Assembly: GCA_002162075.1 (NCBI GenBank)
Contig: CP021423.1
Coordinates: 806,001 to 870,000, forward strand
Direction: 5' to 3'
DNA length: 64,000 nt
From: Armatimonadetes bacterium Uphvl-Ar1
GTDB taxonomy: Bacteria; Armatimonadota; Fimbriimonadia; Fimbriimonadales; Fimbriimonadaceae
The notes under the pieces are model-generated. The model worked only from the letters and a program-made list of their open reading frames with translations. It did no database searches and was not told the DNA's origin. A program made the position numbers and the translations under genes. This document shows, piece by piece, positions 1 to 64,000 of the stretch. Every line of letters starts with the position of its first letter. Position 1 is the stretch's first letter.

Positions 1-1
1 T

Positions 2-634
2 GGTCCTCCTGCAACCGGAAACCGACTAGCTGATGACTTTACGGTCGGTGGACTTGGATGGAATGTGACTGGTCTTGCAGTTTTTGCATATTCGACCGGT
101 GCTACAGCAAATCCATTCACAGGAGGCACCTTGAACATTTGGAGTGGTCGGCCTGGCGATGCTAATTCGACGATTGTTACAACTGGAACTTGGTTTAACT
201 CGACAGACCAGTTGCAATTGGATGCGAATACAGTTGGTGTTGGAAACAGAATTTTCAATACTAATTCTCCGGCGCCGGGTTCTGCTCCAGGTACGACTCG
301 CCGAATTTGGCAAAACAACTTCACGCTCGCAGTGACTCTTAATCCCGGTACATACTGGATGGATTTCAGTTTGACCGCCGCATCTGGATTTGCACCTAGT
401 ACCACCCACCAAGACGTGCGTGGAGTAGTTGGAGCGAATGGTCGGCAGCGTACGAATTCCACTGGTGTTTGGGCGGACATGATTGACACGGGTAACCCTG
501 CTACTGCAGCAGACGTTGCTCAGGAAGTTCCGTTCATCGTTTCTGGAACTGAAGTTGTGCCGGAACCGATGACGATGGGTGTTCTCGCTCTTGGTGCAGC
601 TGCACTTGCGGCTCGCAAGCGACGCAAGAGCTAA
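2..634 (+). CDS. PEP-CTERM sorting domain protein, 5' truncated by window edge
   Basis: The frame is open from the first bases of the window, so the gene begins upstream; the GTG at 65 is only an internal possible start. The visible 210 residues are rich in Gly, Thr, Asn and Ser, like a secreted beta-rich surface protein. The C-terminus has the complete PEP-CTERM tripartite signal: VPEP, a short hydrophobic helix (GVLALGAAALAA) and a basic tail (RKRRKS). In known systems this tail is recognised by an exosortase in the inner membrane, which cleaves it and releases the protein to the cell surface or matrix. The specific function is unknown. A strong intrinsic terminator follows 34 bases after the stop. 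Two other PEP-CTERM proteins occur in the window. Confidence 0.85.
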   Translation, partial: GPPATGNRLADDFTVGGLGWNVTGLAVFAYSTGATANPFTGGTLNIWSGRPGDANSTIVTTGTWFNSTDQLQLDANTVGVGNRIFNTNSPAPGSAPGTTRRIWQNNFTLAVTLNPGTYWMDFSLTAASGFAPSTTHQDVRGVVGANGRQRTNSTGVWADMIDTGNPATAADVAQEVPFIVSGTEVVPEPMTMGVLALGAAALAARKRRKS

Positions 635-667
635 GCTTCATTCTGAAGTCTGAATTCTGAGACAATG

Positions 668-700
668 AACTGGTTCGGTTGAAAAACCGAGCCAGTTTTT
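668..700 (+). terminator. Intrinsic terminator of the PEP-CTERM gene
   Basis: A 13-bp stem (668-680 with 685-697, one G-T pair) closes a GAAA tetraloop and runs into a T tract. It lies 34 bases after the stop at 634 and would end transcription of the upstream PEP-CTERM gene. Confidence 0.85.
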
Positions 701-907
701 ATTTGCCTGCCTCAAATAAGTAGACAAAAATATACATAATATGGAATGATGATTGTGCTGTGAGATTTTCCCCTTTGATTCGGGGAAAAGTGCGGGGGAA
801 CTCGCTAAGAAAAAAAACAAAAAAGTCGCTCCATATTGTGGTTGGGGGTCGTCTTGACCACAGAATGTAGCGGTTCCACCTGGAAAAATCACTAGGGATT
901 GATCGGG

Positions 908-991
908 ATGGGATTGCCAGAAATAGCGGAACGGATTCGCGCTAGCGGTCAGCTTGGGAGCAAGGAATTGCGACGGGAAGAGCTTGACTGA
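908..991 (+). CDS. Possible 27-residue small ORF or leader peptide before nrdA
   Basis: An ATG ORF of 27 codons begins MGLPEIAERIRASG and ends REELD. An AGGGA about 9 bases upstream could be its ribosome binding site, and an in-frame stop at 893 sets its limit. The peptide is charged and would form an amphipathic helix. Its stop is 11 bases before an intrinsic terminator, which in turn precedes nrdA by about 100 bases. That geometry resembles a leader ORF plus attenuator, but no runs of regulatory codons are seen. It may be chance. Confidence 0.25.
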   Translation: MGLPEIAERIRASGQLGSKELRREELD

Positions 992-1002
992 TGAGGACAG
1001 CG

Positions 1003-1030
1003 ACTCTGGAGGTGATCTCCGGAGTTTTTT
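1003..1030 (+). terminator. Intrinsic terminator or attenuator upstream of nrdA
   Basis: A 9-bp stem (1003-1011 with 1017-1025, one T-G wobble) with a 5-base loop is followed by six T residues. No full gene ends just upstream apart from the small ORF 908-991, so this may be an attenuator of nrdA transcription rather than a simple gene-end terminator. Confidence 0.6.
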
Positions 1031-1129
1031 ATTCCTCCACCGGTGCGGGTTGCGACTCGCGGCTTGGGGCTAGGGCACCTGGGCAAACCGTCCTGCGGGA
1101 CGTAGAAATAAACAAGTTACGAGAAAGAA

Positions 1130-1471
1130 ATGAGCACGACGCTAAATGATCTGGAATTGAAGAGATTCGCCTTGATGTCCACCGCTGAGCGGCCGAAATT
1201 GGACTGGGCGACGGACATTGCCAATGATTTGAGCGTTGAGAAGGAGATTCGGTTGGTGAGTGGTCGCGATGAGCGCGACTTTGATGCGGGAGTGGTGGGG
1301 GAAATTGTTGGCGATGCGATGGCGGCGGTATTGCTGAGCCAGGGCCGGGATGATCTGGACACGGTGGAGAATCGGGCGTTTGCTAAGCGCATCTCGCGCG
1401 ATGTGGTTGACCGGCTGGGGACGCTGGGGGAGATCGGCTTTCGATTACGGAATACGACCTCAGTGTTTTGA
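1130..1471 (+). CDS. nrdA: N-terminal part of ribonucleotide reductase alpha subunit (first ATP-cone), split by frameshift
   Basis: This frame starts with ATG after a GAGAAAG ribosome binding site and encodes 113 residues. Residues about 35-100 read like the first half of a degenerate ATP-cone, the regulatory domain that binds ATP or dATP at the N-terminus of NrdA. The frame ends at 1471. The second half of the same cone (LSITEYDLSVLIEA, then GAFDVAKSLV) is in the next frame, open from 1411 and continuous with the main nrdA ORF. One extra G in the GGGGG run at 1426-1430 would join them into one protein of about 1,060 residues, close to long NrdA proteins with several ATP-cones such as that of Chlamydia. 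I therefore read this as one gene with a single-base deletion or sequencing error. Confidence 0.7.
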   Translation: MSTTLNDLELKRFALMSTAERPKLDWATDIANDLSVEKEIRLVSGRDERDFDAGVVGEIVGDAMAAVLLSQGRDDLDTVENRAFAKRISRDVVDRLGTLGEIGFRLRNTTSVF

Positions 1472-4323
1472 TCGAAGCGGTTTTAATTGAGGCGGGGGCG
1501 TTTGATGTTGCGAAGAGCTTGGTAAGTCAGCGGAGCCGATTGCCGAAGGCGGAAGTGCCGAGCAGCACGGTGAAGATGATTCGGCGGAATCAGCAGGTGG
1601 TGCCATGGAGCGGGGACAAGATTGAGATTGCGGTCCGCAAAGCGTTTTTGAGTCAGGGTTTGAATAGCGAGCCAGCAGTGGAGATTGCGGCGAATGTTGA
1701 GTTGAAGGTTTTGGCGAGCGGAAACGCTTATGTGGGGATTGAGACGATTCAGGATTTGGTTCAGGAAGAGTTGATGCGGGGTGGCCACTTCAAGGTGGCA
1801 GAGGCTTACATCACATACAGGGCGGAGCGGGCGATGATGCGCCTAAACGAGCGGGTAGAGAAGGCAGCGAGCGACCAGTTCGAGATGATTACGGTCATCG
1901 ACAAAAACGGGGTGAGCCAGTTCTGGGATGGGGAAGACCTGCGACGGCGAATTGATTTTGCTCTCATTGGGCTGGAGATTGACATGACCCGGGATCGGCT
2001 GGAAGTCGAACTTCGGCGGAGCATTACGGCGGACATTCCGGCGGCGGACTTGCGGAAGTTGATCACGATGAACGCGAAGACGCTGATGGAAAAGGATGCG
2101 GATTTCCGGTTCTTTGCTGCGCGGATCCTTTTGAGTTACATTTATGAAGAGGTTTTGGGTTGGGACATCGTTCGGGATGGGGTGGAGAAGCTTAGGGCGT
2201 TCCACGCTCAGGCGTTTACGAAATACATTCAGAGAGCGGTGGAGATCAACCGGCTCAGCCCGGATTTGCGGAGCTATGACCTGGTGAAGCTCGCCAGTGC
2301 GCTTGATCCGACGGCGGATTTGGACTTTGATTTCCTTGGGATTCAGACGCTTTATGATCGGTACTTGATCACGGACAAGACGGGCAAGGTGCCAGTGCGG
2401 TTGGAGACGCCGCAGATGTTCTGGATGCGGGTGGCGATGGGGCTCTTTAAGGAGGAGTCCAACCGCGAGGAGCGCACGATTGAGCTTTATCAGCTTTATA
2501 AGAGTCGGCGGTTCTGCAGCAGTACACCGACGTTATTCAACTCGGGGACATTGCGGAGCCAGCTCAGCAGTTGCTATCTTTACAAAGTGGATGACTCGAT
2601 TGAGAGCATCATGATTCGGGGGATTGCGGAGAACGCGTTTTTGAGCAAGTGGGCGGGCGGCCTCGGCGGAAGCTGGACGAGCGTTCGCGGTACGGGTGGC
2701 TACATCGAAGGGACAAACGGGGAAAGCCAAGGGGTTATTCCGTTCCTCAAGATGCACAACGACCAGCTCGTGGCGGTGAACCAGGGCGGGAAGCGCGCGG
2801 GGAGCGGCTGTGCTTACCTGGAAAGCTGGCACAACGATATCTATGACTTTATGGAATTGCGGCGTAACACGGGGGATGAGCGGCGGCGCACTCATGACAT
2901 GAACACGGCGAACTGGATTCCCGACTTGTTCATGAAGCGGATGGAGGCGCGGGAGAACTGGACGCTGTTCCGGGCGAACGATGTTCCGGATTTGCACGAC
3001 CTTTATGGCAAAGCGTTTGAGGCGCGGTACGAAGAGTACGAAGCGATGGCGAAGCGCGGCGAGATGTGGGGCCGGGAGATCGAGGCACTTGATTTGTGGA
3101 AGTCCATGCTCAAGATGCTGTTCGAAACTGGTCACCCGTGGATCACGTTCAAAGACCCGTGCAACTTGCGGTCACCGCAGGATCACGTTGGGGTGATTCA
3201 CTCGAGCAACCTGTGCACGGAGATCACGCTGAACACGAGCGCGGACGAGACGGCGGTGTGTAATTTGGGATCGATTTTGATTGATAACCACTTGTTGCCG
3301 GGCGGTGAGATTGACCACGAGAAGTTGCGCGAGACGATCCGGGTGGCGGTGCGGGCACTGGACAACGTGATTGACATCAACTTTTATCCCACAGATGCGG
3401 CGAAGCGGGCGAACGAGCGGCACCGGCCGATTGGGCTCGGGGTGATGGGCTTGCACCATGCGCTGTTTGAGAAAGGGATTGAGTTTGGTTCGTCGGAAGC
3501 GGTGGAGTTCAACGACGAGATGATGGAGGCGATTGCGTTTTATGCGTATGAGGCTTCATCTGACCTTGCGGCGGAGCGCGGGACATATTCGACATACAAG
3601 GGGTCGAAGTGGGATCGGGGCTTGTTACCGCAGGATACGTTGGAGATTCTGGAGCGAGAGCGGGGCGTTCCGGTGGAGGTTCCTCGGGGCGGGAAGATGG
3701 ACTGGGCACCGGTTCGGGAGAAGATTGCGACCCAGGGGATGCGGAACTCGAACGTCTTGGCGATTGCGCCGACCGCTACGATTGCGAACATCACGGGGAC
3801 TTCGCCGTGCATTGAGCCGCTTTACAAGAACATGTATGTGAAGAGCAACCTGAGCGGTGACTTTGTGGTTGTGAACCCTTACATGGTGAAAGACCTGAAG
3901 GCGCGGGGGCTTTGGACGCCGGAGATTATTGACCAGGTGAAGTACTTTGATGGTGAGTTGGACGCGATTGATGCGATTCCGGCGGACTTGAAGCAGAAGT
4001 ACGCGACGGCGTTTGCGATTTCTTATGAGTACATTTTGGATGCGGGGGCGCGGCGTCAGAAGTGGATTGACCAGTCTCAGTCGCTGAACTTGTTCCTGGG
4101 TCAGGCGGATTTGAAGACTCTTTCGCACATGTACCGAAAGGCTTGGCACGTTGGCTTGAAGACGACGTATTACCTGCGGACATTGGGGGCTTCGAATATC
4201 GAGAAGGCGACGGTTGCGGTGAAGAAGCAGGCGGACGAGCGGAAGGTTTATTCGGAGGCGGAGAAGGCGGCGTGTTCGATAGAGGCGATGCGGAACGGGG
4301 AGGAGTGTGAGGCTTGTCAGTAG
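1468..4323 (+). CDS. nrdA: Class I ribonucleoside-diphosphate reductase alpha subunit
   Basis: NrdA reduces ribonucleoside diphosphates to deoxyribonucleotides in the cytoplasm, using a radical supplied by the beta subunit NrdB, which is not in this window. Residues about 36-120 form an intact ATP-cone (MIRRNQQVVPW to YITYRAERAMMR); a further degenerate cone follows (ITVIDKNGV). The catalytic barrel has SSCYLYKV (redox Cys), SSNLCTEITL (thiyl-radical Cys) and CNLGSI. It also has the NSNVLAIAPTATIANITG loop and the Tyr pair region YKNMYVKSNLSG. The C-terminal CEACQ is the swinging redox Cys pair. The TTG at 1468 is only the first start in this frame; the true start is probably 1130, joined through the G-run frameshift at 1426-1430. 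The 3' end overlaps the next gene. Confidence 0.95.
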   Translation: MIEAVLIEAGAFDVAKSLVSQRSRLPKAEVPSSTVKMIRRNQQVVPWSGDKIEIAVRKAFLSQGLNSEPAVEIAANVELKVLASGNAYVGIETIQDLVQEELMRGGHFKVAEAYITYRAERAMMRLNERVEKAASDQFEMITVIDKNGVSQFWDGEDLRRRIDFALIGLEIDMTRDRLEVELRRSITADIPAADLRKLITMNAKTLMEKDADFRFFAARILLSYIYEEVLGWDIVRDGVEKLRAFHAQAFTKYIQRAVEINRLSPDLRSYDLVKLASALDPTADLDFDFLGIQTLYDRYLITDKTGKVPVRLETPQMFWMRVAMGLFKEESNREERTIELYQLYKSRRFCSSTPTLFNSGTLRSQLSSCYLYKVDDSIESIMIRGIAENAFLSKWAGGLGGSWTSVRGTGGYIEGTNGESQGVIPFLKMHNDQLVAVNQGGKRAGSGCAYLESWHNDIYDFMELRRNTGDERRRTHDMNTANWIPDLFMKRMEARENWTLFRANDVPDLHDLYGKAFEARYEEYEAMAKRGEMWGREIEALDLWKSMLKMLFETGHPWITFKDPCNLRSPQDHVGVIHSSNLCTEITLNTSADETAVCNLGSILIDNHLLPGGEIDHEKLRETIRVAVRALDNVIDINFYPTDAAKRANERHRPIGLGVMGLHHALFEKGIEFGSSEAVEFNDEMMEAIAFYAYEASSDLAAERGTYSTYKGSKWDRGLLPQDTLEILERERGVPVEVPRGGKMDWAPVREKIATQGMRNSNVLAIAPTATIANITGTSPCIEPLYKNMYVKSNLSGDFVVVNPYMVKDLKARGLWTPEIIDQVKYFDGELDAIDAIPADLKQKYATAFAISYEYILDAGARRQKWIDQSQSLNLFLGQADLKTLSHMYRKAWHVGLKTTYYLRTLGASNIEKATVAVKKQADERKVYSEAEKAACSIEAMRNGEECEACQ

Positions 4324-5933
4324 AATTAGAAAATAAATCAGCAATTTACGATGCAAATCTGAATTATTCTCTAAGGTTAATTAATGAATATGAGCGCACT
4401 CATCAGAATGGCATTCAGGCTGAAATTCAAAAACAAATAACAAATAGGAGGTTGGAGAATTTTCAAGAAGACAAACAAATAAGCGGTCAGAGGATGTTTG
4501 AATATACTAATATATGTAAGAACGACCTCTCAAAAGCAGCATCTCAAATGAGTACGGTCGAATTAGCGGCTTATTTGCCAATGCTCAAAGTATTGTTACA
4601 GGTCAACCCTCGAAGTCTAGGGGTAGGGTTGGACTTAATTTTCGAGTCTCTGTTTGAAACTAGTAATGATAAACTTAATAAGCCTGTAGTAGAAGACGTT
4701 CTTGGAATCAAGGGCGCCAGAGGTTATGCGTTAGACGTAAGCCAATCTGGAAAGCATATTATTAATCTAATCGCCACAATGCTTGATTATTGCGAAGGAA
4801 TCTCGAATTCAAACATAGTGAGTAGAGGCGGAAATGTACGGATTGACAGCGGCAAATTTACGATTGAATCCAGCTTGGAAGTTGAAAGAAAAATAGAGGG
4901 TTGGGAAATAAGAAGTTCAAAGTATCCAATGTCACATACAGGCATCCGTCTCGATGCTAGTGTCTCCAGATTCGGTGTCAAGGATATTGATCCGGAAAAC
5001 CTAATTCTAGAAGTAGCACCGTATATGAAAAAGGGTGAGCATTCCGGCATCATAGAGTTTTGGCCATTGGGTTATGATCGAAGCGAGATTGAGAAATCAC
5101 TTATCTGGATAGACAATCCTAGGCAGCAAAAAATTTGGCAAAATGTCAGGCATATGATACTTTCGGTAAGATTCGCAAGTTTTATTTTCTTGTATAGAAG
5201 CGCGGATGGTCACTTTGGTCAAATGTGCTCAGATGGCTTCACTAAGGAGTCCACGGAAGGGTTATCTAAACTTATTGAGATGTTTTCTGTAAGTCAGGGA
5301 GTCGAAGTGGAAGAGATTTGGGAGGCAGTTAAAATGTCCGGGTCTGAACAAGCAAAGTACTGTAAAATATTCGCAATAGTGAACGGAAATTACTATGTGA
5401 GATTCTACAAGAGTATACAAATTCTAGAGCGTTGGATTGCTGAACAGTCTCCTGGAGATTACGAAAAGGGAAAGGAATCCTCGATGACGGAAAAGTTAGG
5501 ACATTTACGCGGCTCTCTATTTCCAGGTGAGATTGGCTCAAAAAGTAACCCCTGTGAAGTTGACGCAATGTTTTTGGACCAAGACGTATGTATTGTTGTT
5601 GAATTAAAATCTAAGCTAATGAGAGGGGGAGTTCTGAGTGGTAATCCAATTGCTGTTTCAGAGCGGAATGAATTGTGGAGAAGTGCTCTTTCACAAGCAG
5701 AGAGGAAGGCAAATTTGCTTTGGAACAAACGAGACAATAATGTTGTTGTTGATTTAATTGGGAGACCGAAGATCATGGTGCCAATTGTTGTTTCGGATCA
5801 TGTAGAGTTGCCTCCTTTCGAGAAGAAATTCTGGCTTACAGAATACCTCCCGCGTGTTATGTCAGTAGAAGAGTTCAAAGATGTTTATGCTAAATGGAAT
5901 TCGAGTCAGTGGAAACGATATGCTACACTATAG
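4314..5933 (+). CDS. Unknown protein with C-terminal PD-(D/E)XK nuclease-like motif
   Basis: I do not recognise the family of this 539-residue protein. Residues 410-432 contain E415-V-D417, then after a hydrophobic strand (CIVVELK) E430-L-K432. This is the acidic plus E-x-K arrangement of the PD-(D/E)XK nuclease fold, seen in many restriction and defence enzymes. Residues 1-400 look mostly helical with no transmembrane segment. A TTG start at 4314 follows a strong GGGAGGAG ribosome binding site inside the end of nrdA, so translation is coupled by overlap. Base composition is clearly AT-richer than nrdA or ribBA, which suggests horizontal acquisition. A defence or repair role is plausible but inferred only from the motif and composition. 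Confidence 0.65.
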   Translation: MSVELENKSAIYDANLNYSLRLINEYERTHQNGIQAEIQKQITNRRLENFQEDKQISGQRMFEYTNICKNDLSKAASQMSTVELAAYLPMLKVLLQVNPRSLGVGLDLIFESLFETSNDKLNKPVVEDVLGIKGARGYALDVSQSGKHIINLIATMLDYCEGISNSNIVSRGGNVRIDSGKFTIESSLEVERKIEGWEIRSSKYPMSHTGIRLDASVSRFGVKDIDPENLILEVAPYMKKGEHSGIIEFWPLGYDRSEIEKSLIWIDNPRQQKIWQNVRHMILSVRFASFIFLYRSADGHFGQMCSDGFTKESTEGLSKLIEMFSVSQGVEVEEIWEAVKMSGSEQAKYCKIFAIVNGNYYVRFYKSIQILERWIAEQSPGDYEKGKESSMTEKLGHLRGSLFPGEIGSKSNPCEVDAMFLDQDVCIVVELKSKLMRGGVLSGNPIAVSERNELWRSALSQAERKANLLWNKRDNNVVVDLIGRPKIMVPIVVSDHVELPPFEKKFWLTEYLPRVMSVEEFKDVYAKWNSSQWKRYATL

Positions 5934-6134
5934 TGGGAAGGTGTTATAGTAATCTATTTACTTGAAATGGAGTAAAAGCTCGTGTCTGAACGTAGCCAAT
6001 GAAGGGCCGATTGTAATTTGTTCGCAAGTGTGTATCAACGAAATTACATTAGATAGTATATTCAAATGAGTCGCTGCGACTGCAAGCTGGCGCAGTTAGG
6101 TCACTTTGCTTACGATTAGGAGGTTGAAGGAGGT

Positions 6135-6302
6135 CTAACTTTGGGCTTCGCTTTCGGCGTGGATGAGGGTGAGGGGGGCGCGAAGGAAGCGGGCGGGGTG
6201 TTTGACGAGGGTGGCGAGTTCGCCGTAGGTCATGGTTTGCTGGTCGCGGGCGAGTTTGCGGAGGATCGGCCAGATGGTTTGGGCGATTTGGGGGTTGGTC
6301 AT
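6135..6302 (-). pseudogene. Truncated fragment of a small TYGELA-type protein
   Basis: A 55-residue frame reads MTNPQIAQTIWPILRKLA then TMTYGELA. From memory this resembles the N-terminal part of small proteins in which an IWP...TYGELA segment precedes a longer conserved region. Here the match stops after APLTLI, followed by a short tail and a stop, so the gene appears 3'-truncated next to the AT-rich insertion that ends at 5933. No clear ribosome binding site is present. Function is not assigned, and the family recollection is tentative. Confidence 0.35.
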
Positions 6303-6355
6303 GGTTGTGATTATGCGGGGTATTGGCACTGGTTTCGTCGGTGGCTTGGAAGCGG

Positions 6356-6382
6356 GATTCCGGGTCACGCCCGGAATGACGA
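6356..6382. repeat. Palindromic repeat family C, copy 1
   Basis: The sequence ATTCCGGG-TCAC-GCCCGGAAT followed by GACGAT is an imperfect palindrome. Near-identical copies are at 6594-6621 and 57317-57342. All three lie between genes. Copies 1 and 2 bracket the family A array at 6391-6573. Confidence 0.8.
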
Positions 6383-6390
6383 TTTGGATT

Positions 6391-6573
6391 GCCCCCTCCT
6401 AAGTCCTCCCCCAAAGGGGGAGGGGGACTCTAACAATAGCCTCGCTGTATCCCAGCCTGGCCCCCTCCTAAGTCCTCCCCGGAGGGGGAGGGGGAACGAC
6501 GAACAAGGATATAACCCCTTCTAAGTCCCCTGTTCAAGCCAGGGGCAGGCTCTCCCACAAAGGGGGAGGAGGA
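6391..6573. repeat. Palindromic repeat family A, copies A1-A3, intergenic
   Basis: Three copies of a GC-rich palindrome of about 38 bp start near 6391, 6461 and 6514. The unit is CCCCCTCCTAAGTCC, a C run, a short loop, then a G run with GGAGGGGG. The third copy is a longer variant with an extra CAGGCTCTCCC segment, also seen at 47006-47067. The array lies between the gene remnant at 6135 and ribBA and is not inside a recognised gene here. Confidence 0.85.
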
Positions 6574-6593
6574 GCGAAAACAATTCTCTGAAT

Positions 6594-6621
6594 GATTCCG
6601 GGTCACGCCCGGAATGACGAT
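6594..6621. repeat. Palindromic repeat family C, copy 2
   Basis: This is a near-identical copy of the palindrome at 6356-6382. It lies just before the stop of ribBA (minus strand), so its hairpin could also act at the 3' end of the ribBA transcript, although no T run follows on that strand. Confidence 0.8.
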
Positions 6622-6626
6622 GTCGT

Positions 6627-7823
6627 TTAGGGGATGAGGTGGTTCATTTTGTCGCGTTTGGTGGCGATGTAGTCTTTGGAGAATTCGGTGGGGGTGGTGA
6701 TGATGGGGACGGTTTCGGTGATTTCGAGGCCGAATCCCTGCAAGCCAGCTCGTTTGGCGGGGTTGTTCGAGATCAGCTTCATTTTGCGGATGCCGAGGTC
6801 GTAGAGGACTTGGGATCCGAGTCCGTAGTCGCGTTGGTCGGGTTTGAATCCGAGGGCTTCGTTGGCTTCGACGGTGTCGAGTCCACCATCTTGGAGTTCA
6901 TAGGCGCGGAGTTTGTTGACGATGCCGATCCCGCGGCCCTCTTGGGCGATGTAGAGGACGACGCCGGAGCCTTCGGCTTCGATCATTTGGAGGGCGGCGG
7001 CGAGTTGGTCACCGCAATCGCAGCGGAGGGAGCCGAGGATGTCGCCGGTGAGGCAGGAGCTGTGGACGCGGACGAGGGTGGGGTCGGGGGTGATTTCGCC
7101 TTTGACGATAGCGATGAAGGGTTCGGGTTCGACTTCCGTTTCGTAGGCGTAGATGGTGAATTGTCCGAATTTGGTGGGGAAGTTGATCGGGCCGGCTTTG
7201 CGGGTGACGAGGGTTTCGGTGCGTCGGCGGTAGGCGATCAGGTCTTCGATGGTGATGATCTTGAGGTCGTGTTTGGCGGCGTAGGCTTCGAGACCACCAT
7301 CGAGGCGGAGCATTTCGCCATCGTCACCGATGATTTCGACTCCGACTCCGACGGGTTTGCTGTTGCAGAGGAGGCAGAGGTCTACGGATGCTTCCGTGTG
7401 TCCGGCGCGGCGGAGGACACCGCCTTTTTCGGCGCGGAGGACGAGCATGTGTCCGGGGCGCATGAGGTCGGAGGGGAGGGACTGGGGGTTGCAGATGACT
7501 TCGACGGTTTTGGCTCGGTCTCCGGCGGAGACTCCGGTGGTGGTGCCTTCGATTGCGTCCACGGTTTCGGCCATTGCGGTTCCGAGTCGGGCGGTGTTGG
7601 CCTTGGTCATCATGGGGATGCCGAGTTGGTCGAGTCGTTCTTCGGGGACGGAGATGAAGGGAACGCCTCGGCCTTCTTTGATCATGAAGTTCATGTCGGC
7701 GGGGGTGACGTGTTCGCCGAGCATGATGAGATCGCCTTCGTTTTCTCGGGTGGGATCATCGACGACGATGATCATTTTCCCGGCTTTGAGGTCTTCGAGT
7801 GCTTCTTGGATGGAGGCGATCAT
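6627..7823 (-). CDS. ribBA: Bifunctional 3,4-dihydroxy-2-butanone-4-phosphate synthase / GTP cyclohydrolase II
   Basis: RibBA makes both precursors of riboflavin in the cytoplasm: dihydroxybutanone phosphate from ribulose 5-phosphate, and the pyrimidine from GTP. The N-terminal half carries DDPTRENEGD (acidic metal site), GTTTGVSAGDRAKTV and RAGHTEASVDL. The C-terminal half carries the GTP cyclohydrolase II zinc motif SSCLTGDILGSLRCDCG and QEGRGIGI. I chose the ATG at 7823, giving 398 residues as usual for the family; the frame extends upstream to 7925 with low-complexity residues. No FMN riboswitch was recognised upstream. It is downstream of, and co-oriented with, the permease gene, with repeat B1 between them. 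Confidence 0.95.
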   Translation of the reverse strand: MIASIQEALEDLKAGKMIIVVDDPTRENEGDLIMLGEHVTPADMNFMIKEGRGVPFISVPEERLDQLGIPMMTKANTARLGTAMAETVDAIEGTTTGVSAGDRAKTVEVICNPQSLPSDLMRPGHMLVLRAEKGGVLRRAGHTEASVDLCLLCNSKPVGVGVEIIGDDGEMLRLDGGLEAYAAKHDLKIITIEDLIAYRRRTETLVTRKAGPINFPTKFGQFTIYAYETEVEPEPFIAIVKGEITPDPTLVRVHSSCLTGDILGSLRCDCGDQLAAALQMIEAEGSGVVLYIAQEGRGIGIVNKLRAYELQDGGLDTVEANEALGFKPDQRDYGLGSQVLYDLGIRKMKLISNNPAKRAGLQGFGLEITETVPIITTPTEFSKDYIATKRDKMNHLIP

Positions 7824-7916
7824 GTTTGTATGATTGATTCTACGTGGGAATGTTGGGTTTGGGGGTTTTCGGTCTGGGTCTGATTGGGAGTTTTTGGGGT
7901 GGAACTTCGATTGAGT

Positions 7917-7961
7917 TGACCTCACCCCCTAGCCCCCTCTCCATTAAAACGGAGAGGGGGG
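7917..7961. repeat. Palindromic repeat family B, copy 1
   Basis: The sequence TGACCTCACCCCC, a short linker and then a 10-bp stem (7933-7942 with 7951-7960) around ATTAAAAC is nearly identical to 27599-27641. It lies 17 bases past the stop of the minus-strand permease gene, so it may work as its 3' hairpin. Confidence 0.8.
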
Positions 7962-7977
7962 ATTTTTGAACTGCATT

Positions 7978-9102
7978 TTATGCGGGTTTGGGGGATTCGG
8001 TGGGGTCGTTGAGGTCGCCTTCGATTTCGTCCATGGTTGCGGTTTGTTCTTTGCGGAGGCGGAGGATATCGATGATGGCGAGGATAAGGGTGAGGAGCAT
8101 GGGGCCGGCCATGAGGCCGATTGGGCCAAGGGCGATAACGCCACCGAGGAGAGAGAAGAAGACGGGGATTTCGTGGAGTTTGGTTCGGGCGCCGATGAAG
8201 AGTGGTCGGAGGAGGTTATCGATTTGGGAGATGATGAGGAACCCGACACCGAGCACCATGATTCCTTGCCAGATGTTGCCTTCTATGATTAGGAATAAGC
8301 CAAGGGGGACGTAGATGATGGGGGCTCCAAGGAGGGGGATTGTGCAGAGGAGGGTGGTGATGAGGGCGAGAGGAATTGCGCCGTCTATTCCGGCGATCCA
8401 ATAAGTGATGAGGGCGATGACGCCTTGGATTCCGGCGACGATGACGACGGCGAAGAAGACAGAGCGAACCGTATTGGCGATTTGTTCGAGGATTTGTTCG
8501 GTGTGTTCTCGTTTGAGGGGAACGAGATCGAGTACGGCGTCCTTCATGTTGTGGCAATCGCGGACCATGAAGAACATCGTGAGGAGCGATATCACGAGAG
8601 TGACGATGGTGAGGACGAAGTTTTGGAAGCCGGCAACGAGGGGGCCAGTGATTCGCTGGGCAAGTTGGTCTTGATTGCGCTCGAGGACTTCGGAGAGATC
8701 GATTTCGGGAGCGCCAACTTTCTTGAGAATGGGTTGAACGGCTTTGTCGAGTTCGTTGCCAAGCACGAGGAGGATGTCTTGGTCAGGGCCGTTGGGGTTT
8801 TGTGAGCTGTTGATGAGTTTTTGGGCACTGGAGACGATCTGGACTCCAGCGATTGACCCCATGACGACCAAGGGGAGGATGAGAACAAGGGCCGGGATGA
8901 GGGTTACGGTGATGGCCGCGTTGCCCCGCTTCCATCCTTTTTTGATAAGTTTTTCAAAGATGGGATAGACGAGGATGGTGAAGACGGTGGCCCAAAGAAT
9001 TGCGGGGATAAAGGGAACTACCAGAACAATGACTCCAGCAAGGATGGCGATAGCAGCGATCCAGAATATGATGAATTGATTTTTTTCGGTGTATCGTTGC
9101 AT
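7978..9102 (-). CDS. AI-2E family (PerM/YdiK-like) transporter
   Basis: This 374-residue integral inner-membrane protein has about eight hydrophobic segments. Two lie at the N-terminus (residues 10-50), one at 65-88, a soluble stretch at 90-150, then several helices to about 345. The segment GARTKLHEIPVFFSLLGGVIALGPIGLMAGP is typical of the AI-2E/DUF20 transporter family. Members have been linked to autoinducer-2 export or Na+/H+ antiport, but the substrate cannot be read from sequence. The acidic C-terminal tail is unremarkable. The ATG at 9102 is 26 bases after the stop of cca, so the two may be co-transcribed. Confidence 0.9.
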   Translation of the reverse strand: MQRYTEKNQFIIFWIAAIAILAGVIVLVVPFIPAILWATVFTILVYPIFEKLIKKGWKRGNAAITVTLIPALVLILPLVVMGSIAGVQIVSSAQKLINSSQNPNGPDQDILLVLGNELDKAVQPILKKVGAPEIDLSEVLERNQDQLAQRITGPLVAGFQNFVLTIVTLVISLLTMFFMVRDCHNMKDAVLDLVPLKREHTEQILEQIANTVRSVFFAVVIVAGIQGVIALITYWIAGIDGAIPLALITTLLCTIPLLGAPIIYVPLGLFLIIEGNIWQGIMVLGVGFLIISQIDNLLRPLFIGARTKLHEIPVFFSLLGGVIALGPIGLMAGPMLLTLILAIIDILRLRKEQTATMDEIEGDLNDPTESPKPA

Positions 9103-9128
9103 GGTGGTTTGTTGGGAGTCTGTACGGA

Positions 9129-10229
9129 TTATGATTTGGGACGGTTGCGGAGGATGGTTTGGAGGGCCTTTTTGGCTTTTGATTTGTCGTTGAGGAGGAT
9201 TTTTCCATCGATGACGAGATTGGCGAGTTGTTCTTTGAGGATTCCAACTTGGGGACCGGGGGGGATTTTGGCGATGGCCATGATTTCTTGACCGGTGAGG
9301 GGTGAGTCGTATGTGGACTGTGGTTCTTGGGTTTTGAGTTCTTGGATTTTTTCTTTGAGTTCGGAGAGGTCCAGGCGTCGGACCCCGGATTTTAAGGCTT
9401 TGGCATCGGCATCGATGAGAGTGAGCCAGCTGTCGAGTTGGGAGCCGAGATCGCGGATGATTCTTCTTGTCGCGGGGATGGAGAGTTTTTTTATCCCGGT
9501 GAGGCGCATGTGGTTTTTGACGAGCAGGCGGACGGCAGTTGCGGTGTCTTGGGAGTATCTCCAGCGGAGGCAGAGTTCGTATGCGAGGTCGGCGCCGATG
9601 TTTTCGTGATTGAAGAATCGGATTTGACCGTTAGAGTCGATGGATTTTGTGATGGGTTTTGCGATGTCGTGGAGTAGGGCGCCGAGAAGGATTTCGAGGT
9701 TTGGAGAGTTTGTCTTGCCCCCTCCTGAGTCCTCCCCCGTAGGGGGAGGGGGGACGAAATTTTGGATCGGGGATTCATGGATTTTGCCCCCTCCTAAGTC
9801 CTCCCCCAGAGGGGGAGGGGGGACGCTTGCATATGGGAACGAAATCGTGGACACGTTTTTGACGACGTGGAGCGTGTGTGTCCAGACATCGGCGTAGTGC
9901 CACTGGCCTTGATCGACGTCCACCATGGCTTCGAGTTCGGGGGCCCAAGTTTGAAGGAGTTTGAGGTCCAGGAGGTCTTGGAGGGCGAGGTCAGGGTTTG
10001 GGCCGAGGAGAATTTTGGTGAATTCGTCGCGGATTCTTTCTTGGGAGATGATGGCGAGGCGGGGTGCTGCGGCGCGAATAGCACTTGCTAGGTCGTTGAT
10101 GGAATTCTCTTTTGTGCCCTCTCCTAAGTCCTCCCCCGGAGGGGGAGGGGGGACGAAACCTCGGATTTGGGGTCCCGGTAATTTGCCCCCTCCTAAGTCC
10201 TCCCCAGAGGGGGAGGGGAAGTATTGCCC
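9129..10229 (-). CDS. cca: CCA-adding enzyme, C-terminal part (HD domain), separated by frameshift
   Basis: This frame is open from 10229 to the stop at 9129 and continues the tRNA nucleotidyltransferase begun at 11314. It carries the RNA-binding region (ISQERIRDEFTKILLG), then an HD-type domain (HTLHVV, LLHDIAKP, FNHENIGADLA) found in many bacterial CCA enzymes, then a helical C-terminus. Two in-frame pairs of palindromic repeats are visible. Copies A6-A7 lie between the head and RNA-binding regions, and A4-A5 lie inside the HD domain loop just before LLHD. Each copy is translated as PPPP-x-GED-x-GGG. The break from the N-terminal frame lies in repeat A7, where a C run (10202-10205) has four bases instead of the five in other copies. 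Confidence 0.8.
   Translation of the reverse strand, partial: GQYFPSPSGEDLGGGKLPGPQIRGFVPPPPPGEDLGEGTKENSINDLASAIRAAAPRLAIISQERIRDEFTKILLGPNPDLALQDLLDLKLLQTWAPELEAMVDVDQGQWHYADVWTHTLHVVKNVSTISFPYASVPPPPLGEDLGGGKIHESPIQNFVPPPPTGEDSGGGKTNSPNLEILLGALLHDIAKPITKSIDSNGQIRFFNHENIGADLAYELCLRWRYSQDTATAVRLLVKNHMRLTGIKKLSIPATRRIIRDLGSQLDSWLTLIDADAKALKSGVRRLDLSELKEKIQELKTQEPQSTYDSPLTGQEIMAIAKIPPGPQVGILKEQLANLVIDGKILLNDKSKAKKALQTILRNRPKS
9718..9824. repeat. Palindromic repeat family A, copies A4-A5, inside cca HD domain
   Basis: Two copies begin at 9718 and 9787, exactly 69 bp apart. They are translated on the minus strand as PPPPTGEDSGGGK and PPPPLGEDLGGGK and keep the cca frame open. They sit in a loop between the first HD-domain helix and the LLHD motif. 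Confidence 0.85.
10117..10219. repeat. Palindromic repeat family A, copies A6-A7, inside cca
   Basis: Two copies begin at 10117 and 10186, 69 bp apart, with a spacer similar to that of the other cca arrays. A7 has one base fewer in its C run (10202-10205), which breaks the cca frame. Confidence 0.85.
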
Positions 10230-11314
10230 TTAATTGGATTCTCAAATGTCTCAAGGAATGTAAAGCCGAGTTGGTGTTTGAATCTGACGGCGCGAAGCAT
10301 TCTGAGGGGGTCGTCGGAGAAAGTCTGATGGGGGTCGAGGGGGGTGCGTATGATTTGGTTATGAAGGTCATCGAGTGCTACTCCAATCGGATCGAGGAGT
10401 TCTTGGCTATGGAGATTGACGAGGAGGGTGTTGATGGTGAAATCGCGGCGGAGGGCATCATCGGCTAGGGTTGCTGGTTCGATATTGGGTTTTCGGGAGT
10501 CGGGGCTGTAGGATTCTCGCCGCGCGGTGATGAGTTCGATATTGACGCCCGCAATGTGGAGCATGGCTGTCCCGAATCTTGCATAAATTTGAGGGCTTGG
10601 AATGCTTTTCGGGTCAGCTTTGTGAAGGAACTCGGCGAGCTTGATTGCATCTTGTTCTGTTACGAGATCGAAGTCGTTTTTTTGAGGGCGATTGAGTAGG
10701 GCGTCGCGGATTGCGCCACCGACGATGTAGATTTGGTTTTCGAACTTGTTGTTCGTCGTGAGGAGTTTGATTTTTGCGAGTGCTGGGTGGTCTAGGAGGT
10801 CGCTGAGTTTTTGTATCTTTCCCCTTCTTGAGTCCTCACCTAGTGGGGGAGGTGGAGCGAATCCTAGACTTTCGGGTTCCGGTAATTTTCCCCCTCCTAA
10901 GTCCTCCCCCGGAGGGGGAGGGGGGACGAAATCTTGGCTTTGGGGTTCTAGTAATACGCCCCCTTCTAAGTCCTCCCCCGGAGGGGGAGGGGGGACGCTT
11001 TCTTGATTCTGACTGGCGAGTATTGCTATGCAAGTTTCAAAGAGTCCGTTTGAAATTTGGAGCGCATGGCGAAAAATATCATCATAGGTGAATCTCTGGA
11101 CTGTCCAACCCTGTGATTCAAGGAAAGCTGATCTTCGTTCGTCTTTGTCTTCTTGATCAGTATGAGAATTGCCGTCCAACTCAATCACAAGGCGGCAGGA
11201 ACTGCAAGCGAAGTCGACGATGTAGGGAGGAATTGTATGTTGGCGACGGAAGACAATCCCAGATTTCCTGAATTCTTTCAGATATGACCAGAGAATTCGT
11301 TCGGGGCGGGTCAT
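10193..11314 (-). CDS. cca: DUF559 nuclease-like domain fused to CCA-adding enzyme head domain
   Basis: Residues 1-105 are a DUF559 domain (MTRPERILW, FRRQHTIPPYIVDF, LVIELDGNSH), an endonuclease-like fold related to very-short-patch repair and PD-(D/E)XK proteins. Residues about 110-180 are three tandem palindromic repeats (A8-A10) read as PPPP-x-GED. From about 185 the class II nucleotidyltransferase head of the CCA enzyme follows: IYIVGGAIRDALL, FDLVTE with catalytic Asp residues, DDALRRDFTINTL, and DDPLRMLRAVRF. This enzyme adds or repairs the CCA end of tRNA. The frame ends early at 10193, inside repeat A7, by loss of one base; the remainder is at 9129-10229. No separate Met start exists for the cca part, so the fusion seems genuine. 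Confidence 0.8.
   Translation of the reverse strand: MTRPERILWSYLKEFRKSGIVFRRQHTIPPYIVDFACSSCRLVIELDGNSHTDQEDKDERRSAFLESQGWTVQRFTYDDIFRHALQISNGLFETCIAILASQNQESVPPPPPGEDLEGGVLLEPQSQDFVPPPPPGEDLGGGKLPEPESLGFAPPPPLGEDSRRGKIQKLSDLLDHPALAKIKLLTTNNKFENQIYIVGGAIRDALLNRPQKNDFDLVTEQDAIKLAEFLHKADPKSIPSPQIYARFGTAMLHIAGVNIELITARRESYSPDSRKPNIEPATLADDALRRDFTINTLLVNLHSQELLDPIGVALDDLHNQIIRTPLDPHQTFSDDPLRMLRAVRFKHQLGFTFLETFENPIKGNTSPPPLGRT
10821..10995. repeat. Palindromic repeat family A, copies A8-A10, DUF559-cca linker
   Basis: Three copies begin at 10821, 10890 and 10959, each 69 bp apart. Spacers of about 31 bases are homologous to each other and to those at 9718 and 10117. They encode the linker between the DUF559 domain and the nucleotidyltransferase head. 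A8 is the most diverged copy. Confidence 0.85.
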
Positions 11315-11409
11315 GTTTTTCCGGAGTTCGCGGCTTGGGCGAGGAGTTCCGGTGGGATGTGTGGGGGTTTGGCGATGTTTTAGTTTAGAGGATTCGGTAT
11401 GTTGACGGT

Positions 11410-12165
11410 ATGTCAGAAGTTGCTTTGGTCACAGGGGCGGGTTCGGGGATTGGACGATCGATTGCGGAGCGACTAGTAAAAGGGGGTTTTCGGGTGGCAG
11501 TTTTGGACATTGATGTCGCCGCAGCGGAAGAAGCGGCGGAGTCTCTCGGCGGGATTGCGGTGGAGTGTGATGTTGCCGAGCCAGAAGAATGCAGTGCGGC
11601 TTGGGACGAGATTGAGCGTTTGATCGGAGTTCCGAAGGTTGTTGTGAACAACGCCGGAGTGATCTTGCGGGCAGGGATTTTGGAGACAGAGCCAGAAGAT
11701 TTTTGGCGGGTGGTGCAGACGAATCTGGGGGGTGTTTTTCATTTTTCGAGGTTGGCGGCGCAGGCATGGGTTCCGATGGGGATTCCCGGGAGGATTGTGA
11801 ACATCAGTAGCGGTCATGCATGGATTGGAGGATATGACCGGAGTGCCTATGCAAGTAGCAAGGCCGCGATTGAGGCGCTTACGAGGAATTCAGCAGTTGA
11901 GCTTGGACAGCATGGGATTTTGGTGAATGCGGTGTCGCCTGGATTCACTTATACTGAGATGAGCCGGGGGAGTTTGGTGGGAGAACGGAGGGCGATGGTG
12001 GAACGACGACTTCCGATTCGGCGGATCGCGGAAGCCGAAGAAGTGGCTCAAGCGGTATTTGCCTTGGTGACTGACCAGGTGCCTTACATGACCGGGCAAA
12101 CGTTGCGAATTGATGGTGGTTGGAGTAACAGCGATGTGGACTATTCGCGATTGCAACCGGAATGA
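11410..12165 (+). CDS. Short-chain dehydrogenase/reductase (SDR family)
   Basis: This is a classical 251-residue SDR, a cytoplasmic NAD(P)-dependent oxidoreductase. The Rossmann motif TGAGSGIG is at residues 8-15, NNAG is near residue 85, and the catalytic Ser-Tyr-Lys set is S134, Y147 and K151 (YASSK). The C-terminal part has the usual VNAVSPGFTYTEM. Asp after the second strand (AVLDID) favours NAD over NADP. The substrate is unknown; it resembles 3-oxoacyl-ACP reductase (FabG)-like and sugar dehydrogenases. It is divergent from cca and 30 bases upstream of the S10 peptidase gene, with which it may be co-transcribed. Confidence 0.9.
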   Translation: MSEVALVTGAGSGIGRSIAERLVKGGFRVAVLDIDVAAAEEAAESLGGIAVECDVAEPEECSAAWDEIERLIGVPKVVVNNAGVILRAGILETEPEDFWRVVQTNLGGVFHFSRLAAQAWVPMGIPGRIVNISSGHAWIGGYDRSAYASSKAAIEALTRNSAVELGQHGILVNAVSPGFTYTEMSRGSLVGERRAMVERRLPIRRIAEAEEVAQAVFALVTDQVPYMTGQTLRIDGGWSNSDVDYSRLQPE

Positions 12166-12195
12166 CTGATGAAGGGAACTGAGTAGGATAAGGAT

Positions 12196-13634
12196 ATGGC
12201 AGACGAAGTCAAGAAGACCGAAGAATCGACTGAGAAAAAGGACGAAAAGAAGATGTTGGAGGAGACCCCCGTCGTTCGAGAGGCTTCAGTTGGGGGATGG
12301 AGTACACAGTTGAGACGGGCCGGATGCCGATTTTTGATGATGAGGGGGAAATCCAGGTGCAGGTCTTTTATCATTACTACAAGGTCAAGTCAGCGGCAAG
12401 ACGACCGTTGATTTTCAGTTTCAATGGTGGGCCGGGATCTCCGAGTTTGTGGTTGCATTTGGGGACGATGGGGCCGCGCCGGGTGAAGATGCAAGCGGAT
12501 GGGAATATGCCTCAGCCGCCATTTGAATTGGTGGACAACCCCCACCATTGGCTCAAGTTTGGGGACTTGGTGTTTATTGATCCGGTGGGGACGGGATTCA
12601 GCCGGGCGAAAGACGAGAAAACGTCGGAGAAGTTTTGGAGTGTGAAGGGGGATATTGAAAGTGTTGGAGAATTTATCCGGCTCTTTTTGGTGCGAAAAGA
12701 GCGGTGGGCCTCACCGCTTTATTTGGCGGGAGAAAGTTACGGGACAACTCGGGCAACTGGTCTCAGTGGCTATTTGATTGAACGGGGAGTGAGCTTTAGC
12801 GGTTTGATTCTCGTGAGTTCGGTTTTGAGCTTCCAGACTTTGAGGTTTAACAAAGGAAATGATTTGCCCTATGCGGTTTATTTGCCGACTTATACGGCGA
12901 CGGCTCACTATCATGGCAAGATTTCGGGTGATTTGCAGGAGTTGATTGGTCAGGCGCGGGAGTTTGCATTTGGGGATTATTGGCTTGCTTTGGCGAAAGG
13001 TGCGAATTTGACGGGTGAGGAGCGTTACCGGATTCGGGCAAGACTTTCGGCTTTGACGGGATTGAGCGAAGACTATCTGGAACGATGTGATTTGCGTCCC
13101 GATATTTGGAAGTTTTGCAAGGAGCTTTGCCGGGATGAGATGCGCTCGGTTGGTCGGTTGGATTCACGCTTTAAGGGAATTGATGCGACTAACCGGGGCG
13201 TGGATGAGGGGCCCGAGCATGATCCTTCGATGTCGCTCTTGATGGGGCCGTATACGGCAATGTATAACCACTATGCTCGCACGGAGTGTGGATACGAGAC
13301 GGATTTGGAGTACTGCGTTTTTAAGGGAATCAAGAAGCCATGGGATTGGGGTAGTGCGGGCGAAGGACATCCAGATACAAGTGAGGCCATGCGAAAAGCA
13401 ATGAGCCGGAACCCTTACATGGGGGTTTTCGTTGCGAGTGGCTACTATGATCTGGCGACACCCTTTTTTGCGACGGAGTACACGGTTTCGCATTTGGACT
13501 TGGATGAGTCTTTGCGGGGGAATATCGAGATTAAAGAGTATGAAGCAGGGCACATGATGTACATCCACGAGGGTTCGTTGGAGAAACTGGCGAGGGAAGT
13601 GGGAGATTTTGTGAGTCGGACACGAGGGAAGTAA
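12196..13634 (+). CDS. Serine carboxypeptidase-like S10 family peptidase, with frameshift near the N-terminus
   Basis: The alpha/beta-hydrolase peptidase of family S10 is seen from 12297 in one frame: SFNGGPGSPSLWLHLG (oxyanion region), GESYGTTR (nucleophile Ser), SGYYDLATPF (Asp) and EYEAGHMMYIHEG (His). The start lies in another frame: ATG at 12196 after AAGGAT, encoding a charged Lys/Glu-rich N-terminus and then TPVVREASVGG. Adding one G to the GGGGG run at 12292-12296 joins the frames as ASVGGMEYTVETGRMPI, which fits the beta hairpin expected at this place in S10 proteins. No signal peptide is visible, unusual for a family whose bacterial members are often exported. The joined length is about 479 residues. 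Confidence 0.85.
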
Positions 13635-13646
13635 AACTAAAAAAAA

Positions 13647-13680
13647 GCGTCACCTCTCACTTTTCTATCAGAGGTGACGC
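13647..13680 (-). terminator. Terminator of the minus-strand PEP-CTERM gene
   Basis: A perfect 11-bp stem (13647-13657 with 13670-13680) is followed on the minus strand by a run of eight T residues. It lies just after the stop of the PEP-CTERM gene at 13688 and between convergent genes. Confidence 0.85.
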
Positions 13681-13687
13681 AGTTGGA

Positions 13688-14482
13688 TTACTTTTTTCGA
13701 CGTTTGATTAACAGAGCACTCAGAGCAACAACGGCGAGAGTAGCCGGCTCAGGTACGGCGTCGGGGACGTACGCGAGACCGAGCAAGTTCCCGGTTCCGG
13801 TTGATCCGATTACGGTTGCTGCTCCAGTAAGAGTATTTATCGTGTAGAGATTATCTGTACTATTGTCAACCAAGTAGATCAGGCCGTTGTCGCTGTTGAA
13901 AGCAAGACCATTGGGATTTGTTGGACCATTTAGTGCTCCAATAAGTGTGAATGCACCCGTGGCGCGGTTAACGCTGTAGAAGCTATCCGTACTACTATTT
14001 GTTCCGTACATAACATTTGTAGCCGAGTTGTGTACAAGATTCGGAAAGCTTGTGAGTCCGGATGTCCCGACCAATGTTGCTGCTCCAGTCGTTGTATTGA
14101 TGGTGTAGAGCCCACCGTTGTGGCTTGAAGCACCGTAGAGTGTGCCGGTGCTACTGTCCCATTCTAGACCGTGCATGACGAGAGCCGAGTCGCCATATGC
14201 ACCGATAAGGGTGGCGTTTCCGGTCACAACGTCAAGACTATAGAGGGAGTCGTTACCAGTTGAGGTCAGGAACATTGTTCCAGTTACACCATTGTAGGCT
14301 AAGCCTGCAGTTGTGCTTGCATTCGCGCTGACAGTTGTAATGAGAGTTTTTGCCCCGGTTGCCATATCGATGTTGTAGAGAGCACGGGAACTGTCAATGG
14401 CAATGAGTTGACCTGCTTGGGATAGGACGGCGGCGCTGAGGACGAAGCTCGTCAGAAGCAAACGATGGAAGGTGGTTTTCAT
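13688..14482 (-). CDS. PEP-CTERM protein with repeated beta-propeller-like motifs
   Basis: This 264-residue secreted protein has an N-terminal signal peptide (MKTTFHRLLLTSFVLSAAVLSQA). The body has five to six repeats of about 40 residues with the pattern LY-x-I/V-(N/D)-x-x-T-G-x-x-T-L-I-G, resembling a small beta-propeller as in DUF4394 or PQQ-like repeats. The C-terminus is a PEP-CTERM signal (VPEPATLAVVALSALLIKRRKK) recognised by exosortase. An AGAGG ribosome binding site precedes the ATG, and a strong terminator follows. A surface or matrix role is likely; no enzyme activity is indicated. Confidence 0.9.
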   Translation of the reverse strand: MKTTFHRLLLTSFVLSAAVLSQAGQLIAIDSSRALYNIDMATGAKTLITTVSANASTTAGLAYNGVTGTMFLTSTGNDSLYSLDVVTGNATLIGAYGDSALVMHGLEWDSSTGTLYGASSHNGGLYTINTTTGAATLVGTSGLTSFPNLVHNSATNVMYGTNSSTDSFYSVNRATGAFTLIGALNGPTNPNGLAFNSDNGLIYLVDNSTDNLYTINTLTGAATVIGSTGTGNLLGLAYVPDAVPEPATLAVVALSALLIKRRKK

Positions 14483-14560
14483 TTTTCCTCTAGTCCAGAA
14501 AATGTGCTGGATGAAGAGTTACTTTAACATGAAATGCTCTGGCTTTCAGTGAAAAAAAAG

Positions 14561-14585
14561 CATCCTAGTACTAATACCAGGATGC
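14561..14585 (-). terminator. Minus-strand intrinsic terminator
   Basis: The palindrome GCATCCTAGTACTAATACCAGGATGC is followed on the minus strand by eight T residues. It implies a minus-strand transcript ending here, either from the small ORF at 14643-14852 or by readthrough from the lipoprotein gene at 15019. Confidence 0.75.
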
Positions 14586-14642
14586 ACTGTTCTGATCCGG
14601 AGTCTTGATGAATCGCCACCGCCGGACAGCGAGACTTCTGAT

Positions 14643-14852
14643 TTACTTTGTAGACGGAGCCATTTGTTCAAAGTGCCAATTTGAGTTGACAATAGCTTTG
14701 CTGCTTGTTTGTTGGCTTTGCTTTTGTCCTTTTGAAGTCGTTGATGTCGAATTATTTCGTGAGCTCGCATTCGCTGAGCTGGTTTGGCTAGTTTTCATTT
14801 TCTTGTCGTTTGCCTTCCTTTGGCATTGAACTCTCTTCCTTCGATCCGCCAC
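14643..14852 (-). CDS. Possible small basic protein, unknown
   Basis: A GTG-start ORF of 69 codons (MADRRKRVQCQRKAND at the start) is rich in Lys, Gln, Ser and Asn and has no hydrophobic segment. The only support is the strong minus-strand terminator 58 bases downstream, which needs a gene on this strand. No ribosome binding site is clear. Overlapping ORFs in other frames are equally open, so it may be noncoding. Confidence 0.3.
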   Translation of the reverse strand: MADRRKRVQCQRKANDKKMKTSQTSSANASSRNNSTSTTSKGQKQSQQTSSKAIVNSNWHFEQMAPSTK

Positions 14853-15018
14853 TGGTTTTTCTGTGATATCGGTGGGGCGGTGCGAGAGTTCTTTTTCATT
14901 AGACGTCTCAAATGAGTCGTCGGTTGAGATTGAGCGGCAATATCTTTGCCCCGCTCTTTACGATCTCCACTATACCCTATTGGTGAGTTGGGTGATTTCT
15001 CTAGGTTTGAGGTCGGAA

Positions 15019-15597
15019 TTACCTCTTTTTGATTCCAGCGGTGATCGAGATTTGGGTGCGTCCATCCACTTTGCTGGCGGAGACGAAAACTTCTGAGTTG
15101 TTTGATGTTTTTCCGCTGAGGACGATGGCATCGTCGGTTTTCAGTTCATTTTTGTCTTTCGTGATCTGGGGAGCATAGAACTCGGCGACTTTTTCTTTAG
15201 AGTCTTGGGTGAAGACAGTGATGAAGGCATTTTTGCCTTCGTTCGTTTCGATCATGGATTGGCTGTTGCTTTTTTCATCGGCGACGGCACCGGGATAGGG
15301 TTTGAGACCGAATTGGGTGAGATCAACTTCTTTTCCAGAGTCCATAGTGAATTTCTCACCTTTGGCGTTGGTGGACTCCATGGAGTAGGTTCCATCCTCG
15401 TTCGTTTTTGATTTGACGACGTTGCCTTTATCGTCTTTGAAGGTTGATTCACCGGTCTTGTCGTTGGCGTTGACGGAGAAATCTTCGCCTTGGATATTGA
15501 CGGTTTCTGATCCATCGAGGTTCTTTTTGACGGAAACGGGAGGGGCGCAAGCAGTTAGAGTTGTCAGCAAAGCTAGGGCGATGAGGAAGTTGCGCAT
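15019..15597 (-). CDS. Putative lipoprotein of unknown function
   Basis: This 192-residue protein starts with a lipoprotein signal peptide: MRNFLIALALL then a lipobox ending in LTAC, with the lipidated Cys at residue 16. The mature part begins with repeated short strands containing DGS, KDDKGN and NEDGT, like a small beta sheet built from similar strands. A second part is a compact domain (GLKPYPGAV, FYAPQITKDKNEL). The second part resembles secreted proteins described only as hypothetical. It is anchored in the envelope; the function is unknown. It is divergent from the toxin-antitoxin pair. Confidence 0.8.
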   Translation of the reverse strand: MRNFLIALALLTTLTACAPPVSVKKNLDGSETVNIQGEDFSVNANDKTGESTFKDDKGNVVKSKTNEDGTYSMESTNAKGEKFTMDSGKEVDLTQFGLKPYPGAVADEKSNSQSMIETNEGKNAFITVFTQDSKEKVAEFYAPQITKDKNELKTDDAIVLSGKTSNNSEVFVSASKVDGRTQISITAGIKKR

Positions 15598-15631
15598 AAC
15601 CTTATTTTAGTCAATTTGGTAGACTAAAGGT

Positions 15632-15829
15632 ATGTCTGAAGAGAAATTTGATAGTGTTCGCGAGTCGGCGGCTCAGTATGAGGGCGGTCGTGGGCCGGTT
15701 CGTGACCCGAAGACGGGGCGATTTGTTGCTCCTCAGGGATTTGATCAGCGGAAGGCTTCCACTTTTGATGAGGCGGCTAAGCAATCATTTGCAAAGTATG
15801 CGAAGACCTTTAAGAAATTGGCAGAATGA
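15632..15829 (+). CDS. Probable antitoxin partner of the Doc-like toxin
   Basis: A 65-residue, highly charged protein (MSEEKFDSVRESAAQYEGG...) overlaps the Doc gene by four bases (ATGA), the usual order of antitoxin then toxin. It has no ribbon-helix-helix, AbrB or Phd signature that I can recognise. A Gly/Arg/Pro-rich middle is followed by a helical C-terminus (AKQSFAKYAKTFKKLAE), which could be the toxin-neutralising helix. Assignment as antitoxin is by context and size only. Confidence 0.6.
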   Translation: MSEEKFDSVRESAAQYEGGRGPVRDPKTGRFVAPQGFDQRKASTFDEAAKQSFAKYAKTFKKLAE

Positions 15830-16239
15830 AAATTGAGCCGATTTTCCTTTCGGTCGATGAAGTCTTGGAACTCCATCGTCAGTCTATTAACCAGTTTGAT
15901 GGAGCAGATGGGATTCGAGATCACGGAGCATTTGACAGTGCAGTTTCGGCTCCGCTTAATACATATCATTACAGCAACCAGGATGTTGATTTTCAACTCC
16001 TAGTTGAGCTTGCTGCAACATATTGGTTTCATTTGTCTCAAAATCATCCTTTTATTGATGGAAACAAACGGACAGCATTTGCAGCGGCACTCGTTTTTTT
16101 GAAGATTAACGGTTTGGAATTTGATTGTCCTGAAGATACTGCGTCTCAGATTGGGCTTGAAGTCGCCGGTGGGCAGATTGGCAAGCTGGAATTGATCGAA
16201 GTAGTGGCGACATATGTACGATCGCAGACGGCCGGTTAG
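15826..16239 (+). CDS. doc: Doc-type death-on-curing toxin (Fic/Doc family)
   Basis: This 137-residue protein has the Doc form of the Fic motif, HPFIDGNKRTA, with catalytic-loop His at residue 74. Doc toxins phosphorylate elongation factor Tu and stop translation when the antitoxin is lost. The N-terminal part (FLSVDEVLELHRQSI, GIRDHGAFDSAV) is also characteristic of Doc rather than of AMPylating Fic enzymes. The start overlaps the preceding small gene, so both are translationally coupled. No separate promoter or operator could be picked out with certainty. Confidence 0.88.
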   Translation: MKIEPIFLSVDEVLELHRQSINQFDGADGIRDHGAFDSAVSAPLNTYHYSNQDVDFQLLVELAATYWFHLSQNHPFIDGNKRTAFAAALVFLKINGLEFDCPEDTASQIGLEVAGGQIGKLELIEVVATYVRSQTAG

Positions 16240-16261
16240 GACGCCTGCGACCGTTTGGATA

Positions 16262-17680
16262 TCAGGCTTTATGAATGGCCATTCCGTGGGCGTCTTCGTA
16301 CGCTTCGAGGACTACTTCAGCCATGGTCGGGTGGGCGTGGATGCTCATGAAGAGTGATTCCAGGGTTGCTTCGAGGTTGATGGCAACGACGCCTTCGTGG
16401 ATCATGTCGGTAACGTGAGAGCCAATCATGTGCATTCCGAGAAGTTCGCCGTACTTGGCATCTACGATGACTTTGACGAATCCGTCTTGGTGGTTGGCGG
16501 CCATGGCTTTTCCGTTGGGGCGGAACATTCCGCGACCGACTTTTATGTCATACCCTTGGGTTTTGGCTTGCTCTTCGGTGAGGCCGACGCTTGCGACTTC
16601 AGGAACCGTGTAGACGCAGTTTGGGACTGCTTTGTAATCGGCCCTTTCTTTTTTGCCTTCGAGGATGTTGTGGACAGCAACAATGCCTTCGTGCGAGGCA
16701 ACGTGGGCGAGTTGAATTCGTCCGGTGACGTCGCCGATGGCGTAGATGTGGGGGACGTGGGTGACGAGGGTGTCATCCACGACTTCGACGCCTCGGCGGT
16801 GAAGTTTGACGCCGATTTTATCGAGGTTCATTCCGTCGGTATTGGCTTTTCGACCGACGCCAAGGAGGACAACGTCGACTTCGATTTGTTCGACAGACGT
16901 TCCGGTTTTGATATGGCAAACCCAGGCATCGCCTTTCTTTTCACATTTTTCAAGGGCAGCCCCGGTTTTGACTTTGACGCCGACCTTTGCCATTTGCTTG
17001 CCGAGTTCTTTGCCGAGTTCTTCATCGAACATTGGGATGAGGTTCGGCATCATTTCGACAAGAGTGACTTCGGAGCCTAGTCCGCCGAAAACGTAGCTGA
17101 ATTCGCATCCGACTGCTCCGCCACCAAGAACGAGCATGCGCTTGGGAACATGAGTTGCGGTGACGGCTTCATCAGAAGTCCAGACTCCGTTATCGCGTCC
17201 GCCTTCCAAACCGGGGACGGGAATGTGGATGACGGATGATCCCATGGCGAGGATGAAATTTTTGGCGCGGATGGTGCGCTTGGTGCCGTCTTTGTCGACT
17301 TCGATTGTGTGGGGATCTTTGAAACTGGCAAAACCTTCGACGTGTTCGACTTTGTTCTTTTTGAAGAGGTAGCCGACGCCGCCGCGTTGGGTTTGGACAA
17401 TCTTGTCCTTGCGCTCCATGATTTTGTCGAAGTTGAACCCGACTTCACCGGAAATCGTGACTCCAAGTTGATCGGCTTTTTTGGTTTCCTGAAATTTTTC
17501 AACACTTGCGATCATGGCTTTGGATGGGATGCATCCCCAGTTGAGGCAGGTGCCGCCGAGATATTCCTTTTCAACGCACATGACCTTGGCTCCGAGTTGG
17601 GCGGCTCGAATGGCGGCGACGTATCCGCCGGGGCCTGCGCCGATGACGACGAGATCTGCATCAAAGTTTTCGGTTGCCAT
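16262..17680 (-). CDS. lpdA: Dihydrolipoyl dehydrogenase (E3)
   Basis: This FAD flavoenzyme reoxidises dihydrolipoamide of the 2-oxoacid dehydrogenase complexes or the glycine cleavage system, producing NADH. The 472-residue protein has the FAD site VVIGAGPGGYVAA near residue 10, the redox disulphide GGTCLNWGCIPSK near 45, the NAD site LVLGGGAVGCEF near 190, GDVTGRIQLAHVA near 320, and the C-terminal His-Glu pair HAHPTMAEVVLEA. I chose ATG at 17680 because the family starts just before the FAD strand. The frame extends upstream with a Pro-rich stretch and a short helix that might be a linker, but no start there is better. No E1 or E2 gene is adjacent. Confidence 0.95.
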   Translation of the reverse strand: MATENFDADLVVIGAGPGGYVAAIRAAQLGAKVMCVEKEYLGGTCLNWGCIPSKAMIASVEKFQETKKADQLGVTISGEVGFNFDKIMERKDKIVQTQRGGVGYLFKKNKVEHVEGFASFKDPHTIEVDKDGTKRTIRAKNFILAMGSSVIHIPVPGLEGGRDNGVWTSDEAVTATHVPKRMLVLGGGAVGCEFSYVFGGLGSEVTLVEMMPNLIPMFDEELGKELGKQMAKVGVKVKTGAALEKCEKKGDAWVCHIKTGTSVEQIEVDVVLLGVGRKANTDGMNLDKIGVKLHRRGVEVVDDTLVTHVPHIYAIGDVTGRIQLAHVASHEGIVAVHNILEGKKERADYKAVPNCVYTVPEVASVGLTEEQAKTQGYDIKVGRGMFRPNGKAMAANHQDGFVKVIVDAKYGELLGMHMIGSHVTDMIHEGVVAINLEATLESLFMSIHAHPTMAEVVLEAYEDAHGMAIHKA

Positions 17681-17974
17681 GGGTTGTTCTTTTTCCTGGG
17701 GTGGTTTGAGTTCGCTGATTTCGCGGATGAGACTTTCGAAGGTCTGAGGTGCGACAGGGGCGACCCCGGTGGCTGATTGCTCCGGATTGTGGTTTTGTGA
17801 TTCGCCTCGGTGCGAACTGTGCACAGTGGGGATTTTACCGGGGGGTGGGGCGGGGGCCTGGACTGGATGGATTTTGTTTTTAAGGAATTGTTCTGTACAA
17901 TAATCAGTAAGGATGCTTGCACTTGGAAGTTTCTTGGGTTGAATTTCCGAGCGGCAAGGGATGAGGGAAGCAAG

Positions 17975-18595
17975 ATGGCGGGCTATCTGGAAGAAAAACT
18001 GGGCGGTGATGGCAATGTGATGACTTGGCAGACGCCGAATCGCCAGCGACTGTGGGGTTTGGTGGCGGCGTTGATTCCGGCGATGATGATTGCGCACGGT
18101 TTGTACGGTTTTCGGCGAGTTATAGTCTGGGAAGTAGCGGTTGGGGCAGTATTGCTTTTTGGTGCGTTCTTGGTTGCAACTTGGACGGTGAAATTTTCTC
18201 TCGACTTGAATAAGGGTCGCTACGAGTATGTGAAAGGGTTCTTACCAGTATTGCTCGGGGAACGAGGCAGAGCCGATGTGGCTTTTCAGTGCATCGCCGT
18301 TCGGAGTGAACGATTTGATGCAGCGGCTAAGCATGATGTTGATGCGCAAGAGTTTTTGCAGTATCGGGTTTTTGCAATTTGGAAGCAGGCGCGGAAGGAA
18401 GCAATGCTTTTGGATACGGTTCCCGATAGCTATCAGGAAAGTATGGACGGGAAGGATCATTACCGGGCGGCGATGGAGCACGCGCGGAAGATTGCCGAGC
18501 CGTTGGGATTGGAAGTTCAGGATCATGCTCGGGTTATGGCGGCAGTTCTCATGGAAGAGCCGGCGGAAGTGGGTCAAGAGTCAGAAACTGTTTAA
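17975..18595 (+). CDS. Membrane protein of unknown function
   Basis: This 206-residue protein begins MAGYLEEKLGGDGNVMTW after an AGGGA ribosome binding site. Two transmembrane helices (residues about 27-75) are followed by a soluble domain of about 130 residues (FSLDLNKGRYEYVKGFLP, then charged helices). I do not recognise the family. It is divergent from lpdA and heads three plus-strand genes for small membrane proteins. The 294 bases between this gene and lpdA hold no other feature that I can name. Confidence 0.65.
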   Translation: MAGYLEEKLGGDGNVMTWQTPNRQRLWGLVAALIPAMMIAHGLYGFRRVIVWEVAVGAVLLFGAFLVATWTVKFSLDLNKGRYEYVKGFLPVLLGERGRADVAFQCIAVRSERFDAAAKHDVDAQEFLQYRVFAIWKQARKEAMLLDTVPDSYQESMDGKDHYRAAMEHARKIAEPLGLEVQDHARVMAAVLMEEPAEVGQESETV

Positions 18596-18626
18596 GCTGA
18601 ATCTGATTGGCGCATAACTTGCTCGA

Positions 18627-19076
18627 TTGATTTGCGTGAAATACGTGGAGAAAGCGAGTGGAGTTTATCGGGATTATCATCCGGACTACTTTCGGTTGAT
18701 TGCGACGGTGCGAGCTTATGAGGCTTTGAATATGACGGCATTTATATTCTTGGGGGGAATGATGGTGTTGGTTCTGTGTGGTTTTACGATGCCGATGCTC
18801 ATGCCGCTCGTTGCGATGGCGGTTGGGTTGGCTTATTTGGGTTATGGAGTTTTGGCGGCGGTTCGTTCAGCGGAAGCATTGGAATGGCCAGTTTGGTTGA
18901 TGGTCGTTTTGCATTTAGTTACTTTTCCGGTATTGATTCTGAATGCGGTGCTTTTGGTGATTTTGGTGGTGACGATGAAGCGGATTTTGCGGGAGTTTGG
19001 GGTCAACCCGGGGGTGGTCAGTGTGCCAGAAAGCGAACTGATGGTCTTGCAGAAAATGATGGTGCGGTACCGGTAG
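18627..19076 (+). CDS. Small membrane protein of unknown function
   Basis: About 149 residues; the start is either TTG at 18627 or GTG at 18636. Three to four hydrophobic segments span residues 35-125 (FIFLGGMMVLVLCGF, LMPLVAMAVGLAYLGYGVL, LMVVLHLVTFPVLILNAVLLVILVV). The C-terminal motif MKRILREFGVNPG resembles the end of the next protein (VVLWRLGVRPG), so the two are probably distant paralogues. No function can be assigned. Confidence 0.6.
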   Translation: MICVKYVEKASGVYRDYHPDYFRLIATVRAYEALNMTAFIFLGGMMVLVLCGFTMPMLMPLVAMAVGLAYLGYGVLAAVRSAEALEWPVWLMVVLHLVTFPVLILNAVLLVILVVTMKRILREFGVNPGVVSVPESELMVLQKMMVRYR

Positions 19077-19096
19077 GAGTTTCGTAGAAGGGGGAG

Positions 19097-19534
19097 ATGG
19101 ATGTCCAGTCTAACTATCCCCGTGGGGAGATGGTGCGAGAGTCGGACTTGGTTTTGGGCTGGGGGAAGTTATACGAGGTTGTCGGCCTGGCGGGGATTGC
19201 GAGTGTTGGTCAGCCTATTTCGTTGTTGGTGTTCTTGCAGAATGTAAATTGGGCGATTGGGGTGGGGGTTGTTTCGACTTTGGCGTATTTCGGCCTGGCA
19301 TTATGGTCGGCTTTTCTGTTTGAAGGTCTTGTTGAGTTGCCTTTGTTTGTGCGGATTGGGTTGGTGGTTTCTTCGACTTTGGCTTATTGCGTGGGGTCTT
19401 TGACTTTGTTTTTGGGGCTGTCAATTTGGATCACGGTTGTTTTGTGGCGGTTGGGGGTTCGTCCAGGGTTTGGGAATTGGACGGGTATGGATTATAGAAA
19501 GCGGGCGAGAGAATTGACCGCAGCAGGTGATTAG
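19097..19534 (+). CDS. Small membrane protein, likely paralogue of the preceding gene
   Basis: 145 residues with an ATG start at 19097. Four hydrophobic segments cover residues 25-120. The topology, size and the C-terminal GVRPG motif match the protein encoded just upstream, suggesting duplication. The function is unknown. A palindromic element follows downstream. Confidence 0.6.
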   Translation: MDVQSNYPRGEMVRESDLVLGWGKLYEVVGLAGIASVGQPISLLVFLQNVNWAIGVGVVSTLAYFGLALWSAFLFEGLVELPLFVRIGLVVSSTLAYCVGSLTLFLGLSIWITVVLWRLGVRPGFGNWTGMDYRKRARELTAAGD

Positions 19535-19635
19535 TCCTTGGGTGTTCATCTTGTGCTCCGGTTTCTCAGGCTAATCTCTGGAAACTTCGTGAAAGAGCGT
19601 GCTCATAGCCTCCCCTCCCGACTCGTTTGGGGCCA

Positions 19636-19656
19636 CCCTCCCCAATTTGGGGAGGG
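19636..19656. repeat. GC-rich palindrome between convergent genes
   Basis: A perfect palindrome CCCTCCCC-AATTT-GGGGAGGG lies between the convergent membrane-protein gene and aldolase gene. A related CCTCCCCTCCCG stretch is 25 bases upstream. Only one copy is seen in the window. It could act as a bidirectional 3' hairpin. Confidence 0.6.
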
Positions 19657-19720
19657 AATCTGCGCCTGAACTGTATAACGAAACAGCTTTATTGAGTTTC
19701 TTAACAGGAGCAATTAACGA

Positions 19721-20793
19721 TTAGGCGATGGTGACGTCGTTGCAGAGGTAGACGTCTTGGATGGCGTTGAGGATTTCGACGCCTTCTTTGAGGGGCGTTG
19801 GAACGCTTTTCGGCCGGAGATGAGGCCAGTACCGCCGGCCCGCTTGTTGATGACGGCGGTGGTGATGGCGTCTTGAAGGTCGTTACTCCCGGATGCGCCG
19901 CCACTGTTGATAAGTCCGCACCGGCCCATGTAACAGTTTGCGAGTTGATAGCGGGTGAGGTCGATCGGGTGATCAGTTGTGAGCTCGGAGTAAATGCGTT
20001 CGTCGAGTTTGCCGTAGCTTGATCCGCCAGAATTGAGGGCTTTGAATCCGCCATTGCACTCGGGGAGCTTTTGCTTGATGATATCGGCTTCGATGGTGAC
20101 GCCGAGGTGGTTGGCTTGACCGGTGAGGTCAGCGGCGAGGTGGTAGTCCTTGTCTGACTTGAACGCATCGTTGCGGAGGTAGCACCAGAGAACGGTGGAC
20201 ATGCCGAGGCTGTGAGCGTGCTCAAAGGCTTGAGAGACTTCGACAAGTTGGCGGGTGGCGTTATCGGATCCGAAGTAGATCGTAGCTCCGATGGAGATTG
20301 CGCCCATATCCCAGGCTTGCTCGACTTGAGCAAACATGACTTGGTCGGCTTGGTTGGGGTAGGTCAGAAGTTCGTTGTGATTGACTTTGACCATGAAAGG
20401 AATTTTGTGGGCGTATTTGCGACTGACCATTCCGAGAACACCAAGAGTTGAGCAGACCATATTGCATCCGCCTTCGATTGCAAGTTCAACTATTCCGGCG
20501 GGGTCAAAGCATGCGGGGTTTTTGGCAAATGAGGCTCCGGCGGAGTGCTCGATCCCTTGGTCAACGGGGAGAATGCTGACGTATCCGGTTCCGGCAAGGC
20601 GTCCGTGGTTGAACATTTTTTGGAGTGATCCGAGGACTTTGTTATTCCGGTCGGATTGGGCGTAGATGCGATCAACGAAGTCCGGCCCGGGGAGATGAAG
20701 CATGGATTTGTCGATGGTTGTGCTCTTGTGGTTGAGCAGATTCTCGGCTTCGTTGCCCAGGATTGCTTGGATTTCGCTGTAATTGCGCGCCAT
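19721..20793 (-). CDS. fbaB: Class I fructose-bisphosphate aldolase (DhnA/FbaB type), frameshifted near the C-terminus
   Basis: The enzyme cleaves fructose 1,6-bisphosphate in glycolysis or runs in reverse in gluconeogenesis through a Lys Schiff base. ATG at 20793 begins [13 protein letters not shown]. Visible landmarks are [29 protein letters not shown] (candidate Lys region), [19 protein letters not shown] and [15 protein letters not shown]. After this the present frame changes into low-complexity residues. Adding one base to the GGGG run at 19792-19795 (plus strand) restores [19 protein letters not shown] and a stop at 19721, the expected family C-terminus. It is divergent from the tolC-like gene. 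Confidence 0.88.
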
Positions 20794-20889
20794 AGGTTTT
20801 ATTTTGCCATGGATTGCTGTTTTGGGGTCCGAATGCCTGGTTCTGAAACTGGTAAGGGGGGTGATCGGTATAACGGAAAGAGTTGAGAA

Positions 20890-22188
20890 ATGGGAACGCG
20901 CATGGTTAAGAACCGATTTGGAATGCTGATTTTGGGGCTGATTGCAGTGAGTGTTGGTTTTGCTCAGGAGAGCTTGACTATTGATCAGGCTTTGCAGCGG
21001 GCGAAAGAGCGGAATGGAACAGTTCAATCGGCGATTTTGAGTTATCGAGCGGCGCAAAAAAATGCCCAAAGTGCTTATAGCGCGTTCTTGCCAACGGTGA
21101 CCCCGAGTGTGAGTCGTGAGTGGGGAACGAGTGATATTTTAACGGGGCCGTTCCGGGGTAATACAGATCTGAACACCACTAATGCAGCGATCAACGTTAA
21201 CTGGCGGTTGCTGGATGATGGGACACGGCAAGATACTTTTGATCGGGCGAAGATTGGGGCGCGTTCTTCGGAGTTTTCGAGTTTGCAGACGCTTCGGAAT
21301 ACGCTTTTTGGGGTGCATCAGCGGTTTTATGATGCATTGCGGACTCAGGAACTGCTCCGGGTTCAGGCCGACAACTTAAAACGGGCTCAGGAAATTTTGG
21401 ATCAGACGAAATTCCGAGCGAATCCGCCGATTGAGGATGTTCCGAAAAAAGACATTTTGCAGGCCGAGGCGGATTTCCAGAATGCGAGAGTAAGTGTTTT
21501 GCAGGCGGAGAATCGCGTATTTACATCGGCGGCTGATTTGAAGGCCGTTTTGGCATGGGATGAGCAGAATTTGCCGGAGTTGGTGAAGCCGACACCTCAG
21601 CAGTTACCGGTTCTTGACATGACTTTGCAAGAAGCGATTGTACGGGGTTTGGACAATCGGGCTGACCTGGCGGCGACTCGTGAGCGAGTGCGGTCTCAGC
21701 AGTTGAACGTACGGACGGCGAAACGAGAGTCGTTTTTACAATACACGTTAGATGCGGGATACCGACGGGTGTTTGCGGATGATCCGTTCCAGCGAGCGGC
21801 GCTCACATTTTCGGCGAGTTTGCCACTATATGATGGTGAACGGACGAAGACCTTGGTTGATGCTGAGCGGTTGACATTGGCATCGCTCGAGGCGAGCCTT
21901 GAACAGGATGAGCGGGTTGTTCGATCGGAGGTTGAGTCGGCTTATACGGAATATGGTCAGAATCGGCTGCGCTTTGAAGCTTCTCAAGCGGCTTTGAAAG
22001 CGGCAGAAGTGAACTACAACGCGGCGGTCGAAGCTCAGCGCGAGGGAGCGGGGAACTTGATTCAAGTTTTGACGGCCCGGGTTAGTCTGACTACAGCGGA
22101 ATCAAACGTTGTCGAGGCGACGTATGACTTGTTGATCTCGGACGTCCGGTTGCGACTTGTGACTGGTCAGTCCTTGCCCGGAGAATAA
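20890..22188 (+). CDS. TolC family outer-membrane efflux protein
   Basis: About 432 residues; start at 20890 or at the ATG 12 bases later (MVKNRFGML), giving a signal peptide ending GFAQ. The body has two TolC repeats with long amphipathic coiled-coil helices: [21 protein letters not shown] and [22 protein letters not shown] open the two halves, and each ends with a helix such as [25 protein letters not shown]. It would form a trimeric outer-membrane channel-tunnel. The stop is two bases before the ABC ATPase start, which suggests a MacB-like export operon. Confidence 0.92.
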
Positions 22189-22190
22189 CG

Positions 22191-22946
22191 ATGAGTGAAG
22201 CACCCCCGAAACCGGTCATTTCTACGAATAACTTGGTGAAAGAATATGTGATGGGCGAGATGACGGTCCGGGCTCTCCGAGGCGTAAGCGTCACCATTCA
22301 TGCGGGGGAATTTGTGGCGATTATGGGGCCGAGTGGATCGGGCAAGTCGACATTTATGAATATGGTTGGGTGTCTTGACCGGCCGACAAGTGGTGATTAC
22401 TACTTGGATGGTCAGGAAGTCAGCCGGCTGGGTGATAATTCGTTGGCGGAGATTCGGAACAAGTACATAGGATTTGTGTTTCAGACGTTTAATTTGTTGC
22501 CCAGAACCACGGCGATTAAGAACGTTGAGTTACCTTTGCTTTATGCAGGAGCGAAGGACAAAACGGCGCGGGCCAAACAAGCTTTGGAGCGTGTGGGTTT
22601 GGGTCAGCGGATGACGCACAAGCCGAACGAGCTTTCGGGGGGCCAGCAGCAGCGAGTTGCGATTGCGCGGGCAATCGTGACCGATCCAGTATTGGTTTTG
22701 GGGGATGAGCCGACAGGGAATCTCGATACTCGCACGAGCTTTGAGATCATGGCGCTGTTCCAGGAGCTCAACCGAGCAGGAAAAACGGTTGTGATTGTTA
22801 CGCACGAAGAGGATATTGCGCGGCATTGCAATCGGGTGATTCGGTTCCGGGACGGCTTGATCGAGCGAGACGAGGTCGTTGATCAACCAACTGATGCTCG
22901 TGCCGAGTTAGAAAAGTTGCCTCCACCGGAGCTTGTATCACATTAG
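22191..22946 (+). CDS. ABC transporter ATP-binding protein (MacB/LolD-like)
   Basis: 251 residues of a standalone ABC ATPase that would power export through a separate permease. Walker [10 protein letters not shown] is near residue 45, Q-loop FQTFNLLPR near 98, signature [14 protein letters not shown] near 145, and Walker [14 protein letters not shown] near 168, followed by H-loop TH. The sequence is closest to the MacB, LolD and FtsE subfamily. No permease or adaptor gene follows; the next gene is a chemoreceptor. It is tightly coupled to the TolC-like gene. The C-terminal extension ([19 protein letters not shown]) is short and unremarkable. Confidence 0.93.
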
Positions 22947-23088
22947 CTGCGAGTAATTTGTCTGTAATAAACATGAACAATGAATGATGATTAAGAATTA
23001 TTTTTGCTCAATTTATGTGATTTTTTTAAGAACCATAAATACCGATGAATATTTAGCCGACCTTGTGAATTGAACCTGGAGTTCGCAA

Positions 23089-24669
23089 GTGAAGAGCATG
23101 TTGGCACCGATTTTTGGATTAGATGCGAGTGAGCAGAACTACCGATTGAGAATCAACCGGATTACTGACGCTGACCGGACGGCATTGCGTGAGATGAAGC
23201 CGTTCTTTGACAAGCATATGAAGATGATTGTTGATGAATTCTATGGTCATATCGGGCAGTATCCTGAAGCTTTGGCGATTGTAACGGGTGCAGGTTCGAG
23301 TATCGAGCGGTTGAAACAGACCAATCCGAAGTACTTTGCCGAGATGTTGACAGGTGAATTTTGCCCGAGTTACTTTGAGAGTCGGCTTATTGTGGGAAAG
23401 ATTCACGCGGTGATTGGGTTGGAGCCTAAGTGGTTTTATGCGGCGATGAGTACTTATTATCAGGTGATTTTTGACTTGATGGTTAAGGAGAACCGGTTTT
23501 CGGCAGCGAAGCTTTCCCGATGGCTAGTGGCTTTTCAGAAGACTTTGAACTTGGATCAGGCATTGGTCATGGAGGCCTATGTTGAATTTGGGTTTGTTGC
23601 TCCGGTGCGCGAAATTGTGAATCAGACCCGGGAAATTGCAGAGAATTTGCAGGCAAATAGCGAGCAACTCTTGCAAGGGAGTGAAGATTCCGGACGTGCC
23701 ATCACCGAGCTTGCGAATGTGAGTGAGCAGCTTGCTTATGCTGCGACGAGTCAGGCGGAGTCGAGCCAGTCTGCCGCAAATAGTATGCAGTCACTCGCCC
23801 AATCGGGGCTTGAGATCAGTTCAGGTTCTGAGAATCAAAAGAAAGCTCTCTCGGATGCGGGCGAAGTTGTTTCGGTAGTTATGACGAGTGTTGACGAAAT
23901 TGCGACCCAGTCGAACGTTTGGGAGGAGATTCGGGAGAAGATGGGAGCGATAGACCGGGTGAAAGAGACGGTTTCGGCGAGTGCTCAGCAAGTGAATGAA
24001 ATGAACCAGCGGTCGGACGAGATTGGTCGGATTGTGCAGACGATCGAGGATATTGCGGCCCAGACTAATCTTTTGGCTCTGAATGCGGCGATTGAAGCGG
24101 CTAGGGCGGGCGAGATGGGTCGGGGCTTTGCAGTTGTTGCAGAGGAAGTCCGTAAGCTTGCGGAGCATAGCTCGGCGGCTACGAAGGAGATCGCGGTGTT
24201 GATTCAGGCGGTACAGGCGGGAAGTCAGCAGGCTTCAGAGTCTATGAATCAAACGATTGAGGATGTGAGCGGCGCGGCGGAGATTACGCTTTTGGCGGCA
24301 GGATGTTTGGAAGGAATCTCGACGGTTGCCACGGAAGCAGCGAAGAAAAAAGCGGAGCTCTCGCAGGCAATGGAGCAAGTGAATCTGATTGCCGATGTGA
24401 ATCTGGGCCTGATCGCGAGTATGACGGATGAAGTCTCGGCGGCCAATACGGGAATCGAAAGTATTGCGGCCACGAGTCAAGAGAACAGTGCTTCGACGGA
24501 GGAGATGAGCGCATCGACTCAGGAGATGACGGCTCAGGTTGAGGAGCTTGTTGCGAGCATCCACGAGGTGAATCAGCAGATTGAGCAACTCAATGGAGTG
24601 ATTGAGCAAGCTCAGGAAGTGATTGATAAATCTCGAAAATCGGGAAGTCCTCGGGCAAAAGCGGCCTAG
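23089..24669 (+). CDS. Globin-coupled methyl-accepting chemotaxis protein (HemAT-like)
   Basis: 526 residues with no transmembrane helix, so a cytoplasmic receptor. Residues 1-170 are a globin-coupled sensor domain; H106 in [14 protein letters not shown] is the likely proximal haem ligand. Residues 190-510 form the long signalling coiled coil, with the hairpin tip [20 protein letters not shown] and [16 protein letters not shown], which binds CheA and CheW. It probably senses oxygen or another diatomic gas. The GTG start at 23089 is supported by GGAG 8 bases upstream; ATG at 23098 is an alternative. No other chemotaxis or flagellar gene is nearby, so it is an orphan receptor here. Confidence 0.93.
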
Positions 24670-24741
24670 TGCATGTCGGGAGAGTTCGAGGAAATTCGTA
24701 CTCTCCCCTGAGCTATTCAATAGGGGAGTCAAAGGGTCATT

Positions 24742-25182
24742 ATGTTAGGCAAAAGCGACTCCACTCTGATCGGCAAGAATATGATCATGAGGCTGGTTTG
24801 GAACTTGGCGGGTTTCGTTTTTGTCGGCCTTGGTACGGCGGGGATTTTTGTTCCAGGTTTGCCCGCAACGGTGTTCTTTATTTTGGCTTTGTTCTCATTC
24901 ACGAAAGGTGCAAATGATATTTGGCGCGAGCGATTGCTCAACCATAAAGTTGTTGGGGCCACTTTACGGCATTGGGAAGAGCACCGAAGTATTAGCCGCA
25001 GGATTAAATGGGTTTCTTGTTTGGCGATTGTAGTCTCAGTCGGATTCTCGGTTGCCGTGATACCGGTTTTGTGGGTTAAGGGGTTGGTTTTAGCGGTGGG
25101 GATTGCCGGGATCGCTTATATTTTGACGCGCAAGACCACGGAGGATTTGCGCTTGGGGGAGTTTGAGCGTTTGGTTGCTTGA
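24742..25182 (+). CDS. YbaN/DUF454 family inner-membrane protein
   Basis: 146 residues if started at ATG 24742; ATG 24781 would give MIMRLVWNLAG and fits the family start better. The family core is visible: GLGTAGIFVPGLPATVFFILALFSFTKG, then LLNHKVVGATLRHWEEHRSISRR, then two C-terminal helices. These proteins have three to four membrane segments and unknown function. The 72 bases upstream contain overlapping inverted repeats (GGGAGAG with CTCTCCC, and CTCCCC with GGGGAG) that cannot form at the same time. Confidence 0.85.
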   Translation: MLGKSDSTLIGKNMIMRLVWNLAGFVFVGLGTAGIFVPGLPATVFFILALFSFTKGANDIWRERLLNHKVVGATLRHWEEHRSISRRIKWVSCLAIVVSVGFSVAVIPVLWVKGLVLAVGIAGIAYILTRKTTEDLRLGEFERLVA

Positions 25183-25234
25183 GCCGGTTTCGCTCCTTGT
25201 TTTTTTGCTAGTTGGATAGAATGTTGTCCGTTTT

Positions 25235-25250
25235 CGTGATTTGCATCACA
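25235..25250. promoter_or_regulatory. CRP/FNR-like operator candidate
   Basis: The sequence CGTGA-TTTGCA-TCACA matches the TGTGA-N6-TCACA consensus of the CRP/FNR regulator superfamily with one mismatch. It lies 77 bases before the start of the PEP-CTERM gene at 25327. No companion -10 element is convincing, so this remains a candidate site. Confidence 0.35.
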
Positions 25251-25326
25251 TGGTTATGGGGTGAGGTTCGATCACACTTCATATGTTCAGAGCGAATGGC
25301 TTTGACATCTCGGACAGGAGAAACAC

Positions 25327-26016
25327 ATGAAAAAAGCTAGATTGAGATTCCGCGTTGGTGCGGTACTGATTGGAATTGCAGCGGTAGGGATTTCCCAGGC
25401 GACGGTCGTGATTTCGGATTCGACTTTTGCGAATGGAAACTGGAGTTTGTCGGTTTTGACTTCGGGATCGGCGACGACCAACATCACGGCGACCCAGACG
25501 AACTTCTTTGGCAATCCGGCTCCCAGTCGCCGGCAGAGCAGCACGATTGGGACGGGGGGTGTTGAAGTGTTGGCGGCGCATCAGTACTTGGCGGCGACAA
25601 TTGATCCAGGTTCTTTTGCATTGAATGAGATGCGGTTCACCATGGATTTGACTGGAGCGGCAACTACTCAGTACAGTTTCGCGATTTGGCAAAATGGATT
25701 TCTTTATGCTTCGCCGTTTATGACAAAAGGAACCAGTAGCCAGTTGACCTTCACGAGTGGCGTGATATCGGCTTTGGACTTTGCCGAGGTCTTGGGTGCG
25801 GGTGGCCCCGCTGTGAACACGATGTCAAATCCTGAATGGGGTCCAACGGGGTCAGCTTTTTCGGTTGGGATTTTGCTTTACAACAATTATCCGAGTTCGG
25901 CCAACGGACTGCATACGATTGACAACTTTGTGGTTGAAGTCAACCCGGTGCCGGAACCGAGCTTGTTGCTCGTGGGCGGGTTGGCTCTGGCGGCAATTTG
26001 TCGTCGAATGAGATAG
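25327..26016 (+). CDS. PEP-CTERM sorting domain protein
   Basis: 229 residues. AGGAGA precedes the ATG. A signal peptide ends near ISQA (residues 1-25). The middle is a beta-rich domain with Asn, Ser, Thr and Gly (SATTNITATQTNF, TGAATTQYSFAIWQNG). The C-terminus is NPVPEPSLLLVGGLALAAICRRMR, a PEP-CTERM signal. It is expected to be exported and processed by an exosortase. A CRP-like palindrome lies upstream. The function of the secreted domain is unknown. Confidence 0.88.
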   Translation: MKKARLRFRVGAVLIGIAAVGISQATVVISDSTFANGNWSLSVLTSGSATTNITATQTNFFGNPAPSRRQSSTIGTGGVEVLAAHQYLAATIDPGSFALNEMRFTMDLTGAATTQYSFAIWQNGFLYASPFMTKGTSSQLTFTSGVISALDFAEVLGAGGPAVNTMSNPEWGPTGSAFSVGILLYNNYPSSANGLHTIDNFVVEVNPVPEPSLLLVGGLALAAICRRMR

Positions 26017-26035
26017 TAGGTTTGGTCTCATGAAT

Positions 26036-26062
26036 GCTTGGGCCGGAGATTTCGGCCCGAGC
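26036..26062. terminator. Hairpin between convergent PEP-CTERM and trmFO genes
   Basis: A 10-bp stem (26036-26045 with 26053-26062, one wobble) with a 7-base loop lies 19 bases after the plus-strand stop and 11 bases past the trmFO stop. T runs are poor on both sides, so termination strength is uncertain. Confidence 0.5.
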
Positions 26063-26073
26063 AAAGTATTTAA

Positions 26074-27414
26074 CTATTTGAGAGCAATCGCGGTTAAGTG
26101 CTTTTGCCAATTTTCAAATGCGGATTGAGCGGCGGTGAGTTTGGCAAGTTTGCGTTCACCCTTGTTTTTTATGAATGGTTCGGGATCCGGGAAGAGGCCC
26201 CAGTTGATGTTCATCGGAGCGAATTCGCGGTCGGTTTCGGCGTCACTGAGATGATCGATGAGGGAGCCGTAAGCGGACGCACGAGGGGGAATAGAGGGTT
26301 CGAGACCTTGAGATCGGCGGATGAGGGTGTGGGCGACGTAAATGCCCATCGCGGCAGATTCAACATATCCTTCGACTCCGGTAAGTTGTCCGGCGATGAA
26401 GAGGTTGGGTCGAGTGCGAAATTCGAGCCAAGGATGGAGGGCTTTGGGGGATTCGATGTAGGTGTTGCGGTGGATGACGCCCATTCGGACAAACTCCGCG
26501 TTTTCGAGTCCGGGCACCATGCGGAGGACTTCGAGTTGGGGTCCCCACTTCATCCTTGTTTGACAAGCGACCAGAGAGTAGAGAGTTTTATCTCGGTTTT
26601 CGGGACGAAGCTGGAGGGCGGCCCAGGGGCGACGCTCGGTACGCGGATCGCGCAGACCGACGGGTTTGAAATTGCCGAATCGAAGGGAGTCGTGGCCTTT
26701 TGCGGCAATTTCTTCGATTGGTTTACAGCCTTCAAAGTATTTCGGGTCTTCAAAATCTTTGAGGGGAACGCGTTCGGCGGCAACGAGGGCGGTGATGAAA
26801 GTGTCGTATTCTTCTTTGGAAAACGGGCAGTTGAGGTAGTCGTCTCCTTCGCCTTTGTCGTAGCGCGATTGGGCGAAGATGATGTCGCGGTTGAGGGTGG
26901 AAGCGTCCACGGTGGGGGAGACGGCGTCGTAAAAATAGAGGTGCTCTTGGCCAGTTTGCTCGGCGAGCCATTGGCCGAGGGCTTCACTCGTGAGAGGGCC
27001 AGTTGCGAGAACAAGGGGTTCGCCTTGAGCGAGGATTTCTTCGGCCATTTGGGGAGTGAAGAGTTCGCGGCGGATGGTGATGTTGTGGTTTTGCTCGATT
27101 TGGGCAGTGATTGCGGCGGCAAAGTTGTCGCGATCCACACAGAGGGCGGAGCCGCCGGGGACGGAATGGGTTTCGGCGGTGGGGATGAGGAGGGAGCCAA
27201 GGGCTCTCATTTCGGCTTTGAGTTGTCCGGCGGGGGTGGCTGGGTCTTGGGATTTGAAGCTGTTGGAGCAGACGAGCTCGGCGAAGTGGGTGGTTTTGTG
27301 GGCGGGAGTTTCGTGTGGCCCGCGCATTTCATAGAGGGTGACTTTGAGCCCGTTGGTGGCGCAGATATGGGCGCATTCGGTGCCAGCCATTCCACCGCCG
27401 ACGATATGAATCAT
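26074..27414 (-). CDS. trmFO: FADH2- and folate-dependent tRNA (uracil-54-C5)-methyltransferase
   Basis: TrmFO uses methylenetetrahydrofolate and FADH2 to make ribothymidine at position 54 of tRNA. The 446-residue protein starts MIHIVGGGMAGTECA (FAD site). The family landmarks YEMRG, FAELVCSNSFKS (conserved Cys), PGGSALCVDRD, TGPLTSEAL, the catalytic-Cys segment EGCKPIEEIA, and PFNFMN-region equivalents near INWGLFPDPE are present. The length matches the family. It has no close co-directional partner. The 180 bases upstream hold nothing recognised except repeat B2. Confidence 0.95.
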   Translation of the reverse strand: MIHIVGGGMAGTECAHICATNGLKVTLYEMRGPHETPAHKTTHFAELVCSNSFKSQDPATPAGQLKAEMRALGSLLIPTAETHSVPGGSALCVDRDNFAAAITAQIEQNHNITIRRELFTPQMAEEILAQGEPLVLATGPLTSEALGQWLAEQTGQEHLYFYDAVSPTVDASTLNRDIIFAQSRYDKGEGDDYLNCPFSKEEYDTFITALVAAERVPLKDFEDPKYFEGCKPIEEIAAKGHDSLRFGNFKPVGLRDPRTERRPWAALQLRPENRDKTLYSLVACQTRMKWGPQLEVLRMVPGLENAEFVRMGVIHRNTYIESPKALHPWLEFRTRPNLFIAGQLTGVEGYVESAAMGIYVAHTLIRRSQGLEPSIPPRASAYGSLIDHLSDAETDREFAPMNINWGLFPDPEPFIKNKGERKLAKLTAAQSAFENWQKHLTAIALK

Positions 27415-27598
27415 TGGATTCTATTGTGGCGGGTTTTGGAGGTTGGAAGTTAGGGACACTGAAAGCTGATTCGTAGGGTTAGAGAAGTCATGTTGGTTCT
27501 TGACCTGTTTAGCTTAAGAAATGAGACACAGTTGATTTGGGAGTGAACCGTACGCGTATGGATCAACAATAAAATTTGCAAGTATCTATGAGTACTGG

Positions 27599-27641
27599 TG
27601 ACCTCACCCCCAACCCCCTCTCCATTAAAACGGAGAGGGGG
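27599..27641. repeat. Palindromic repeat family B, copy 2
   Basis: This is nearly identical to 7917-7961: TGACCTCACCCCC, linker, then a 10-bp stem (27614-27623 with 27632-27641) closing ATTAAAAC. As in copy 1, it lies just past the stop of a minus-strand gene, here only 3 bases from the penicillin acylase stop. Confidence 0.8.
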
Positions 27642-27644
27642 CTT

Positions 27645-29858
27645 TTACTCCCAGCCCCACATGACTTTGTATTTCCAATCTCGGATGAGGGGGATTTGAG
27701 TTGTGGCGTTGGGGCCAGATTCGGAGACTCCTGGTCCGGCGACGGAGCGGGCTGAGGGCCAAAACTGGCCAAATTCGGTGATTTGGATGTAGGTTCCTCG
27801 GGCGTTGTAAGGGATCGGGTCTTGATTGGTGTAGCGTATCTGACCGGGGGTGAATTTCCAAGATTTGTAGTCAGTGCTTTGAGTTTTTTCGAGAGACTCG
27901 ATGGCTTTGGTTTGGGCAGCGGTGATGACTTCGGATTTTGATCGGGTGCCGAGGTAGTTGAACTTCGTTGTTCCGTTGAGAGCGTTGATGATGACATCGG
28001 GCTGCAGAACTTGGACGAAGAGGTTATCAGCGGTGAAGTTGCCCAGTTGATTCAGGAAGAGTTCGCGGCGGAGTTGGGTGATCGTTTCGTTGAAAACGAG
28101 AGGTTCGGGGGTTCCGATGAGGTTCTTGCCGTTGTAGTCACGGAGAAGGGAAGAGGCACGGTGCGGGGCGAGGCTTTGAATGAATTGGGGTTGAAATGCT
28201 TGGAAAGTGTCGTGGTCTTCTCGGGCGATGGTGAAGGCGGCGCGCTCGACGAGTTCGGGAGAGAGTTTGGGGGACTGGAGATAGAAGGGGATGTTTTTGC
28301 TACGGAAGTAGCGACCCCAGACGGGAGTATCGCCGTTGGGCCACCAGGCGATGGGTTTGTTGTTCCAGTTGGTGAGGAGTCCGCTGGTGGGATTGTCGGC
28401 GCGGGGCATATCTACTGAACTCACGAACCCTCGCCACTGGTTGTCTTTGGTGTCGAGGGTTGGGAGTCGGGGATCAACCCCACGGGCTCGGATGGGCATG
28501 AAGCCGCAGAAGCGGTAGCCGATATCGCCTTGTTTGGTGGCAAAGAAGAGGTTGAAACTCACGGGGATCTTTGCGGCGAAGATCGAAAAGTCGGAAGGTT
28601 GTTTGGCGGCGTAGAGATCAAAGAGGGCGGCGGTGGAGGCGATTTCTCGTTTCCAGAATGGGGAGCGGAGGCTGTAGACAGCTTTGCTTGAATTGGACTT
28701 GAGGAGGACGGGGCCGTGAATGGTGCGGAGTTGAGTCACCGTGCGGTCTGGTTCGCCATTGACTTTGAGGGTGAAGGGAATTTCGTCGAGCTTGTAGTCG
28801 ATGTCGGCGGAGGTGTAGGTTTGGGAATCTTTGAGGGGGCTGACGAAGATGTCTTCCAGGTCAGCGACTCCGGACGTGAAACCCCAGGCGGCGTGGGGGG
28901 TGTATCCGATGACGATGCCGGGGATGCCGGGGACATTCATTCCGGCGACTTTGAGATCGGGGGTTTCGATGGCGGCTTCGTGGACTACGCTGGGGGTGTT
29001 GTGACCCATTTGGGGAGCGGTAAGGAGAATGGGGTGGTTGGTTATTGATCGGCGGGGGCTGACGACGATGGCGTAGCTTCCCATTTTGTGGACGACGGAA
29101 TTTGATTCGGCGACGAGTTTGGCGTCCTCCATGCTGGCGAGGCGGACGGCTCCGGCGAGTTCGAGGAGATTTGTATTGGGGAGGGCTTTGAGGTGGGCTT
29201 CGGATTCGGGCCGGTTGAAATTGAAGATTTCGGGGGCGCGGAGGGTGACGTCGTCACGTTTTTCGACGGTGGTGGGGGCGAGGGGTTCGTTTTGCCAGGC
29301 GAGATCATCGAGGACATCGAGGATGTTGTCGCGAACAGTGGGGCGGGTGCGGAGGTACTGGACGAGGGCGTAGTTACGGAGTTCTCCGGCACCACCTTGA
29401 CCGAATTGGCGGGAGAGGTTGACGGCGATGGCGGCGGAATCGGTGAGGGTCCAGGGGCGAGGAACGAACCGGTTCGTTGTGTAGCCTTCGGGGAGGGTGT
29501 TGGTGGCGACTCGATTTGTGATGGTGTCGTTGATGCCTTGGACATAGGCGGACCAGGCGACTTTGACATTGGCGGGGAGTTGGTCGATCATGTCGGCGTA
29601 CTCCTCGGGGGTGTATTGTTTTTGGAGGGTGGCGGTATCGGCGGCGACGGTGCTGGGGCCGAAGACTTCGGACATTTGTCCGAGGGAGGATCGGCGGGCC
29701 ATTTCGAGTTGCCAGAGTCGGTCTTCGGCGATGGCTTGGCCCATAAGGCGGAATGCTTCGGCCTGGGTTTGGGCCTTGATCATGGGGACGCCGTACGAGT
29801 CGCGGGTGATTGTGGGGGTTTGGGCGAGGAGGATGCCCGCGAGGGCGGCGATGATCAT
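27645..29858 (-). CDS. Penicillin acylase family protein (N-terminal nucleophile hydrolase)
   Basis: 737 residues beginning MIIAALAGILLAQTPT, a short signal peptide for export. Penicillin acylases are made as a precursor that cuts itself so a Ser, at the start of the beta chain, becomes the nucleophile. The alpha part shows GQAIAEDRLWQLEMARR and LPEGY. The likely cleavage site is before the Ser in AESNSVVHKMGS, followed by GHNTPSVVHEA, PGIPGIVIGYTPHAAWGFT and the C-terminal VAGPGVSESG. The natural substrate may be an acyl-homoserine lactone, peptide or other amide; sequence alone does not decide. It is co-directional with the downstream trmFO but separated by 230 bases and repeat B2. Confidence 0.9.
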   Translation of the reverse strand: MIIAALAGILLAQTPTITRDSYGVPMIKAQTQAEAFRLMGQAIAEDRLWQLEMARRSSLGQMSEVFGPSTVAADTATLQKQYTPEEYADMIDQLPANVKVAWSAYVQGINDTITNRVATNTLPEGYTTNRFVPRPWTLTDSAAIAVNLSRQFGQGGAGELRNYALVQYLRTRPTVRDNILDVLDDLAWQNEPLAPTTVEKRDDVTLRAPEIFNFNRPESEAHLKALPNTNLLELAGAVRLASMEDAKLVAESNSVVHKMGSYAIVVSPRRSITNHPILLTAPQMGHNTPSVVHEAAIETPDLKVAGMNVPGIPGIVIGYTPHAAWGFTSGVADLEDIFVSPLKDSQTYTSADIDYKLDEIPFTLKVNGEPDRTVTQLRTIHGPVLLKSNSSKAVYSLRSPFWKREIASTAALFDLYAAKQPSDFSIFAAKIPVSFNLFFATKQGDIGYRFCGFMPIRARGVDPRLPTLDTKDNQWRGFVSSVDMPRADNPTSGLLTNWNNKPIAWWPNGDTPVWGRYFRSKNIPFYLQSPKLSPELVERAAFTIAREDHDTFQAFQPQFIQSLAPHRASSLLRDYNGKNLIGTPEPLVFNETITQLRRELFLNQLGNFTADNLFVQVLQPDVIINALNGTTKFNYLGTRSKSEVITAAQTKAIESLEKTQSTDYKSWKFTPGQIRYTNQDPIPYNARGTYIQITEFGQFWPSARSVAGPGVSESGPNATTQIPLIRDWKYKVMWGWE

Positions 29859-29892
29859 GGGGTGGTTTTACCCTTTGGCCTTGGTTAGTGGT

Positions 29893-30114
29893 TTAGGGAA
29901 GTCGTTTTTGGGAGCCGGGGAGGGATTTGTCGCCACCAGTGACGCGGTAGATGACATAGAGGACGCCGAGGACGATGGCGGCGGGGATGGCGAGTTTGAG
30001 GACGAGGCCGATGAGGCCGACGGCGAGTCCGCCGATGAGTTTGACGCCGAAGATGAGGCCGATGATGACGAGGAAGGCGATTCCGATGAGTTTGAGGGGG
30101 CTGGCGTTTTTCAT
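29893..30114 (-). CDS. Small membrane protein
   Basis: 73 residues: a short polar N-terminus, then almost continuous Gly-rich hydrophobic sequence (residues 8-60) that can form two transmembrane helices, and a basic C-terminal tail (GGDKSLPGSQKRLP). The start ATG at 30114 has AGAGG 9 bases upstream. The next minus-strand gene (penicillin acylase) begins 34 bases downstream of its stop, so they may be in one operon. The function is unknown. Confidence 0.65.
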   Translation of the reverse strand: MKNASPLKLIGIAFLVIIGLIFGVKLIGGLAVGLIGLVLKLAIPAAIVLGVLYVIYRVTGGDKSLPGSQKRLP

Positions 30115-30193
30115 TTTGGTTGCCTCTTGATTGTGGAGACGGTGGAGGCGGGGGGTGGGTTGCGAGGGATTAGGCCTGAGTTACTTTGGTGGA

Positions 30194-30952
30194 TCAGCCG
30201 ATCACTTTGTTGAGTTCCCTTAAGCGGATGTCGGCAAGCTGCTTTGCTTTCGGGTCGGGGTTGATGCGCTTGACTTCTTGCCATTCGTCGCGGGCTTGGC
30301 GGGCGTGGTCAACTTTCTTCGTGAGATTGTATAGTTTGTAAAGCAAGGTTGCACGAATTCCAACATGATCTACTTCTTTGTATTCATGCTGGATTTGATT
30401 CAGCTTGGTAATGCTTGACAGCACTCGCTTGGAACTCTGCGACGAATAAAGCCCCTCGAGAACATATGCCTTAGATACATTGATTTCCTTTGGATAGAGA
30501 TTCAGGAGGCGAGTCCCAGTGTCCCTATGCCAATTTGGTGACTGTTTGTAGAAATTCAATGCGATGTAGCCTGACTTGACAAATTCGGGGTCGGTCGATC
30601 CGACACTATTCGACAATTGGTTGATCAACTTTGGCGAAAGAAGCTCTTCTCGAAGTTCTTTACTGAAGCTCACTAAGTACCGAGCGCAGAGATAGGCGTG
30701 ATAGACAGAGGTCTCGTCTCCAATTGATTCTGAAAATGCCTTGATTTTTTTGAGTCGATTGATGCGGGAATCTTTGGACAACATGACTATCCGTTCATCA
30801 ACTTCAGTCTTCCTCTTCAACCACCTAGCTGAAACCTTTGATTCCATCGGCAAGACAACCCATTCGCTGATCTGTGGATTAGATAACTGCTCATGCTCGA
30901 CTTTAACACAATGCGTTCCAGCAGCAAGATAGAATAGGATTGCAACTCTCAT
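30194..30952 (-). CDS. Unknown protein, tandem paralogue of the 31025 gene
   Basis: 252 residues, mostly helical. It shares with its upstream neighbour the blocks DSR-x-NR-x-x-K, S-x-DPEF...Y-x-AL, and P-x-W then a stretch ending NLYPKE, so the two are duplicated copies. The N-terminus (MRVAILFYLAAGTHC) could be a short signal peptide. The C-terminal half looks like TPR-type alpha-alpha hairpins. The region is AT-richer than the flanking acylase and DUF4139 genes. I do not recognise a family. Confidence 0.6.
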   Translation of the reverse strand: MRVAILFYLAAGTHCVKVEHEQLSNPQISEWVVLPMESKVSARWLKRKTEVDERIVMLSKDSRINRLKKIKAFSESIGDETSVYHAYLCARYLVSFSKELREELLSPKLINQLSNSVGSTDPEFVKSGYIALNFYKQSPNWHRDTGTRLLNLYPKEINVSKAYVLEGLYSSQSSKRVLSSITKLNQIQHEYKEVDHVGIRATLLYKLYNLTKKVDHARQARDEWQEVKRINPDPKAKQLADIRLRELNKVIG

Positions 30953-31024
30953 AGCTTTGGGTGGGACGAAAAATGATGTGACTTCGAAACGGATATCTCA
31001 CGCAATCTTTGATAGTGGCTCAAA

Positions 31025-31759
31025 CTAGCCCCACTTTCTTACGTAAGCATCTAGCCGTTGCATCATAGCTTTTGCTTTGACTTCATCTCCAATTGTATCA
31101 ATATATTTTCGCATGGCTATTTTAGCCCGACTATAGTCTTCCGATTCACGAGTTCTTGAAAAGATTGCCAGCATTGCCCAGCAGTGTAACTCTGAATACC
31201 GATTGACTGAAATGACTCCAGCTAGTCGCTTTGTAAGTAATGATGTTGCTGCCTTAATTTGAGCAAGACTGCCTCTCCCGCGTACAGAATCCCAGACATA
31301 CCCCTCAATCAGTAGCAAGTCATCTGGAAAGATATTTATCACTTTCGATCCAATATTACCCCAAGAAGGGTGTTGTGCATCATTTATAGATAGAGCCGTA
31401 TATGCGGCTCTCCAAAACTCCGGATCCTGAGAACCCTCAGCATCCGATATTAAAGCAAGAGATTGTCCAAATTTTGAATGACTTCTGAGATCGTCTCGAA
31501 AACTTGTCAAGATAAGCGAAAGAAAATGAATCGAGTCAGACTTTTGTGACTTTGCGCATTCGTTGAAAATTGAAGTGAATTTCGAGAAACGGTTGCTTCT
31601 CGAATCATCTTTGAGAAATTGAAGCCGATCAGTGTTCTTGGCGCGGACAGAAGTCCAATAAGGACTGACACCTCCGAGCATTTCTCGCTCGTACCACGCC
31701 GAGTTGCGACTTTGTGAAGATGGCAACAGCAAAACGCTCGCAAGGAAGTATGCTATCAT
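31025..31759 (-). CDS. Unknown exported helical protein, tandem paralogue of the 30194 gene
   Basis: 244 residues from ATG 31759, preferred over 31774 because MIAYFLASVLLLPSSQS is a signal peptide. Shared blocks with the 30194 protein are LKDDSRSNR, SQDPEFWRAAYTAL and PSWGNIGSKVINIFPDD. The C-terminal part again suggests helical repeats (SEDYSRAKIAMRKYIDTIGDE). It overlaps or abuts the end of the large secreted protein gene (stop at 31756), so the three genes look like one minus-strand operon. Function unknown. Confidence 0.65.
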   Translation of the reverse strand: MIAYFLASVLLLPSSQSRNSAWYEREMLGGVSPYWTSVRAKNTDRLQFLKDDSRSNRFSKFTSIFNECAKSQKSDSIHFLSLILTSFRDDLRSHSKFGQSLALISDAEGSQDPEFWRAAYTALSINDAQHPSWGNIGSKVINIFPDDLLLIEGYVWDSVRGRGSLAQIKAATSLLTKRLAGVISVNRYSELHCWAMLAIFSRTRESEDYSRAKIAMRKYIDTIGDEVKAKAMMQRLDAYVRKWG

Positions 31760-33599
31760 CGTGGCTCCACCCACAGTGTATGGTAACCTCGCATCGGAGA
31801 AATATACTGTGTATTGGAATTGATTGCTTTGTGTAGGAATCCACTTTCATTGTATTCTAGAGTAGTAATATATTGTATTATTAACCCTTGTCTTGAGGTT
31901 ACGCGCCATTTTAGGTTCGAGCGATAGTTTGCATCCCAATCTAATTGAACAAGTGGATTAACTTCCGTGCGAGGAAAGGCACCATCCCGCGAAAGCGGAA
32001 ATGTGGCAGGCGTAGTGAGCTGTTCGGAGAAGATTGACTGAAGAGCTATTCGCACCGCTGGAGCAGCTAGCTTTTGAGCATAAGGAGCGTTTCTGAGTGC
32101 AAAGTCAGCCACATCTACGCCTAAGTTTAGAACATGTGTAGCAGCAGTCGATGATGCATATTGCTCTATTTCCTCCGCTCCCAGAAATTCATGGGAGGAA
32201 CTCAATACATAAAGCCCTTGTGTATGAGTTTCATGATGAACAGGGACAAGATTGCGATCGGTAAAATTTGCCAACGGATAGTGTTCTGGCGTAATTTCGA
32301 AGACCTGAGAGTACTGAATGGGTACCGAACTTTCAACATAATCGACATCGTACTTTACTTTAGCCTTGACTCCGTCACGATAATTTACTTCAAAGATAAC
32401 AGGTTGCGTACTACCAACGTCTTGGTCGCTCTCTCCAATCACAAGAGAGGGTGTTCCTGGGATTGGAAAGTGTTGAATCCAAATGATAGGATTTGCCGCG
32501 AAAGAGCCCTGTGTGGTAGATGTCGAAATAACCCAAGGAAATGCACCTGACATTGGATGATATGTTGGGTTCAAGTTCGGATTCGGGTTTGTTATTGTCC
32601 AAGAGAAATCACCGTGACCAATCTGTTCTCCTTGATAAAAAGTACTAGTTCCAATGAAATGTAAGGGAGTCTTCAGCGAGAATACATTACTGACGCTTCT
32701 TGGATTTCGAAAGAGTGCGATTGGAAAACGCATATATCTGCTGTATGCAGAATGCGACTCTTCCACGATCGCTTCTCGCTGAAAAGCAGGCGAATTGAAA
32801 GTTAGTTGATAGGTAAAATTTTCATGCTGACACAGCGCGTTGTGGTTTTCAACTGAAAGAAGTGGAGTTGCTTTCCAAAACGGCGCACCGCTCACTGAGA
32901 GGCCAATTCGATTGGAATCGAGGGTGGCGGTAGCGGATTGGGCTTCGGCCCAAACAAGTGGTGAATTGGCAGAGGAAGTAGCCGAGGCGCTCGGGCTGAA
33001 TTCTAGTTCTCCGTAGCCGCTGGAGTTTAGGGGGATGATTCGCAGATTGCGGCCCGACGAGCGCTCGCCGCCCAATCCTCCAACACCTTCTTCAATCATG
33101 AAAGATGAGTACTCAGACTCGTCACCCAGTCCATTGTCGGCTTGTGAATTCCCGCTTGGCAAAAACGCGGCGTAAGCCGTGGAGTCAACCACGACACCGA
33201 CTTCGGTGGGCATTTGTTGGGGGTCTCCGGAATACTGAACGACAACTTTCAAGGTTCCTTCGCTCGTCATTTCTACGGGCGTCGTGATTCCATCCGTATT
33301 GCCAGCGGGCGCTCCCGGTGAGAGGCTCGGTCCGCCAATACCGCCATTGCTAAAGGTATTCCCGTTTAGTCTCCACCCTGATTCGAGCCAGTTCCTTGTC
33401 CAGTGATTTGAATAGACGATGCCCTGGGCGTTGCGGTGGAAGGTTGTTACCTCGTCCAGTCCTTCAACGGTCACGATCGAAACTGTAACTGAGTTCCCCC
33501 CCCCCCCGGACCGCCTGGTCCGCCTTGGACTTGGGCGGATGCGACGAGGGCGAAAAGGAGTGCGGAGAGAAGAGTGCAGAGACGAAGGAAATTGCTCAT
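31756..33599 (-). CDS. Large secreted protein with a poly-G tract that puts signal peptide and body in different frames
   Basis: From ATG 33599 the frame gives a clear signal peptide (MSNFLRLCTLLSALLFALVASA) then QVQGGPGG. After this comes a run of 12 G on the coding strand (33496-33507). The rest of the protein, about 580 residues starting NSVTVSIVTVEGLDEV, is one frame away and ends at 31756. Ten or thirteen G would join them. The body is beta-rich, with many Asn, Ser, Thr and Pro, and near the C-terminus SRQGLIIQYITTLEYNESGFL; no known domain was recognised. The gene heads the minus-strand group with the two paralogues. It is either a homopolymer sequencing error or a phase-variable surface protein. 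Confidence 0.7.
33496..33507 (-). repeat. Poly-G (12) tract inside a secreted protein gene
   Basis: Twelve consecutive C on the plus strand (G on the coding strand) directly follow the signal peptide codons and a GGPGG segment. Tract length decides whether the downstream frame is read: 10 or 13 is ON, 12 is OFF. No other homopolymer this long was noticed in the window. Confidence 0.85.
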
Positions 33600-33792
33600 G
33601 ATTTTTCACATTGACGGATCAACTGACTTCCATGATACAAAAAGAATTTTTAGATTTGCAAGGAAAATATTTGGGAACTTAAAACTGAGTTCAGATGGAT
33701 GTAGAGCAACGGCGATTTTTTAAATATTCACCGGGTGAATGCTCGGGTCTCGCGGAAACGATGGGTGTAGGTGGGGCGTCTGGGTTGTTGAG

Positions 33793-35232
33793 ATGATTAC
33801 AGGGGCAATGATGAGTTTGGTACTGGCTTCGCAACCGAGTTCGACGGAATTGACGATTTATAACGGTGGATTTGCGCTGGTGAAAGAGCAGCGGAATCTG
33901 AATTTGAAGGTGGGTGAGCAGGAGGTTGCGGTTCAGGATGTGGCGCAGATGATCGAGGCGAATTCGGTGGCGATCAAGAGTTTGAGTGCGCCGGGGTCTT
34001 TTTCGGTTTTGGAGCAGAACTACCAGTACGATTTGATTTCGCCGATTGCGATTTTGAACAAGGCGGTGGGGAGTGAGATTACGTTTAACCGGGTGTTGCC
34101 GAACGGAGATCGGGAGCGGCTTACGGGAACTTTGATGAGTGCGCCGACTCAGATTGTGGGGAATGCGAACGGGGGGAGTTCGATGACTTGGAATGGGATG
34201 GTGATCCAGACGGCGGATGGCCGGGTGATTTTGAATCCGAGCGGGGAGATTGAGGTGAGTTCGATTCCGGCGGGGTTGATCACTAAGCCGACGCTCGTGT
34301 GGTTGCTCAATGCGGCGAAAGCGGGGGCGAACCAGGTTGAGCTGAGCTATATCACGGGCGGGATGACTTGGAAGTCGGACTATGTGTTTTCTTTGGATGC
34401 GGAAGGGAAGAAGGCGGATTTGAAGGGTTGGGTGACGCTGACGAATAATTGCGGGACGAGCTTTGCGGTGAATAAGTTGAAGTTGTTGGCGGGGGATGTT
34501 CAGCGGGTTCAGCCTCAGAATCAGGGTGGTTTTGGGGGAGGGGGAGCTCGACTTGCGATGTCGAAGGCGGCAGATGCTGGTTTTGCAGAGGAGCAGTTTG
34601 CGGATTATCACTTGTACACGTTGCTCCGCCCGACGACGGTGAAGGATAAGGAGATCAAGCAGGTGAGTTTGATGGAGGCGACGGGGGTGCCAATGAAGAA
34701 GCGGTTGCTTGCGGATGCGATGCGCAATTACGGTCAGTATCAGCCGAATGAGGGGGCGGTGGGGCTTGGCGAGATCAAGCCATTGATTCAGCTGGAGTTC
34801 AAGAATTCTAAGGAAAACCAGATGGGGATGCCTTTGCCGAAAGGAGTGGTCAAAGTTTATCAGCGGGATTCGGCGGGTTCGTTACAGCTTTTGGGCGAGG
34901 ATGAGATTGACCACACTCCGAAAGAGGAAACGGTGATGTTGACGGTGGGCCGCGCGTTTGATGTGCGAGTTGATCGAAAGCGGACGATGTTCAAGTGGTT
35001 CCGGAATGGTAACTCGGTTAGGGGATCGGATGAGACGTTCGAGATTGAGGTTCGGAATCGGAAAGAAACTCCGGAGACGGTGACGGTTTGGGAGCGCCAT
35101 TGGTGGGAGCATTCTTTGACGTCTTCGAGTATTCCGGCGAAGAAATTGGATGCGAACATCTATGAGTTTGTGGTGGATTTGAAGCCAAATGAGGTGAAAA
35201 CGATCACTTATACCGTCGCGACCCGTTGGTAG
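33793..35232 (+). CDS. DUF4139 domain-containing protein
   Basis: About 479 residues from ATG 33793, which gives a short hydrophobic export signal (MITGAMMSLVLA). An earlier ATG at 33739 would add an unlikely Trp/Gly-rich N-terminus. The body starts ELTIYNGGFALVKEQR and includes WLLNAAKAGANQVELSYITGGMTWKSDYVF and LKGWVTLTNNCGTSF, the hallmark region of the DUF4139 (mucoidy-inhibitor MuiA-like) family. The C-terminal beta domain ends LKPNEVKTITYTVATRW. A Gly-rich loop (GGFGGGGAR) interrupts the middle. The role is unknown; location is probably periplasmic. It precedes the polyphosphate genes by 35 bases. Confidence 0.85.
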   Translation: MITGAMMSLVLASQPSSTELTIYNGGFALVKEQRNLNLKVGEQEVAVQDVAQMIEANSVAIKSLSAPGSFSVLEQNYQYDLISPIAILNKAVGSEITFNRVLPNGDRERLTGTLMSAPTQIVGNANGGSSMTWNGMVIQTADGRVILNPSGEIEVSSIPAGLITKPTLVWLLNAAKAGANQVELSYITGGMTWKSDYVFSLDAEGKKADLKGWVTLTNNCGTSFAVNKLKLLAGDVQRVQPQNQGGFGGGGARLAMSKAADAGFAEEQFADYHLYTLLRPTTVKDKEIKQVSLMEATGVPMKKRLLADAMRNYGQYQPNEGAVGLGEIKPLIQLEFKNSKENQMGMPLPKGVVKVYQRDSAGSLQLLGEDEIDHTPKEETVMLTVGRAFDVRVDRKRTMFKWFRNGNSVRGSDETFEIEVRNRKETPETVTVWERHWWEHSLTSSSIPAKKLDANIYEFVVDLKPNEVKTITYTVATRW

Positions 35233-35267
35233 GGTTAAGGTGAGTTCGGCCTGTCATACTGAGAGGT

Positions 35268-36185
35268 ATGGGTCGTTTGATTGCAGCTGCAGATGTGGGT
35301 AGTAACACCGCTCATCTGCTGATTGCTCATTTAACGGAGACGGGGTTAAAGAAGATTGTTAATGAGAGTGATTGGCTCTCATTGGGGGAGGAAGTGAGCC
35401 GAGATGGGAAGATTTCGGCGGGCAAGCGCAAGGAGCTGACGGCGACGATTGAGCGTTTTCGTCGGCTTTTGGATGAATACAAGGTTGAGGGAGCGATGTT
35501 CTTTGCGACGGAGGCGATGCGAAAGGCCTCGAATCATGAAGAGATATTGGCGGATATTTTTGAGAAATTTGGGATTCGGATTGACTTGATTTCTCCGATG
35601 AGGGAGGCGGAATTGAGTTACAAGAGTTCGCAGTTGGATTGTTTTGGGCCGGAGCCGATGCTGATGGTGGAGGCAGGTGGGGGCAGTGTTCAGGTGGCTT
35701 ATTGCCAAGATGGGATTTTGGAACGGGTGACGAGTTTGCCGATTGGGTCGGGAGCTCTCAAGGCGCGGAGTGGAATGGATCAGCCGCCCAGTGATTATGC
35801 GATCAATAAGGCACTTGAGATCATTCAGATTGAATGTGATGCGGTAGCGAATTATCCATCGGTGAAGCGGATTGTGGCTTGTGGTGGGCTCTGCAGAGGA
35901 TTGTGGCGGGCTTTGCATCCAGATGGTGACAAGACGCTGAGGGTGGAGGAATTAGACTTTTTGGCTTGGGATTGTGCGCGATTGGAGGCGGAGGTTGTTG
36001 TTGATCGGTATGACGTGAAGATCAATCGGGCGCGGACGCTTTTGGCGGGGTCACTGATTTTGCGGCATTTGATGGGAATGTTTGGGCACAGCGAAGTTCA
36101 GATGAGCCAATACGGAGTTCGAGAGGGGGCGATTTTGGAGATGAGTGAGCGGGCGAGCGAGAACTGGATGGTGAGCGGGAAATGA
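35268..36185 (+). CDS. ppx: Exopolyphosphatase / guanosine pentaphosphate phosphatase family protein
   Basis: 305 residues of the ASKHA fold. The phosphate-binding loops are visible: AADVGSNTAHLLIAHL near residue 5, FATEAMRKASN near 85, and VEAGGGSVQVAYCQDG near 140. It would release phosphate from the end of polyphosphate or from pppGpp. The length corresponds to the short Ppx form without the C-terminal HD domain. Its stop overlaps the ppk start (ATGA), so synthesis and breakdown enzymes are translated together. Confidence 0.93.
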   Translation: MGRLIAAADVGSNTAHLLIAHLTETGLKKIVNESDWLSLGEEVSRDGKISAGKRKELTATIERFRRLLDEYKVEGAMFFATEAMRKASNHEEILADIFEKFGIRIDLISPMREAELSYKSSQLDCFGPEPMLMVEAGGGSVQVAYCQDGILERVTSLPIGSGALKARSGMDQPPSDYAINKALEIIQIECDAVANYPSVKRIVACGGLCRGLWRALHPDGDKTLRVEELDFLAWDCARLEAEVVVDRYDVKINRARTLLAGSLILRHLMGMFGHSEVQMSQYGVREGAILEMSERASENWMVSGK

Positions 36186-38227
36186 CGGGTGCGGATCGCT
36201 ACGTCAACCGGGAGTGGAGCTGGTTGCAGTTCAATGCGCGGGTGTTGTTTGAGGCAGAGAATTCGGATAATCCTCTGCTGGAGCGGGTGAAGTATCTGGC
36301 GATTTTTGAGTCAAATTTGGATGAATTTTATATGGTGCGGGTTTCGGGGTTGATCGAGCAAGAGGCAGCCGGGATGTCGAAAGTGACACCGGACGGGCTG
36401 GATGCGAGTCAGCAGTTGACGATGATTGCGGAGGAAGCGGAGCCTTTGCGGCGGCGGGCGGCGGAGATTTCGAGGAGGTTGGAGGGTGAGCTCGCAACGG
36501 AGGGGGTGGTGTTGCGGGCGGTTGACGAGTTGTCAGTTCCCGAGCAAGAGGCACTAACGGAAGTTTTTGAGCGGGAAGTTTTTGCGCTTTTGACGCCGCT
36601 GATGATGGCTCCAACAATGACATTTCCGTTCATTAGTAACCGGAGTTTGAACTTGGCGGTGGGGCTTGGGGAAGAGGGGAGTGAGCAGTGGGCGCGGATC
36701 AAAGTGCCGCCGGTGTTGCCTCGTTTGATGGCGATCCCTGGGCGAGCACGTGAGTTTGTGTTGCTGGAGGATGTGATCGCGGCGAATTTGGCGCATCTGT
36801 TCCCGGGTGTGGCGGTAACTGGTTCTTATTTGTTCCGAGTTGTTCGGGATGCGGATATTGAGATTCGAGAACTTGAAGCGGCAGATTTGATAGATGCGGT
36901 TGAGAAAACATTGCGGATGCGTCGGTTTGGCGATCCGGTATTGCTGGAGGTTGAGGAGCGGATGCCGGAGGAGGTAAAGCGGCTCTTGATGGACAACCTC
37001 GAGCTTCAGCCCTCGGATGTTTTTGAGGTGAACGGTCGTATTGGGATGGATTTTATGTGGGAATTGTCGGGCGTGGATTTGCCAGTTCTTAAGTTTGAGA
37101 AGCACTTGCCTTACAGGAATGAGCGGGTTTGTGATGCGGGAAGTTTGTTTGAGGTTTTGAAGCATCAGGATGTGTTGGTTCATCATCCTTTCGACGATTT
37201 TGAGCCGGTGTTATCTTTTATTCGTTCTGCGGCAAGTGATCCCAGGGTGATTGGAATCAAACAGTCGCTTTACCGGGTGGGTTCGGAATCACCTGTGGTC
37301 GAGAGTTTGCTTGAAGCGAGTGAGGAGGGGAAGCAGGTTGCGGTTATGGTTGAGCTGAAGGCTCGATTTGACGAGAGTAACAATTTGGTTTGGTCTAGAG
37401 CGTTGGAGCGGAGCGGGGTTCATGTCACTTATGGGACGGTTGAGATGAAAGTGCATTGTAAGTTGTGTTTGGTAGTTCGGAAGGAAGATTCAGGAATTAG
37501 AACATATGCGCATATTGGCACAGGGAACTACAATCCGAGTACGGCGCGGCTTTATACGGATCTTGGTTTGCTTACGAGTGACCCAGAGATTTGCCAGGAC
37601 ATTGCAGAGTTGTTCAATTACTTGACGGGGATGAGCGGTCAGGTTAAGTACCGGAAGCTGCTTGTTGCTCCGCTGGACTTGCGGGAGGGGATTATTGATC
37701 GTATTGAGCGTGAGGTGGAGGCGTTTCGTCAGACTGGTCGGGGCCGGATTGCGTTTAAACTGAATTCGCTGGTTGATATTGAGGTGATTGATGCCCTTTA
37801 TGAAGCGAGTCAGGCGGGGGTGACGGTGGATTTGATTGTGAGAGGGATTTGTTGTTTGCGGCCCGGGGTTGAGGGGCTCAGCGAGAATATCCGGGTTGTG
37901 AGTGTGGTGGGTCGATTTTTGGAGCATTCGCGGGCTTATTACTTTGAGAATGGTGGAGAGGAAGAAGTTTTGATCGGGAGTGCGGATATGATGCGCCGGA
38001 ATTTGGATCGCCGGGTGGAGGTTCTGGTTCCGCTTGAGGATCAGGATCAAATTGACTACGTGCGGGATGAAGTGATTGGGTTGGCTTTGCTTGACAATGT
38101 CAAGGCATGGCGTGGATTGGCGGACGGGCGATATGAGCGTGCGGTTGGGAGGAAAGGCGGACGGCGTCGCAATTCTCAGGTCGAGTTAATTGAAAAGCCG
38201 GCGACAAAGGTTTTGCCGCCGGCTTGA
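36182..38227 (+). CDS. ppk: Polyphosphate kinase 1
   Basis: PPK1 polymerises the terminal phosphate of ATP into polyphosphate. The 681-residue protein has the N-terminal domain (YVNREWSWLQFNARVLFEAE, FESNLDEFYMVRV), the head domain, and two phospholipase D-like catalytic domains. The autophosphorylated His is in AHIGTGNYNPSTARLYTD, near residue 440, and the second conserved His is in FLEHSRAYYF. The C-terminal LIGSADMMRRNLDRRVE is typical. The start overlaps ppx. A GC-rich hairpin overlaps the last codons. Confidence 0.96.
   Translation: MTGADRYVNREWSWLQFNARVLFEAENSDNPLLERVKYLAIFESNLDEFYMVRVSGLIEQEAAGMSKVTPDGLDASQQLTMIAEEAEPLRRRAAEISRRLEGELATEGVVLRAVDELSVPEQEALTEVFEREVFALLTPLMMAPTMTFPFISNRSLNLAVGLGEEGSEQWARIKVPPVLPRLMAIPGRAREFVLLEDVIAANLAHLFPGVAVTGSYLFRVVRDADIEIRELEAADLIDAVEKTLRMRRFGDPVLLEVEERMPEEVKRLLMDNLELQPSDVFEVNGRIGMDFMWELSGVDLPVLKFEKHLPYRNERVCDAGSLFEVLKHQDVLVHHPFDDFEPVLSFIRSAASDPRVIGIKQSLYRVGSESPVVESLLEASEEGKQVAVMVELKARFDESNNLVWSRALERSGVHVTYGTVEMKVHCKLCLVVRKEDSGIRTYAHIGTGNYNPSTARLYTDLGLLTSDPEICQDIAELFNYLTGMSGQVKYRKLLVAPLDLREGIIDRIEREVEAFRQTGRGRIAFKLNSLVDIEVIDALYEASQAGVTVDLIVRGICCLRPGVEGLSENIRVVSVVGRFLEHSRAYYFENGGEEEVLIGSADMMRRNLDRRVEVLVPLEDQDQIDYVRDEVIGLALLDNVKAWRGLADGRYERAVGRKGGRRRNSQVELIEKPATKVLPPA
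38195..38225 (+). terminator. Hairpin at the 3' end of ppk
   Basis: An 8-bp stem (38195-38202 with 38218-38225) overlaps the last ppk codons. The T tract is poor, so this may be a weak terminator between ppk and the convergent M28 peptidase gene. Confidence 0.4.
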
Positions 38228-38238
38228 CCTGTGGTTTC

Positions 38239-39801
38239 TTAGCTTCCGGATTGGAAGAGATTTTTCACTGGGCCATCGATGACGATTCGGTTGGATTGAC
38301 TGGCGAACTCGTAAATCAGACCGTACATGAGTTTGGTTGATTTTGTGAGTTTTGCAAAGTCAACTACTTCCACCTCGTCGGACCTTTGATGGTAGTGCTC
38401 GTGGGGGCCGCAGAACATGAAGATCGCGGGGATTCCTTTTTGGACAAAGCTGTAATGATCGGATCGGTAGAAAATTCGCTCTGGGTCATCCATTCGGTCG
38501 TAATCGTCGCGGAGCACCATTTTTACGGTTGCATTGTTGACTTCGTTCAGGGTTTTTGTGATTTGTGAGCTGATCAGCTTGGGGCCAATTGCGTGGATTT
38601 CGTTGACACCGGCAAGTTTTTCGTTGCGGGGGTTGGTGTCTCCGGCGGGGCGGGACATGGAGACCATGTCGAGATTGACGTTGAAGACAATTTGTTTGAG
38701 ATCAACGGTCGGATTGTCGCAGAAGTATTGTGAGCCCCAGAGTCCTTTCTCTTCACCAGTGTACCAAATGAACAGGGTTGATCGCTTTGGTCGTTGGCCG
38801 GTGGCGATGACTCGGGCAATTTCGAGGAGGGCAACGGTACCGCTTCCGTTGTCGTCGGCTCCATTGAAGATTGTGTCCCCGGTTCCATCGGCGGTGCTCA
38901 TCCCGACGTGATCGTAGTGGGCACCAATTGAGATGTACTCTTTGCTAAGGGTGGGATCAGTTCCGGGAATAATGCCGATGACGTTGTGGGTGATGACTTC
39001 CCGGCGTTGGACATCGAGCTTGAGGGTGATGGTTGGGCCGGCAGAGGCGAACTCTGCGCGTGCGGCATTGAGGGCGGCGGTTTTGAGGGATTCACCGATC
39101 TCGGGAGTTACGGTGATGACGGGAAGTCCGGCGACTGGATTGTTGGATTTGGGTGAGTATCGTCCTCCGGCAACCATACGGTCAAGTTGGCGTTTCCAAG
39201 ATGCAGTACTGGGGTTATTGGCGATGGTGATAACGGCAACCGCACCATGACGTTTTGCGGCGACAGCGGGCGATTCCCAGTTGGGATCGCGGGTTGCATC
39301 GCGCATCGTGAGTCCTTCGGGGAGGGCGTTGTCCGTAATGACGATGGCTCCTTTGAGCGGCAGTCCTTTCATCGGGTCAATTCCTTTGCTTACGTTTGTC
39401 CATCCGGAGGCGACGAATACGGGAGTGGATTGAACATCGGCGGCGGTCAGTCCGGTCGGGAGGAATCCTTCGCCGAGTGTGATGGACTTGCCGTCAATGG
39501 TTAGCATCGAATTTTCGGCGTTGAGAACGGCGGATTCAAGTGGCATTTTCTGTAGGTATGTGCCGTTTTCTCCGCCGGGTTGAACACCGTAAATCTTCAG
39601 TTGAGTGCTAATGAAAAGCGCGGCGATATCGAGTCCGCGGGAGGGTGTGTCTCGGCCTTCGAGGAGGTCGTGAGCAATGAATTCGAGATTGGACTTGAGA
39701 TGCATCTCCGAAATTTTGTCGACTTCTGGAGCATTGATGGCAAAAGCAGTCGGGGTTAGAAGCAGTCCGAGAAGGACGGGAGCCAAAGTGCGGCGAACCA
39801 T
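38239..39801 (-). CDS. M28 family metallopeptidase with PA domain
   Basis: 520 residues with signal peptide (MVRRTLAPVLLGLLLTPTAFA), so exported. A protease-associated (PA) insert lies about residues 120-220. The M28 zinc aminopeptidase fold follows. Metal ligands are seen in GAHYDHVG (His), NGADDNGSG (bridging Asp), TGEEKGLWG (Glu pair including the general base), NLDMVS (Asp) and GPHEHYHQRSDE (His). It would trim amino acids from peptides in the periplasm or outside. The coding end is convergent with ppk, and the start is divergent from the FHA gene. Confidence 0.93.
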   Translation of the reverse strand: MVRRTLAPVLLGLLLTPTAFAINAPEVDKISEMHLKSNLEFIAHDLLEGRDTPSRGLDIAALFISTQLKIYGVQPGGENGTYLQKMPLESAVLNAENSMLTIDGKSITLGEGFLPTGLTAADVQSTPVFVASGWTNVSKGIDPMKGLPLKGAIVITDNALPEGLTMRDATRDPNWESPAVAAKRHGAVAVITIANNPSTASWKRQLDRMVAGGRYSPKSNNPVAGLPVITVTPEIGESLKTAALNAARAEFASAGPTITLKLDVQRREVITHNVIGIIPGTDPTLSKEYISIGAHYDHVGMSTADGTGDTIFNGADDNGSGTVALLEIARVIATGQRPKRSTLFIWYTGEEKGLWGSQYFCDNPTVDLKQIVFNVNLDMVSMSRPAGDTNPRNEKLAGVNEIHAIGPKLISSQITKTLNEVNNATVKMVLRDDYDRMDDPERIFYRSDHYSFVQKGIPAIFMFCGPHEHYHQRSDEVEVVDFAKLTKSTKLMYGLIYEFASQSNRIVIDGPVKNLFQSGS

Positions 39802-39905
39802 GGCACTTTCTACCCCGAATGGAGCGGAATTGTGCCGTTTTTGTAAGAGATTGCGGTTCCGCCACCTTTTGACGGCTCGCAGACGTCCAAATAAGAGATT
39901 AGGTT

Positions 39906-40802
39906 ATGAGTGATTTGAATCGCACACAGATGGCGGCTCCGCCGATGGTTGACCCGAACAAAACTCAGCTTGGGGCCCCGATTGACCCGAATCGGACCGT
40001 GATGGGTTCTCCGAATTACGAGGCGACGGTGACGATCAAGCCAGTTCAGTGTGTGGTTTGCAAGACCTTTAATCCACCGGGGGTGATGTTCTGTGTCGAG
40101 TGTGGGTTAATTTTTGATATGGCGTTGGACGGCGATGCATTTGGTGCGCCAGCGGTTCAGGTTCCGGTTTTGGTGGATGGCGATGGGCGCGAGTACAAGT
40201 TGCGCGCGGGTGCGGTGATGGTGGGACGTCAGGGCGATGTTTTAGTTGAAGATTCTCGGATGAGCCGCCAACATGCGAAAGTGAGCTGGGAAGGGTCAAG
40301 TGTTTTTGTGGAGGATTTGGGTTCGACGAACGGAACGACGGTTAACGGAGAGCGAACGACGGGGCGGGTTTTGGTTGAGAACGGGGCAACCATCAGTTTT
40401 GGAGGGGTTGAAATGAAGCTGGGGATGCCGGGAGAAGCAAACAAGACTTTGGCGGCGATGAGTGGGAAAACGGCGGCAATGACCGCTCCTCCGGTGGGGA
40501 CGGGAGCGATGGCGCATTTGGTAGTTGACGGGAACAAGGTTCCTCTCGTTATGGGACGTCATTCGTTTGGGCGAAAACCAGAGAATGGAATTCAAATATC
40601 TGACCCCTATGTAAGCGGACGGCACGGCGAGTTTGAAGTCACCGATGAGGGAGTTTCGATAACCGACATGGGCTCAACGAATGGCACTTTTGTGAATGAA
40701 GCGCGGCTCGCGACGGGTCAGAAGACGTTGATTCACCCAGGGGATGAAGTGCGGCTTGGGCAATATAAGTTAGAGATTGTTTTTGCGGGGCAGCAGAGCT
40801 AA
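39906..40802 (+). CDS. Double FHA domain protein with zinc ribbon and Thr-rich N-terminal repeats
   Basis: 298 residues. The N-terminus has three DPN-(R/K)-T-like segments (NRTQMAAP, DPNKTQLGAP, DPNRTVMGSP) whose Thr residues look like phospho-acceptors. Next is a zinc ribbon, CVVCKTFNPPGVMFCVECG (two CxxC). FHA domain 1 is at about 100-180 (SRMSRQHAKV, DLGSTNGTTVNG), a linker with another NKT motif follows, and FHA domain 2 is at about 210-290 (YVSGRHGEF, DMGSTNGTFVNEA). FHA domains bind phosphothreonine. Only 3 bases separate it from the PP2C phosphatase, so it belongs to a Ser/Thr phosphorylation circuit; the kinase is not here. Confidence 0.93.
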   Translation: MSDLNRTQMAAPPMVDPNKTQLGAPIDPNRTVMGSPNYEATVTIKPVQCVVCKTFNPPGVMFCVECGLIFDMALDGDAFGAPAVQVPVLVDGDGREYKLRAGAVMVGRQGDVLVEDSRMSRQHAKVSWEGSSVFVEDLGSTNGTTVNGERTTGRVLVENGATISFGGVEMKLGMPGEANKTLAAMSGKTAAMTAPPVGTGAMAHLVVDGNKVPLVMGRHSFGRKPENGIQISDPYVSGRHGEFEVTDEGVSITDMGSTNGTFVNEARLATGQKTLIHPGDEVRLGQYKLEIVFAGQQS

Positions 40803-40805
40803 AAG

Positions 40806-41630
40806 ATGGAAGAGATTACGGCGGAAATCACAGTTGAGGCGGTTGTTCCTCAGACGGCTTTGCGAGTGCGCCCTAGGCTGAGTTTTGGTTGCAAGACGGA
40901 CATGGGGAAAGTTCGGGACAACAACGAAGACAAGCACGAATTTTTCTTGGCGGAACGCGATGGTGATGTGGCGGCGAAAGGGCATATTTTTGTAGTGTGT
41001 GATGGAATGGGGGGGCACGAGGCGGGGCAGTGTGCTAGTGAAGTTGCGACAAAGACTTTTATTGATGTTTATCGTTCGCACCCGAGCGAAGATTGGATGG
41101 TTGCGGCGCGATCCGCAGTTACGGCGGCGACCCGATTTATCAATGATTTGAGCCGGGCGATGCCGAGTCGGAGGGGGATGGGGACGACTTTGGTTGCGCT
41201 GATTGTGCGACAGGATCAGGCTTTGGTGGTGAACGTGGGGGACTCCCGCTGTTATCAGTTGCAAGGAGAAGGGGTGAGACAGGTTACGACGGATCACACT
41301 TGGGTTGAGGAAACGGTAGCGGCGGGGATGATGTCCCGGGAGGAGGCTGAGGCGCACCAATATCGCCATGTGATCACTCGGGCGCTTGGGACAGAACGCG
41401 ATGTTGCGTGCGATCTTTTTGAGATGGAATTACGGGAAAGCGATGTTTTTATGCTTTGCTCGGATGGAGTCACGAACCATGTTGCGGACGAACAAATTGG
41501 GGTGATTTTGCGGAGTGGATCGCCGAGTGAAGCGGCGTGGCGTTTGGTTGGAGATGCCCTTGTGGGGGGTGGCTCCGACAATGCAACAGTTATAGTGGTT
41601 CGGGTTGATGGACTTGACCGGGTGGACTGA
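40806..41630 (+). CDS. PP2C family protein serine/threonine phosphatase
   Basis: 274 residues of the PPM metal-dependent phosphatase family. Metal-binding motifs are CKTDMGKVRDNNED, FVVCDGMGGHEAG, GDSRCYQL, LCSDGVTNHV and GSDNATVIVV. It would remove phosphate from Ser or Thr, perhaps from the N-terminal repeats of the FHA protein encoded just upstream. The protein is soluble. Its stop codon lies in the loop of a strong intrinsic terminator. Confidence 0.94.
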   Translation: MEEITAEITVEAVVPQTALRVRPRLSFGCKTDMGKVRDNNEDKHEFFLAERDGDVAAKGHIFVVCDGMGGHEAGQCASEVATKTFIDVYRSHPSEDWMVAARSAVTAATRFINDLSRAMPSRRGMGTTLVALIVRQDQALVVNVGDSRCYQLQGEGVRQVTTDHTWVEETVAAGMMSREEAEAHQYRHVITRALGTERDVACDLFEMELRESDVFMLCSDGVTNHVADEQIGVILRSGSPSEAAWRLVGDALVGGGSDNATVIVVRVDGLDRVD

Positions 41631-41650
41631 GTTTCACCCGGTCAAGTTTT
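41613..41650 (+). terminator. Intrinsic terminator overlapping the end of the PP2C gene
   Basis: A perfect 12-bp stem (41613-41624 with 41635-41646) is followed by four T residues. The PP2C stop codon lies in the loop. It ends the FHA-PP2C transcript before the convergent DUF3298 gene. Confidence 0.85.
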
Positions 41651-41655
41651 GGGGG

Positions 41656-42354
41656 TCACCAGACTTTTTTCATTAATCCGGAGAGAACACCTTGGTCATC
41701 CAATCCTTCGGGCATGTCTGACCATTTGAGCTTGATTTCGTAAGTGCCTTCTACTCCGGCTCCGACATCGTATTTGCCGAAGAGCCAAGTGATTCCGGCA
41801 GGGGTGACGACGAATTGATTTGCCAGTTCGGTGGTTAGAGCTTCATACGGGGAAATGTCCCGACTGGCTTTGACGTTGTTCAGTTTGGGGAGGACATATT
41901 TGTTGGCAAAATCGGCGGGTTTTGTGCCTTTCTTGAGGAGGTCAGCAAGACTCAGGACGCCGAATTTGCCGTTTTTGGGGCCGTAGGTGCGACTGAGATA
42001 GAAGAGTTGGGGATTTGCTCCGCCGGTGAACTGGTAGCCGTTCCACATGACGGAGACAATTCCGGCATTCGCGACGCCGACGATTGGTTGGAGTTCGAGT
42101 CCCCAGGACGACCCTTGCCATCCTTCGCGCTCAAAGGTTTTGGCTTCGCGCATAAATTCGTCGTAGACCTTTTTCGCGGTGGCTTTCAGGTCAGGATTTG
42201 CAACTCCATTGATCGCGGTTCGGGTCAGGAATTGTGGATAGGCGGCAGATGCTTCCCAGCGATCAGCCTTTTTGGACTGGAAGGCTTCAAATGTTTGGGC
42301 GGTGCCCAGACTTGCCGCCAGGGTGAGGAAGAGGACGGAGGAGAGGTGTTTCAT
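41656..42354 (-). CDS. DUF3298/RsiV-like secreted protein, copy 1
   Basis: 232 residues with signal peptide (MKHLSSVLFLTLAASLGTAQ). The pattern SVMWNGYQFTGGANPQLFYLSRTY, then LSLADLLKKG and YDVGAGVEGTYEIKLKWSDM, matches the DUF3298 fold of RsiV, a lysozyme-binding anti-sigma factor domain. Here there is no transmembrane or sigma-binding part, so it is a free secreted version. A paralogue is encoded at 57348-58028 with the same FTGGA/YTGGAHPN and LKWSD motifs. Ligand unknown. Confidence 0.82.
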   Translation of the reverse strand: MKHLSSVLFLTLAASLGTAQTFEAFQSKKADRWEASAAYPQFLTRTAINGVANPDLKATAKKVYDEFMREAKTFEREGWQGSSWGLELQPIVGVANAGIVSVMWNGYQFTGGANPQLFYLSRTYGPKNGKFGVLSLADLLKKGTKPADFANKYVLPKLNNVKASRDISPYEALTTELANQFVVTPAGITWLFGKYDVGAGVEGTYEIKLKWSDMPEGLDDQGVLSGLMKKVW

Positions 42355-42431
42355 TGATGTTCAAGAGAATGGACGAATTGGAGTCTAAAATGTGTCTTTT
42401 GGGGCGGGGGACTAGGCCAGTGAGATAGGGA

Positions 42432-43865
42432 TTAGTTTTCAGTTTGGACAAGAACTTTATCTTCGGTCATTTCGTGAAAGGTGTTGGCGACACCTTCGCG
42501 ACCGAATCCGGAATTTTTGATCCCGCCGTAGGGCATTGCGTCGAATCGAAGAGACGGGGAGTTGTTGATGATGAGGCCGCCCGTTTCGAGATTGTTGAAG
42601 TAGGTTTGGATTCGGGCTTGATCTTGGGTGAACAGGGCGGCATGGATTCCGAACTGGGAAGAGTTGATCCAGTTGATCGCTTGATCATCGGTTGAATAAC
42701 TTTGGATCGTGACAAGGGGGGCGAAAGCTTCTTCGATGCCGATTCGCATTTGGCGGGTTGGACTTTCGATGACGGCAGGTTCGATGATGTTGCCGATTCG
42801 GTGGCCTCCGGTGAGTAGTTTTGCTCCGTGGTTTTCGGCGTCTTCGATGAGGGCGATAGCATTATCTGCGGCTTCGGATGAGATCATCGGCCCGCAAGTG
42901 ACGGTGCGATCCAATGGATTACCTGTTTGGACGGATTCGGTTGCGCGGGTGAATTTTTCGCGGAATTCTAGATACCGGGTTTCATGACAGAGGATGTGTT
43001 GAAGGGAAATGCAGATTTGGCCGGCGTAGGCGAATGCGCCTGGGATTAGTTTTTCGATGGCGTGATCGATATCTGAATCGGGCGCGATGACAGCGGTGGC
43101 ATCGCCGCCTAGTTCGAGACTGACTCGCTTTTTGGGGAGAAGCTCTTTGAGCATCCAGCCTACTTGGGGTGAGCCAGTGAAGCTCAGCATTTTGATTCGT
43201 GGATCGAGAGCGGCTTTTTGAGCTAGGGCAGGAACGGTATTGAGGACGTTTACGACACCATCGGGGCAACCGGCCTCGTGAATGATGCGACCCAGGGCGA
43301 GGGTGCAGAGGGTTCCCATGCTGGGGGTCTTGACGACAACCGTATTGCCTGCGGCAAGGGCCGGGGCGATCTTGTGAGCGGCAAGGTTGAGGGGCCAGTT
43401 ATATGGGACGATGGCGAGGATTGGGCCGACCGGAACGCGAGTTGCGGTGACGCGAACGTTCTTTGAGCAGGAATCATGGGAGACATCAATTTCACGCGTG
43501 TGATTTTGGAGTGCCAGCTTGGCGGCGAGTTCAAAAGTGATGGCAAGTCGGGTGACTTCAGCTTCGGATTGGGTGATGGGTTTGCCGATTTCTTCGGCCA
43601 TGAGTTCAGCTAGTTCAGTAAACCGTTCGCGCACGAGGAAGGCGACTCGATTTAGGAGATCGGCACGGGTTTTGGGGGTGGAGAACTGCCAGGATTCGAA
43701 TGCAGTTTCGGCTGCGTCTATGGCGGCGGTGAATTCGCTCCATCCGGCTTCGGCGGCAGTGCCGACGAGTTTGCCGTCGTAGGGGGAGGAGTGTTGGGTT
43801 TTGCCAATGCTTTGGTCGCAGGGGCCGCCGATAAAGACGCCATTGATCAAGAGTTCTTGATGCAC
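42432..43865 (-). CDS. NAD(P)-dependent aldehyde dehydrogenase family protein
   Basis: 477 residues from a GTG at 43865 (MHQELLINGVFIGG), the usual length; the longer open frame would run into the divergent pyrF gene. It oxidises an aldehyde to the acid in the cytoplasm. Motifs are GPILAIVPYNWPLN, TVVVKTPSMGT, FTGSPQVGWML (NAD loop), SLELGGDATAVI (general base Glu), AGQICISLQHI (catalytic Cys), EEAFAPLVTI and PYGGIKNSGFGREG. The family members with this form include succinate semialdehyde and glyceraldehyde-3-phosphate (non-phosphorylating) enzymes; the substrate is not decided. Confidence 0.92.
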   Translation of the reverse strand: MHQELLINGVFIGGPCDQSIGKTQHSSPYDGKLVGTAAEAGWSEFTAAIDAAETAFESWQFSTPKTRADLLNRVAFLVRERFTELAELMAEEIGKPITQSEAEVTRLAITFELAAKLALQNHTREIDVSHDSCSKNVRVTATRVPVGPILAIVPYNWPLNLAAHKIAPALAAGNTVVVKTPSMGTLCTLALGRIIHEAGCPDGVVNVLNTVPALAQKAALDPRIKMLSFTGSPQVGWMLKELLPKKRVSLELGGDATAVIAPDSDIDHAIEKLIPGAFAYAGQICISLQHILCHETRYLEFREKFTRATESVQTGNPLDRTVTCGPMISSEAADNAIALIEDAENHGAKLLTGGHRIGNIIEPAVIESPTRQMRIGIEEAFAPLVTIQSYSTDDQAINWINSSQFGIHAALFTQDQARIQTYFNNLETGGLIINNSPSLRFDAMPYGGIKNSGFGREGVANTFHEMTEDKVLVQTEN

Positions 43866-43896
43866 GGTTTCATGATGGCATGGGGTTTCGTATAGA

Positions 43897-44619
43897 ATGG
43901 TTGGTGGGATGGGACGAAGAAATAAACATCGCATCATTTGTGCGCTCGATACGGGTGATTTGGAAGTGGCTTTGGCAAGCGTGCGGAAGTTACGCGAGTT
44001 CTGCGGTGCGTTTAAGATTGGCCATGCTTTGACCTTGCCCAACGGATTGGAGGTGATTGATCGGTTGCAGGATGCGGGGGCGGAGAGAGTGTTCTTGGAT
44101 TTGAAATTTCACGACATTCCGAGCAGTGTTGGGATTGCGGTGCGGGAGGCGGCGAAGCATAAGGTTTGGATGATGACCCTGCACTTGAGTGGTGGTCCGG
44201 CGATGCTGAGTGCGGCGGCGGAGGAGGCGAAAATGGTCACGGTATCGGACCGACCGATGTTGGTGGGGGTGTCGGTTTTGACTTCGATGGATCAAAAGAC
44301 TTTAAGTGATGATTTGGGCGTGGGTCGAACGATTGAAGAGCATATGGTTCATTTGAGCGAATTGGGGATGCGAGCGGGGATTGATGGTGTGGTTTGTTCG
44401 GTGCATGAAGCCGCAGCTTTGCGGGCAGCATTGCCTCACCAGGCAGTTTTGGTTACTCCAGGGATTCGGGCGAATCACGGAGAATCGCATGATCAGACTC
44501 GGATTGGGGATGGTCGAGATGCGATTACGGCGGGGGCGGATTATATGGTGATTGGTCGGGCTTTGACAGAAGCAGCTGATCCGGAGCAAGCTCTGAACGA
44601 CCTTCGGCTCTGCGACTAG
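43897..44619 (+). CDS. pyrF: Orotidine 5'-phosphate decarboxylase
   Basis: PyrF makes UMP from OMP, the last step of pyrimidine synthesis. The 240-residue (or 236 from ATG 43909, MGRRNKHRIICALD) TIM-barrel protein has the active-site signature DLKFHDIPSSV with the catalytic Asp-Lys-Asp set, CALDTGD at the first strand, TPGIRA and DYMVIGRALT at the phosphate site. The stop is immediately followed by the mutY ATG with no gap. It is divergent from the aldehyde dehydrogenase. Confidence 0.95.
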   Translation: MVGGMGRRNKHRIICALDTGDLEVALASVRKLREFCGAFKIGHALTLPNGLEVIDRLQDAGAERVFLDLKFHDIPSSVGIAVREAAKHKVWMMTLHLSGGPAMLSAAAEEAKMVTVSDRPMLVGVSVLTSMDQKTLSDDLGVGRTIEEHMVHLSELGMRAGIDGVVCSVHEAAALRAALPHQAVLVTPGIRANHGESHDQTRIGDGRDAITAGADYMVIGRALTEAADPEQALNDLRLCD

Positions 44620-45627
44620 ATGAGCGATTGGCGGTCGGATTTGTTGGCATGGTTTGACCGTGAGCAGAGGTCAATGCCTTGGCGGAAACAATATCACGTT
44701 GATCCTTATGCGGTTTGGGTGAGTGAGGTGATGCTCCAGCAAACGACGGTCGCGGCGGTGATTCCATTTTATGAGCGATGGATGGCCCGGTTTCCGACAG
44801 CGGAGGCATTGGCGGCAGCGAGCGAAGAGGAGGTTTTGCAGTATTGGCAGGGGCTGGGATACTATTCTCGGGCGAGAAATTTGCACAAGGGTGTTCGAAC
44901 AGTGGTACTACAGGGCTGGCCCGAATCTGTCGGGGATTGGCGGCTGATTTCTGGAGTTGGGGATTATACGGCGGGGGCAATTGGATCAATTGCTCAGAGC
45001 ATTGTTGTTCCAGCCGTCGATGGAAACGTGGAGCGGGTATTTTCGCGGCGATTTATGGTCAGTGACACTGGTGAAAAATTAAAGCGCTACGCAACTTTTT
45101 GGGCTGGTCGCAACGTTGATCCACAGCGTCCAGGAGATTGGAACCAGGCGTTAATGGAGCTTGGAGCGACGGTTTGCACGCCAAAGAATCCAGCTTGTGG
45201 GAGGTGTCCGGTTGCGATTAGTTGTGAAGCATTTCAGGCGGGTCGGGTTGGGGAATTTCCGGCACCGATGCCTAAGAAAGATTGGATTGAGTTGAATCAT
45301 GTTACGGTGGTTCCGTTTTGGGGTGATCAAGTTGGATTAGTGCAGGCTAAACCGGGAGAATGGTGGTCAGGACTTTGGCAACCACCGAGGGGGGACGTTG
45401 GGGCAGATTTAGGAATTGGGGAAGGAGAGTTCGTTGGCCGATTTAAGCATGTTGTCACTCGGCATAAGATAACTTTGGAAGTTCGACGGTTGGGAGTGGA
45501 GTGTCATTTGGACGGACTAACGTGGTTTGAATTGGCGGAATTGGACGAAGTACCGATGAGCGCGCCAGGAAGACGGGCGGTCAATCTTGCTCTTGCCGCA
45601 AGTTTAAGGCTTCCTGGGTTGGAATAA
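44620..45627 (+). CDS. mutY: A/G-specific adenine glycosylase
   Basis: MutY removes adenine mispaired with 8-oxoguanine. The 335-residue protein has the HhH-GPD core: PWRKQYHVDPYAVWVSEVMLQQTTV (catalytic Glu), GLGYYSRARNLHKG, and ISGVGDYTAGAIGSIA with the catalytic Asp in VDGNVERVFSR. A 4Fe-4S loop follows as C-x6-C-x2-C-x5-C (CTPKNPACGRCPVAISC). A shortened NUDIX-like C-terminal domain (VPFWGDQVGLVQAK, WWSGLWQPPRG) recognises 8-oxoguanine. It is directly downstream of pyrF. The last 47 bases overlap a convergent small gene. Confidence 0.95.
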   Translation: MSDWRSDLLAWFDREQRSMPWRKQYHVDPYAVWVSEVMLQQTTVAAVIPFYERWMARFPTAEALAAASEEEVLQYWQGLGYYSRARNLHKGVRTVVLQGWPESVGDWRLISGVGDYTAGAIGSIAQSIVVPAVDGNVERVFSRRFMVSDTGEKLKRYATFWAGRNVDPQRPGDWNQALMELGATVCTPKNPACGRCPVAISCEAFQAGRVGEFPAPMPKKDWIELNHVTVVPFWGDQVGLVQAKPGEWWSGLWQPPRGDVGADLGIGEGEFVGRFKHVVTRHKITLEVRRLGVECHLDGLTWFELAELDEVPMSAPGRRAVNLALAASLRLPGLE

Positions 45628-45895
45628 TGAGCCAGCCTTCGGCCTGTGCGTTGAGGACGAAGAGGAGGACAAACGTGAGACCGACGCTGACTAAGAAGAG
45701 GTTGATAACGAACATGAGCAGAGGAAGACCAATTTTGCGAGCGAATTTTTCTTGGCGATTGATGGATGCGCGGACTTTTTCTCGTTTATGGGGTGGGGAG
45801 AGGTTGATGGCGGCACGTTGGAGTTTTCGGCTTCCGGGGCGGCGGATGAGCCAGAGCATGAAGTACCAAATGCGCCGAGCGAGCCACCGCGTCAT
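45581..45895 (-). CDS. Small membrane protein coupled to the ADP-ribosylglycohydrolase-like gene
   Basis: 104 residues with an Arg/Lys-rich N-terminal half (residues 1-52) and one long hydrophobic helix (LPLLMFVINLFLVSVGLTFVLLFVL). Its ATG overlaps the stop of the upstream gene (TAATG), a sign of translational coupling. The 3' end overlaps mutY on the other strand by 47 bases. No family recognised. Confidence 0.6.
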   Translation of the reverse strand: MTRWLARRIWYFMLWLIRRPGSRKLQRAAINLSPPHKREKVRASINRQEKFARKIGLPLLMFVINLFLVSVGLTFVLLFVLNAQAEGWLIIPTQEALNLRQEQD

Positions 45896-47985
45896 TAGGG
45901 GTCAGTGATAAATTCCTGAGGAGTGATGATCCGGCCTGACTCATCATAGAATGCTAGTCGGAGCGGCGGAATTGGGTCGCGCCCACGTACGATTTTGATC
46001 AGAATACGGGATTCTCCGGCGGTTGTGAATTCGGATGATCCTGACGCATGGAGAAAGGGTTTGGGGGTCGTATCGTTGTAGCTGGTTACGAGAGTGCCGT
46101 CGATCCAGATTTTGAGTCCGCCGGGAAATTGCGTTTGCAGATTGAGCAGGCCGGAGGAATTCCAGGTGACATGAGCGTAAAGGTAAGCAACGCCGGGGCC
46201 GCCGTTGAAGACAGGTTCAAGGTCAAATTCAGTGGCAGGGAAATTTTGGACTTGCCAGCGAATGCCCATCTCACTACGACCGGAGAATGGTTGGGTCATT
46301 GACTGGATTTTTTGATTGTTCTTTTCGGGTGGGTGTTCGTAGGAGAAGCCGGTGCCTTCGATGTTAACGAACGGGCCGAGAACCGAGAATTGAGTGGGTT
46401 GAAGGAATGGGATGAGGAGTTGGTAGTTGTCCACTCGGAGACGGAGGTTGGTGTCGGGGGCCGTTGTCGTTGGAGGTTGGATAACGGTCGGGAATTTGAC
46501 CGATTCTCCGGGGCGGAGGGCGCAATCGGCGATTCGGCTTGCGATTTGCCATCCTTCTGGTCCGGTGATAGCCAAGGCGATGTTGCGCGTCTCTCCGGTC
46601 GGGTTTTTGATTGTGATTTGGAGCTTTTTAACGGGCGGTGCAGCAATTGGTGTTTCGAGGTAGTTGGCGGTGATAATGAGTCCAGCGAGTTCGGTTGTGG
46701 TTGTGGTGTTGTGAGTACAGGTTAGTTCTGGTGTGGTGATGTTTTGGACTTGTTCTTGATCCTCTCCTGAGCCCACCCGGGGGAGAGGGGTGTCGCTTTC
46801 TAAGCTAGCATTGGTGTCATTTAGTTCTTGTTCTCGGCCCCCTCCTAAGTCCAGCACCAGGGGAGGTGGGGGGGCATCTTCTGAATCAGAATTGGTGCTA
46901 GGTTGTTCTAGCGGTTCTTGGCCCCCTCCTGAGTCCTCCCCCAGCGGGGGAGGGGGGGCATCTTCTGAATTAGGATTGGCGTTAGGTTGTTCTAACGATT
47001 CTTGATCTTCTCCTAAGTCCCCGGATTGAGTCTGGGGCAGGCTCTCCCCTTGGAGGGGAAGGGCGACACTTTCTGAGATGAGACGGGCAAAGTCAGCGAT
47101 GCCAGCGGGGGGAGAGATGTGTTTGAGGGCGTGGGTGGCAAGGAATGCAGGGTCGAGTGAGGTGATGTAGTCGGGACGGAGTGGCGACCACAGGAAACAC
47201 GCGATGGCTGCGGCAGTCGCCGCGCTGAGTTCAGACTGGCCGCCGCATCCAGCTGCGATGAGCATTGCTTGTTCACTATTCTGATCGGAGTGAAGGAGCC
47301 CGAGGAGAGCAAATGCGGCGGTTGCAACGCAATGAGATCGGTTGATATCGGGGAAATTAGTGGCGAATTGGTTGGCGAAGAATTGAGCGGCCTCCGGATT
47401 TCCGATATTTTTTGAAATTGCGGGAGTGATGCGATGAAGTTGGGATTCAGCGGGAAGGATTGCGGTGACTCGATTGAGGAAATCTTGGGCGGTGTCTCCA
47501 GGCTGAGATAGGCTGAGAGCTACGGCAAGTGCAGCGGGAATCCATGCGCCATCGCCCGCATGGTCAATGCCGGCGTCGTGAAATGCAGAGGTATATGCGG
47601 CTTGGGGGTTACCGAAGTGGAGAAAACCCCAGATAAGTGAACGCAGGATGGCGCGCGGTCCATCGCTCAGTGGATTGTCGAGAGAACCGGAATAGGGAGT
47701 TCCATATCCTCGGCGGAGATTGAAAAGCCCAAAAGCAGTTTCGTCGGTGTGGTCATCAAGGGACTCGAGAAGGATTTGACCGTAGAGGAAGGGTTTGCGG
47801 TTTTCGAGGTGTGCTTTTTGCCAGATAAGCCACGAATCGAGGCTCGCGTGGGGCGACATTCTGGTTGGAATGGGAGAGTATCCGGTGAGGCGTTGGAATT
47901 GGGTTCGTCCGACATGGGGGCTACCGAGAGCGAGCCCCGCAATTGCGCCGAGAGCGGCTTGTTCAACCTGAATTTGAATACTCAT
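45895..47985 (-). CDS. ADP-ribosylglycohydrolase-like protein with in-frame palindromic repeats and C-terminal beta domain
   Basis: 696 residues. Residues 1-310 look like the all-helical ADP-ribosylglycohydrolase fold (GAIAGLALGSPHVG, FHDAGIDHAGDGAWIPAALAVAL, AAGCGGQSELSAATAAAIACF), though the usual acidic metal residues are partly altered, so activity is uncertain. Residues about 315-410 are a linker built from palindromic repeats A11-A14, read as PPPPLGEDSGGG separated by SLEQPNANPNSEDA-type spacers. Residues 430-690 are beta-rich domains (KLQITIKNPTGETRNIALAI, then a jelly-roll-like NFPATEFDLEPVFNGGPG). No signal peptide is seen. Repeats keep the frame open through four copies. It is followed by a coupled membrane protein gene. 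Confidence 0.7.
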   Translation of the reverse strand: MSIQIQVEQAALGAIAGLALGSPHVGRTQFQRLTGYSPIPTRMSPHASLDSWLIWQKAHLENRKPFLYGQILLESLDDHTDETAFGLFNLRRGYGTPYSGSLDNPLSDGPRAILRSLIWGFLHFGNPQAAYTSAFHDAGIDHAGDGAWIPAALAVALSLSQPGDTAQDFLNRVTAILPAESQLHRITPAISKNIGNPEAAQFFANQFATNFPDINRSHCVATAAFALLGLLHSDQNSEQAMLIAAGCGGQSELSAATAAAIACFLWSPLRPDYITSLDPAFLATHALKHISPPAGIADFARLISESVALPLQGESLPQTQSGDLGEDQESLEQPNANPNSEDAPPPPLGEDSGGGQEPLEQPSTNSDSEDAPPPPLVLDLGGGREQELNDTNASLESDTPLPRVGSGEDQEQVQNITTPELTCTHNTTTTTELAGLIITANYLETPIAAPPVKKLQITIKNPTGETRNIALAITGPEGWQIASRIADCALRPGESVKFPTVIQPPTTTAPDTNLRLRVDNYQLLIPFLQPTQFSVLGPFVNIEGTGFSYEHPPEKNNQKIQSMTQPFSGRSEMGIRWQVQNFPATEFDLEPVFNGGPGVAYLYAHVTWNSSGLLNLQTQFPGGLKIWIDGTLVTSYNDTTPKPFLHASGSSEFTTAGESRILIKIVRGRDPIPPLRLAFYDESGRIITPQEFITDP
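46761..47067. repeat. Palindromic repeat family A, copies A11-A14, inside the ADP-ribosylglycohydrolase-like gene
   Basis: Four copies start near 46761, 46838, 46922 and 47006. The last three are 84 bases apart, again a multiple of three. Their spacers are homologous to one another (GCATCTTCTGAAT...GGTTGTTCTA) but differ from the cca spacers. A14 is the long variant with CAGGCTCTCCC. Translation on the minus strand is in the same frame as in cca. Confidence 0.85.
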
Positions 47986-48053
47986 GAATTCTGCCTTAGT
48001 TTATCGTGGAAAGGGGGCTGGGGTTGCGCCGATTTGGGCAGTAGAATTTGGAA

Positions 48054-48629
48054 ATGCAACAGATTGACCACGCTATTTTTCGGTGGATCAATCAGTGGCC
48101 GGATTTTGTTTTCCCATTGTTTTATGGACTGAGTGAAGGGAATAAGTGGTTGGGAGTAAGAATTTTCCTTCTGGTGTTTTTGGTTTTTTGTCTGAGCCGG
48201 CCGAAATTGCGGGTGCCGGTGGTTTTGGCAATTTTGGCGTTTCCCCTTGCTAATGAAGTTTGTGATCTGCTCAAGAATGGATTGATGATGCCGAGGCCGA
48301 GTGTGGATTTTCCGGAGGCGATTGTCCGAGTGAATCGTTTGACAAGTTTTGGGACAGCCAGCGCGCATTCGGCAAATATGATGGCGGTGGCAACGGCGTT
48401 TTTGATATATGCTCGGCCCTGGGGCTGGGGCTGGTTTGTGGTCGCGATTTTGACGGGAATTTCACGGGTTTATGTGGGAGTTCATTACCCTTACCAGGTG
48501 TTGTTTGGGTGGCTCGTGGGGGCAGGAGTTGCTTTTGGGCTTGCGCAAATTTGGGAGTTGATTAAAAAACGTCGTGGTCTTCGGAATGAAGACCACGACG
48601 ACCAGATTCCCGAAAGCTCGGCGGTTTAA
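48054..48629 (+). CDS. PAP2 superfamily phosphatase (undecaprenyl-diphosphatase-like)
   Basis: About 191-193 residues (ATG 48054; an earlier in-frame start at 48048 adds two residues). Five to six transmembrane helices carry the three PAP2 motifs: K-x6-RP (KNGLMMPRP), SAHSANMM (the PSGH equivalent, here ASAH) and R-x5-H-x3-Q/D (RVYVGVHYPYQV). It would dephosphorylate a lipid phosphate such as undecaprenyl diphosphate at the membrane. The last codons double as the terminator hairpin of the convergent GerMN gene. Confidence 0.9.
   Translation: MQQIDHAIFRWINQWPDFVFPLFYGLSEGNKWLGVRIFLLVFLVFCLSRPKLRVPVVLAILAFPLANEVCDLLKNGLMMPRPSVDFPEAIVRVNRLTSFGTASAHSANMMAVATAFLIYARPWGWGWFVVAILTGISRVYVGVHYPYQVLFGWLVGAGVAFGLAQIWELIKKRRGLRNEDHDDQIPESSAV
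48570..48600 (-). terminator. Minus-strand terminator embedded in the PAP2 coding sequence
   Basis: A perfect 13-bp stem (48570-48582 with 48588-48600) around GGAAT is followed on the minus strand by six T residues. It terminates the amidase-GerMN transcript, but lies within the last codons of the convergent PAP2 gene (RRGLRNEDHDD). Confidence 0.85.
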
Positions 48630-49189
48630 TTGCCATCCATTGGGATGACGGGCTGGGGTTCAGACAAGTCAATGTGTCCGCCAATTGATTCGATTTTCTT
48701 GCCTTCGACAAGGAACTGGACGGCGTTGATGTCTTTGAATTGACTCATGACTTTGAGGACGCCTTCGACGAGAATCATTTCATCCATACTGCCAAATCCG
48801 GCTTCGGTTTCCTTGCTCATGTCGACGGTGGCGATTTTGTCCTTGGTTGTGACACTGAGAACTTTTGTTCCGGCGGGGATGGAATCCAGTTTGCTGAGAT
48901 ATTGATTGATCGCCCAGACTTTGGGGTCGACGCCCGGAGGTGGGGTTGAGGACGAGCGGTCATATTTAACGTCGTCCTGAGTTACTCGGGGGGTGAGTTC
49001 GGTCACTTCTCCGTTTTGTGGCTCATCGGGAGTGACTTGGATGTTAGGTTTTGATTGCGCTGCGACTTCGGGTTGTGGCTTGGGGCTGGCCTGCTCATTG
49101 CTGGCGTAGATGCCGAGCCCGGCGAGGGTGACAGTGCCGAGGGCGATGAGGCCGAGGGCGAGACCGTTTCGATTGCTGTTTTTACCCAT
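48626..49189 (-). CDS. GerMN domain-containing envelope protein
   Basis: 187 residues. One N-terminal membrane segment (residues 10-30: LALGLIALGTVTLAGLGIYA) is followed by a Pro/Gln-rich linker and a GerMN domain at about 85-180 (INQYLSKLDSIPAGTKVLSVTTKDKIATVDMSKE, AVQFLVEGKKIESIGGHID). GerMN domains occur in spore-germination and LpqB-type proteins and are often encoded with N-acetylmuramoyl-L-alanine amidases. The gene starts two bases after the amidase stop, so they form an operon. It overlaps the PAP2 stop by four bases. Confidence 0.88.
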   Translation of the reverse strand: MGKNSNRNGLALGLIALGTVTLAGLGIYASNEQASPKPQPEVAAQSKPNIQVTPDEPQNGEVTELTPRVTQDDVKYDRSSSTPPPGVDPKVWAINQYLSKLDSIPAGTKVLSVTTKDKIATVDMSKETEAGFGSMDEMILVEGVLKVMSQFKDINAVQFLVEGKKIESIGGHIDLSEPQPVIPMDGN

Positions 49190-49191
49190 GA

Positions 49192-50790
49192 TTATTTGTT
49201 CCCCAGGAAGATTTCTACGCCTCGGAGAATAGCTTGGGCCATTCTCTCGGTGAAATCTTTGGATGAGAGCTGTGCTCGGTCGTTTTTGTGGTTGATGAAT
49301 CCTAGTTCGATGAGTACCGATGGAACGGTGCTGTCGCGGAGGACTTTGAATCCGGAGCTGTATATGCGTGAGTCTGACCAGGTACCGAGGTCAGGGATTT
49401 TGCTGACTTTAGCGATTTCGGACTGGATGCACTCGGCGAGGAGCCGGTCGAATGGGTCTTGCTTGTGATAGAAAGTCATTCCTCCGGATCGGCCGTTTTC
49501 TTTGGCGATACTGTTGACGTGGATACTGATAAATGCAGCGGCTTGACTTCGATTGGCGATAGCTGGACGCTCGCTGAGTGACGGATAGACATCAGTTGAT
49601 CTTGTGAGAATGACGCTGGCTCCGTAGCTTTGGAGAAGTTCGCCGAGTCGGACGCTGATCGGGAGGACAATGTCTTTTTCATAGAGATTTCCGAATCTTG
49701 CCCCGCTATCCTTGCCTCCGTGTCCGGGGTCAATAACGATCACTTTGCCTTGGAGTCCACCTGATCGGGGCGGAACGGATACTCGAATGCGGATGGTATT
49801 TCCACTCGTAGATGCCGAAAAAGCCATGGCGCGACTGGTCACGATTGTGAGCGTTGCACTTCTTCCGTCCGAGCCAGTCTGCATCGAGGTGATCCATCGG
49901 GAAGACTCGAGCTTGGTACTGGTCATCTGCCGGAATTCGGCATCGGGGAGGGTGATTTGGAGTTGGGTAGGAGTGATGTATTGAACAGAAGGTGGCGAAG
50001 TGAGTGACTTTGAAGATTTGATTGTAAGGAGGGTGCTTGCGTTTGTATCTTCGGCGATCTGGGGTTGATCGAGGATGAAATTCGGAGCGGCGGTTCCAGC
50101 GGGAGCAGGGTTTGTGTTTCGGACTGGAACGATTGGCTCAGTTATCTTTGAAGGGTCTTGGGAAACGACGGTTGGCAGAGGAACTTTGAGCTGCCGGGTT
50201 TCGGGGGACGCTTTTGCTGAGACAGCAACTGCTCCGGGGTGTTCGAGAACGACTCGAGCGGTGCTGGGGTCGAACTGACCAATTCTCCACCAAGCGGGGA
50301 GGGTTGAATTTTCGGGGACATCCATGCGCCCGCCGATGAAGTCGATGACAAGGCGGTCGGGGTTGGTGAGACGAAGGTATTTAGGTCTGACTTTGATTGT
50401 GGAGTCAACTTGAAGGCCTTCAGGAGTGATTTCAACATTCCGGATTCTTCCGAGAACTCGATAGTGGTCTCCGTCCCATTCAGCGAGGGCTCCGAGGTAC
50501 CGAGCGGACTCGGTGAGGGACATTAGGAGCTTGCCTTCTTCGCGGAGGATTGGAACTCGGAACAGCTTGCCTTCGGTGACAACTTGCATTTCGTTGCCAT
50601 TGAGGGAAACGTTCCATTGCCAGGACTTGGCGAGAGATGGTTCGATAAAGCATTGATCACCGACACGGAATGCTGATGTTGTGTTGGGTGCGTTGTAGGT
50701 CAGTTGAACGGAAACTGGTTCAAGTTTGGCGGCGCTTGCTGCGCACGCTAGCACCATCCATGGAGCTAAACAGGCGATCCATCGCTTCAT
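49192..50790 (-). CDS. N-acetylmuramoyl-L-alanine amidase (AMIN plus Amidase_3)
   Basis: About 532 residues from ATG 50790 (MKRWIACLAPWMVLACAASA, signal peptide); ATG 50802 adds MPNV. The N-terminal part is a copper-amine-oxidase-like domain (LTYNAPNTTSAFRVGDQCFIEPSLA), then AMIN-type domains (LRLTNPDRLVIDF). The C-terminal catalytic Amidase_3 zinc domain has VIDPGHGGKDSGARFG (His, Glu), ISIHVNS (His) and VLIELGFINH (catalytic Glu). It cuts peptide stems from peptidoglycan in the periplasm. The GerMN gene follows in the same operon. Confidence 0.94.
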   Translation of the reverse strand: MKRWIACLAPWMVLACAASAAKLEPVSVQLTYNAPNTTSAFRVGDQCFIEPSLAKSWQWNVSLNGNEMQVVTEGKLFRVPILREEGKLLMSLTESARYLGALAEWDGDHYRVLGRIRNVEITPEGLQVDSTIKVRPKYLRLTNPDRLVIDFIGGRMDVPENSTLPAWWRIGQFDPSTARVVLEHPGAVAVSAKASPETRQLKVPLPTVVSQDPSKITEPIVPVRNTNPAPAGTAAPNFILDQPQIAEDTNASTLLTIKSSKSLTSPPSVQYITPTQLQITLPDAEFRQMTSTKLESSRWITSMQTGSDGRSATLTIVTSRAMAFSASTSGNTIRIRVSVPPRSGGLQGKVIVIDPGHGGKDSGARFGNLYEKDIVLPISVRLGELLQSYGASVILTRSTDVYPSLSERPAIANRSQAAAFISIHVNSIAKENGRSGGMTFYHKQDPFDRLLAECIQSEIAKVSKIPDLGTWSDSRIYSSGFKVLRDSTVPSVLIELGFINHKNDRAQLSSKDFTERMAQAILRGVEIFLGNK

Positions 50791-50922
50791 AACGTTTGGC
50801 ATTATGGCTGATAAACGAGCAAAAGTACTTGATGGTTCAACAAAATGGGGAGTTTTTGTAGGATTTCGCATAAATATTATATTCGGGGAAACTGTCGAAA
50901 CCTATAGTGGATTGTTAGAGTT

Positions 50923-51729
50923 TTAGGAGTCGGCGTGACCAAGGTTGTCGACAGCTTCTATATCTTCTTCAATTGATTCTGGGATTCCATCCTCCGGAGT
51001 GGCTTGATTGCGGTAAGCGTGGATGCCCCCGCCGATGAGGATGAGGAAGAGGACGCTCCAGAAGAGTGCAGGAGGCATTTCCGGAATATAGAAACCGGGC
51101 TTTGCGATTTTGGTGTAGTGGTGGGCAGACATTACGGCGAGTTTGACGCCGGCCCAACCTACGAGGAGGAATGCCATGTGTTCGAGGAACGGATACTTTT
51201 CGAGTAGACCGAGGAAGACTTTAGCGGCGTAGCGGAGAAGGATGACGCCGATGATTGCACCAGCGTATATAACCCAAAGTTTGGATTCAAACTTCTGACC
51301 TTCGCCGACTTGGACTAGGGCGACGGCGGCGAGAACGCTATCAACGGCGAATGCGATGTCGGCGAGTTCAACGAGAAGGACGGTTTTCCAGAAGCTCGCT
51401 TTGTCTCCTATGTGGCCGACTTGCTTTTCCTCGTGATGGTCTCGGTTAAAGAAGAAATGTTTAACGGTGATCCAAACCAGATAGAGTGCGCCAATGGCTT
51501 GGAGCCACCAGAGTCCCATGATAAATGTGGCAAGCAGGATAGCGATCGCGCGAAAAATGAAGGCTCCACCTAGACCATAGATGAGGGCTTTACCCCGGAG
51601 TTTCTCCGGGAGATGGCGCACCATGATCGCAAGGACAAGAGCATTATCGGCGGAGAGCAGGCCTTCGAGAAGGATGAGCATCCCGATGACGGGGATGTCG
51701 GTGACCTCAAAGATTTGCTGGGGGATCAT
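50923..51729 (-). CDS. TerC family integral membrane protein
   Basis: 268 residues from ATG 51729 (MIPQQIFEVTDIPVIGM). TerC proteins have seven to nine membrane helices and are linked to metal (manganese) export and tellurite resistance. The family motifs are LEGLLSADNALVLAIMV and VELADIAFAVDSVLAAVAL, with the paired Asp residues in membrane helices. A His-rich loop (RDHHEEK) and a C-terminal acidic tail (PESIEEDIEAVDNLGHADS) are seen. It is divergent from the FmdB gene. Confidence 0.92.
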   Translation of the reverse strand: MIPQQIFEVTDIPVIGMLILLEGLLSADNALVLAIMVRHLPEKLRGKALIYGLGGAFIFRAIAILLATFIMGLWWLQAIGALYLVWITVKHFFFNRDHHEEKQVGHIGDKASFWKTVLLVELADIAFAVDSVLAAVALVQVGEGQKFESKLWVIYAGAIIGVILLRYAAKVFLGLLEKYPFLEHMAFLLVGWAGVKLAVMSAHHYTKIAKPGFYIPEMPPALFWSVLFLILIGGGIHAYRNQATPEDGIPESIEEDIEAVDNLGHADS

Positions 51730-51803
51730 GGGCGATTGGACTCTTGAAAAGCTTGATGATTCTGTCACAATTTTAGCGATCGAGACAGTCTCGGGTGAAA
51801 AGA

Positions 51804-52061
51804 ATGCCAATTTACGTTTACGAATGCGACACATGCCACGACGTTTATGAAGTTGAGCAACGAATAATTGAGGATGCGTTGACGGAGTGTCGGTGTGGGA
51901 AGGGGAATGTGAAACGAGTTATTCAGCCGGTGGGCGTGGCTTTTAAGGGTTCGGGATTTTATGTCAATGACGTGGCGAGTGGTAGTTCCGCTCCGAAGCA
52001 GACGCCTGACGAGCCGGTTAAAGCTGAGACGCCAAAGGTTGATGCTCCGGCGAGCGAATAG
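51804..52061 (+). CDS. FmdB family zinc ribbon protein
   Basis: 85 residues from ATG 51804 (MPIYVYECDTCHDVYEVEQ). It has the FmdB regulatory zinc ribbon: CDTC at residues 8-11 and a second pair as C-R-C (ECRCGKGNVKRVI), one residue closer than the usual CxxC. GVAFKGSGFYVNDV is the typical segment after the ribbon. The tail is rich in Pro, Lys, Glu and Ala. Its role in bacteria is unclear; it is often called a regulatory protein. A GTG nine bases upstream is an alternative start. Confidence 0.88.
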   Translation: MPIYVYECDTCHDVYEVEQRIIEDALTECRCGKGNVKRVIQPVGVAFKGSGFYVNDVASGSSAPKQTPDEPVKAETPKVDAPASE

Positions 52062-52070
52062 TTTGCGTTT

Positions 52071-53774
52071 ATGTGGGGGTGGTCTGGTACGGTTTGTTCT
52101 GTGCCAGACCTTTCTCGTTCAGAGTTCTTGAAATTGACCGGATGTGGGATTGCCGGGATGATGTTGCCGGGTGCAGCAGGGGCAGCGGAGTTTCAACAAG
52201 GCGAAATTTCTGAGGCGGATATCAAAACGGCCCTTCGTTTGGCGAATCTGAACTTTGCTGACGATGAAGTCAAGGAGATGGTCGGTTCGGTGAAGGATTT
52301 CGGTCAATGGTGGCCCCCTTTGAGAGAATTGGCGAAGGACTCTGGGTTTATGGGGATGAACTATCGGGTGGCTGAGGCGGAGGCAAATGGAGGTTTTCCG
52401 GATGAGGAGTTGGCATTAGCTGAGAGGGTCGTTGAAATGCCGAAGTCGGATGAGGATTTGGCGTTTATGGATGTTGTAGATTTGGGGGTTTTAGTTCGGA
52501 CGAAGAAAGTGACTTCGCTTCGGTTGACGCAATTGTTTTTGGCGCGGCTGAAAAAGTACGGATCGAAGCTGCGGTGCGTCGTTAATTTGACCGAAGAGCG
52601 GGCCCTCGCACAATCCAAGCGGATGGATGATTTACTTGCTCAGGGATCGTATTTAGGGCCGCTTCATGGTATCCCGTTTGGGGTTAAGGATTTGTTTGAT
52701 GCTGAGGGGTATCCGACAACTTGGGGAATAGGGACTCGGAAGGATGCGGTTTCGGAAGAGGATTCTGATGTCGTGCGGATATTGGAAGGGGCGGGAGGAG
52801 TTTTGGTGACAAAGCTGAGTTTGGGGGCTCTGGCGATGGGGGATGTATGGTTTGCGGGGCGGACGGAGAGTCCCTGGGATGCAAAGATTGGGAGTAGTGG
52901 GAGCTCGGCGGGGTCGGGAAGTGCGGTTGCGGCGGGTTTGGTTCCTTATGCCATTGGGACGGAGACAAACGGATCGCTCGTTTCGCCCGCTCATAACTGC
53001 CGGGTGACGACATTGCGACCGACATTTGGATCGGTGAGCCGGGCGGGAGCGATGGCACTCTGTTGGAGTTTGGATAAGGTTGGTCCCCTTTGCCGGACGG
53101 TCGAAGATTGTGCGGTAGTGTTTTCGGTTCTCTGCGCGCCGACGGGTAATGATCCGAGTCAGGTCGTTCGGACATTTGGGTATTCGACATCTGAGGATTT
53201 GAGTGGCTTGACGGTGGGGTATTTGGTCAATCGGGAACAAGATTTGGAAGCGGAGATTTCGGACGGGAATCGTCCTTGGTTGAAGGTTGCGCGGGAGCTG
53301 GGGGCATCGGTTAAGCCTTGCACCTTGCCTGCATTCCCGGATGGGATGTATTCGATTTTGTTTGCGGAATGCGCGGCGGCTTTTGAGTCATTCACGAGAA
53401 GCGAAGCAATTCAGGAGTTGGAGGGTTATTCGAGTTGGCCGGAGAGCTTCCGGAGCGGGCGATTGATTCCGGCGGTTGAGTACATCCAGGCGGATCGATA
53501 CCGGTTGATCTTGGCTGATCTTTATCGGGAGGTTTTGAGTGAGTTTTCGTTTGTGATGGCGGATGACCGGCTGTATCCGCGGATTTATGGATTGAATGTG
53601 ACGGGGGTTCCGCAGATGTATATTCCGGCGGGGGTAAGTGAGAGGGGAGCGGCGAGGGGTTTTTCGATGATTTGCTCACCTTTTGCGGAGGGGGATATGA
53701 TGCGGGCAGGGTTTGCGATTCAGCGTAAAATGGGGTTCGAGCGGTTGCGCCCGGATATGTCGGTCTGGGGTTAA
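52071..53774 (+). CDS. Amidase signature family protein
   Basis: About 560 residues; start at ATG 52071 or at GTG 52101 (VPDLSRSEFLKLTGCG). The N-terminus SRSEFLKLTGCGIAGMMLPGAAGA resembles a Tat signal with one Arg replaced. The Ser-Ser-Lys triad of the amidase signature family is visible: Lys in HGIPFGVKDLF, cis-Ser in GSSGSSAGSGSAVAAG and nucleophile region ETNGSLVSPA. It hydrolyses an amide; GatA-like sequence does not mean it works in tRNA amidation, since GatB and GatC are absent and export is likely. A bidirectional terminator follows. Confidence 0.88.
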   Translation: MWGWSGTVCSVPDLSRSEFLKLTGCGIAGMMLPGAAGAAEFQQGEISEADIKTALRLANLNFADDEVKEMVGSVKDFGQWWPPLRELAKDSGFMGMNYRVAEAEANGGFPDEELALAERVVEMPKSDEDLAFMDVVDLGVLVRTKKVTSLRLTQLFLARLKKYGSKLRCVVNLTEERALAQSKRMDDLLAQGSYLGPLHGIPFGVKDLFDAEGYPTTWGIGTRKDAVSEEDSDVVRILEGAGGVLVTKLSLGALAMGDVWFAGRTESPWDAKIGSSGSSAGSGSAVAAGLVPYAIGTETNGSLVSPAHNCRVTTLRPTFGSVSRAGAMALCWSLDKVGPLCRTVEDCAVVFSVLCAPTGNDPSQVVRTFGYSTSEDLSGLTVGYLVNREQDLEAEISDGNRPWLKVARELGASVKPCTLPAFPDGMYSILFAECAAAFESFTRSEAIQELEGYSSWPESFRSGRLIPAVEYIQADRYRLILADLYREVLSEFSFVMADDRLYPRIYGLNVTGVPQMYIPAGVSERGAARGFSMICSPFAEGDMMRAGFAIQRKMGFERLRPDMSVWG

Positions 53775-53780
53775 AAAAAG

Positions 53781-53814
53781 ACCCTGCTAGGGGAATTGCT
53801 TCCGGCAGGGTTTT
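53781..53814. terminator. Bidirectional terminator between amidase and msrA
   Basis: A stem ACCCTGC (53781-53787) with GCAGGGT (53805-53811) is flanked by an A run upstream and TTTT downstream, so it can serve both convergent genes. Confidence 0.75.
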
Positions 53815-53841
53815 GACGGATTCTGAAACGGTTTTAGCGGA

Positions 53842-54477
53842 TCAGGGTTTGACGTGATCGGAGCGGTCGATGGCGCAGAAGCGGCCGGTTTTTTCGGAGT
53901 ATTGTTGATGGTAGGTTTCGGCCATGTAGAACGGTTGGTTGGGGATGATTTCTGTGACGATTGGGCGCCTGAAGAGCGGAGCGGCTTTCTTTTTGGATTC
54001 TTTAGCGATGCGCTCTTGTTCTTGAGTTGTGGGATAGATTCCGGAGCGATACATATCCCCGAAGTCCGGGCCTTGGCTGTTGAGGGTGCATGGGTTATGG
54101 ATGTCCCAGAATCGGTCGAGGAGTTGGGAATAGGTGATGATTGCGGGGTCGAATTCGACCATGACTCCTTCGGCGGCTCCAGTGTTTTCATAGGAGACTT
54201 GCTTATAGGTAGGGTTTTTGACTTTGCCACCAATGTATCCGGAGGCAGTGGCGAGGATTCCGGGGGTCATGCGGAAGTATTTTTCGGTTCCCCAGAAGCA
54301 CCCTCCGGCGAGGATGGCGCGCTCTCGTTTGGTGGATTTGGGTTTGTTCTTGGTGGGTTCCAGCTTGATTGTAGGGGAGATGCTGGTGTCTTTGGGCGTG
54401 GTTTGGGTGGCGGCGTAAGCGACGAGGGAGAGGGCGGCGATTCCGGCGAGGGTAGCGGCGATTGTTTTCATCTGCAT
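53842..54477 (-). CDS. msrA: Peptide-methionine (S)-S-oxide reductase
   Basis: 211 residues with an N-terminal signal peptide (MKTIAATLAGIAALSLVAYA; start 54477 or 54471), so a periplasmic form. MsrA reduces methionine S-sulfoxide in damaged proteins. Core motifs are LAGGCFWGTEKYF (catalytic Cys), TASGYIGGKVKNPTYKQVSYENTGAAEGVMVEFDP, FWDIHNPCTLNSQGPDFGDMYRSGIY and AETYHQQYSEKTG. A Lys-rich linker separates the signal from the enzyme. It is convergent with the amidase gene. Confidence 0.95.
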   Translation of the reverse strand: MQMKTIAATLAGIAALSLVAYAATQTTPKDTSISPTIKLEPTKNKPKSTKRERAILAGGCFWGTEKYFRMTPGILATASGYIGGKVKNPTYKQVSYENTGAAEGVMVEFDPAIITYSQLLDRFWDIHNPCTLNSQGPDFGDMYRSGIYPTTQEQERIAKESKKKAAPLFRRPIVTEIIPNQPFYMAETYHQQYSEKTGRFCAIDRSDHVKP

Positions 54478-54518
54478 CTATAGTAATGCGCTGGGATGGG
54501 GATTTGTTGCAGGATAAT

Positions 54519-55970
54519 TCAGAATCCGATCTCAGAGTCATCCTGATAAACTCCTTCAATCTCTGGATTGAGGAGGAAATCAGAAGGAAGAAATGGTTGT
54601 TCGCAAGAGAAGTCTAAGAGATTTCGCACTCTGGATATTGCTGTATATGCTTGACCGAAGTCCCAAAACCCTCCTTCGTTGTGAATATGGACTTTATGTA
54701 GGGTTAAACCTTGAGCTTTGTAAACCGTGATGGCATATCCAAGTAAAATCGGGAATTGAACGTACTCAGCGGCTACCATCGGCTCCCACTCATTAGTATT
54801 CGGGTTAAGAAAATAATCAAATGCCGTAAATGTATTTCGAGGCACTTCAACTTCCATACCTGTTCTGTCTAGTTTGACACGGATATATGCTCCCGAAACT
54901 AGCGATATTGTTCCACTATCACCGTTCTTGTAAGAATCAGAATTGGCGCAGATTATGACTCTGCAACCTACCTTTACTTTGATTACCCTTGGAACAGGGA
55001 GTTTTTGGCATAACTCAATGAACTTATCGATTTGGTCTGGGGTACTGAGTGATGGAAACGAATGCTCTTTAGTTTGAAGTCTGGCGTAATAAAGATGATT
55101 TATTGATTCCGCTTTTGCATTGTTCAACGTAACATGTACAGCTTTGTTCATGGCGGGGCCGATGCGCTCATTGAGTTGATCAAGGATTTCATTTGAACAA
55201 ACTCCCTTCCTAAGTGAATTCAAAAGCTCAGAGAAGTACTTATCACTAGCCTGGCGATGATTTCCTCGAAGTTCGATAATGCGCGGGTGAATCAAATCGA
55301 ATACGCTGGAATTGCAAATACTTTTTCCCTCCCAGTTATTGAAATAGGCCAATTGCTCGTTTGAACCCAGCACAGGGGGCAATTGCGACATGTCGCCCAC
55401 CAAGACGATCTTCTTACCGCCGAAAGGGGCTTCACTATTGAGCGTCATACGAAGCTTTTTGTCGACAGCATCAAAAACATCAGCGCGTACCATCGAAATT
55501 TCGTCGATAATTATCATATCGCAGTTCTTGATTTGCTCCGCTCTATCACCATATAGTCCTTGGATCAAATTTGGAAATTGGATAGTCGTGGGTAGATGAA
55601 ACATGCTATGTAGAGTTTTGCCATTAATTCGCAATGCGGCGATACCTGTTGGTGCACAGCACACTATTCCAGATCGATTAGAAAATTCTTTAACGAGTCT
55701 TGATTTTCCCGATCCTGCTCCACCAACTATGAGGAATATCTGATCAAATGACCAGAAAACAACTCGCAAAGCGTTTAGTTGATCTTTGTCTAGTGGCGCG
55801 CTATCTCCTTCGGTCTCGAAACGGCTTGTGGAATGTGGGTCATTGCTGATTGGAGTGCAATCAACAGAGGATATCTCCTTGTTTGTAGCGACAACAATAG
55901 GTTTTCCATTTAATCGATCAGACGCAGATTTCAAACAGCCTGCTAGCCAAATCCTAAATCGCGATTTCAT
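54519..55970 (-). CDS. PIF1-like/RecD-type ATP-dependent DNA helicase
   Basis: 483 residues. N-terminal residues 1-60 are of unknown kind. The superfamily 1B helicase motifs are clear: Walker A LIVGGAGSGKSRL, CCAPTGIAALRI, MIIIDEISMV (Walker B), LVGDMSQLPPVLG (motif III), RGNHRQ (motif IV), GYAITVYKAQGLTL (motif V) and YTAISRVRN (motif VI). PIF1-like helicases unwind DNA 5' to 3'. The gene is distinctly AT-richer than msrA and purB beside it, suggesting acquisition, yet no partner gene, integrase or repeat accompanies it. A defence or replication role is possible. Confidence 0.9.
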   Translation of the reverse strand: MKSRFRIWLAGCLKSASDRLNGKPIVVATNKEISSVDCTPISNDPHSTSRFETEGDSAPLDKDQLNALRVVFWSFDQIFLIVGGAGSGKSRLVKEFSNRSGIVCCAPTGIAALRINGKTLHSMFHLPTTIQFPNLIQGLYGDRAEQIKNCDMIIIDEISMVRADVFDAVDKKLRMTLNSEAPFGGKKIVLVGDMSQLPPVLGSNEQLAYFNNWEGKSICNSSVFDLIHPRIIELRGNHRQASDKYFSELLNSLRKGVCSNEILDQLNERIGPAMNKAVHVTLNNAKAESINHLYYARLQTKEHSFPSLSTPDQIDKFIELCQKLPVPRVIKVKVGCRVIICANSDSYKNGDSGTISLVSGAYIRVKLDRTGMEVEVPRNTFTAFDYFLNPNTNEWEPMVAAEYVQFPILLGYAITVYKAQGLTLHKVHIHNEGGFWDFGQAYTAISRVRNLLDFSCEQPFLPSDFLLNPEIEGVYQDDSEIGF

Positions 55971-56022
55971 ATGGTTCTGTCCAGACTCTCTCAGTATAGC
56001 TCTGCGAAGGTAAATTGGGGTT

Positions 56023-57300
56023 GTGATTGAGCGTTATACGACCCCGGCGATGACGGCGATTTGGAGTCGCCAGGCGAAGTACCAGCGGTGGATGGAGGTT
56101 GAGGTTGCGATTTGTGAGGCTCACCACGAGGCGGGGACGGTTTCGGCGGTGGAGATTGGGGAGATCCGGTCAAAGGTGGGGTTTGATATTGCCCGGTGTG
56201 ACGAGATAGAGTTAGAAACGCGGCATGATTTGGCGGCATTTGTGCGGAATTTGGAGGAGAACATTGGGGAGGCGGGGAAGTGGATCCACTTTGGGGTGAC
56301 GAGTTACGACGTGATTGACACGGCATTGGGGATGATGCTCCGGGATAGTTGTGATGTATTGCTGACTTCGGCTCGTGGTTTGCTCACGGAGATCAAGCGT
56401 TTGGGTGAGGAACATAAGGACACGCCGATGATTGGCCGGACTCATGCGATCCATGCGGAGCCGATTACGTTTGGATTTAAGTGTGCGAGTTGGGCGCGGG
56501 AGCTGGAGCGAAATATTGAGCGGTTGGAGGGGATGCGGGAGACGGTGGCTTTTGGAAAGATTAGTGGAGCGGTGGGAATTCACGCCCACGTTGATCCGGC
56601 GATGGAAGCGGGTATCTGCGCCCGGCTGGGATTGAAGCCAGAACCGATTTCGACCCAGATTATCAACCGGGATCGCCATGCGGACTTTCTGAATTTGTTG
56701 GCTTTGCTTGGTGCGGGGTTAGAACGGATCGCAACTGAACTTCGGAATCTTCAGCGGACGGAGATTTTGGAAGTGCAAGAGGCTTTCAAGGCGGGGCAAA
56801 CGGGGAGTTCGGCGATGCCCCATAAGCGGAATCCTTGGAACAGCGAGACGGTTGTTGGATTGAGCAGGATTTTGCGGGGGAACGCGGGAGCGATGCTTGA
56901 GAGTGTGGCGACTTGGCACGAGCGGGATTTGACGAATTCTTCGATGGAGCGAGTGGTTTTGCCGGATAGCTGCCAGCTTGCGGATTTCATGTTGAATCGA
57001 GTGCGGGCGATTTTGTCGGGTTTGGTTGTTTTGCCGGAGAACATGACGCGCAACATGCGACTGATGGGAGATTTGGTTTTCAGCGAACATTTGATGTCAA
57101 ACCTGATTCGGAAGGGTTTGATGCGGCAGGTAGCTTATAAGCTGGCCCAGAAGCACGCGGCGTTGGCGTGGGATGGGGTGGATTTTAAGACTTCAGTTTA
57201 TGAGGATGCGGAGGTTCGTGCGCACTTAAGTGAGGCGGAGTTGGACGAGGTTTTCAGCCTGGAGCATCACTTGCGAAATGCGGGGCATAACGTTCCGTAA
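56023..57300 (+). CDS. purB: Adenylosuccinate lyase
   Basis: PurB cleaves SAICAR and adenylosuccinate in purine synthesis, releasing fumarate. The 425-residue protein starts at GTG 56023 (MIERYTTPAMTAIWS). Motifs are HFGVTSYDVIDTA, GRTHAIHAEPITFGFK (catalytic His) and GSSAMPHKRNPWNSE, the fumarate lyase signature with the mobile loop Ser. The family-specific C-terminal domain follows. The start is divergent from the helicase gene. Palindrome C3 lies after the stop. Confidence 0.96.
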   Translation: MIERYTTPAMTAIWSRQAKYQRWMEVEVAICEAHHEAGTVSAVEIGEIRSKVGFDIARCDEIELETRHDLAAFVRNLEENIGEAGKWIHFGVTSYDVIDTALGMMLRDSCDVLLTSARGLLTEIKRLGEEHKDTPMIGRTHAIHAEPITFGFKCASWARELERNIERLEGMRETVAFGKISGAVGIHAHVDPAMEAGICARLGLKPEPISTQIINRDRHADFLNLLALLGAGLERIATELRNLQRTEILEVQEAFKAGQTGSSAMPHKRNPWNSETVVGLSRILRGNAGAMLESVATWHERDLTNSSMERVVLPDSCQLADFMLNRVRAILSGLVVLPENMTRNMRLMGDLVFSEHLMSNLIRKGLMRQVAYKLAQKHAALAWDGVDFKTSVYEDAEVRAHLSEAELDEVFSLEHHLRNAGHNVP

Positions 57301-57316
57301 GTGGCATAGTAATTGA

Positions 57317-57342
57317 GATTCCGGGTCAGGCCCGGAATGACG
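57317..57342. repeat. Palindromic repeat family C, copy 3
   Basis: GATTCCGGG-TCAG-GCCCGGAATGACG is a near copy of 6356-6382 and 6594-6621. It lies between the convergent purB and DUF3298 genes and could act as a 3' hairpin for either. Confidence 0.8.
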
Positions 57343-57347
57343 TTCTC

Positions 57348-58028
57348 TTAAAGGACTGCTTCTGGGATGATGGATTTGTTGATCAGGCCCCGGAGGTCTG
57401 ACCATTTGAGTTTGAGGAGGTAATCGCCTTCGGCGTATGCGCCGACGCTGTACTTGTCGAACGGAAAAGTCAGTCCGTTTTTGGTGATGATGAATTTTTC
57501 GTGGGTGGCGATGGGGAGGGATTCGACCCCTTCACCCGTGCGGTCGCGGCGGAGCTTGCTGAGCCGAGGGCGGACGAACCCTTCGAGAACATCAGATTCT
57601 TTGACGCCTTCGGCGAGGATGTCACCGAGCTTCAGGCGTTTGGGTTCGCCATTGATGAGACCAATGTTGAACGTGTAGGTCATTGAGTTAGGGTGGGCTC
57701 CGCCCGTGTATTCGTATCGGTCGTAAAGGATGCTAATGAGGTTGGTTCGGTAGAGGGAGAGAGTCGGTTTGATTGCGAGTGACCAGGGGGCGGTTGGCTT
57801 CTGATCAAGGCTTTGGAGTGAGTTGAGAAATTCTTGATCGACTTCGCCGATGGGCTCCCATGCGGCTTTATTGGCGAGGGTTGCTAGTGGGTGCGTTTCG
57901 GGAAAAATGTACCAAGCGAGATCGAGTTCGTAGTAGCCGTCACGCAGTTCGTTGCGGGAACGAATGTGGGGTTGGGTGATTGTGTTTTGGAGGACGGCGG
58001 TCAGAACAAGCGACGACAGCATCGGCAT
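57348..58028 (-). CDS. DUF3298/RsiV-like secreted protein, copy 2
   Basis: 226 residues, starting MPMLSSLVLTAVLQNTI (short signal peptide). It shares the DUF3298 pattern with the protein at 41656: LISILYDRYEYTGGAHPNSMTYTFNIG, LKLGDILAEG, YSVGAYAEGDYLLKLKWSDLRGL. This copy has the canonical YTGGAHPN, while the other has FTGGANPQ. No sigma factor or transmembrane part is nearby. Ligand unknown; RsiV itself binds lysozyme. Confidence 0.82.
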   Translation of the reverse strand: MPMLSSLVLTAVLQNTITQPHIRSRNELRDGYYELDLAWYIFPETHPLATLANKAAWEPIGEVDQEFLNSLQSLDQKPTAPWSLAIKPTLSLYRTNLISILYDRYEYTGGAHPNSMTYTFNIGLINGEPKRLKLGDILAEGVKESDVLEGFVRPRLSKLRRDRTGEGVESLPIATHEKFIITKNGLTFPFDKYSVGAYAEGDYLLKLKWSDLRGLINKSIIPEAVL

Positions 58029-58055
58029 GAGGTGAGTTTACTGGTTTTGGAGAGG

Positions 58056-58071
58056 GTTTGACGTGTCAAAC
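58056..58071. promoter_or_regulatory. Inverted repeat in the divergent promoter region before kbl
   Basis: GTTTGAC-GT-GTCAAAC is a perfect 7-bp inverted repeat with a 2-base centre. It lies in the 51-base gap between the divergent DUF3298 and kbl genes, 8 bases before the kbl ATG. It could be an operator or part of the ribosome-binding leader; the regulator is unknown. Confidence 0.35.
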
Positions 58072-58079
58072 TGAAGGAC

Positions 58080-59279
58080 ATGAACGAGACGTTGCAGGAG
58101 TGGTTGTCGGGCGAGATTCAGGGGTTGAAGGATGCCCATCTTTACAAGAAACCTCGGATTCTGCAAAGTGCGGCGGGGGGGCGAGTGATGATGGACGGAA
58201 AATCGGTCATCAATCTCAGTAGTAATAACTATTTGGGCTTGGCGAACCATCCGAAGGTACGGGAGGCGGCTTTGGCCGCGATTGAAAAGTGGGGAGTCGG
58301 GGCGGGGGCGGTGCGTTGGATTGGGGGGACGATGTCCGTTCACGAGGAGCTTGAGGAGCGACTCGCGAGCTTCAAGCATACGGAAGCGGTTTTGGTCTTT
58401 ACGGGTGGGTTTACGGCGAACAGCGGCTGTATTCCGGCGGTGGTGACCAAGGATGATGTGATTATCAGTGATGAATTGAACCATGCATCAATTATTGATG
58501 GGGTTCGGCTCAGCGCGGCGAGTTATCGGAAGAGCGAAGGGTGGGTTTATGAGCATAAGAATATGGATCAGCTTGAGGATTGTTTGAAGCGGGCCAGTCA
58601 TTTTAAAAAGAGGATGATTATTACGGACGGCGTTTTTTCGATGGACGGAGATATTGCGCCTCTGCCAGCGATTGTGGAGTTGGCGGAGAAATATGATGCA
58701 TTTGTGATGGTGGATGATGCGCACGCGAGCGGGGTTCTTGGCAAGAATGGGGCGGGTACGGCGAGCCACTTTGAACTTTATGGTCGGGTTGATATTCAAC
58801 TTGGGACACTTTCAAAAGCTTTGGGTGTGATTGGTGGCTACATTGCGGGGAGCGGTGCGTTGAAGGAGTGGTTGATTAACCGGGGCCGGCCGTATCTGTT
58901 TTCGACGGCACACCCGCCAATGGTTGCGGCGGCGTTGATTGCGGCATTGGATGTGATGGAGAATGATCCGGAACCGATGGAGCGGCTCTGGTCGAACTCG
59001 CGGAAGTGGAAGGCCATGCTTCACGAGGCGGGTTTTGACACGATGGGGAGCGAGACCCCGATTACCCCGATTTTGTTTGGTGAAGAGAAGGCGGCTCAGG
59101 AGGCGGAACGGCTTCTTTGGGATGAGGGGGTGTATGCTTTGGCGATCGTCTATCCGACAGTCGGGAAAGGGAGTGCGCGGATTCGAACGATGCCGAATGC
59201 GACGCATACGGAGGAGGACTTGGCGGATGCTTTGGCGGCGTTTGTCCGGGTGCGGGATCGGCTTGGCGCTGGGGTTTAG
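58080..59279 (+). CDS. kbl: Glycine C-acetyltransferase (2-amino-3-ketobutyrate CoA ligase)
   Basis: A PLP enzyme of the alpha-oxoamine synthase family, 399 residues. It converts 2-amino-3-oxobutyrate and CoA to glycine and acetyl-CoA in threonine breakdown. Motifs are INLSSNNYLGLANHPKV, GTMSVHEELEERLASF, FTGGFTANSG, FVMVDDAHASGVLG and LGTLSKALGVIGGYIAGS with the PLP Lys. The family also contains BioF and HemA-like enzymes; Kbl is favoured by the N-terminal region and SSNNYLGL context. No threonine dehydrogenase gene is adjacent. The 3' end overlaps the convergent peroxidase gene by four bases. Confidence 0.9.
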   Translation: MNETLQEWLSGEIQGLKDAHLYKKPRILQSAAGGRVMMDGKSVINLSSNNYLGLANHPKVREAALAAIEKWGVGAGAVRWIGGTMSVHEELEERLASFKHTEAVLVFTGGFTANSGCIPAVVTKDDVIISDELNHASIIDGVRLSAASYRKSEGWVYEHKNMDQLEDCLKRASHFKKRMIITDGVFSMDGDIAPLPAIVELAEKYDAFVMVDDAHASGVLGKNGAGTASHFELYGRVDIQLGTLSKALGVIGGYIAGSGALKEWLINRGRPYLFSTAHPPMVAAALIAALDVMENDPEPMERLWSNSRKWKAMLHEAGFDTMGSETPITPILFGEEKAAQEAERLLWDEGVYALAIVYPTVGKGSARIRTMPNATHTEEDLADALAAFVRVRDRLGAGV

Positions 59280-60418
59280 TTGTCTGGCCAGTTGAATGGG
59301 TCGGAGAATTTTGGTGCGTTGAGAAATTCGTGATCAGTGAGGGTTTTGAGAAACGCGATGAGGGCGTCTTGCTCCGTCGCGGATCGGCGGAAACGTTCGA
59401 CATCACCAGATGGGGAGTTTCCGACGCGGAGTCGTTTGTCAAGATCAGGGCCGTGTTGGATGTTGTCCATGTAGTGATCGGTGACTTCGACAAGATTGGC
59501 GAAGCGCCCGTCGTGCATGTAGGGGGCACTGACTTCGATGTTGCGGAGACTCGGGACTTTGAATAGACCACGACCCCCGTTGAGCCCGTTGTTTGTGGGG
59601 CCGTCTTCGAGGACGAATGCGGCGGTAGCGTGGCATTCGTTGCAGCCCATTGATTCGATATGATCAAGGTTTACTCGCTCAAGAAGTTGCTTGGGGGCTC
59701 CACCGAAGACGGCATAGCCGAGGAGTTCTTGCTCGGTAAAGACTTCTCCTGGTTTCGGCGAGGCGAGAGCTTTATCGAACTTCGCATTGGTTGAGATCAG
59801 TGAGCGTTCAAATTGGGAGATTGCGCGCGCAATTCTATCGGAGGTTATCTCTGGAGTTCCAAATGCTTTGCGGAATAGCTCGGGATAGAAATTGGTTTTG
59901 TTGAGTTTGGCGGCGAGGGCGGGGATGGAATCAGTGCCGAGTTCGACGGGATCGAGGATGGGCCGGACGGCTTGACGTTCGAGTGAGCGGTCACGTTCAG
60001 TCCAGAAGACATGGCCCGATTCGTAGTATTTGACATTCGTGAGCGACATGGCGTGGAGGCCGGTTCGGAGACCTTCAAATCCGATGGAACGGCGCTCTGG
60101 ATCGGCGAAATTATGTTTTTGGATGTGGCAACTTGCGCATGATTTTGTGTTGTTTGCGCTGAGGCGTCGGTCGTAAAAGAGGACGCGCCCAAGAGTTGCT
60201 CCGGCATCGGTGATGGGGTTGTTTTGGGGAGTGTTGTCGTGTCGTTTGAGGTCGGCGGTGAGATAGTGGGCGGGGAGGTTGGGGTTTGCGTAGTTGTATG
60301 TGCGCGGAGTTGACGGAGCGGGGAGGCCATCTCTATCCATCGAATACATCGTTGGTTCAATGAAGGCAACGGCGGTGAGAAAAGTGGCGGAGAGGGCGAT
60401 TCCGGCGGGGGCCCGCAT
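59276..60418 (-). CDS. Dihaem cytochrome c peroxidase (CcpA/MauG family)
   Basis: 380 residues from ATG 60418 (MRAPAGIALSATFLTAVAFIEP, export signal). Two c-type haem sites CxxCH are seen: SCASCHIQKHNF near residue 100 and MGCNECHATAAF near 260. GRVLFYDRRLSANNT, PNLRNIEVSAPYMHDGRF-type segment (VPSLRNIEVSAPYMHDGRF) and FLKTLTDHEF are family features. It would reduce hydrogen peroxide in the periplasm with electrons from a cytochrome. Haem attachment needs a cytochrome c maturation system not present here. Confidence 0.93.
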   Translation of the reverse strand: MRAPAGIALSATFLTAVAFIEPTMYSMDRDGLPAPSTPRTYNYANPNLPAHYLTADLKRHDNTPQNNPITDAGATLGRVLFYDRRLSANNTKSCASCHIQKHNFADPERRSIGFEGLRTGLHAMSLTNVKYYESGHVFWTERDRSLERQAVRPILDPVELGTDSIPALAAKLNKTNFYPELFRKAFGTPEITSDRIARAISQFERSLISTNAKFDKALASPKPGEVFTEQELLGYAVFGGAPKQLLERVNLDHIESMGCNECHATAAFVLEDGPTNNGLNGGRGLFKVPSLRNIEVSAPYMHDGRFANLVEVTDHYMDNIQHGPDLDKRLRVGNSPSGDVERFRRSATEQDALIAFLKTLTDHEFLNAPKFSDPFNWPDN

Positions 60419-60544
60419 TCTCTGAGTATAGCTGGAAACTGATAGCACTCTATTTAGGAGTGAATATGTGACTGCATTTACTTAAGCCAAATAAAATATC
60501 GCTTTGATTGTGATAATCGGGAGTTAATAGGGGAAACTGAGACA

Positions 60545-62272
60545 GTGAGGGAACGAGCAGGAGAAGCGCGACTGGTTACTGTCGTTTACGGGGATGTTAT
60601 TCGATATAGCAAGCATTCGTTGGAGGAAAAGAAGCTGATAGATGATGTTCTGCGGAGTGCGGCTGAGGCAGAAAAGCAGCGAGCTGAGTTTCTGGCTGCC
60701 GTTGACAATGGCGACGGTTTCTTTGTGGTTTTTGAGGGTGATCCGCGTTGTGCCGGAGAAGTTGCGCTTACTTTGGATGCATTTTTTAAGGAGAAGATGA
60801 CGGCGCGAGTTCGGATCGGGGCTCATGTTGGTGTGACGTTTGTTCGGGAAGATTTGCGGGGTGGACTGAATTTTACGGGGCCAGCGGTTGAATTTGCTCA
60901 GAGGGTGATGACAGTTGCAGACGGTGGACACCCTCTGGTATCAGATGATTTGGGGCGAATATTGCGAGAATTTGGAGAATGGAGGGGTTTGATCAACAGT
61001 CCGTCCCTTCGGAGGGTGAAGTCTGGAGAAGCCATTTTGGTGTGGCAGGTTGGGAGTCGGGAATTTGATCAGCTTTGGGCGGGTGGCACGGCTCGGGAGG
61101 GATGGATGGAATCCGAGGAGCCAAAAAGTCTGAGTGAATGGGGACTGCTCGACCGATTGAGCGGTGAGTATCGTCGCTTGGTATCCGAGACGGAGAACGG
61201 TTGGCGGGTTTTTGTTGAGGGTTGCTTTGACGACCTGCTATCGGATGAAGAACTCAACCTGTGGCTGGCAGAGACTAGCGTTGCAATTCCGAAGTCTGTG
61301 AAGATTGAGCGGAAATGTACTGGCCGGGTGAGGCAAGCGATTGCGCAGGGGGAGAGTTTTGTTTTGGTTCGCTCACCGGTTGGTTTTGGTAAATCGACTT
61401 TGTTACAACAAGGGGCGGAAGCCGCAGTCGCTTTGGGGCACCAAGTTGTGATTCTGGACATTCGGCGGATAGAAAGTGCAGTTTTGGCGGAGCGCGATCT
61501 CCTTTATCGAGAAATTTTGCACGGGCTGTTTGATCAGTTGGGATTGTCATTTCATATGGAGTGGGATGAGGAACTTGGGAGCAATTTGAATTTTGAGCGG
61601 GGGGTTGTGCGAGCATTGGAGGAGACGGGTGGTCGTATTTTTTGGGCTTGGGATGAGGCGGAGCGATTACTGTTTCAAGAATACGCCGACGACTTGTTTG
61701 GTCTGATGCGAAGTTGGCACAATCGGCGGGCGTGGGAGCGCGGTTCGATTTGGGAGAGATTAACCATTGGCTTGGCGTATCGTTCGGATGCGACGCAGCT
61801 GATTAAGAACCAACAGCAGTCTCCCTTTAACGTAGGGGTAATGATCGAGATTTCGCCTTTTGAGAAGGATGATCTTTCGGCACTCAACCGGGAGATGGGT
61901 AATGTCGTGATTCAGCAAGATGAATTGAGTGACGTTTTGTTTGTTCTTGGCGGACATCCGGGGCTGTGTTCGGCCGCACTTGAAGGGCTCGCCCGGGGTG
62001 AACTTTCAGTGGGAGATTTGAAGGCTGGACGAATTGGAGACCAATCTGGTTTGGGTCGGCTCATGGAGTCGCTTTGGAACCGATTGGAGCGAGATGAGGT
62101 TGCCCTTTCTGGATGGCATCAGTATGAACTTGGTCGAGAGATGAGCGCGGAAAGTCTAAACCGACTTCGGCTCTTGGGGTTGTGGTACGGTCGCCCTGAG
62201 TCTAAGGTGATCTCAAGCTTGATTGAGAGCTTTTTTCGCGAGCGGGGAAAGAGAATCCAGTTACACGATTGA
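60545..62272 (+). CDS. Nucleotidyl cyclase-like domain fused to AAA-like ATPase (AAA_35 type)
   Basis: 575 residues. Residues 8-190 resemble a class III adenylate/guanylate cyclase domain: VVYGDVIRYSK (first metal Asp), DNGDGFFVVF (second acidic site), RIGAHVGVTF and GPAVEFAQRVMTVADGG. Residues about 250-570 form an AAA-like ATPase. Walker A is SPVGFGKST near 280 and Walker B is FWAWDEAERLL near 365. The marker FGLMRSWHNRRAW then QSPFNVGVMIEISPF and LGGHPGLCSAALEGLA match the AAA-like domain often linked to WD40 proteins. Start may be GTG/ATG near 60545. It is convergent with, and overlaps by 71 bases, a WD40 protein gene. Probably a signal-sensing or conflict regulator. Confidence 0.78.
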   Translation: MRERAGEARLVTVVYGDVIRYSKHSLEEKKLIDDVLRSAAEAEKQRAEFLAAVDNGDGFFVVFEGDPRCAGEVALTLDAFFKEKMTARVRIGAHVGVTFVREDLRGGLNFTGPAVEFAQRVMTVADGGHPLVSDDLGRILREFGEWRGLINSPSLRRVKSGEAILVWQVGSREFDQLWAGGTAREGWMESEEPKSLSEWGLLDRLSGEYRRLVSETENGWRVFVEGCFDDLLSDEELNLWLAETSVAIPKSVKIERKCTGRVRQAIAQGESFVLVRSPVGFGKSTLLQQGAEAAVALGHQVVILDIRRIESAVLAERDLLYREILHGLFDQLGLSFHMEWDEELGSNLNFERGVVRALEETGGRIFWAWDEAERLLFQEYADDLFGLMRSWHNRRAWERGSIWERLTIGLAYRSDATQLIKNQQQSPFNVGVMIEISPFEKDDLSALNREMGNVVIQQDELSDVLFVLGGHPGLCSAALEGLARGELSVGDLKAGRIGDQSGLGRLMESLWNRLERDEVALSGWHQYELGREMSAESLNRLRLLGLWYGRPESKVISSLIESFFRERGKRIQLHD

Positions 62273-64000
62273 TGAGGTTGCCATCGGCGTCAACCGAGAT
62301 TAAGCTCGATCCGTCCGATGTGAAATGACATCGGTTGACGGTGGTGGAATAGTCGGTCAGGCTGAGAAGTTCAAGTCCTGATTCCGCATCCCAGACATGG
62401 ATGATGTGGTCATTTCCGCCGGTGACAATTCGTTTTCCATCGGCTGAGAATGATGCGTCAGATATCCATGATTTATGTTGAAAGACGTGGATTTGCTTAC
62501 CGGTGATCGCATCCCATTGTCGGACCGTCCCATCGAATGATGTTGTGACGAGTTGTTGACTATTCGGTGAAAATTTGGACATAAAAAGGCGTGATGTGTG
62601 TCCCACTAACGTGTGAATTATTCTTCCAGAGTGGGCGTCGATGATAGTTGCTGTTTCGTCGTTGCTGACGGTCGAGATGAGTCTGGAATCTGGTGAGAAA
62701 ATTATATAGCGAGGTTTGTCGGAGTGGACGGGGATGGTACGCAAAATCTTCCGGCTTTCAACTGAGATGATTGACACGGAACCATCGCTATTTACGGAAC
62801 TGAGTAGTTGAGCATTGGGTGACATGGCAATTCGAATAGGTTGGGATTTTGGTGCTCTGACCTCCTGGGGGGAATCATATTTTGTGAAAATGAGGATACG
62901 TCCATCGGCTTCGAGCGAAGCGAAGTAAGTTTGACCGTTAAAGGAGGCAGACTCGACATCTTCAACTTCAGATTTGAACACACCGTTGAGTGTGCGCTCT
63001 TGGCTGTTTTGGGGATTGAATGTAATGAGACCGAAGGTTTTGGATGCGATGGCAAGGAGGTCTGTTGTGGGATCAAATAATATGCGAGGGAGAGTTGGGG
63101 AATTTGACAACCACTCCTTTTCGATTGTTGATTCAGATGTGATGAGCCTAACTCGTCCGAGAATGTCTGATGCGGCGGAGTATTGGCTACTTGGTGAGGT
63201 AATGAGAATGTTGGGTCCTGGTATTCCAAGTTTGAGTTTTGTGACGAGCAAACTGGGTGGAATTTTCCAAGTTCTCAGTGTGCCATCGTCAGAGGATGTT
63301 GCCAGCATAGAGTCATTATCGAAGAACCAGATGGCGTTGATTCTTCCGGGATGACCGACAAGCGTTCCGATTGGGTCTGGCTTATTTGTATAGTAGAGGT
63401 ACACGGTTCCGTTTGCAGAACCTGAGGCGGTGAATTGTCCGTTTTTGGACTGAGCGGTTGCCATAATTGGCCCTCCAGCATCTTTGTATTCAGTAACGAC
63501 CTTTCCAGATTCGTAGTCAAGAGAGTGCATTGGTCCAGCTGCTAGCCCAACGAGAAGTTGGTTTGTGCTTTTGAAGTGCTGGATGAGACGTATGGATTCT
63601 GGAAATGAGGTATTCCATACAACTTGATCTGTTAATGGGTTTATGCGAGAAATTGAAGTTTGGTTGGTTACAATCCAATCGCTACTTGAAGATTCGGCAT
63701 ATACACTGTAGACGTTTTCCTCTACTTGATAAGATCGCACAGTTCTCCACGTCGTTGTATCTGTCTGATCAACACGTGTCTTTTCTGAATCAAGAACGAA
63801 TATACTCTTATCGTCTTGCGTGAAACCAATCGGTGTGCCTTTCAGAACTTTTGCTTGGTTTCCGATTGAGGTGAGGACTTCAAATTGTTCTTCTCCGGCC
63901 AACCTGGTGATGAATTGTCCTGTTCTGGAGACAGTTCTGACGGGCCAATTGGAATATTGAAAGGAATATTTTTTCGAGCCAGTGGGTGTAAAAATTTCAG
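62202..64000 (-). CDS. WD40 repeat protein, 5' end beyond the window
   Basis: The frame is open from 63998 to the stop at 62202, so the gene starts outside the window; the TTG at 63902 is just an internal codon. Around 599 residues are visible, containing WD40 repeats. Clear ones are GSANGTVYLYYT, GHPGRINAIWFFDNDSMLATSSDDGTLRTW, GHTSRLFMSKFSPNSQQLVTTSFDGTVRQWD and SWISDASFSADGKRIVTGGNDHIIHVWD, probably one or two seven-bladed propellers. WD40 propellers are protein-interaction platforms. The 3' end overlaps the cyclase-AAA gene on the other strand; AAA-like ATPases of that type are commonly found with WD40 partners. Confidence 0.88.
   Translation of the reverse strand, partial: EIFTPTGSKKYSFQYSNWPVRTVSRTGQFITRLAGEEQFEVLTSIGNQAKVLKGTPIGFTQDDKSIFVLDSEKTRVDQTDTTTWRTVRSYQVEENVYSVYAESSSSDWIVTNQTSISRINPLTDQVVWNTSFPESIRLIQHFKSTNQLLVGLAAGPMHSLDYESGKVVTEYKDAGGPIMATAQSKNGQFTASGSANGTVYLYYTNKPDPIGTLVGHPGRINAIWFFDNDSMLATSSDDGTLRTWKIPPSLLVTKLKLGIPGPNILITSPSSQYSAASDILGRVRLITSESTIEKEWLSNSPTLPRILFDPTTDLLAIASKTFGLITFNPQNSQERTLNGVFKSEVEDVESASFNGQTYFASLEADGRILIFTKYDSPQEVRAPKSQPIRIAMSPNAQLLSSVNSDGSVSIISVESRKILRTIPVHSDKPRYIIFSPDSRLISTVSNDETATIIDAHSGRIIHTLVGHTSRLFMSKFSPNSQQLVTTSFDGTVRQWDAITGKQIHVFQHKSWISDASFSADGKRIVTGGNDHIIHVWDAESGLELLSLTDYSTTVNRCHFTSDGSSLISVDADGNLINRVTGFSFPAREKSSQSSLRSP

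Follow-up and report, generated by a model that had tools for sequence, protein, structure and literature searches.

Triplex-type palindromic repeats inside cca of an Armatimonadetes bacterium and their probable association with a DUF559 nuclease

Intrastrand triplex motifs (TM or TMECO, formerly PIT) are known from more than 260 bacterial genomes, and a link to genome instability has been drawn (Holder et al. 2015, PMC4666352). They consist of a hairpin rich in C and T, CCCTCTCCC-n-GGGAGAGGG, and of a third, mirror arm, GGGTGAGGG. TMECO forms a triplex in vitro, its loci are unstable in E. coli, and the authors never found transposase or integrase remnants near TM in that species (PMC4666352). 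Another class of short palindromes is represented by the REPtrons, in which an enzyme gene flanked by copies of the repeat constitutes the autonomous form, repeat and enzyme make up lineage-specific cognate pairs, and solo copies, some of them in genes, are found elsewhere (PMC2817692, PMC3733652). Rickettsia palindromic elements (RPEs, ~150 bp) lie in conserved genes and show one preferred frame (PMC10969869). Among nucleases, the Vsr/EDxHD homing endonucleases (1cw0, 3r3p I-Bth0305I) are relevant here, as is VsrA, a DUF559 protein of Caulobacter. The study of VsrA, the only functional one on a DUF559 protein that was found, has read it as a mismatch-repair nuclease that by its activity damages DNA when a methyltransferase is missing (PMC12907096).

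The window analysed here is a stretch of 64,000 nucleotides (positions 806,001 to 870,000 of contig CP021423.1) from Armatimonadetes bacterium Uphvl-Ar1, and it contains cca, the sole PolyA_pol gene of this 2.99-Mb single-contig genome. The preliminary description of the window had noticed seven palindromes at three places inside Cca, in steps of 69 bp and with homologous spacers. All seven have been located by their coordinates (starts at 9731, 9800, 10130, 10199, 10834, 10903 and 10972), the spacing is exactly 69 bp within each of the three sites, and the spacers between neighbouring palindromes are mutually homologous throughout cca. The features on which the following text relies are these, in window coordinates:

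6392 to 6495: intergenic copy pair, palindromes 6405-6423 and 6474-6491, 69 bp apart
9129 to 10229, minus strand: ORF 2, in the other frame, with two repeat copies, the RNA-binding part and the HD domain with two more copies
9492 to 9695: HD domain of ORF 2
9718 to 9757: palindromic unit copy 7, HD-domain loop, palindrome 9731-9749
9787 to 9826: copy 6, HD-domain loop, palindrome 9800-9818, 69 bp from copy 7
10117 to 10156: copy 5, between the head and the RNA-binding part, palindrome 10130-10148
10186 to 10222: copy 4, C run one base short
10193 to 11314, minus strand: ORF 1, with DUF559, three repeat copies and the Cca catalytic head (PolyA_pol, 10346-10732)
10821 to 10860: copy 3, degenerate, CCTCACCTAGTGGGGGAGG
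10890 to 10929: copy 2, perfect consensus
10959 to 10998: copy 1, of all copies the closest to the DUF559 domain
11057 to 11335, minus strand: DUF559 (PF04480) Vsr-like/EDxHD nuclease domain, the only one of the genome, with conserved acidic/His residues
46922 to 46961: in-frame copy APPPPLGEDSGGG in the linker between the ADP-ribosylglycohydrolase and NEW3 domains of the minus-strand ORF 45898-47985

Read on the minus strand, six of the seven cca copies yield PPPPxGEDxGGG. This frame had been claimed for every copy, and the exception is the one at 10186-10222, which carries C4 where most copies have C5 and at which the reading frame breaks, between the frame 1 stop at 10193 and the frame 2 stop at 10229, so that cca is split over the two ORFs listed above. 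The chances appear evenly balanced that this frameshift is a homopolymer error of the assembly and that, as in the sister species, cca encodes a single unbroken DUF559-Cca fusion. The break sits in the C run of a GC-rich palindrome, the C4 variant recurs in other copies of the unit in the same genome, a second cca is absent, and the corresponding ORF of the sister genome G078 is intact; true decay in such repeats is, however, just as possible. The question concerns the frame break only, and either answer is compatible with the main explanation given below.

What the preliminary description had called an N-terminal linker is more than a linker. The three copies there join the Cca head to an upstream domain that had been missed, namely a DUF559 domain (PF04480, E=1e-26, 93.3 bits vs a curated cut-off of 20.6) at the N-terminus of ORF 1. 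A six-frame search has returned it with 108 bits as the single DUF559 of the genome. From codon 84, in DUF559, to codon 289, in the Cca head, ORF 1 offers no ATG, GTG or TTG; therefore, given ordinary start codons, the Cca head can be made only as a DUF559 fusion. An AlphaFold model of the domain (pLDDT 91.7) matches NGO0050 with Z 15.0, the catalytic domain of I-Bth0305I (3r3p) with Z 12.3 and Vsr (1cw0) with Z 10.7, the latter two matches spanning 93-99 residues, so that the Vsr/EDxHD fold is shared across the domain. All invariant residues (E, D, E-x-D, H, D) are kept. Based on this modelled fold and these residues, it is plausible that the window DUF559 is an active nuclease related to mobile-intron enzymes. 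It has the fold and the E/D/H/D residues of the Vsr/EDxHD homing endonucleases and of VsrA (PMC12907096), but unlike the homing endonucleases it has no seen linkage to an intron, intein or methyltransferase, and DUF559 genes are instead bracketed by triplex-type palindromes. In the window, the repeats lie on one side of the domain only, the cca side. No HUH (RAYT) domain was detected in the flanking ORFs tested, and the gene beside the repeats is DUF559. A specific defence system at the locus was considered and rejected, the PADLOC matches being weak and partial only. Related loci queried for with the fused protein returned no match.

The Cca orthologues of seven congeners (G078-G084) have been compared with that of the window. 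The sister genome G078 (82% identity) encodes a single intact 750-aa ORF in the order DUF559, inserts, Cca, and its inserts occupy the same three sites; sites 1 and 2 carry palindromes of a different family, SLTPSPDGEGKGWGD, and at site 3 a single PPPSLGEDSGGG copy stands where the window has two. In G079, G080, G081, G082, G083 and G084, no DUF559 has been found at cca and no palindromic inserts, and the HD loop of the G084 protein contains an unrelated insertion. As judged from these alignments, the empty sites in six congeners together with the differences in G078 indicate that the inserts are young, that the loops holding them are tolerant and that both their identity and their number are subject to turnover. 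An origin as ancient conserved segments of Cca is ruled out by the empty sites in these six congeners, and insert identity and copy number differ between the sister species. The only DUF559 element of G079 lies ~3.8 kb from cca, unfused, with three hairpins on each side (G079:C9:67000-79000, L093).

The palindromic unit occurs at about 24 places in the genome, most of its copies being intergenic. A 34-mer with up to 3 mismatches has given 22 genome matches vs 0 for the reversed pattern, and a degenerate hairpin 115 vs 0 for its control; chance palindromes are ruled out by the reversed-pattern controls. Its anatomy comprises three arms, CCCCCTCC-TAAGT-CCTCCCCC-nnn-GGGGGAGG, and the third arm, CCCCCTCC, which precedes the hairpin, is kept in nearly all of 29 own-genome copies. 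The DNA folding energy of the window unit is no better than that of shuffles of its own GC-rich composition, and energy alone is therefore no evidence. As the dispersed unit shared outside cca measures only ~36-48 bp, the 69-bp period is local to cca, and the 69-bp repeat of the preliminary description thus holds there but not for the genome at large, the intergenic pair at 6405/6474 excepted. This pair has the cca spacing with a spacer unrelated to those of cca. Tandem duplication itself is also found elsewhere with a locus-specific period, the ADP-ribosylglycohydrolase gene (window 45898-47985) containing two copies ~81 bp apart with homologous spacers of their own. Two further hairpins in the window, at 7936-7957 and 27617-27638, have the sequence CCTCTCCATTAAAACGGAGAGG, which flanks another DUF559 gene in G080 and G081 (L096, L100); they are orphans here, in a genome without the corresponding DUF559. 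Repeats of the CGTCATTCCGGGCGTGACCCGGAAT type, with a CGTC tag, lie beside several palindrome copies (own genome; L012, L014, L020, L022).

Other in-gene copies have been found in a carboxyltransferase (CT_A_B) gene and, going by our inferred assignment of the overlapping ORF, in a PMT glycosyltransferase gene. Six in-gene sites in four genes are all read in the -2 frame, one of four frames open in the unit, and the single frame proposed from cca has been extended to the ADP-ribosylglycohydrolase, CT_A_B and PMT genes. A tuning of the element for entry into coding DNA is not supported, as most copies are intergenic and those in genes occupy linkers and loops, which is expected if selection removes the others. 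In relatives, the ADP-ribosylglycohydrolase linker is a naturally variable acidic stretch; survival in tolerant places is consequently sufficient to explain the frame bias without tuning. The CT_A_B gene is also two-framed around inserted repeats of several families (G000:C1 ~2130000, L050).

By its sequence, the window motif belongs to the TM/PIT class, as a G/C-rich hairpin and a third mirror arm are present. Both have the same three-arm plan, are multi-copy and are genetically unstable; TMECO, however, was always intergenic and no mobility gene was seen nearby, whereas the present motif also has in-gene copies and forms brackets around DUF559 genes. The preliminary description had likened the unit to RPEs, which is apt for its use of the frame, and had missed both the already known triplex-repeat class and the adjacent DUF559. 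RPEs are likewise palindromes in conserved genes, but they are longer than the window units, which are ~40 bp, of triplex type, linked to DUF559 and mostly intergenic. REPtrons are the closest functional analogue and have in common with the present system the short palindromes, the enzyme gene flanked by copies, the lineage-specific cognate pairs and the solo copies, some of them in genes. From REPs the unit differs in lacking the GTAG end tag and in having the extra third arm, and where the REPtron enzyme is an HUH tyrosine transposase (RAYT), the gene found here encodes a PD-(D/E)XK-type DUF559 nuclease.

We consider it probable that the palindromes are lineage-specific members of TM/PIT, that the adjacent DUF559 nuclease is their partner and that they spread in a homing-like manner. 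Within the family, 61 of 85 genomes encode DUF559, with up to 11 copies per genome, and in the relatives its genes sit between CTCCC-type hairpins that differ between different DUF559 genes of one genome. A scan of named genomes has provided 80 loci with DUF559, which belong to Alpha-, Gamma- and Deltaproteobacteria, Planctomycetes, Chloroflexi, Nitrospirae, Poribacteria and others. At these 80 loci, CTCCC-type hairpins amount to 2.7-3.1 per kb at <=250 bp from DUF559 and to ~0.1 per kb (range 0-0.5) farther away. At least one hairpin flank is present in 60 of the 74 complete loci, compared with 4.5% of random windows from the same loci, and both flanks in 40 of 74 vs 8 of 2375 random windows (0.3%); 14 of the 74 genes have no such flank. 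The third arms of the flanks point inward in 58 cases and outward in 7, in 34 of 40 loci the two flanks match better as inverted than as direct repeats, so that terminal inverted repeats hold for the class, and the outer ends of the brackets are ~440 bp apart. The two ends of one DUF559 element of G081 also occur on their own, as ~40-bp copies scattered over dozens of sites in the G080 and G081 genomes. When one DUF559 site is set side by side in these two species, the same gap contains different hairpins in each, much as palindromes have been replaced in cca, and going by this comparison existing palindromes may be the targets. DUF559 copies on plasmids of P. aeruginosa and Azospirillum brasilense have no clear hairpin flanks, no usable empty site was found among the plasmid copies examined, and a clean insertion with target-site duplication was not found. 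No paper connecting DUF559 with palindromes was found in the freely accessible, non-subscription literature searched.

The association extends to whole genomes. Among 255 genomes of the phylum, the 122 with clear DUF559 matches contain a median of 14.5 hairpins vs 2 in the 105 without DUF559 (Mann-Whitney p=1e-9; family-stratified permutation p=2e-4). It is not absolute, with 20 or more hairpins in 17 of the 105 DUF559-less genomes, and orphan repeats after gene loss, incomplete genomes or another enzyme would explain these. The last of these leads to the strongest alternative, namely that the palindromes owe their spread to a different enzyme, either a RAYT-type HUH transposase or another nuclease, with DUF559 being trapped cargo or using the hairpins as terminators or regulators. 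We regard this as unlikely, even though REPs mobilised by RAYTs set a precedent (PMC3733652) and the 17 hairpin-rich genomes would be accommodated, because DUF559 specifically is bracketed by inverted cognate repeats at a constant distance in many phyla, the flanking hairpins differ between the DUF559 genes of one genome, and the window unit carries no GTAG end tag.

A spread without any dedicated enzyme, in which the hairpin or triplex stalls replication and the repeats are copied by slippage, template switching and recombination, draws on E. coli, in which TM loci are unstable (PMC4666352). In our comparison, E. coli strains differ in their TM content at two loci, and the presence/absence sites represent deletions between arms or an island insertion, not clean transposition. 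At alx-sstT, a deletion has occurred between two CCCTCTCCC arms, as slippage would produce, and the locus-dependent tandem period (69 and ~81 bp) is in line with it as well. Such processes cover local changes in copy number, but not dispersed cognate families that track the sequence of the neighbouring DUF559, and they leave the bracketing of DUF559 unexplained; as an account of the whole, passive spread is thus quite improbable. In the same species, only 168 bp separate TMECO no. 9 (1351204-1351239, MG1655) from ycjD, the product of which is annotated as DUF559. In O157 and several further E. coli strains, an efflux gene island is located between fabI and the ycjD side, near the triplex repeat (L196 5719-10364, L197). 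The earlier reading of an RPE-like sequence adapted to in-frame entry into coding DNA can draw on the one frame of four used at six sites in four genes and on such behaviour in RPEs themselves (PMC10969869), but with most copies lying between genes, the in-gene ones in tolerant places such as the variable ADP-ribosylglycohydrolase linker, and a ~40 bp length, third arm and DUF559 link unlike RPEs, it is very improbable.

With DUF559 as the partner, we propose an element built like a REPtron, in which a nuclease stands in place of the RAYT. Its autonomous form would comprise a hairpin, an inward third arm, the DUF559 gene, a third arm and a hairpin, with the outer ends ~440 bp apart, and its non-autonomous form would consist of single or arrayed hairpins. 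At the locus described here, a DUF559 gene would have inserted at the cca 5' end, accompanied by repeats on the side facing cca, the repeats would then have seeded two permissive loops inside Cca, and the copies would have grown in tandem by 69-bp steps. Copies translated as PPPPxGEDxGGG within a linker or a surface loop would be the ones to survive in genes, most other insertions persisting between genes. The nuclease would break or nick DNA within or close to a site that forms a hairpin or that matches, and a palindrome-bearing template would then be copied during repair by host recombination, a homing-like route rather than classical transposition, while local copy number would change by slippage or unequal recombination. 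The proposal is based on observed features, namely the anatomy with its conserved third arm, the inverted-repeat arrangement and near-constant size of the brackets, the position of DUF559 as sole such gene beside the repeats, its bracketing across phyla and its association with hairpins at the genome level, the solo ends, the proximity of ycjD to TMECO no. 9, the I-Bth0305I/Vsr nuclease fold, the empty cca sites, the turnover in G078 and the use of one frame. Against it stand the hairpin-rich genomes without DUF559, the unflanked DUF559 genes, the lack of a target-site duplication, the one-sided repeats of the window and the mismatch-repair reading of VsrA.

Taken more broadly, there is about an even chance that the triplex palindromes bracketing DUF559 genes define a class of tiny selfish elements (~0.45 kb) that spans phyla and had so far gone unrecognised, built from an inverted repeat, a 100-residue nuclease gene and an inverted repeat, with the long-known TM/PIT repeats of E. 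coli and hundreds of other genomes as their ends and DUF559, including E. coli YcjD, as the missing mobility enzyme. The interest of the cca finding accordingly lies in the DUF559-linked palindromic element that it has exposed and not in any in-frame tuning, and the case illustrates how such repeats enter the reading frame of a conserved enzyme. The sequences compared suggest a nuclease as the partner of a class of 'orphan' repeats that is widespread in bacteria. With a consistent partner of this kind, the origin of TM/PIT repeats becomes directly testable, DUF559, a large family named for its 'unknown function', would gain a role, and a second, non-homologous type of enzyme would be added to the REP/RAYT way of life.
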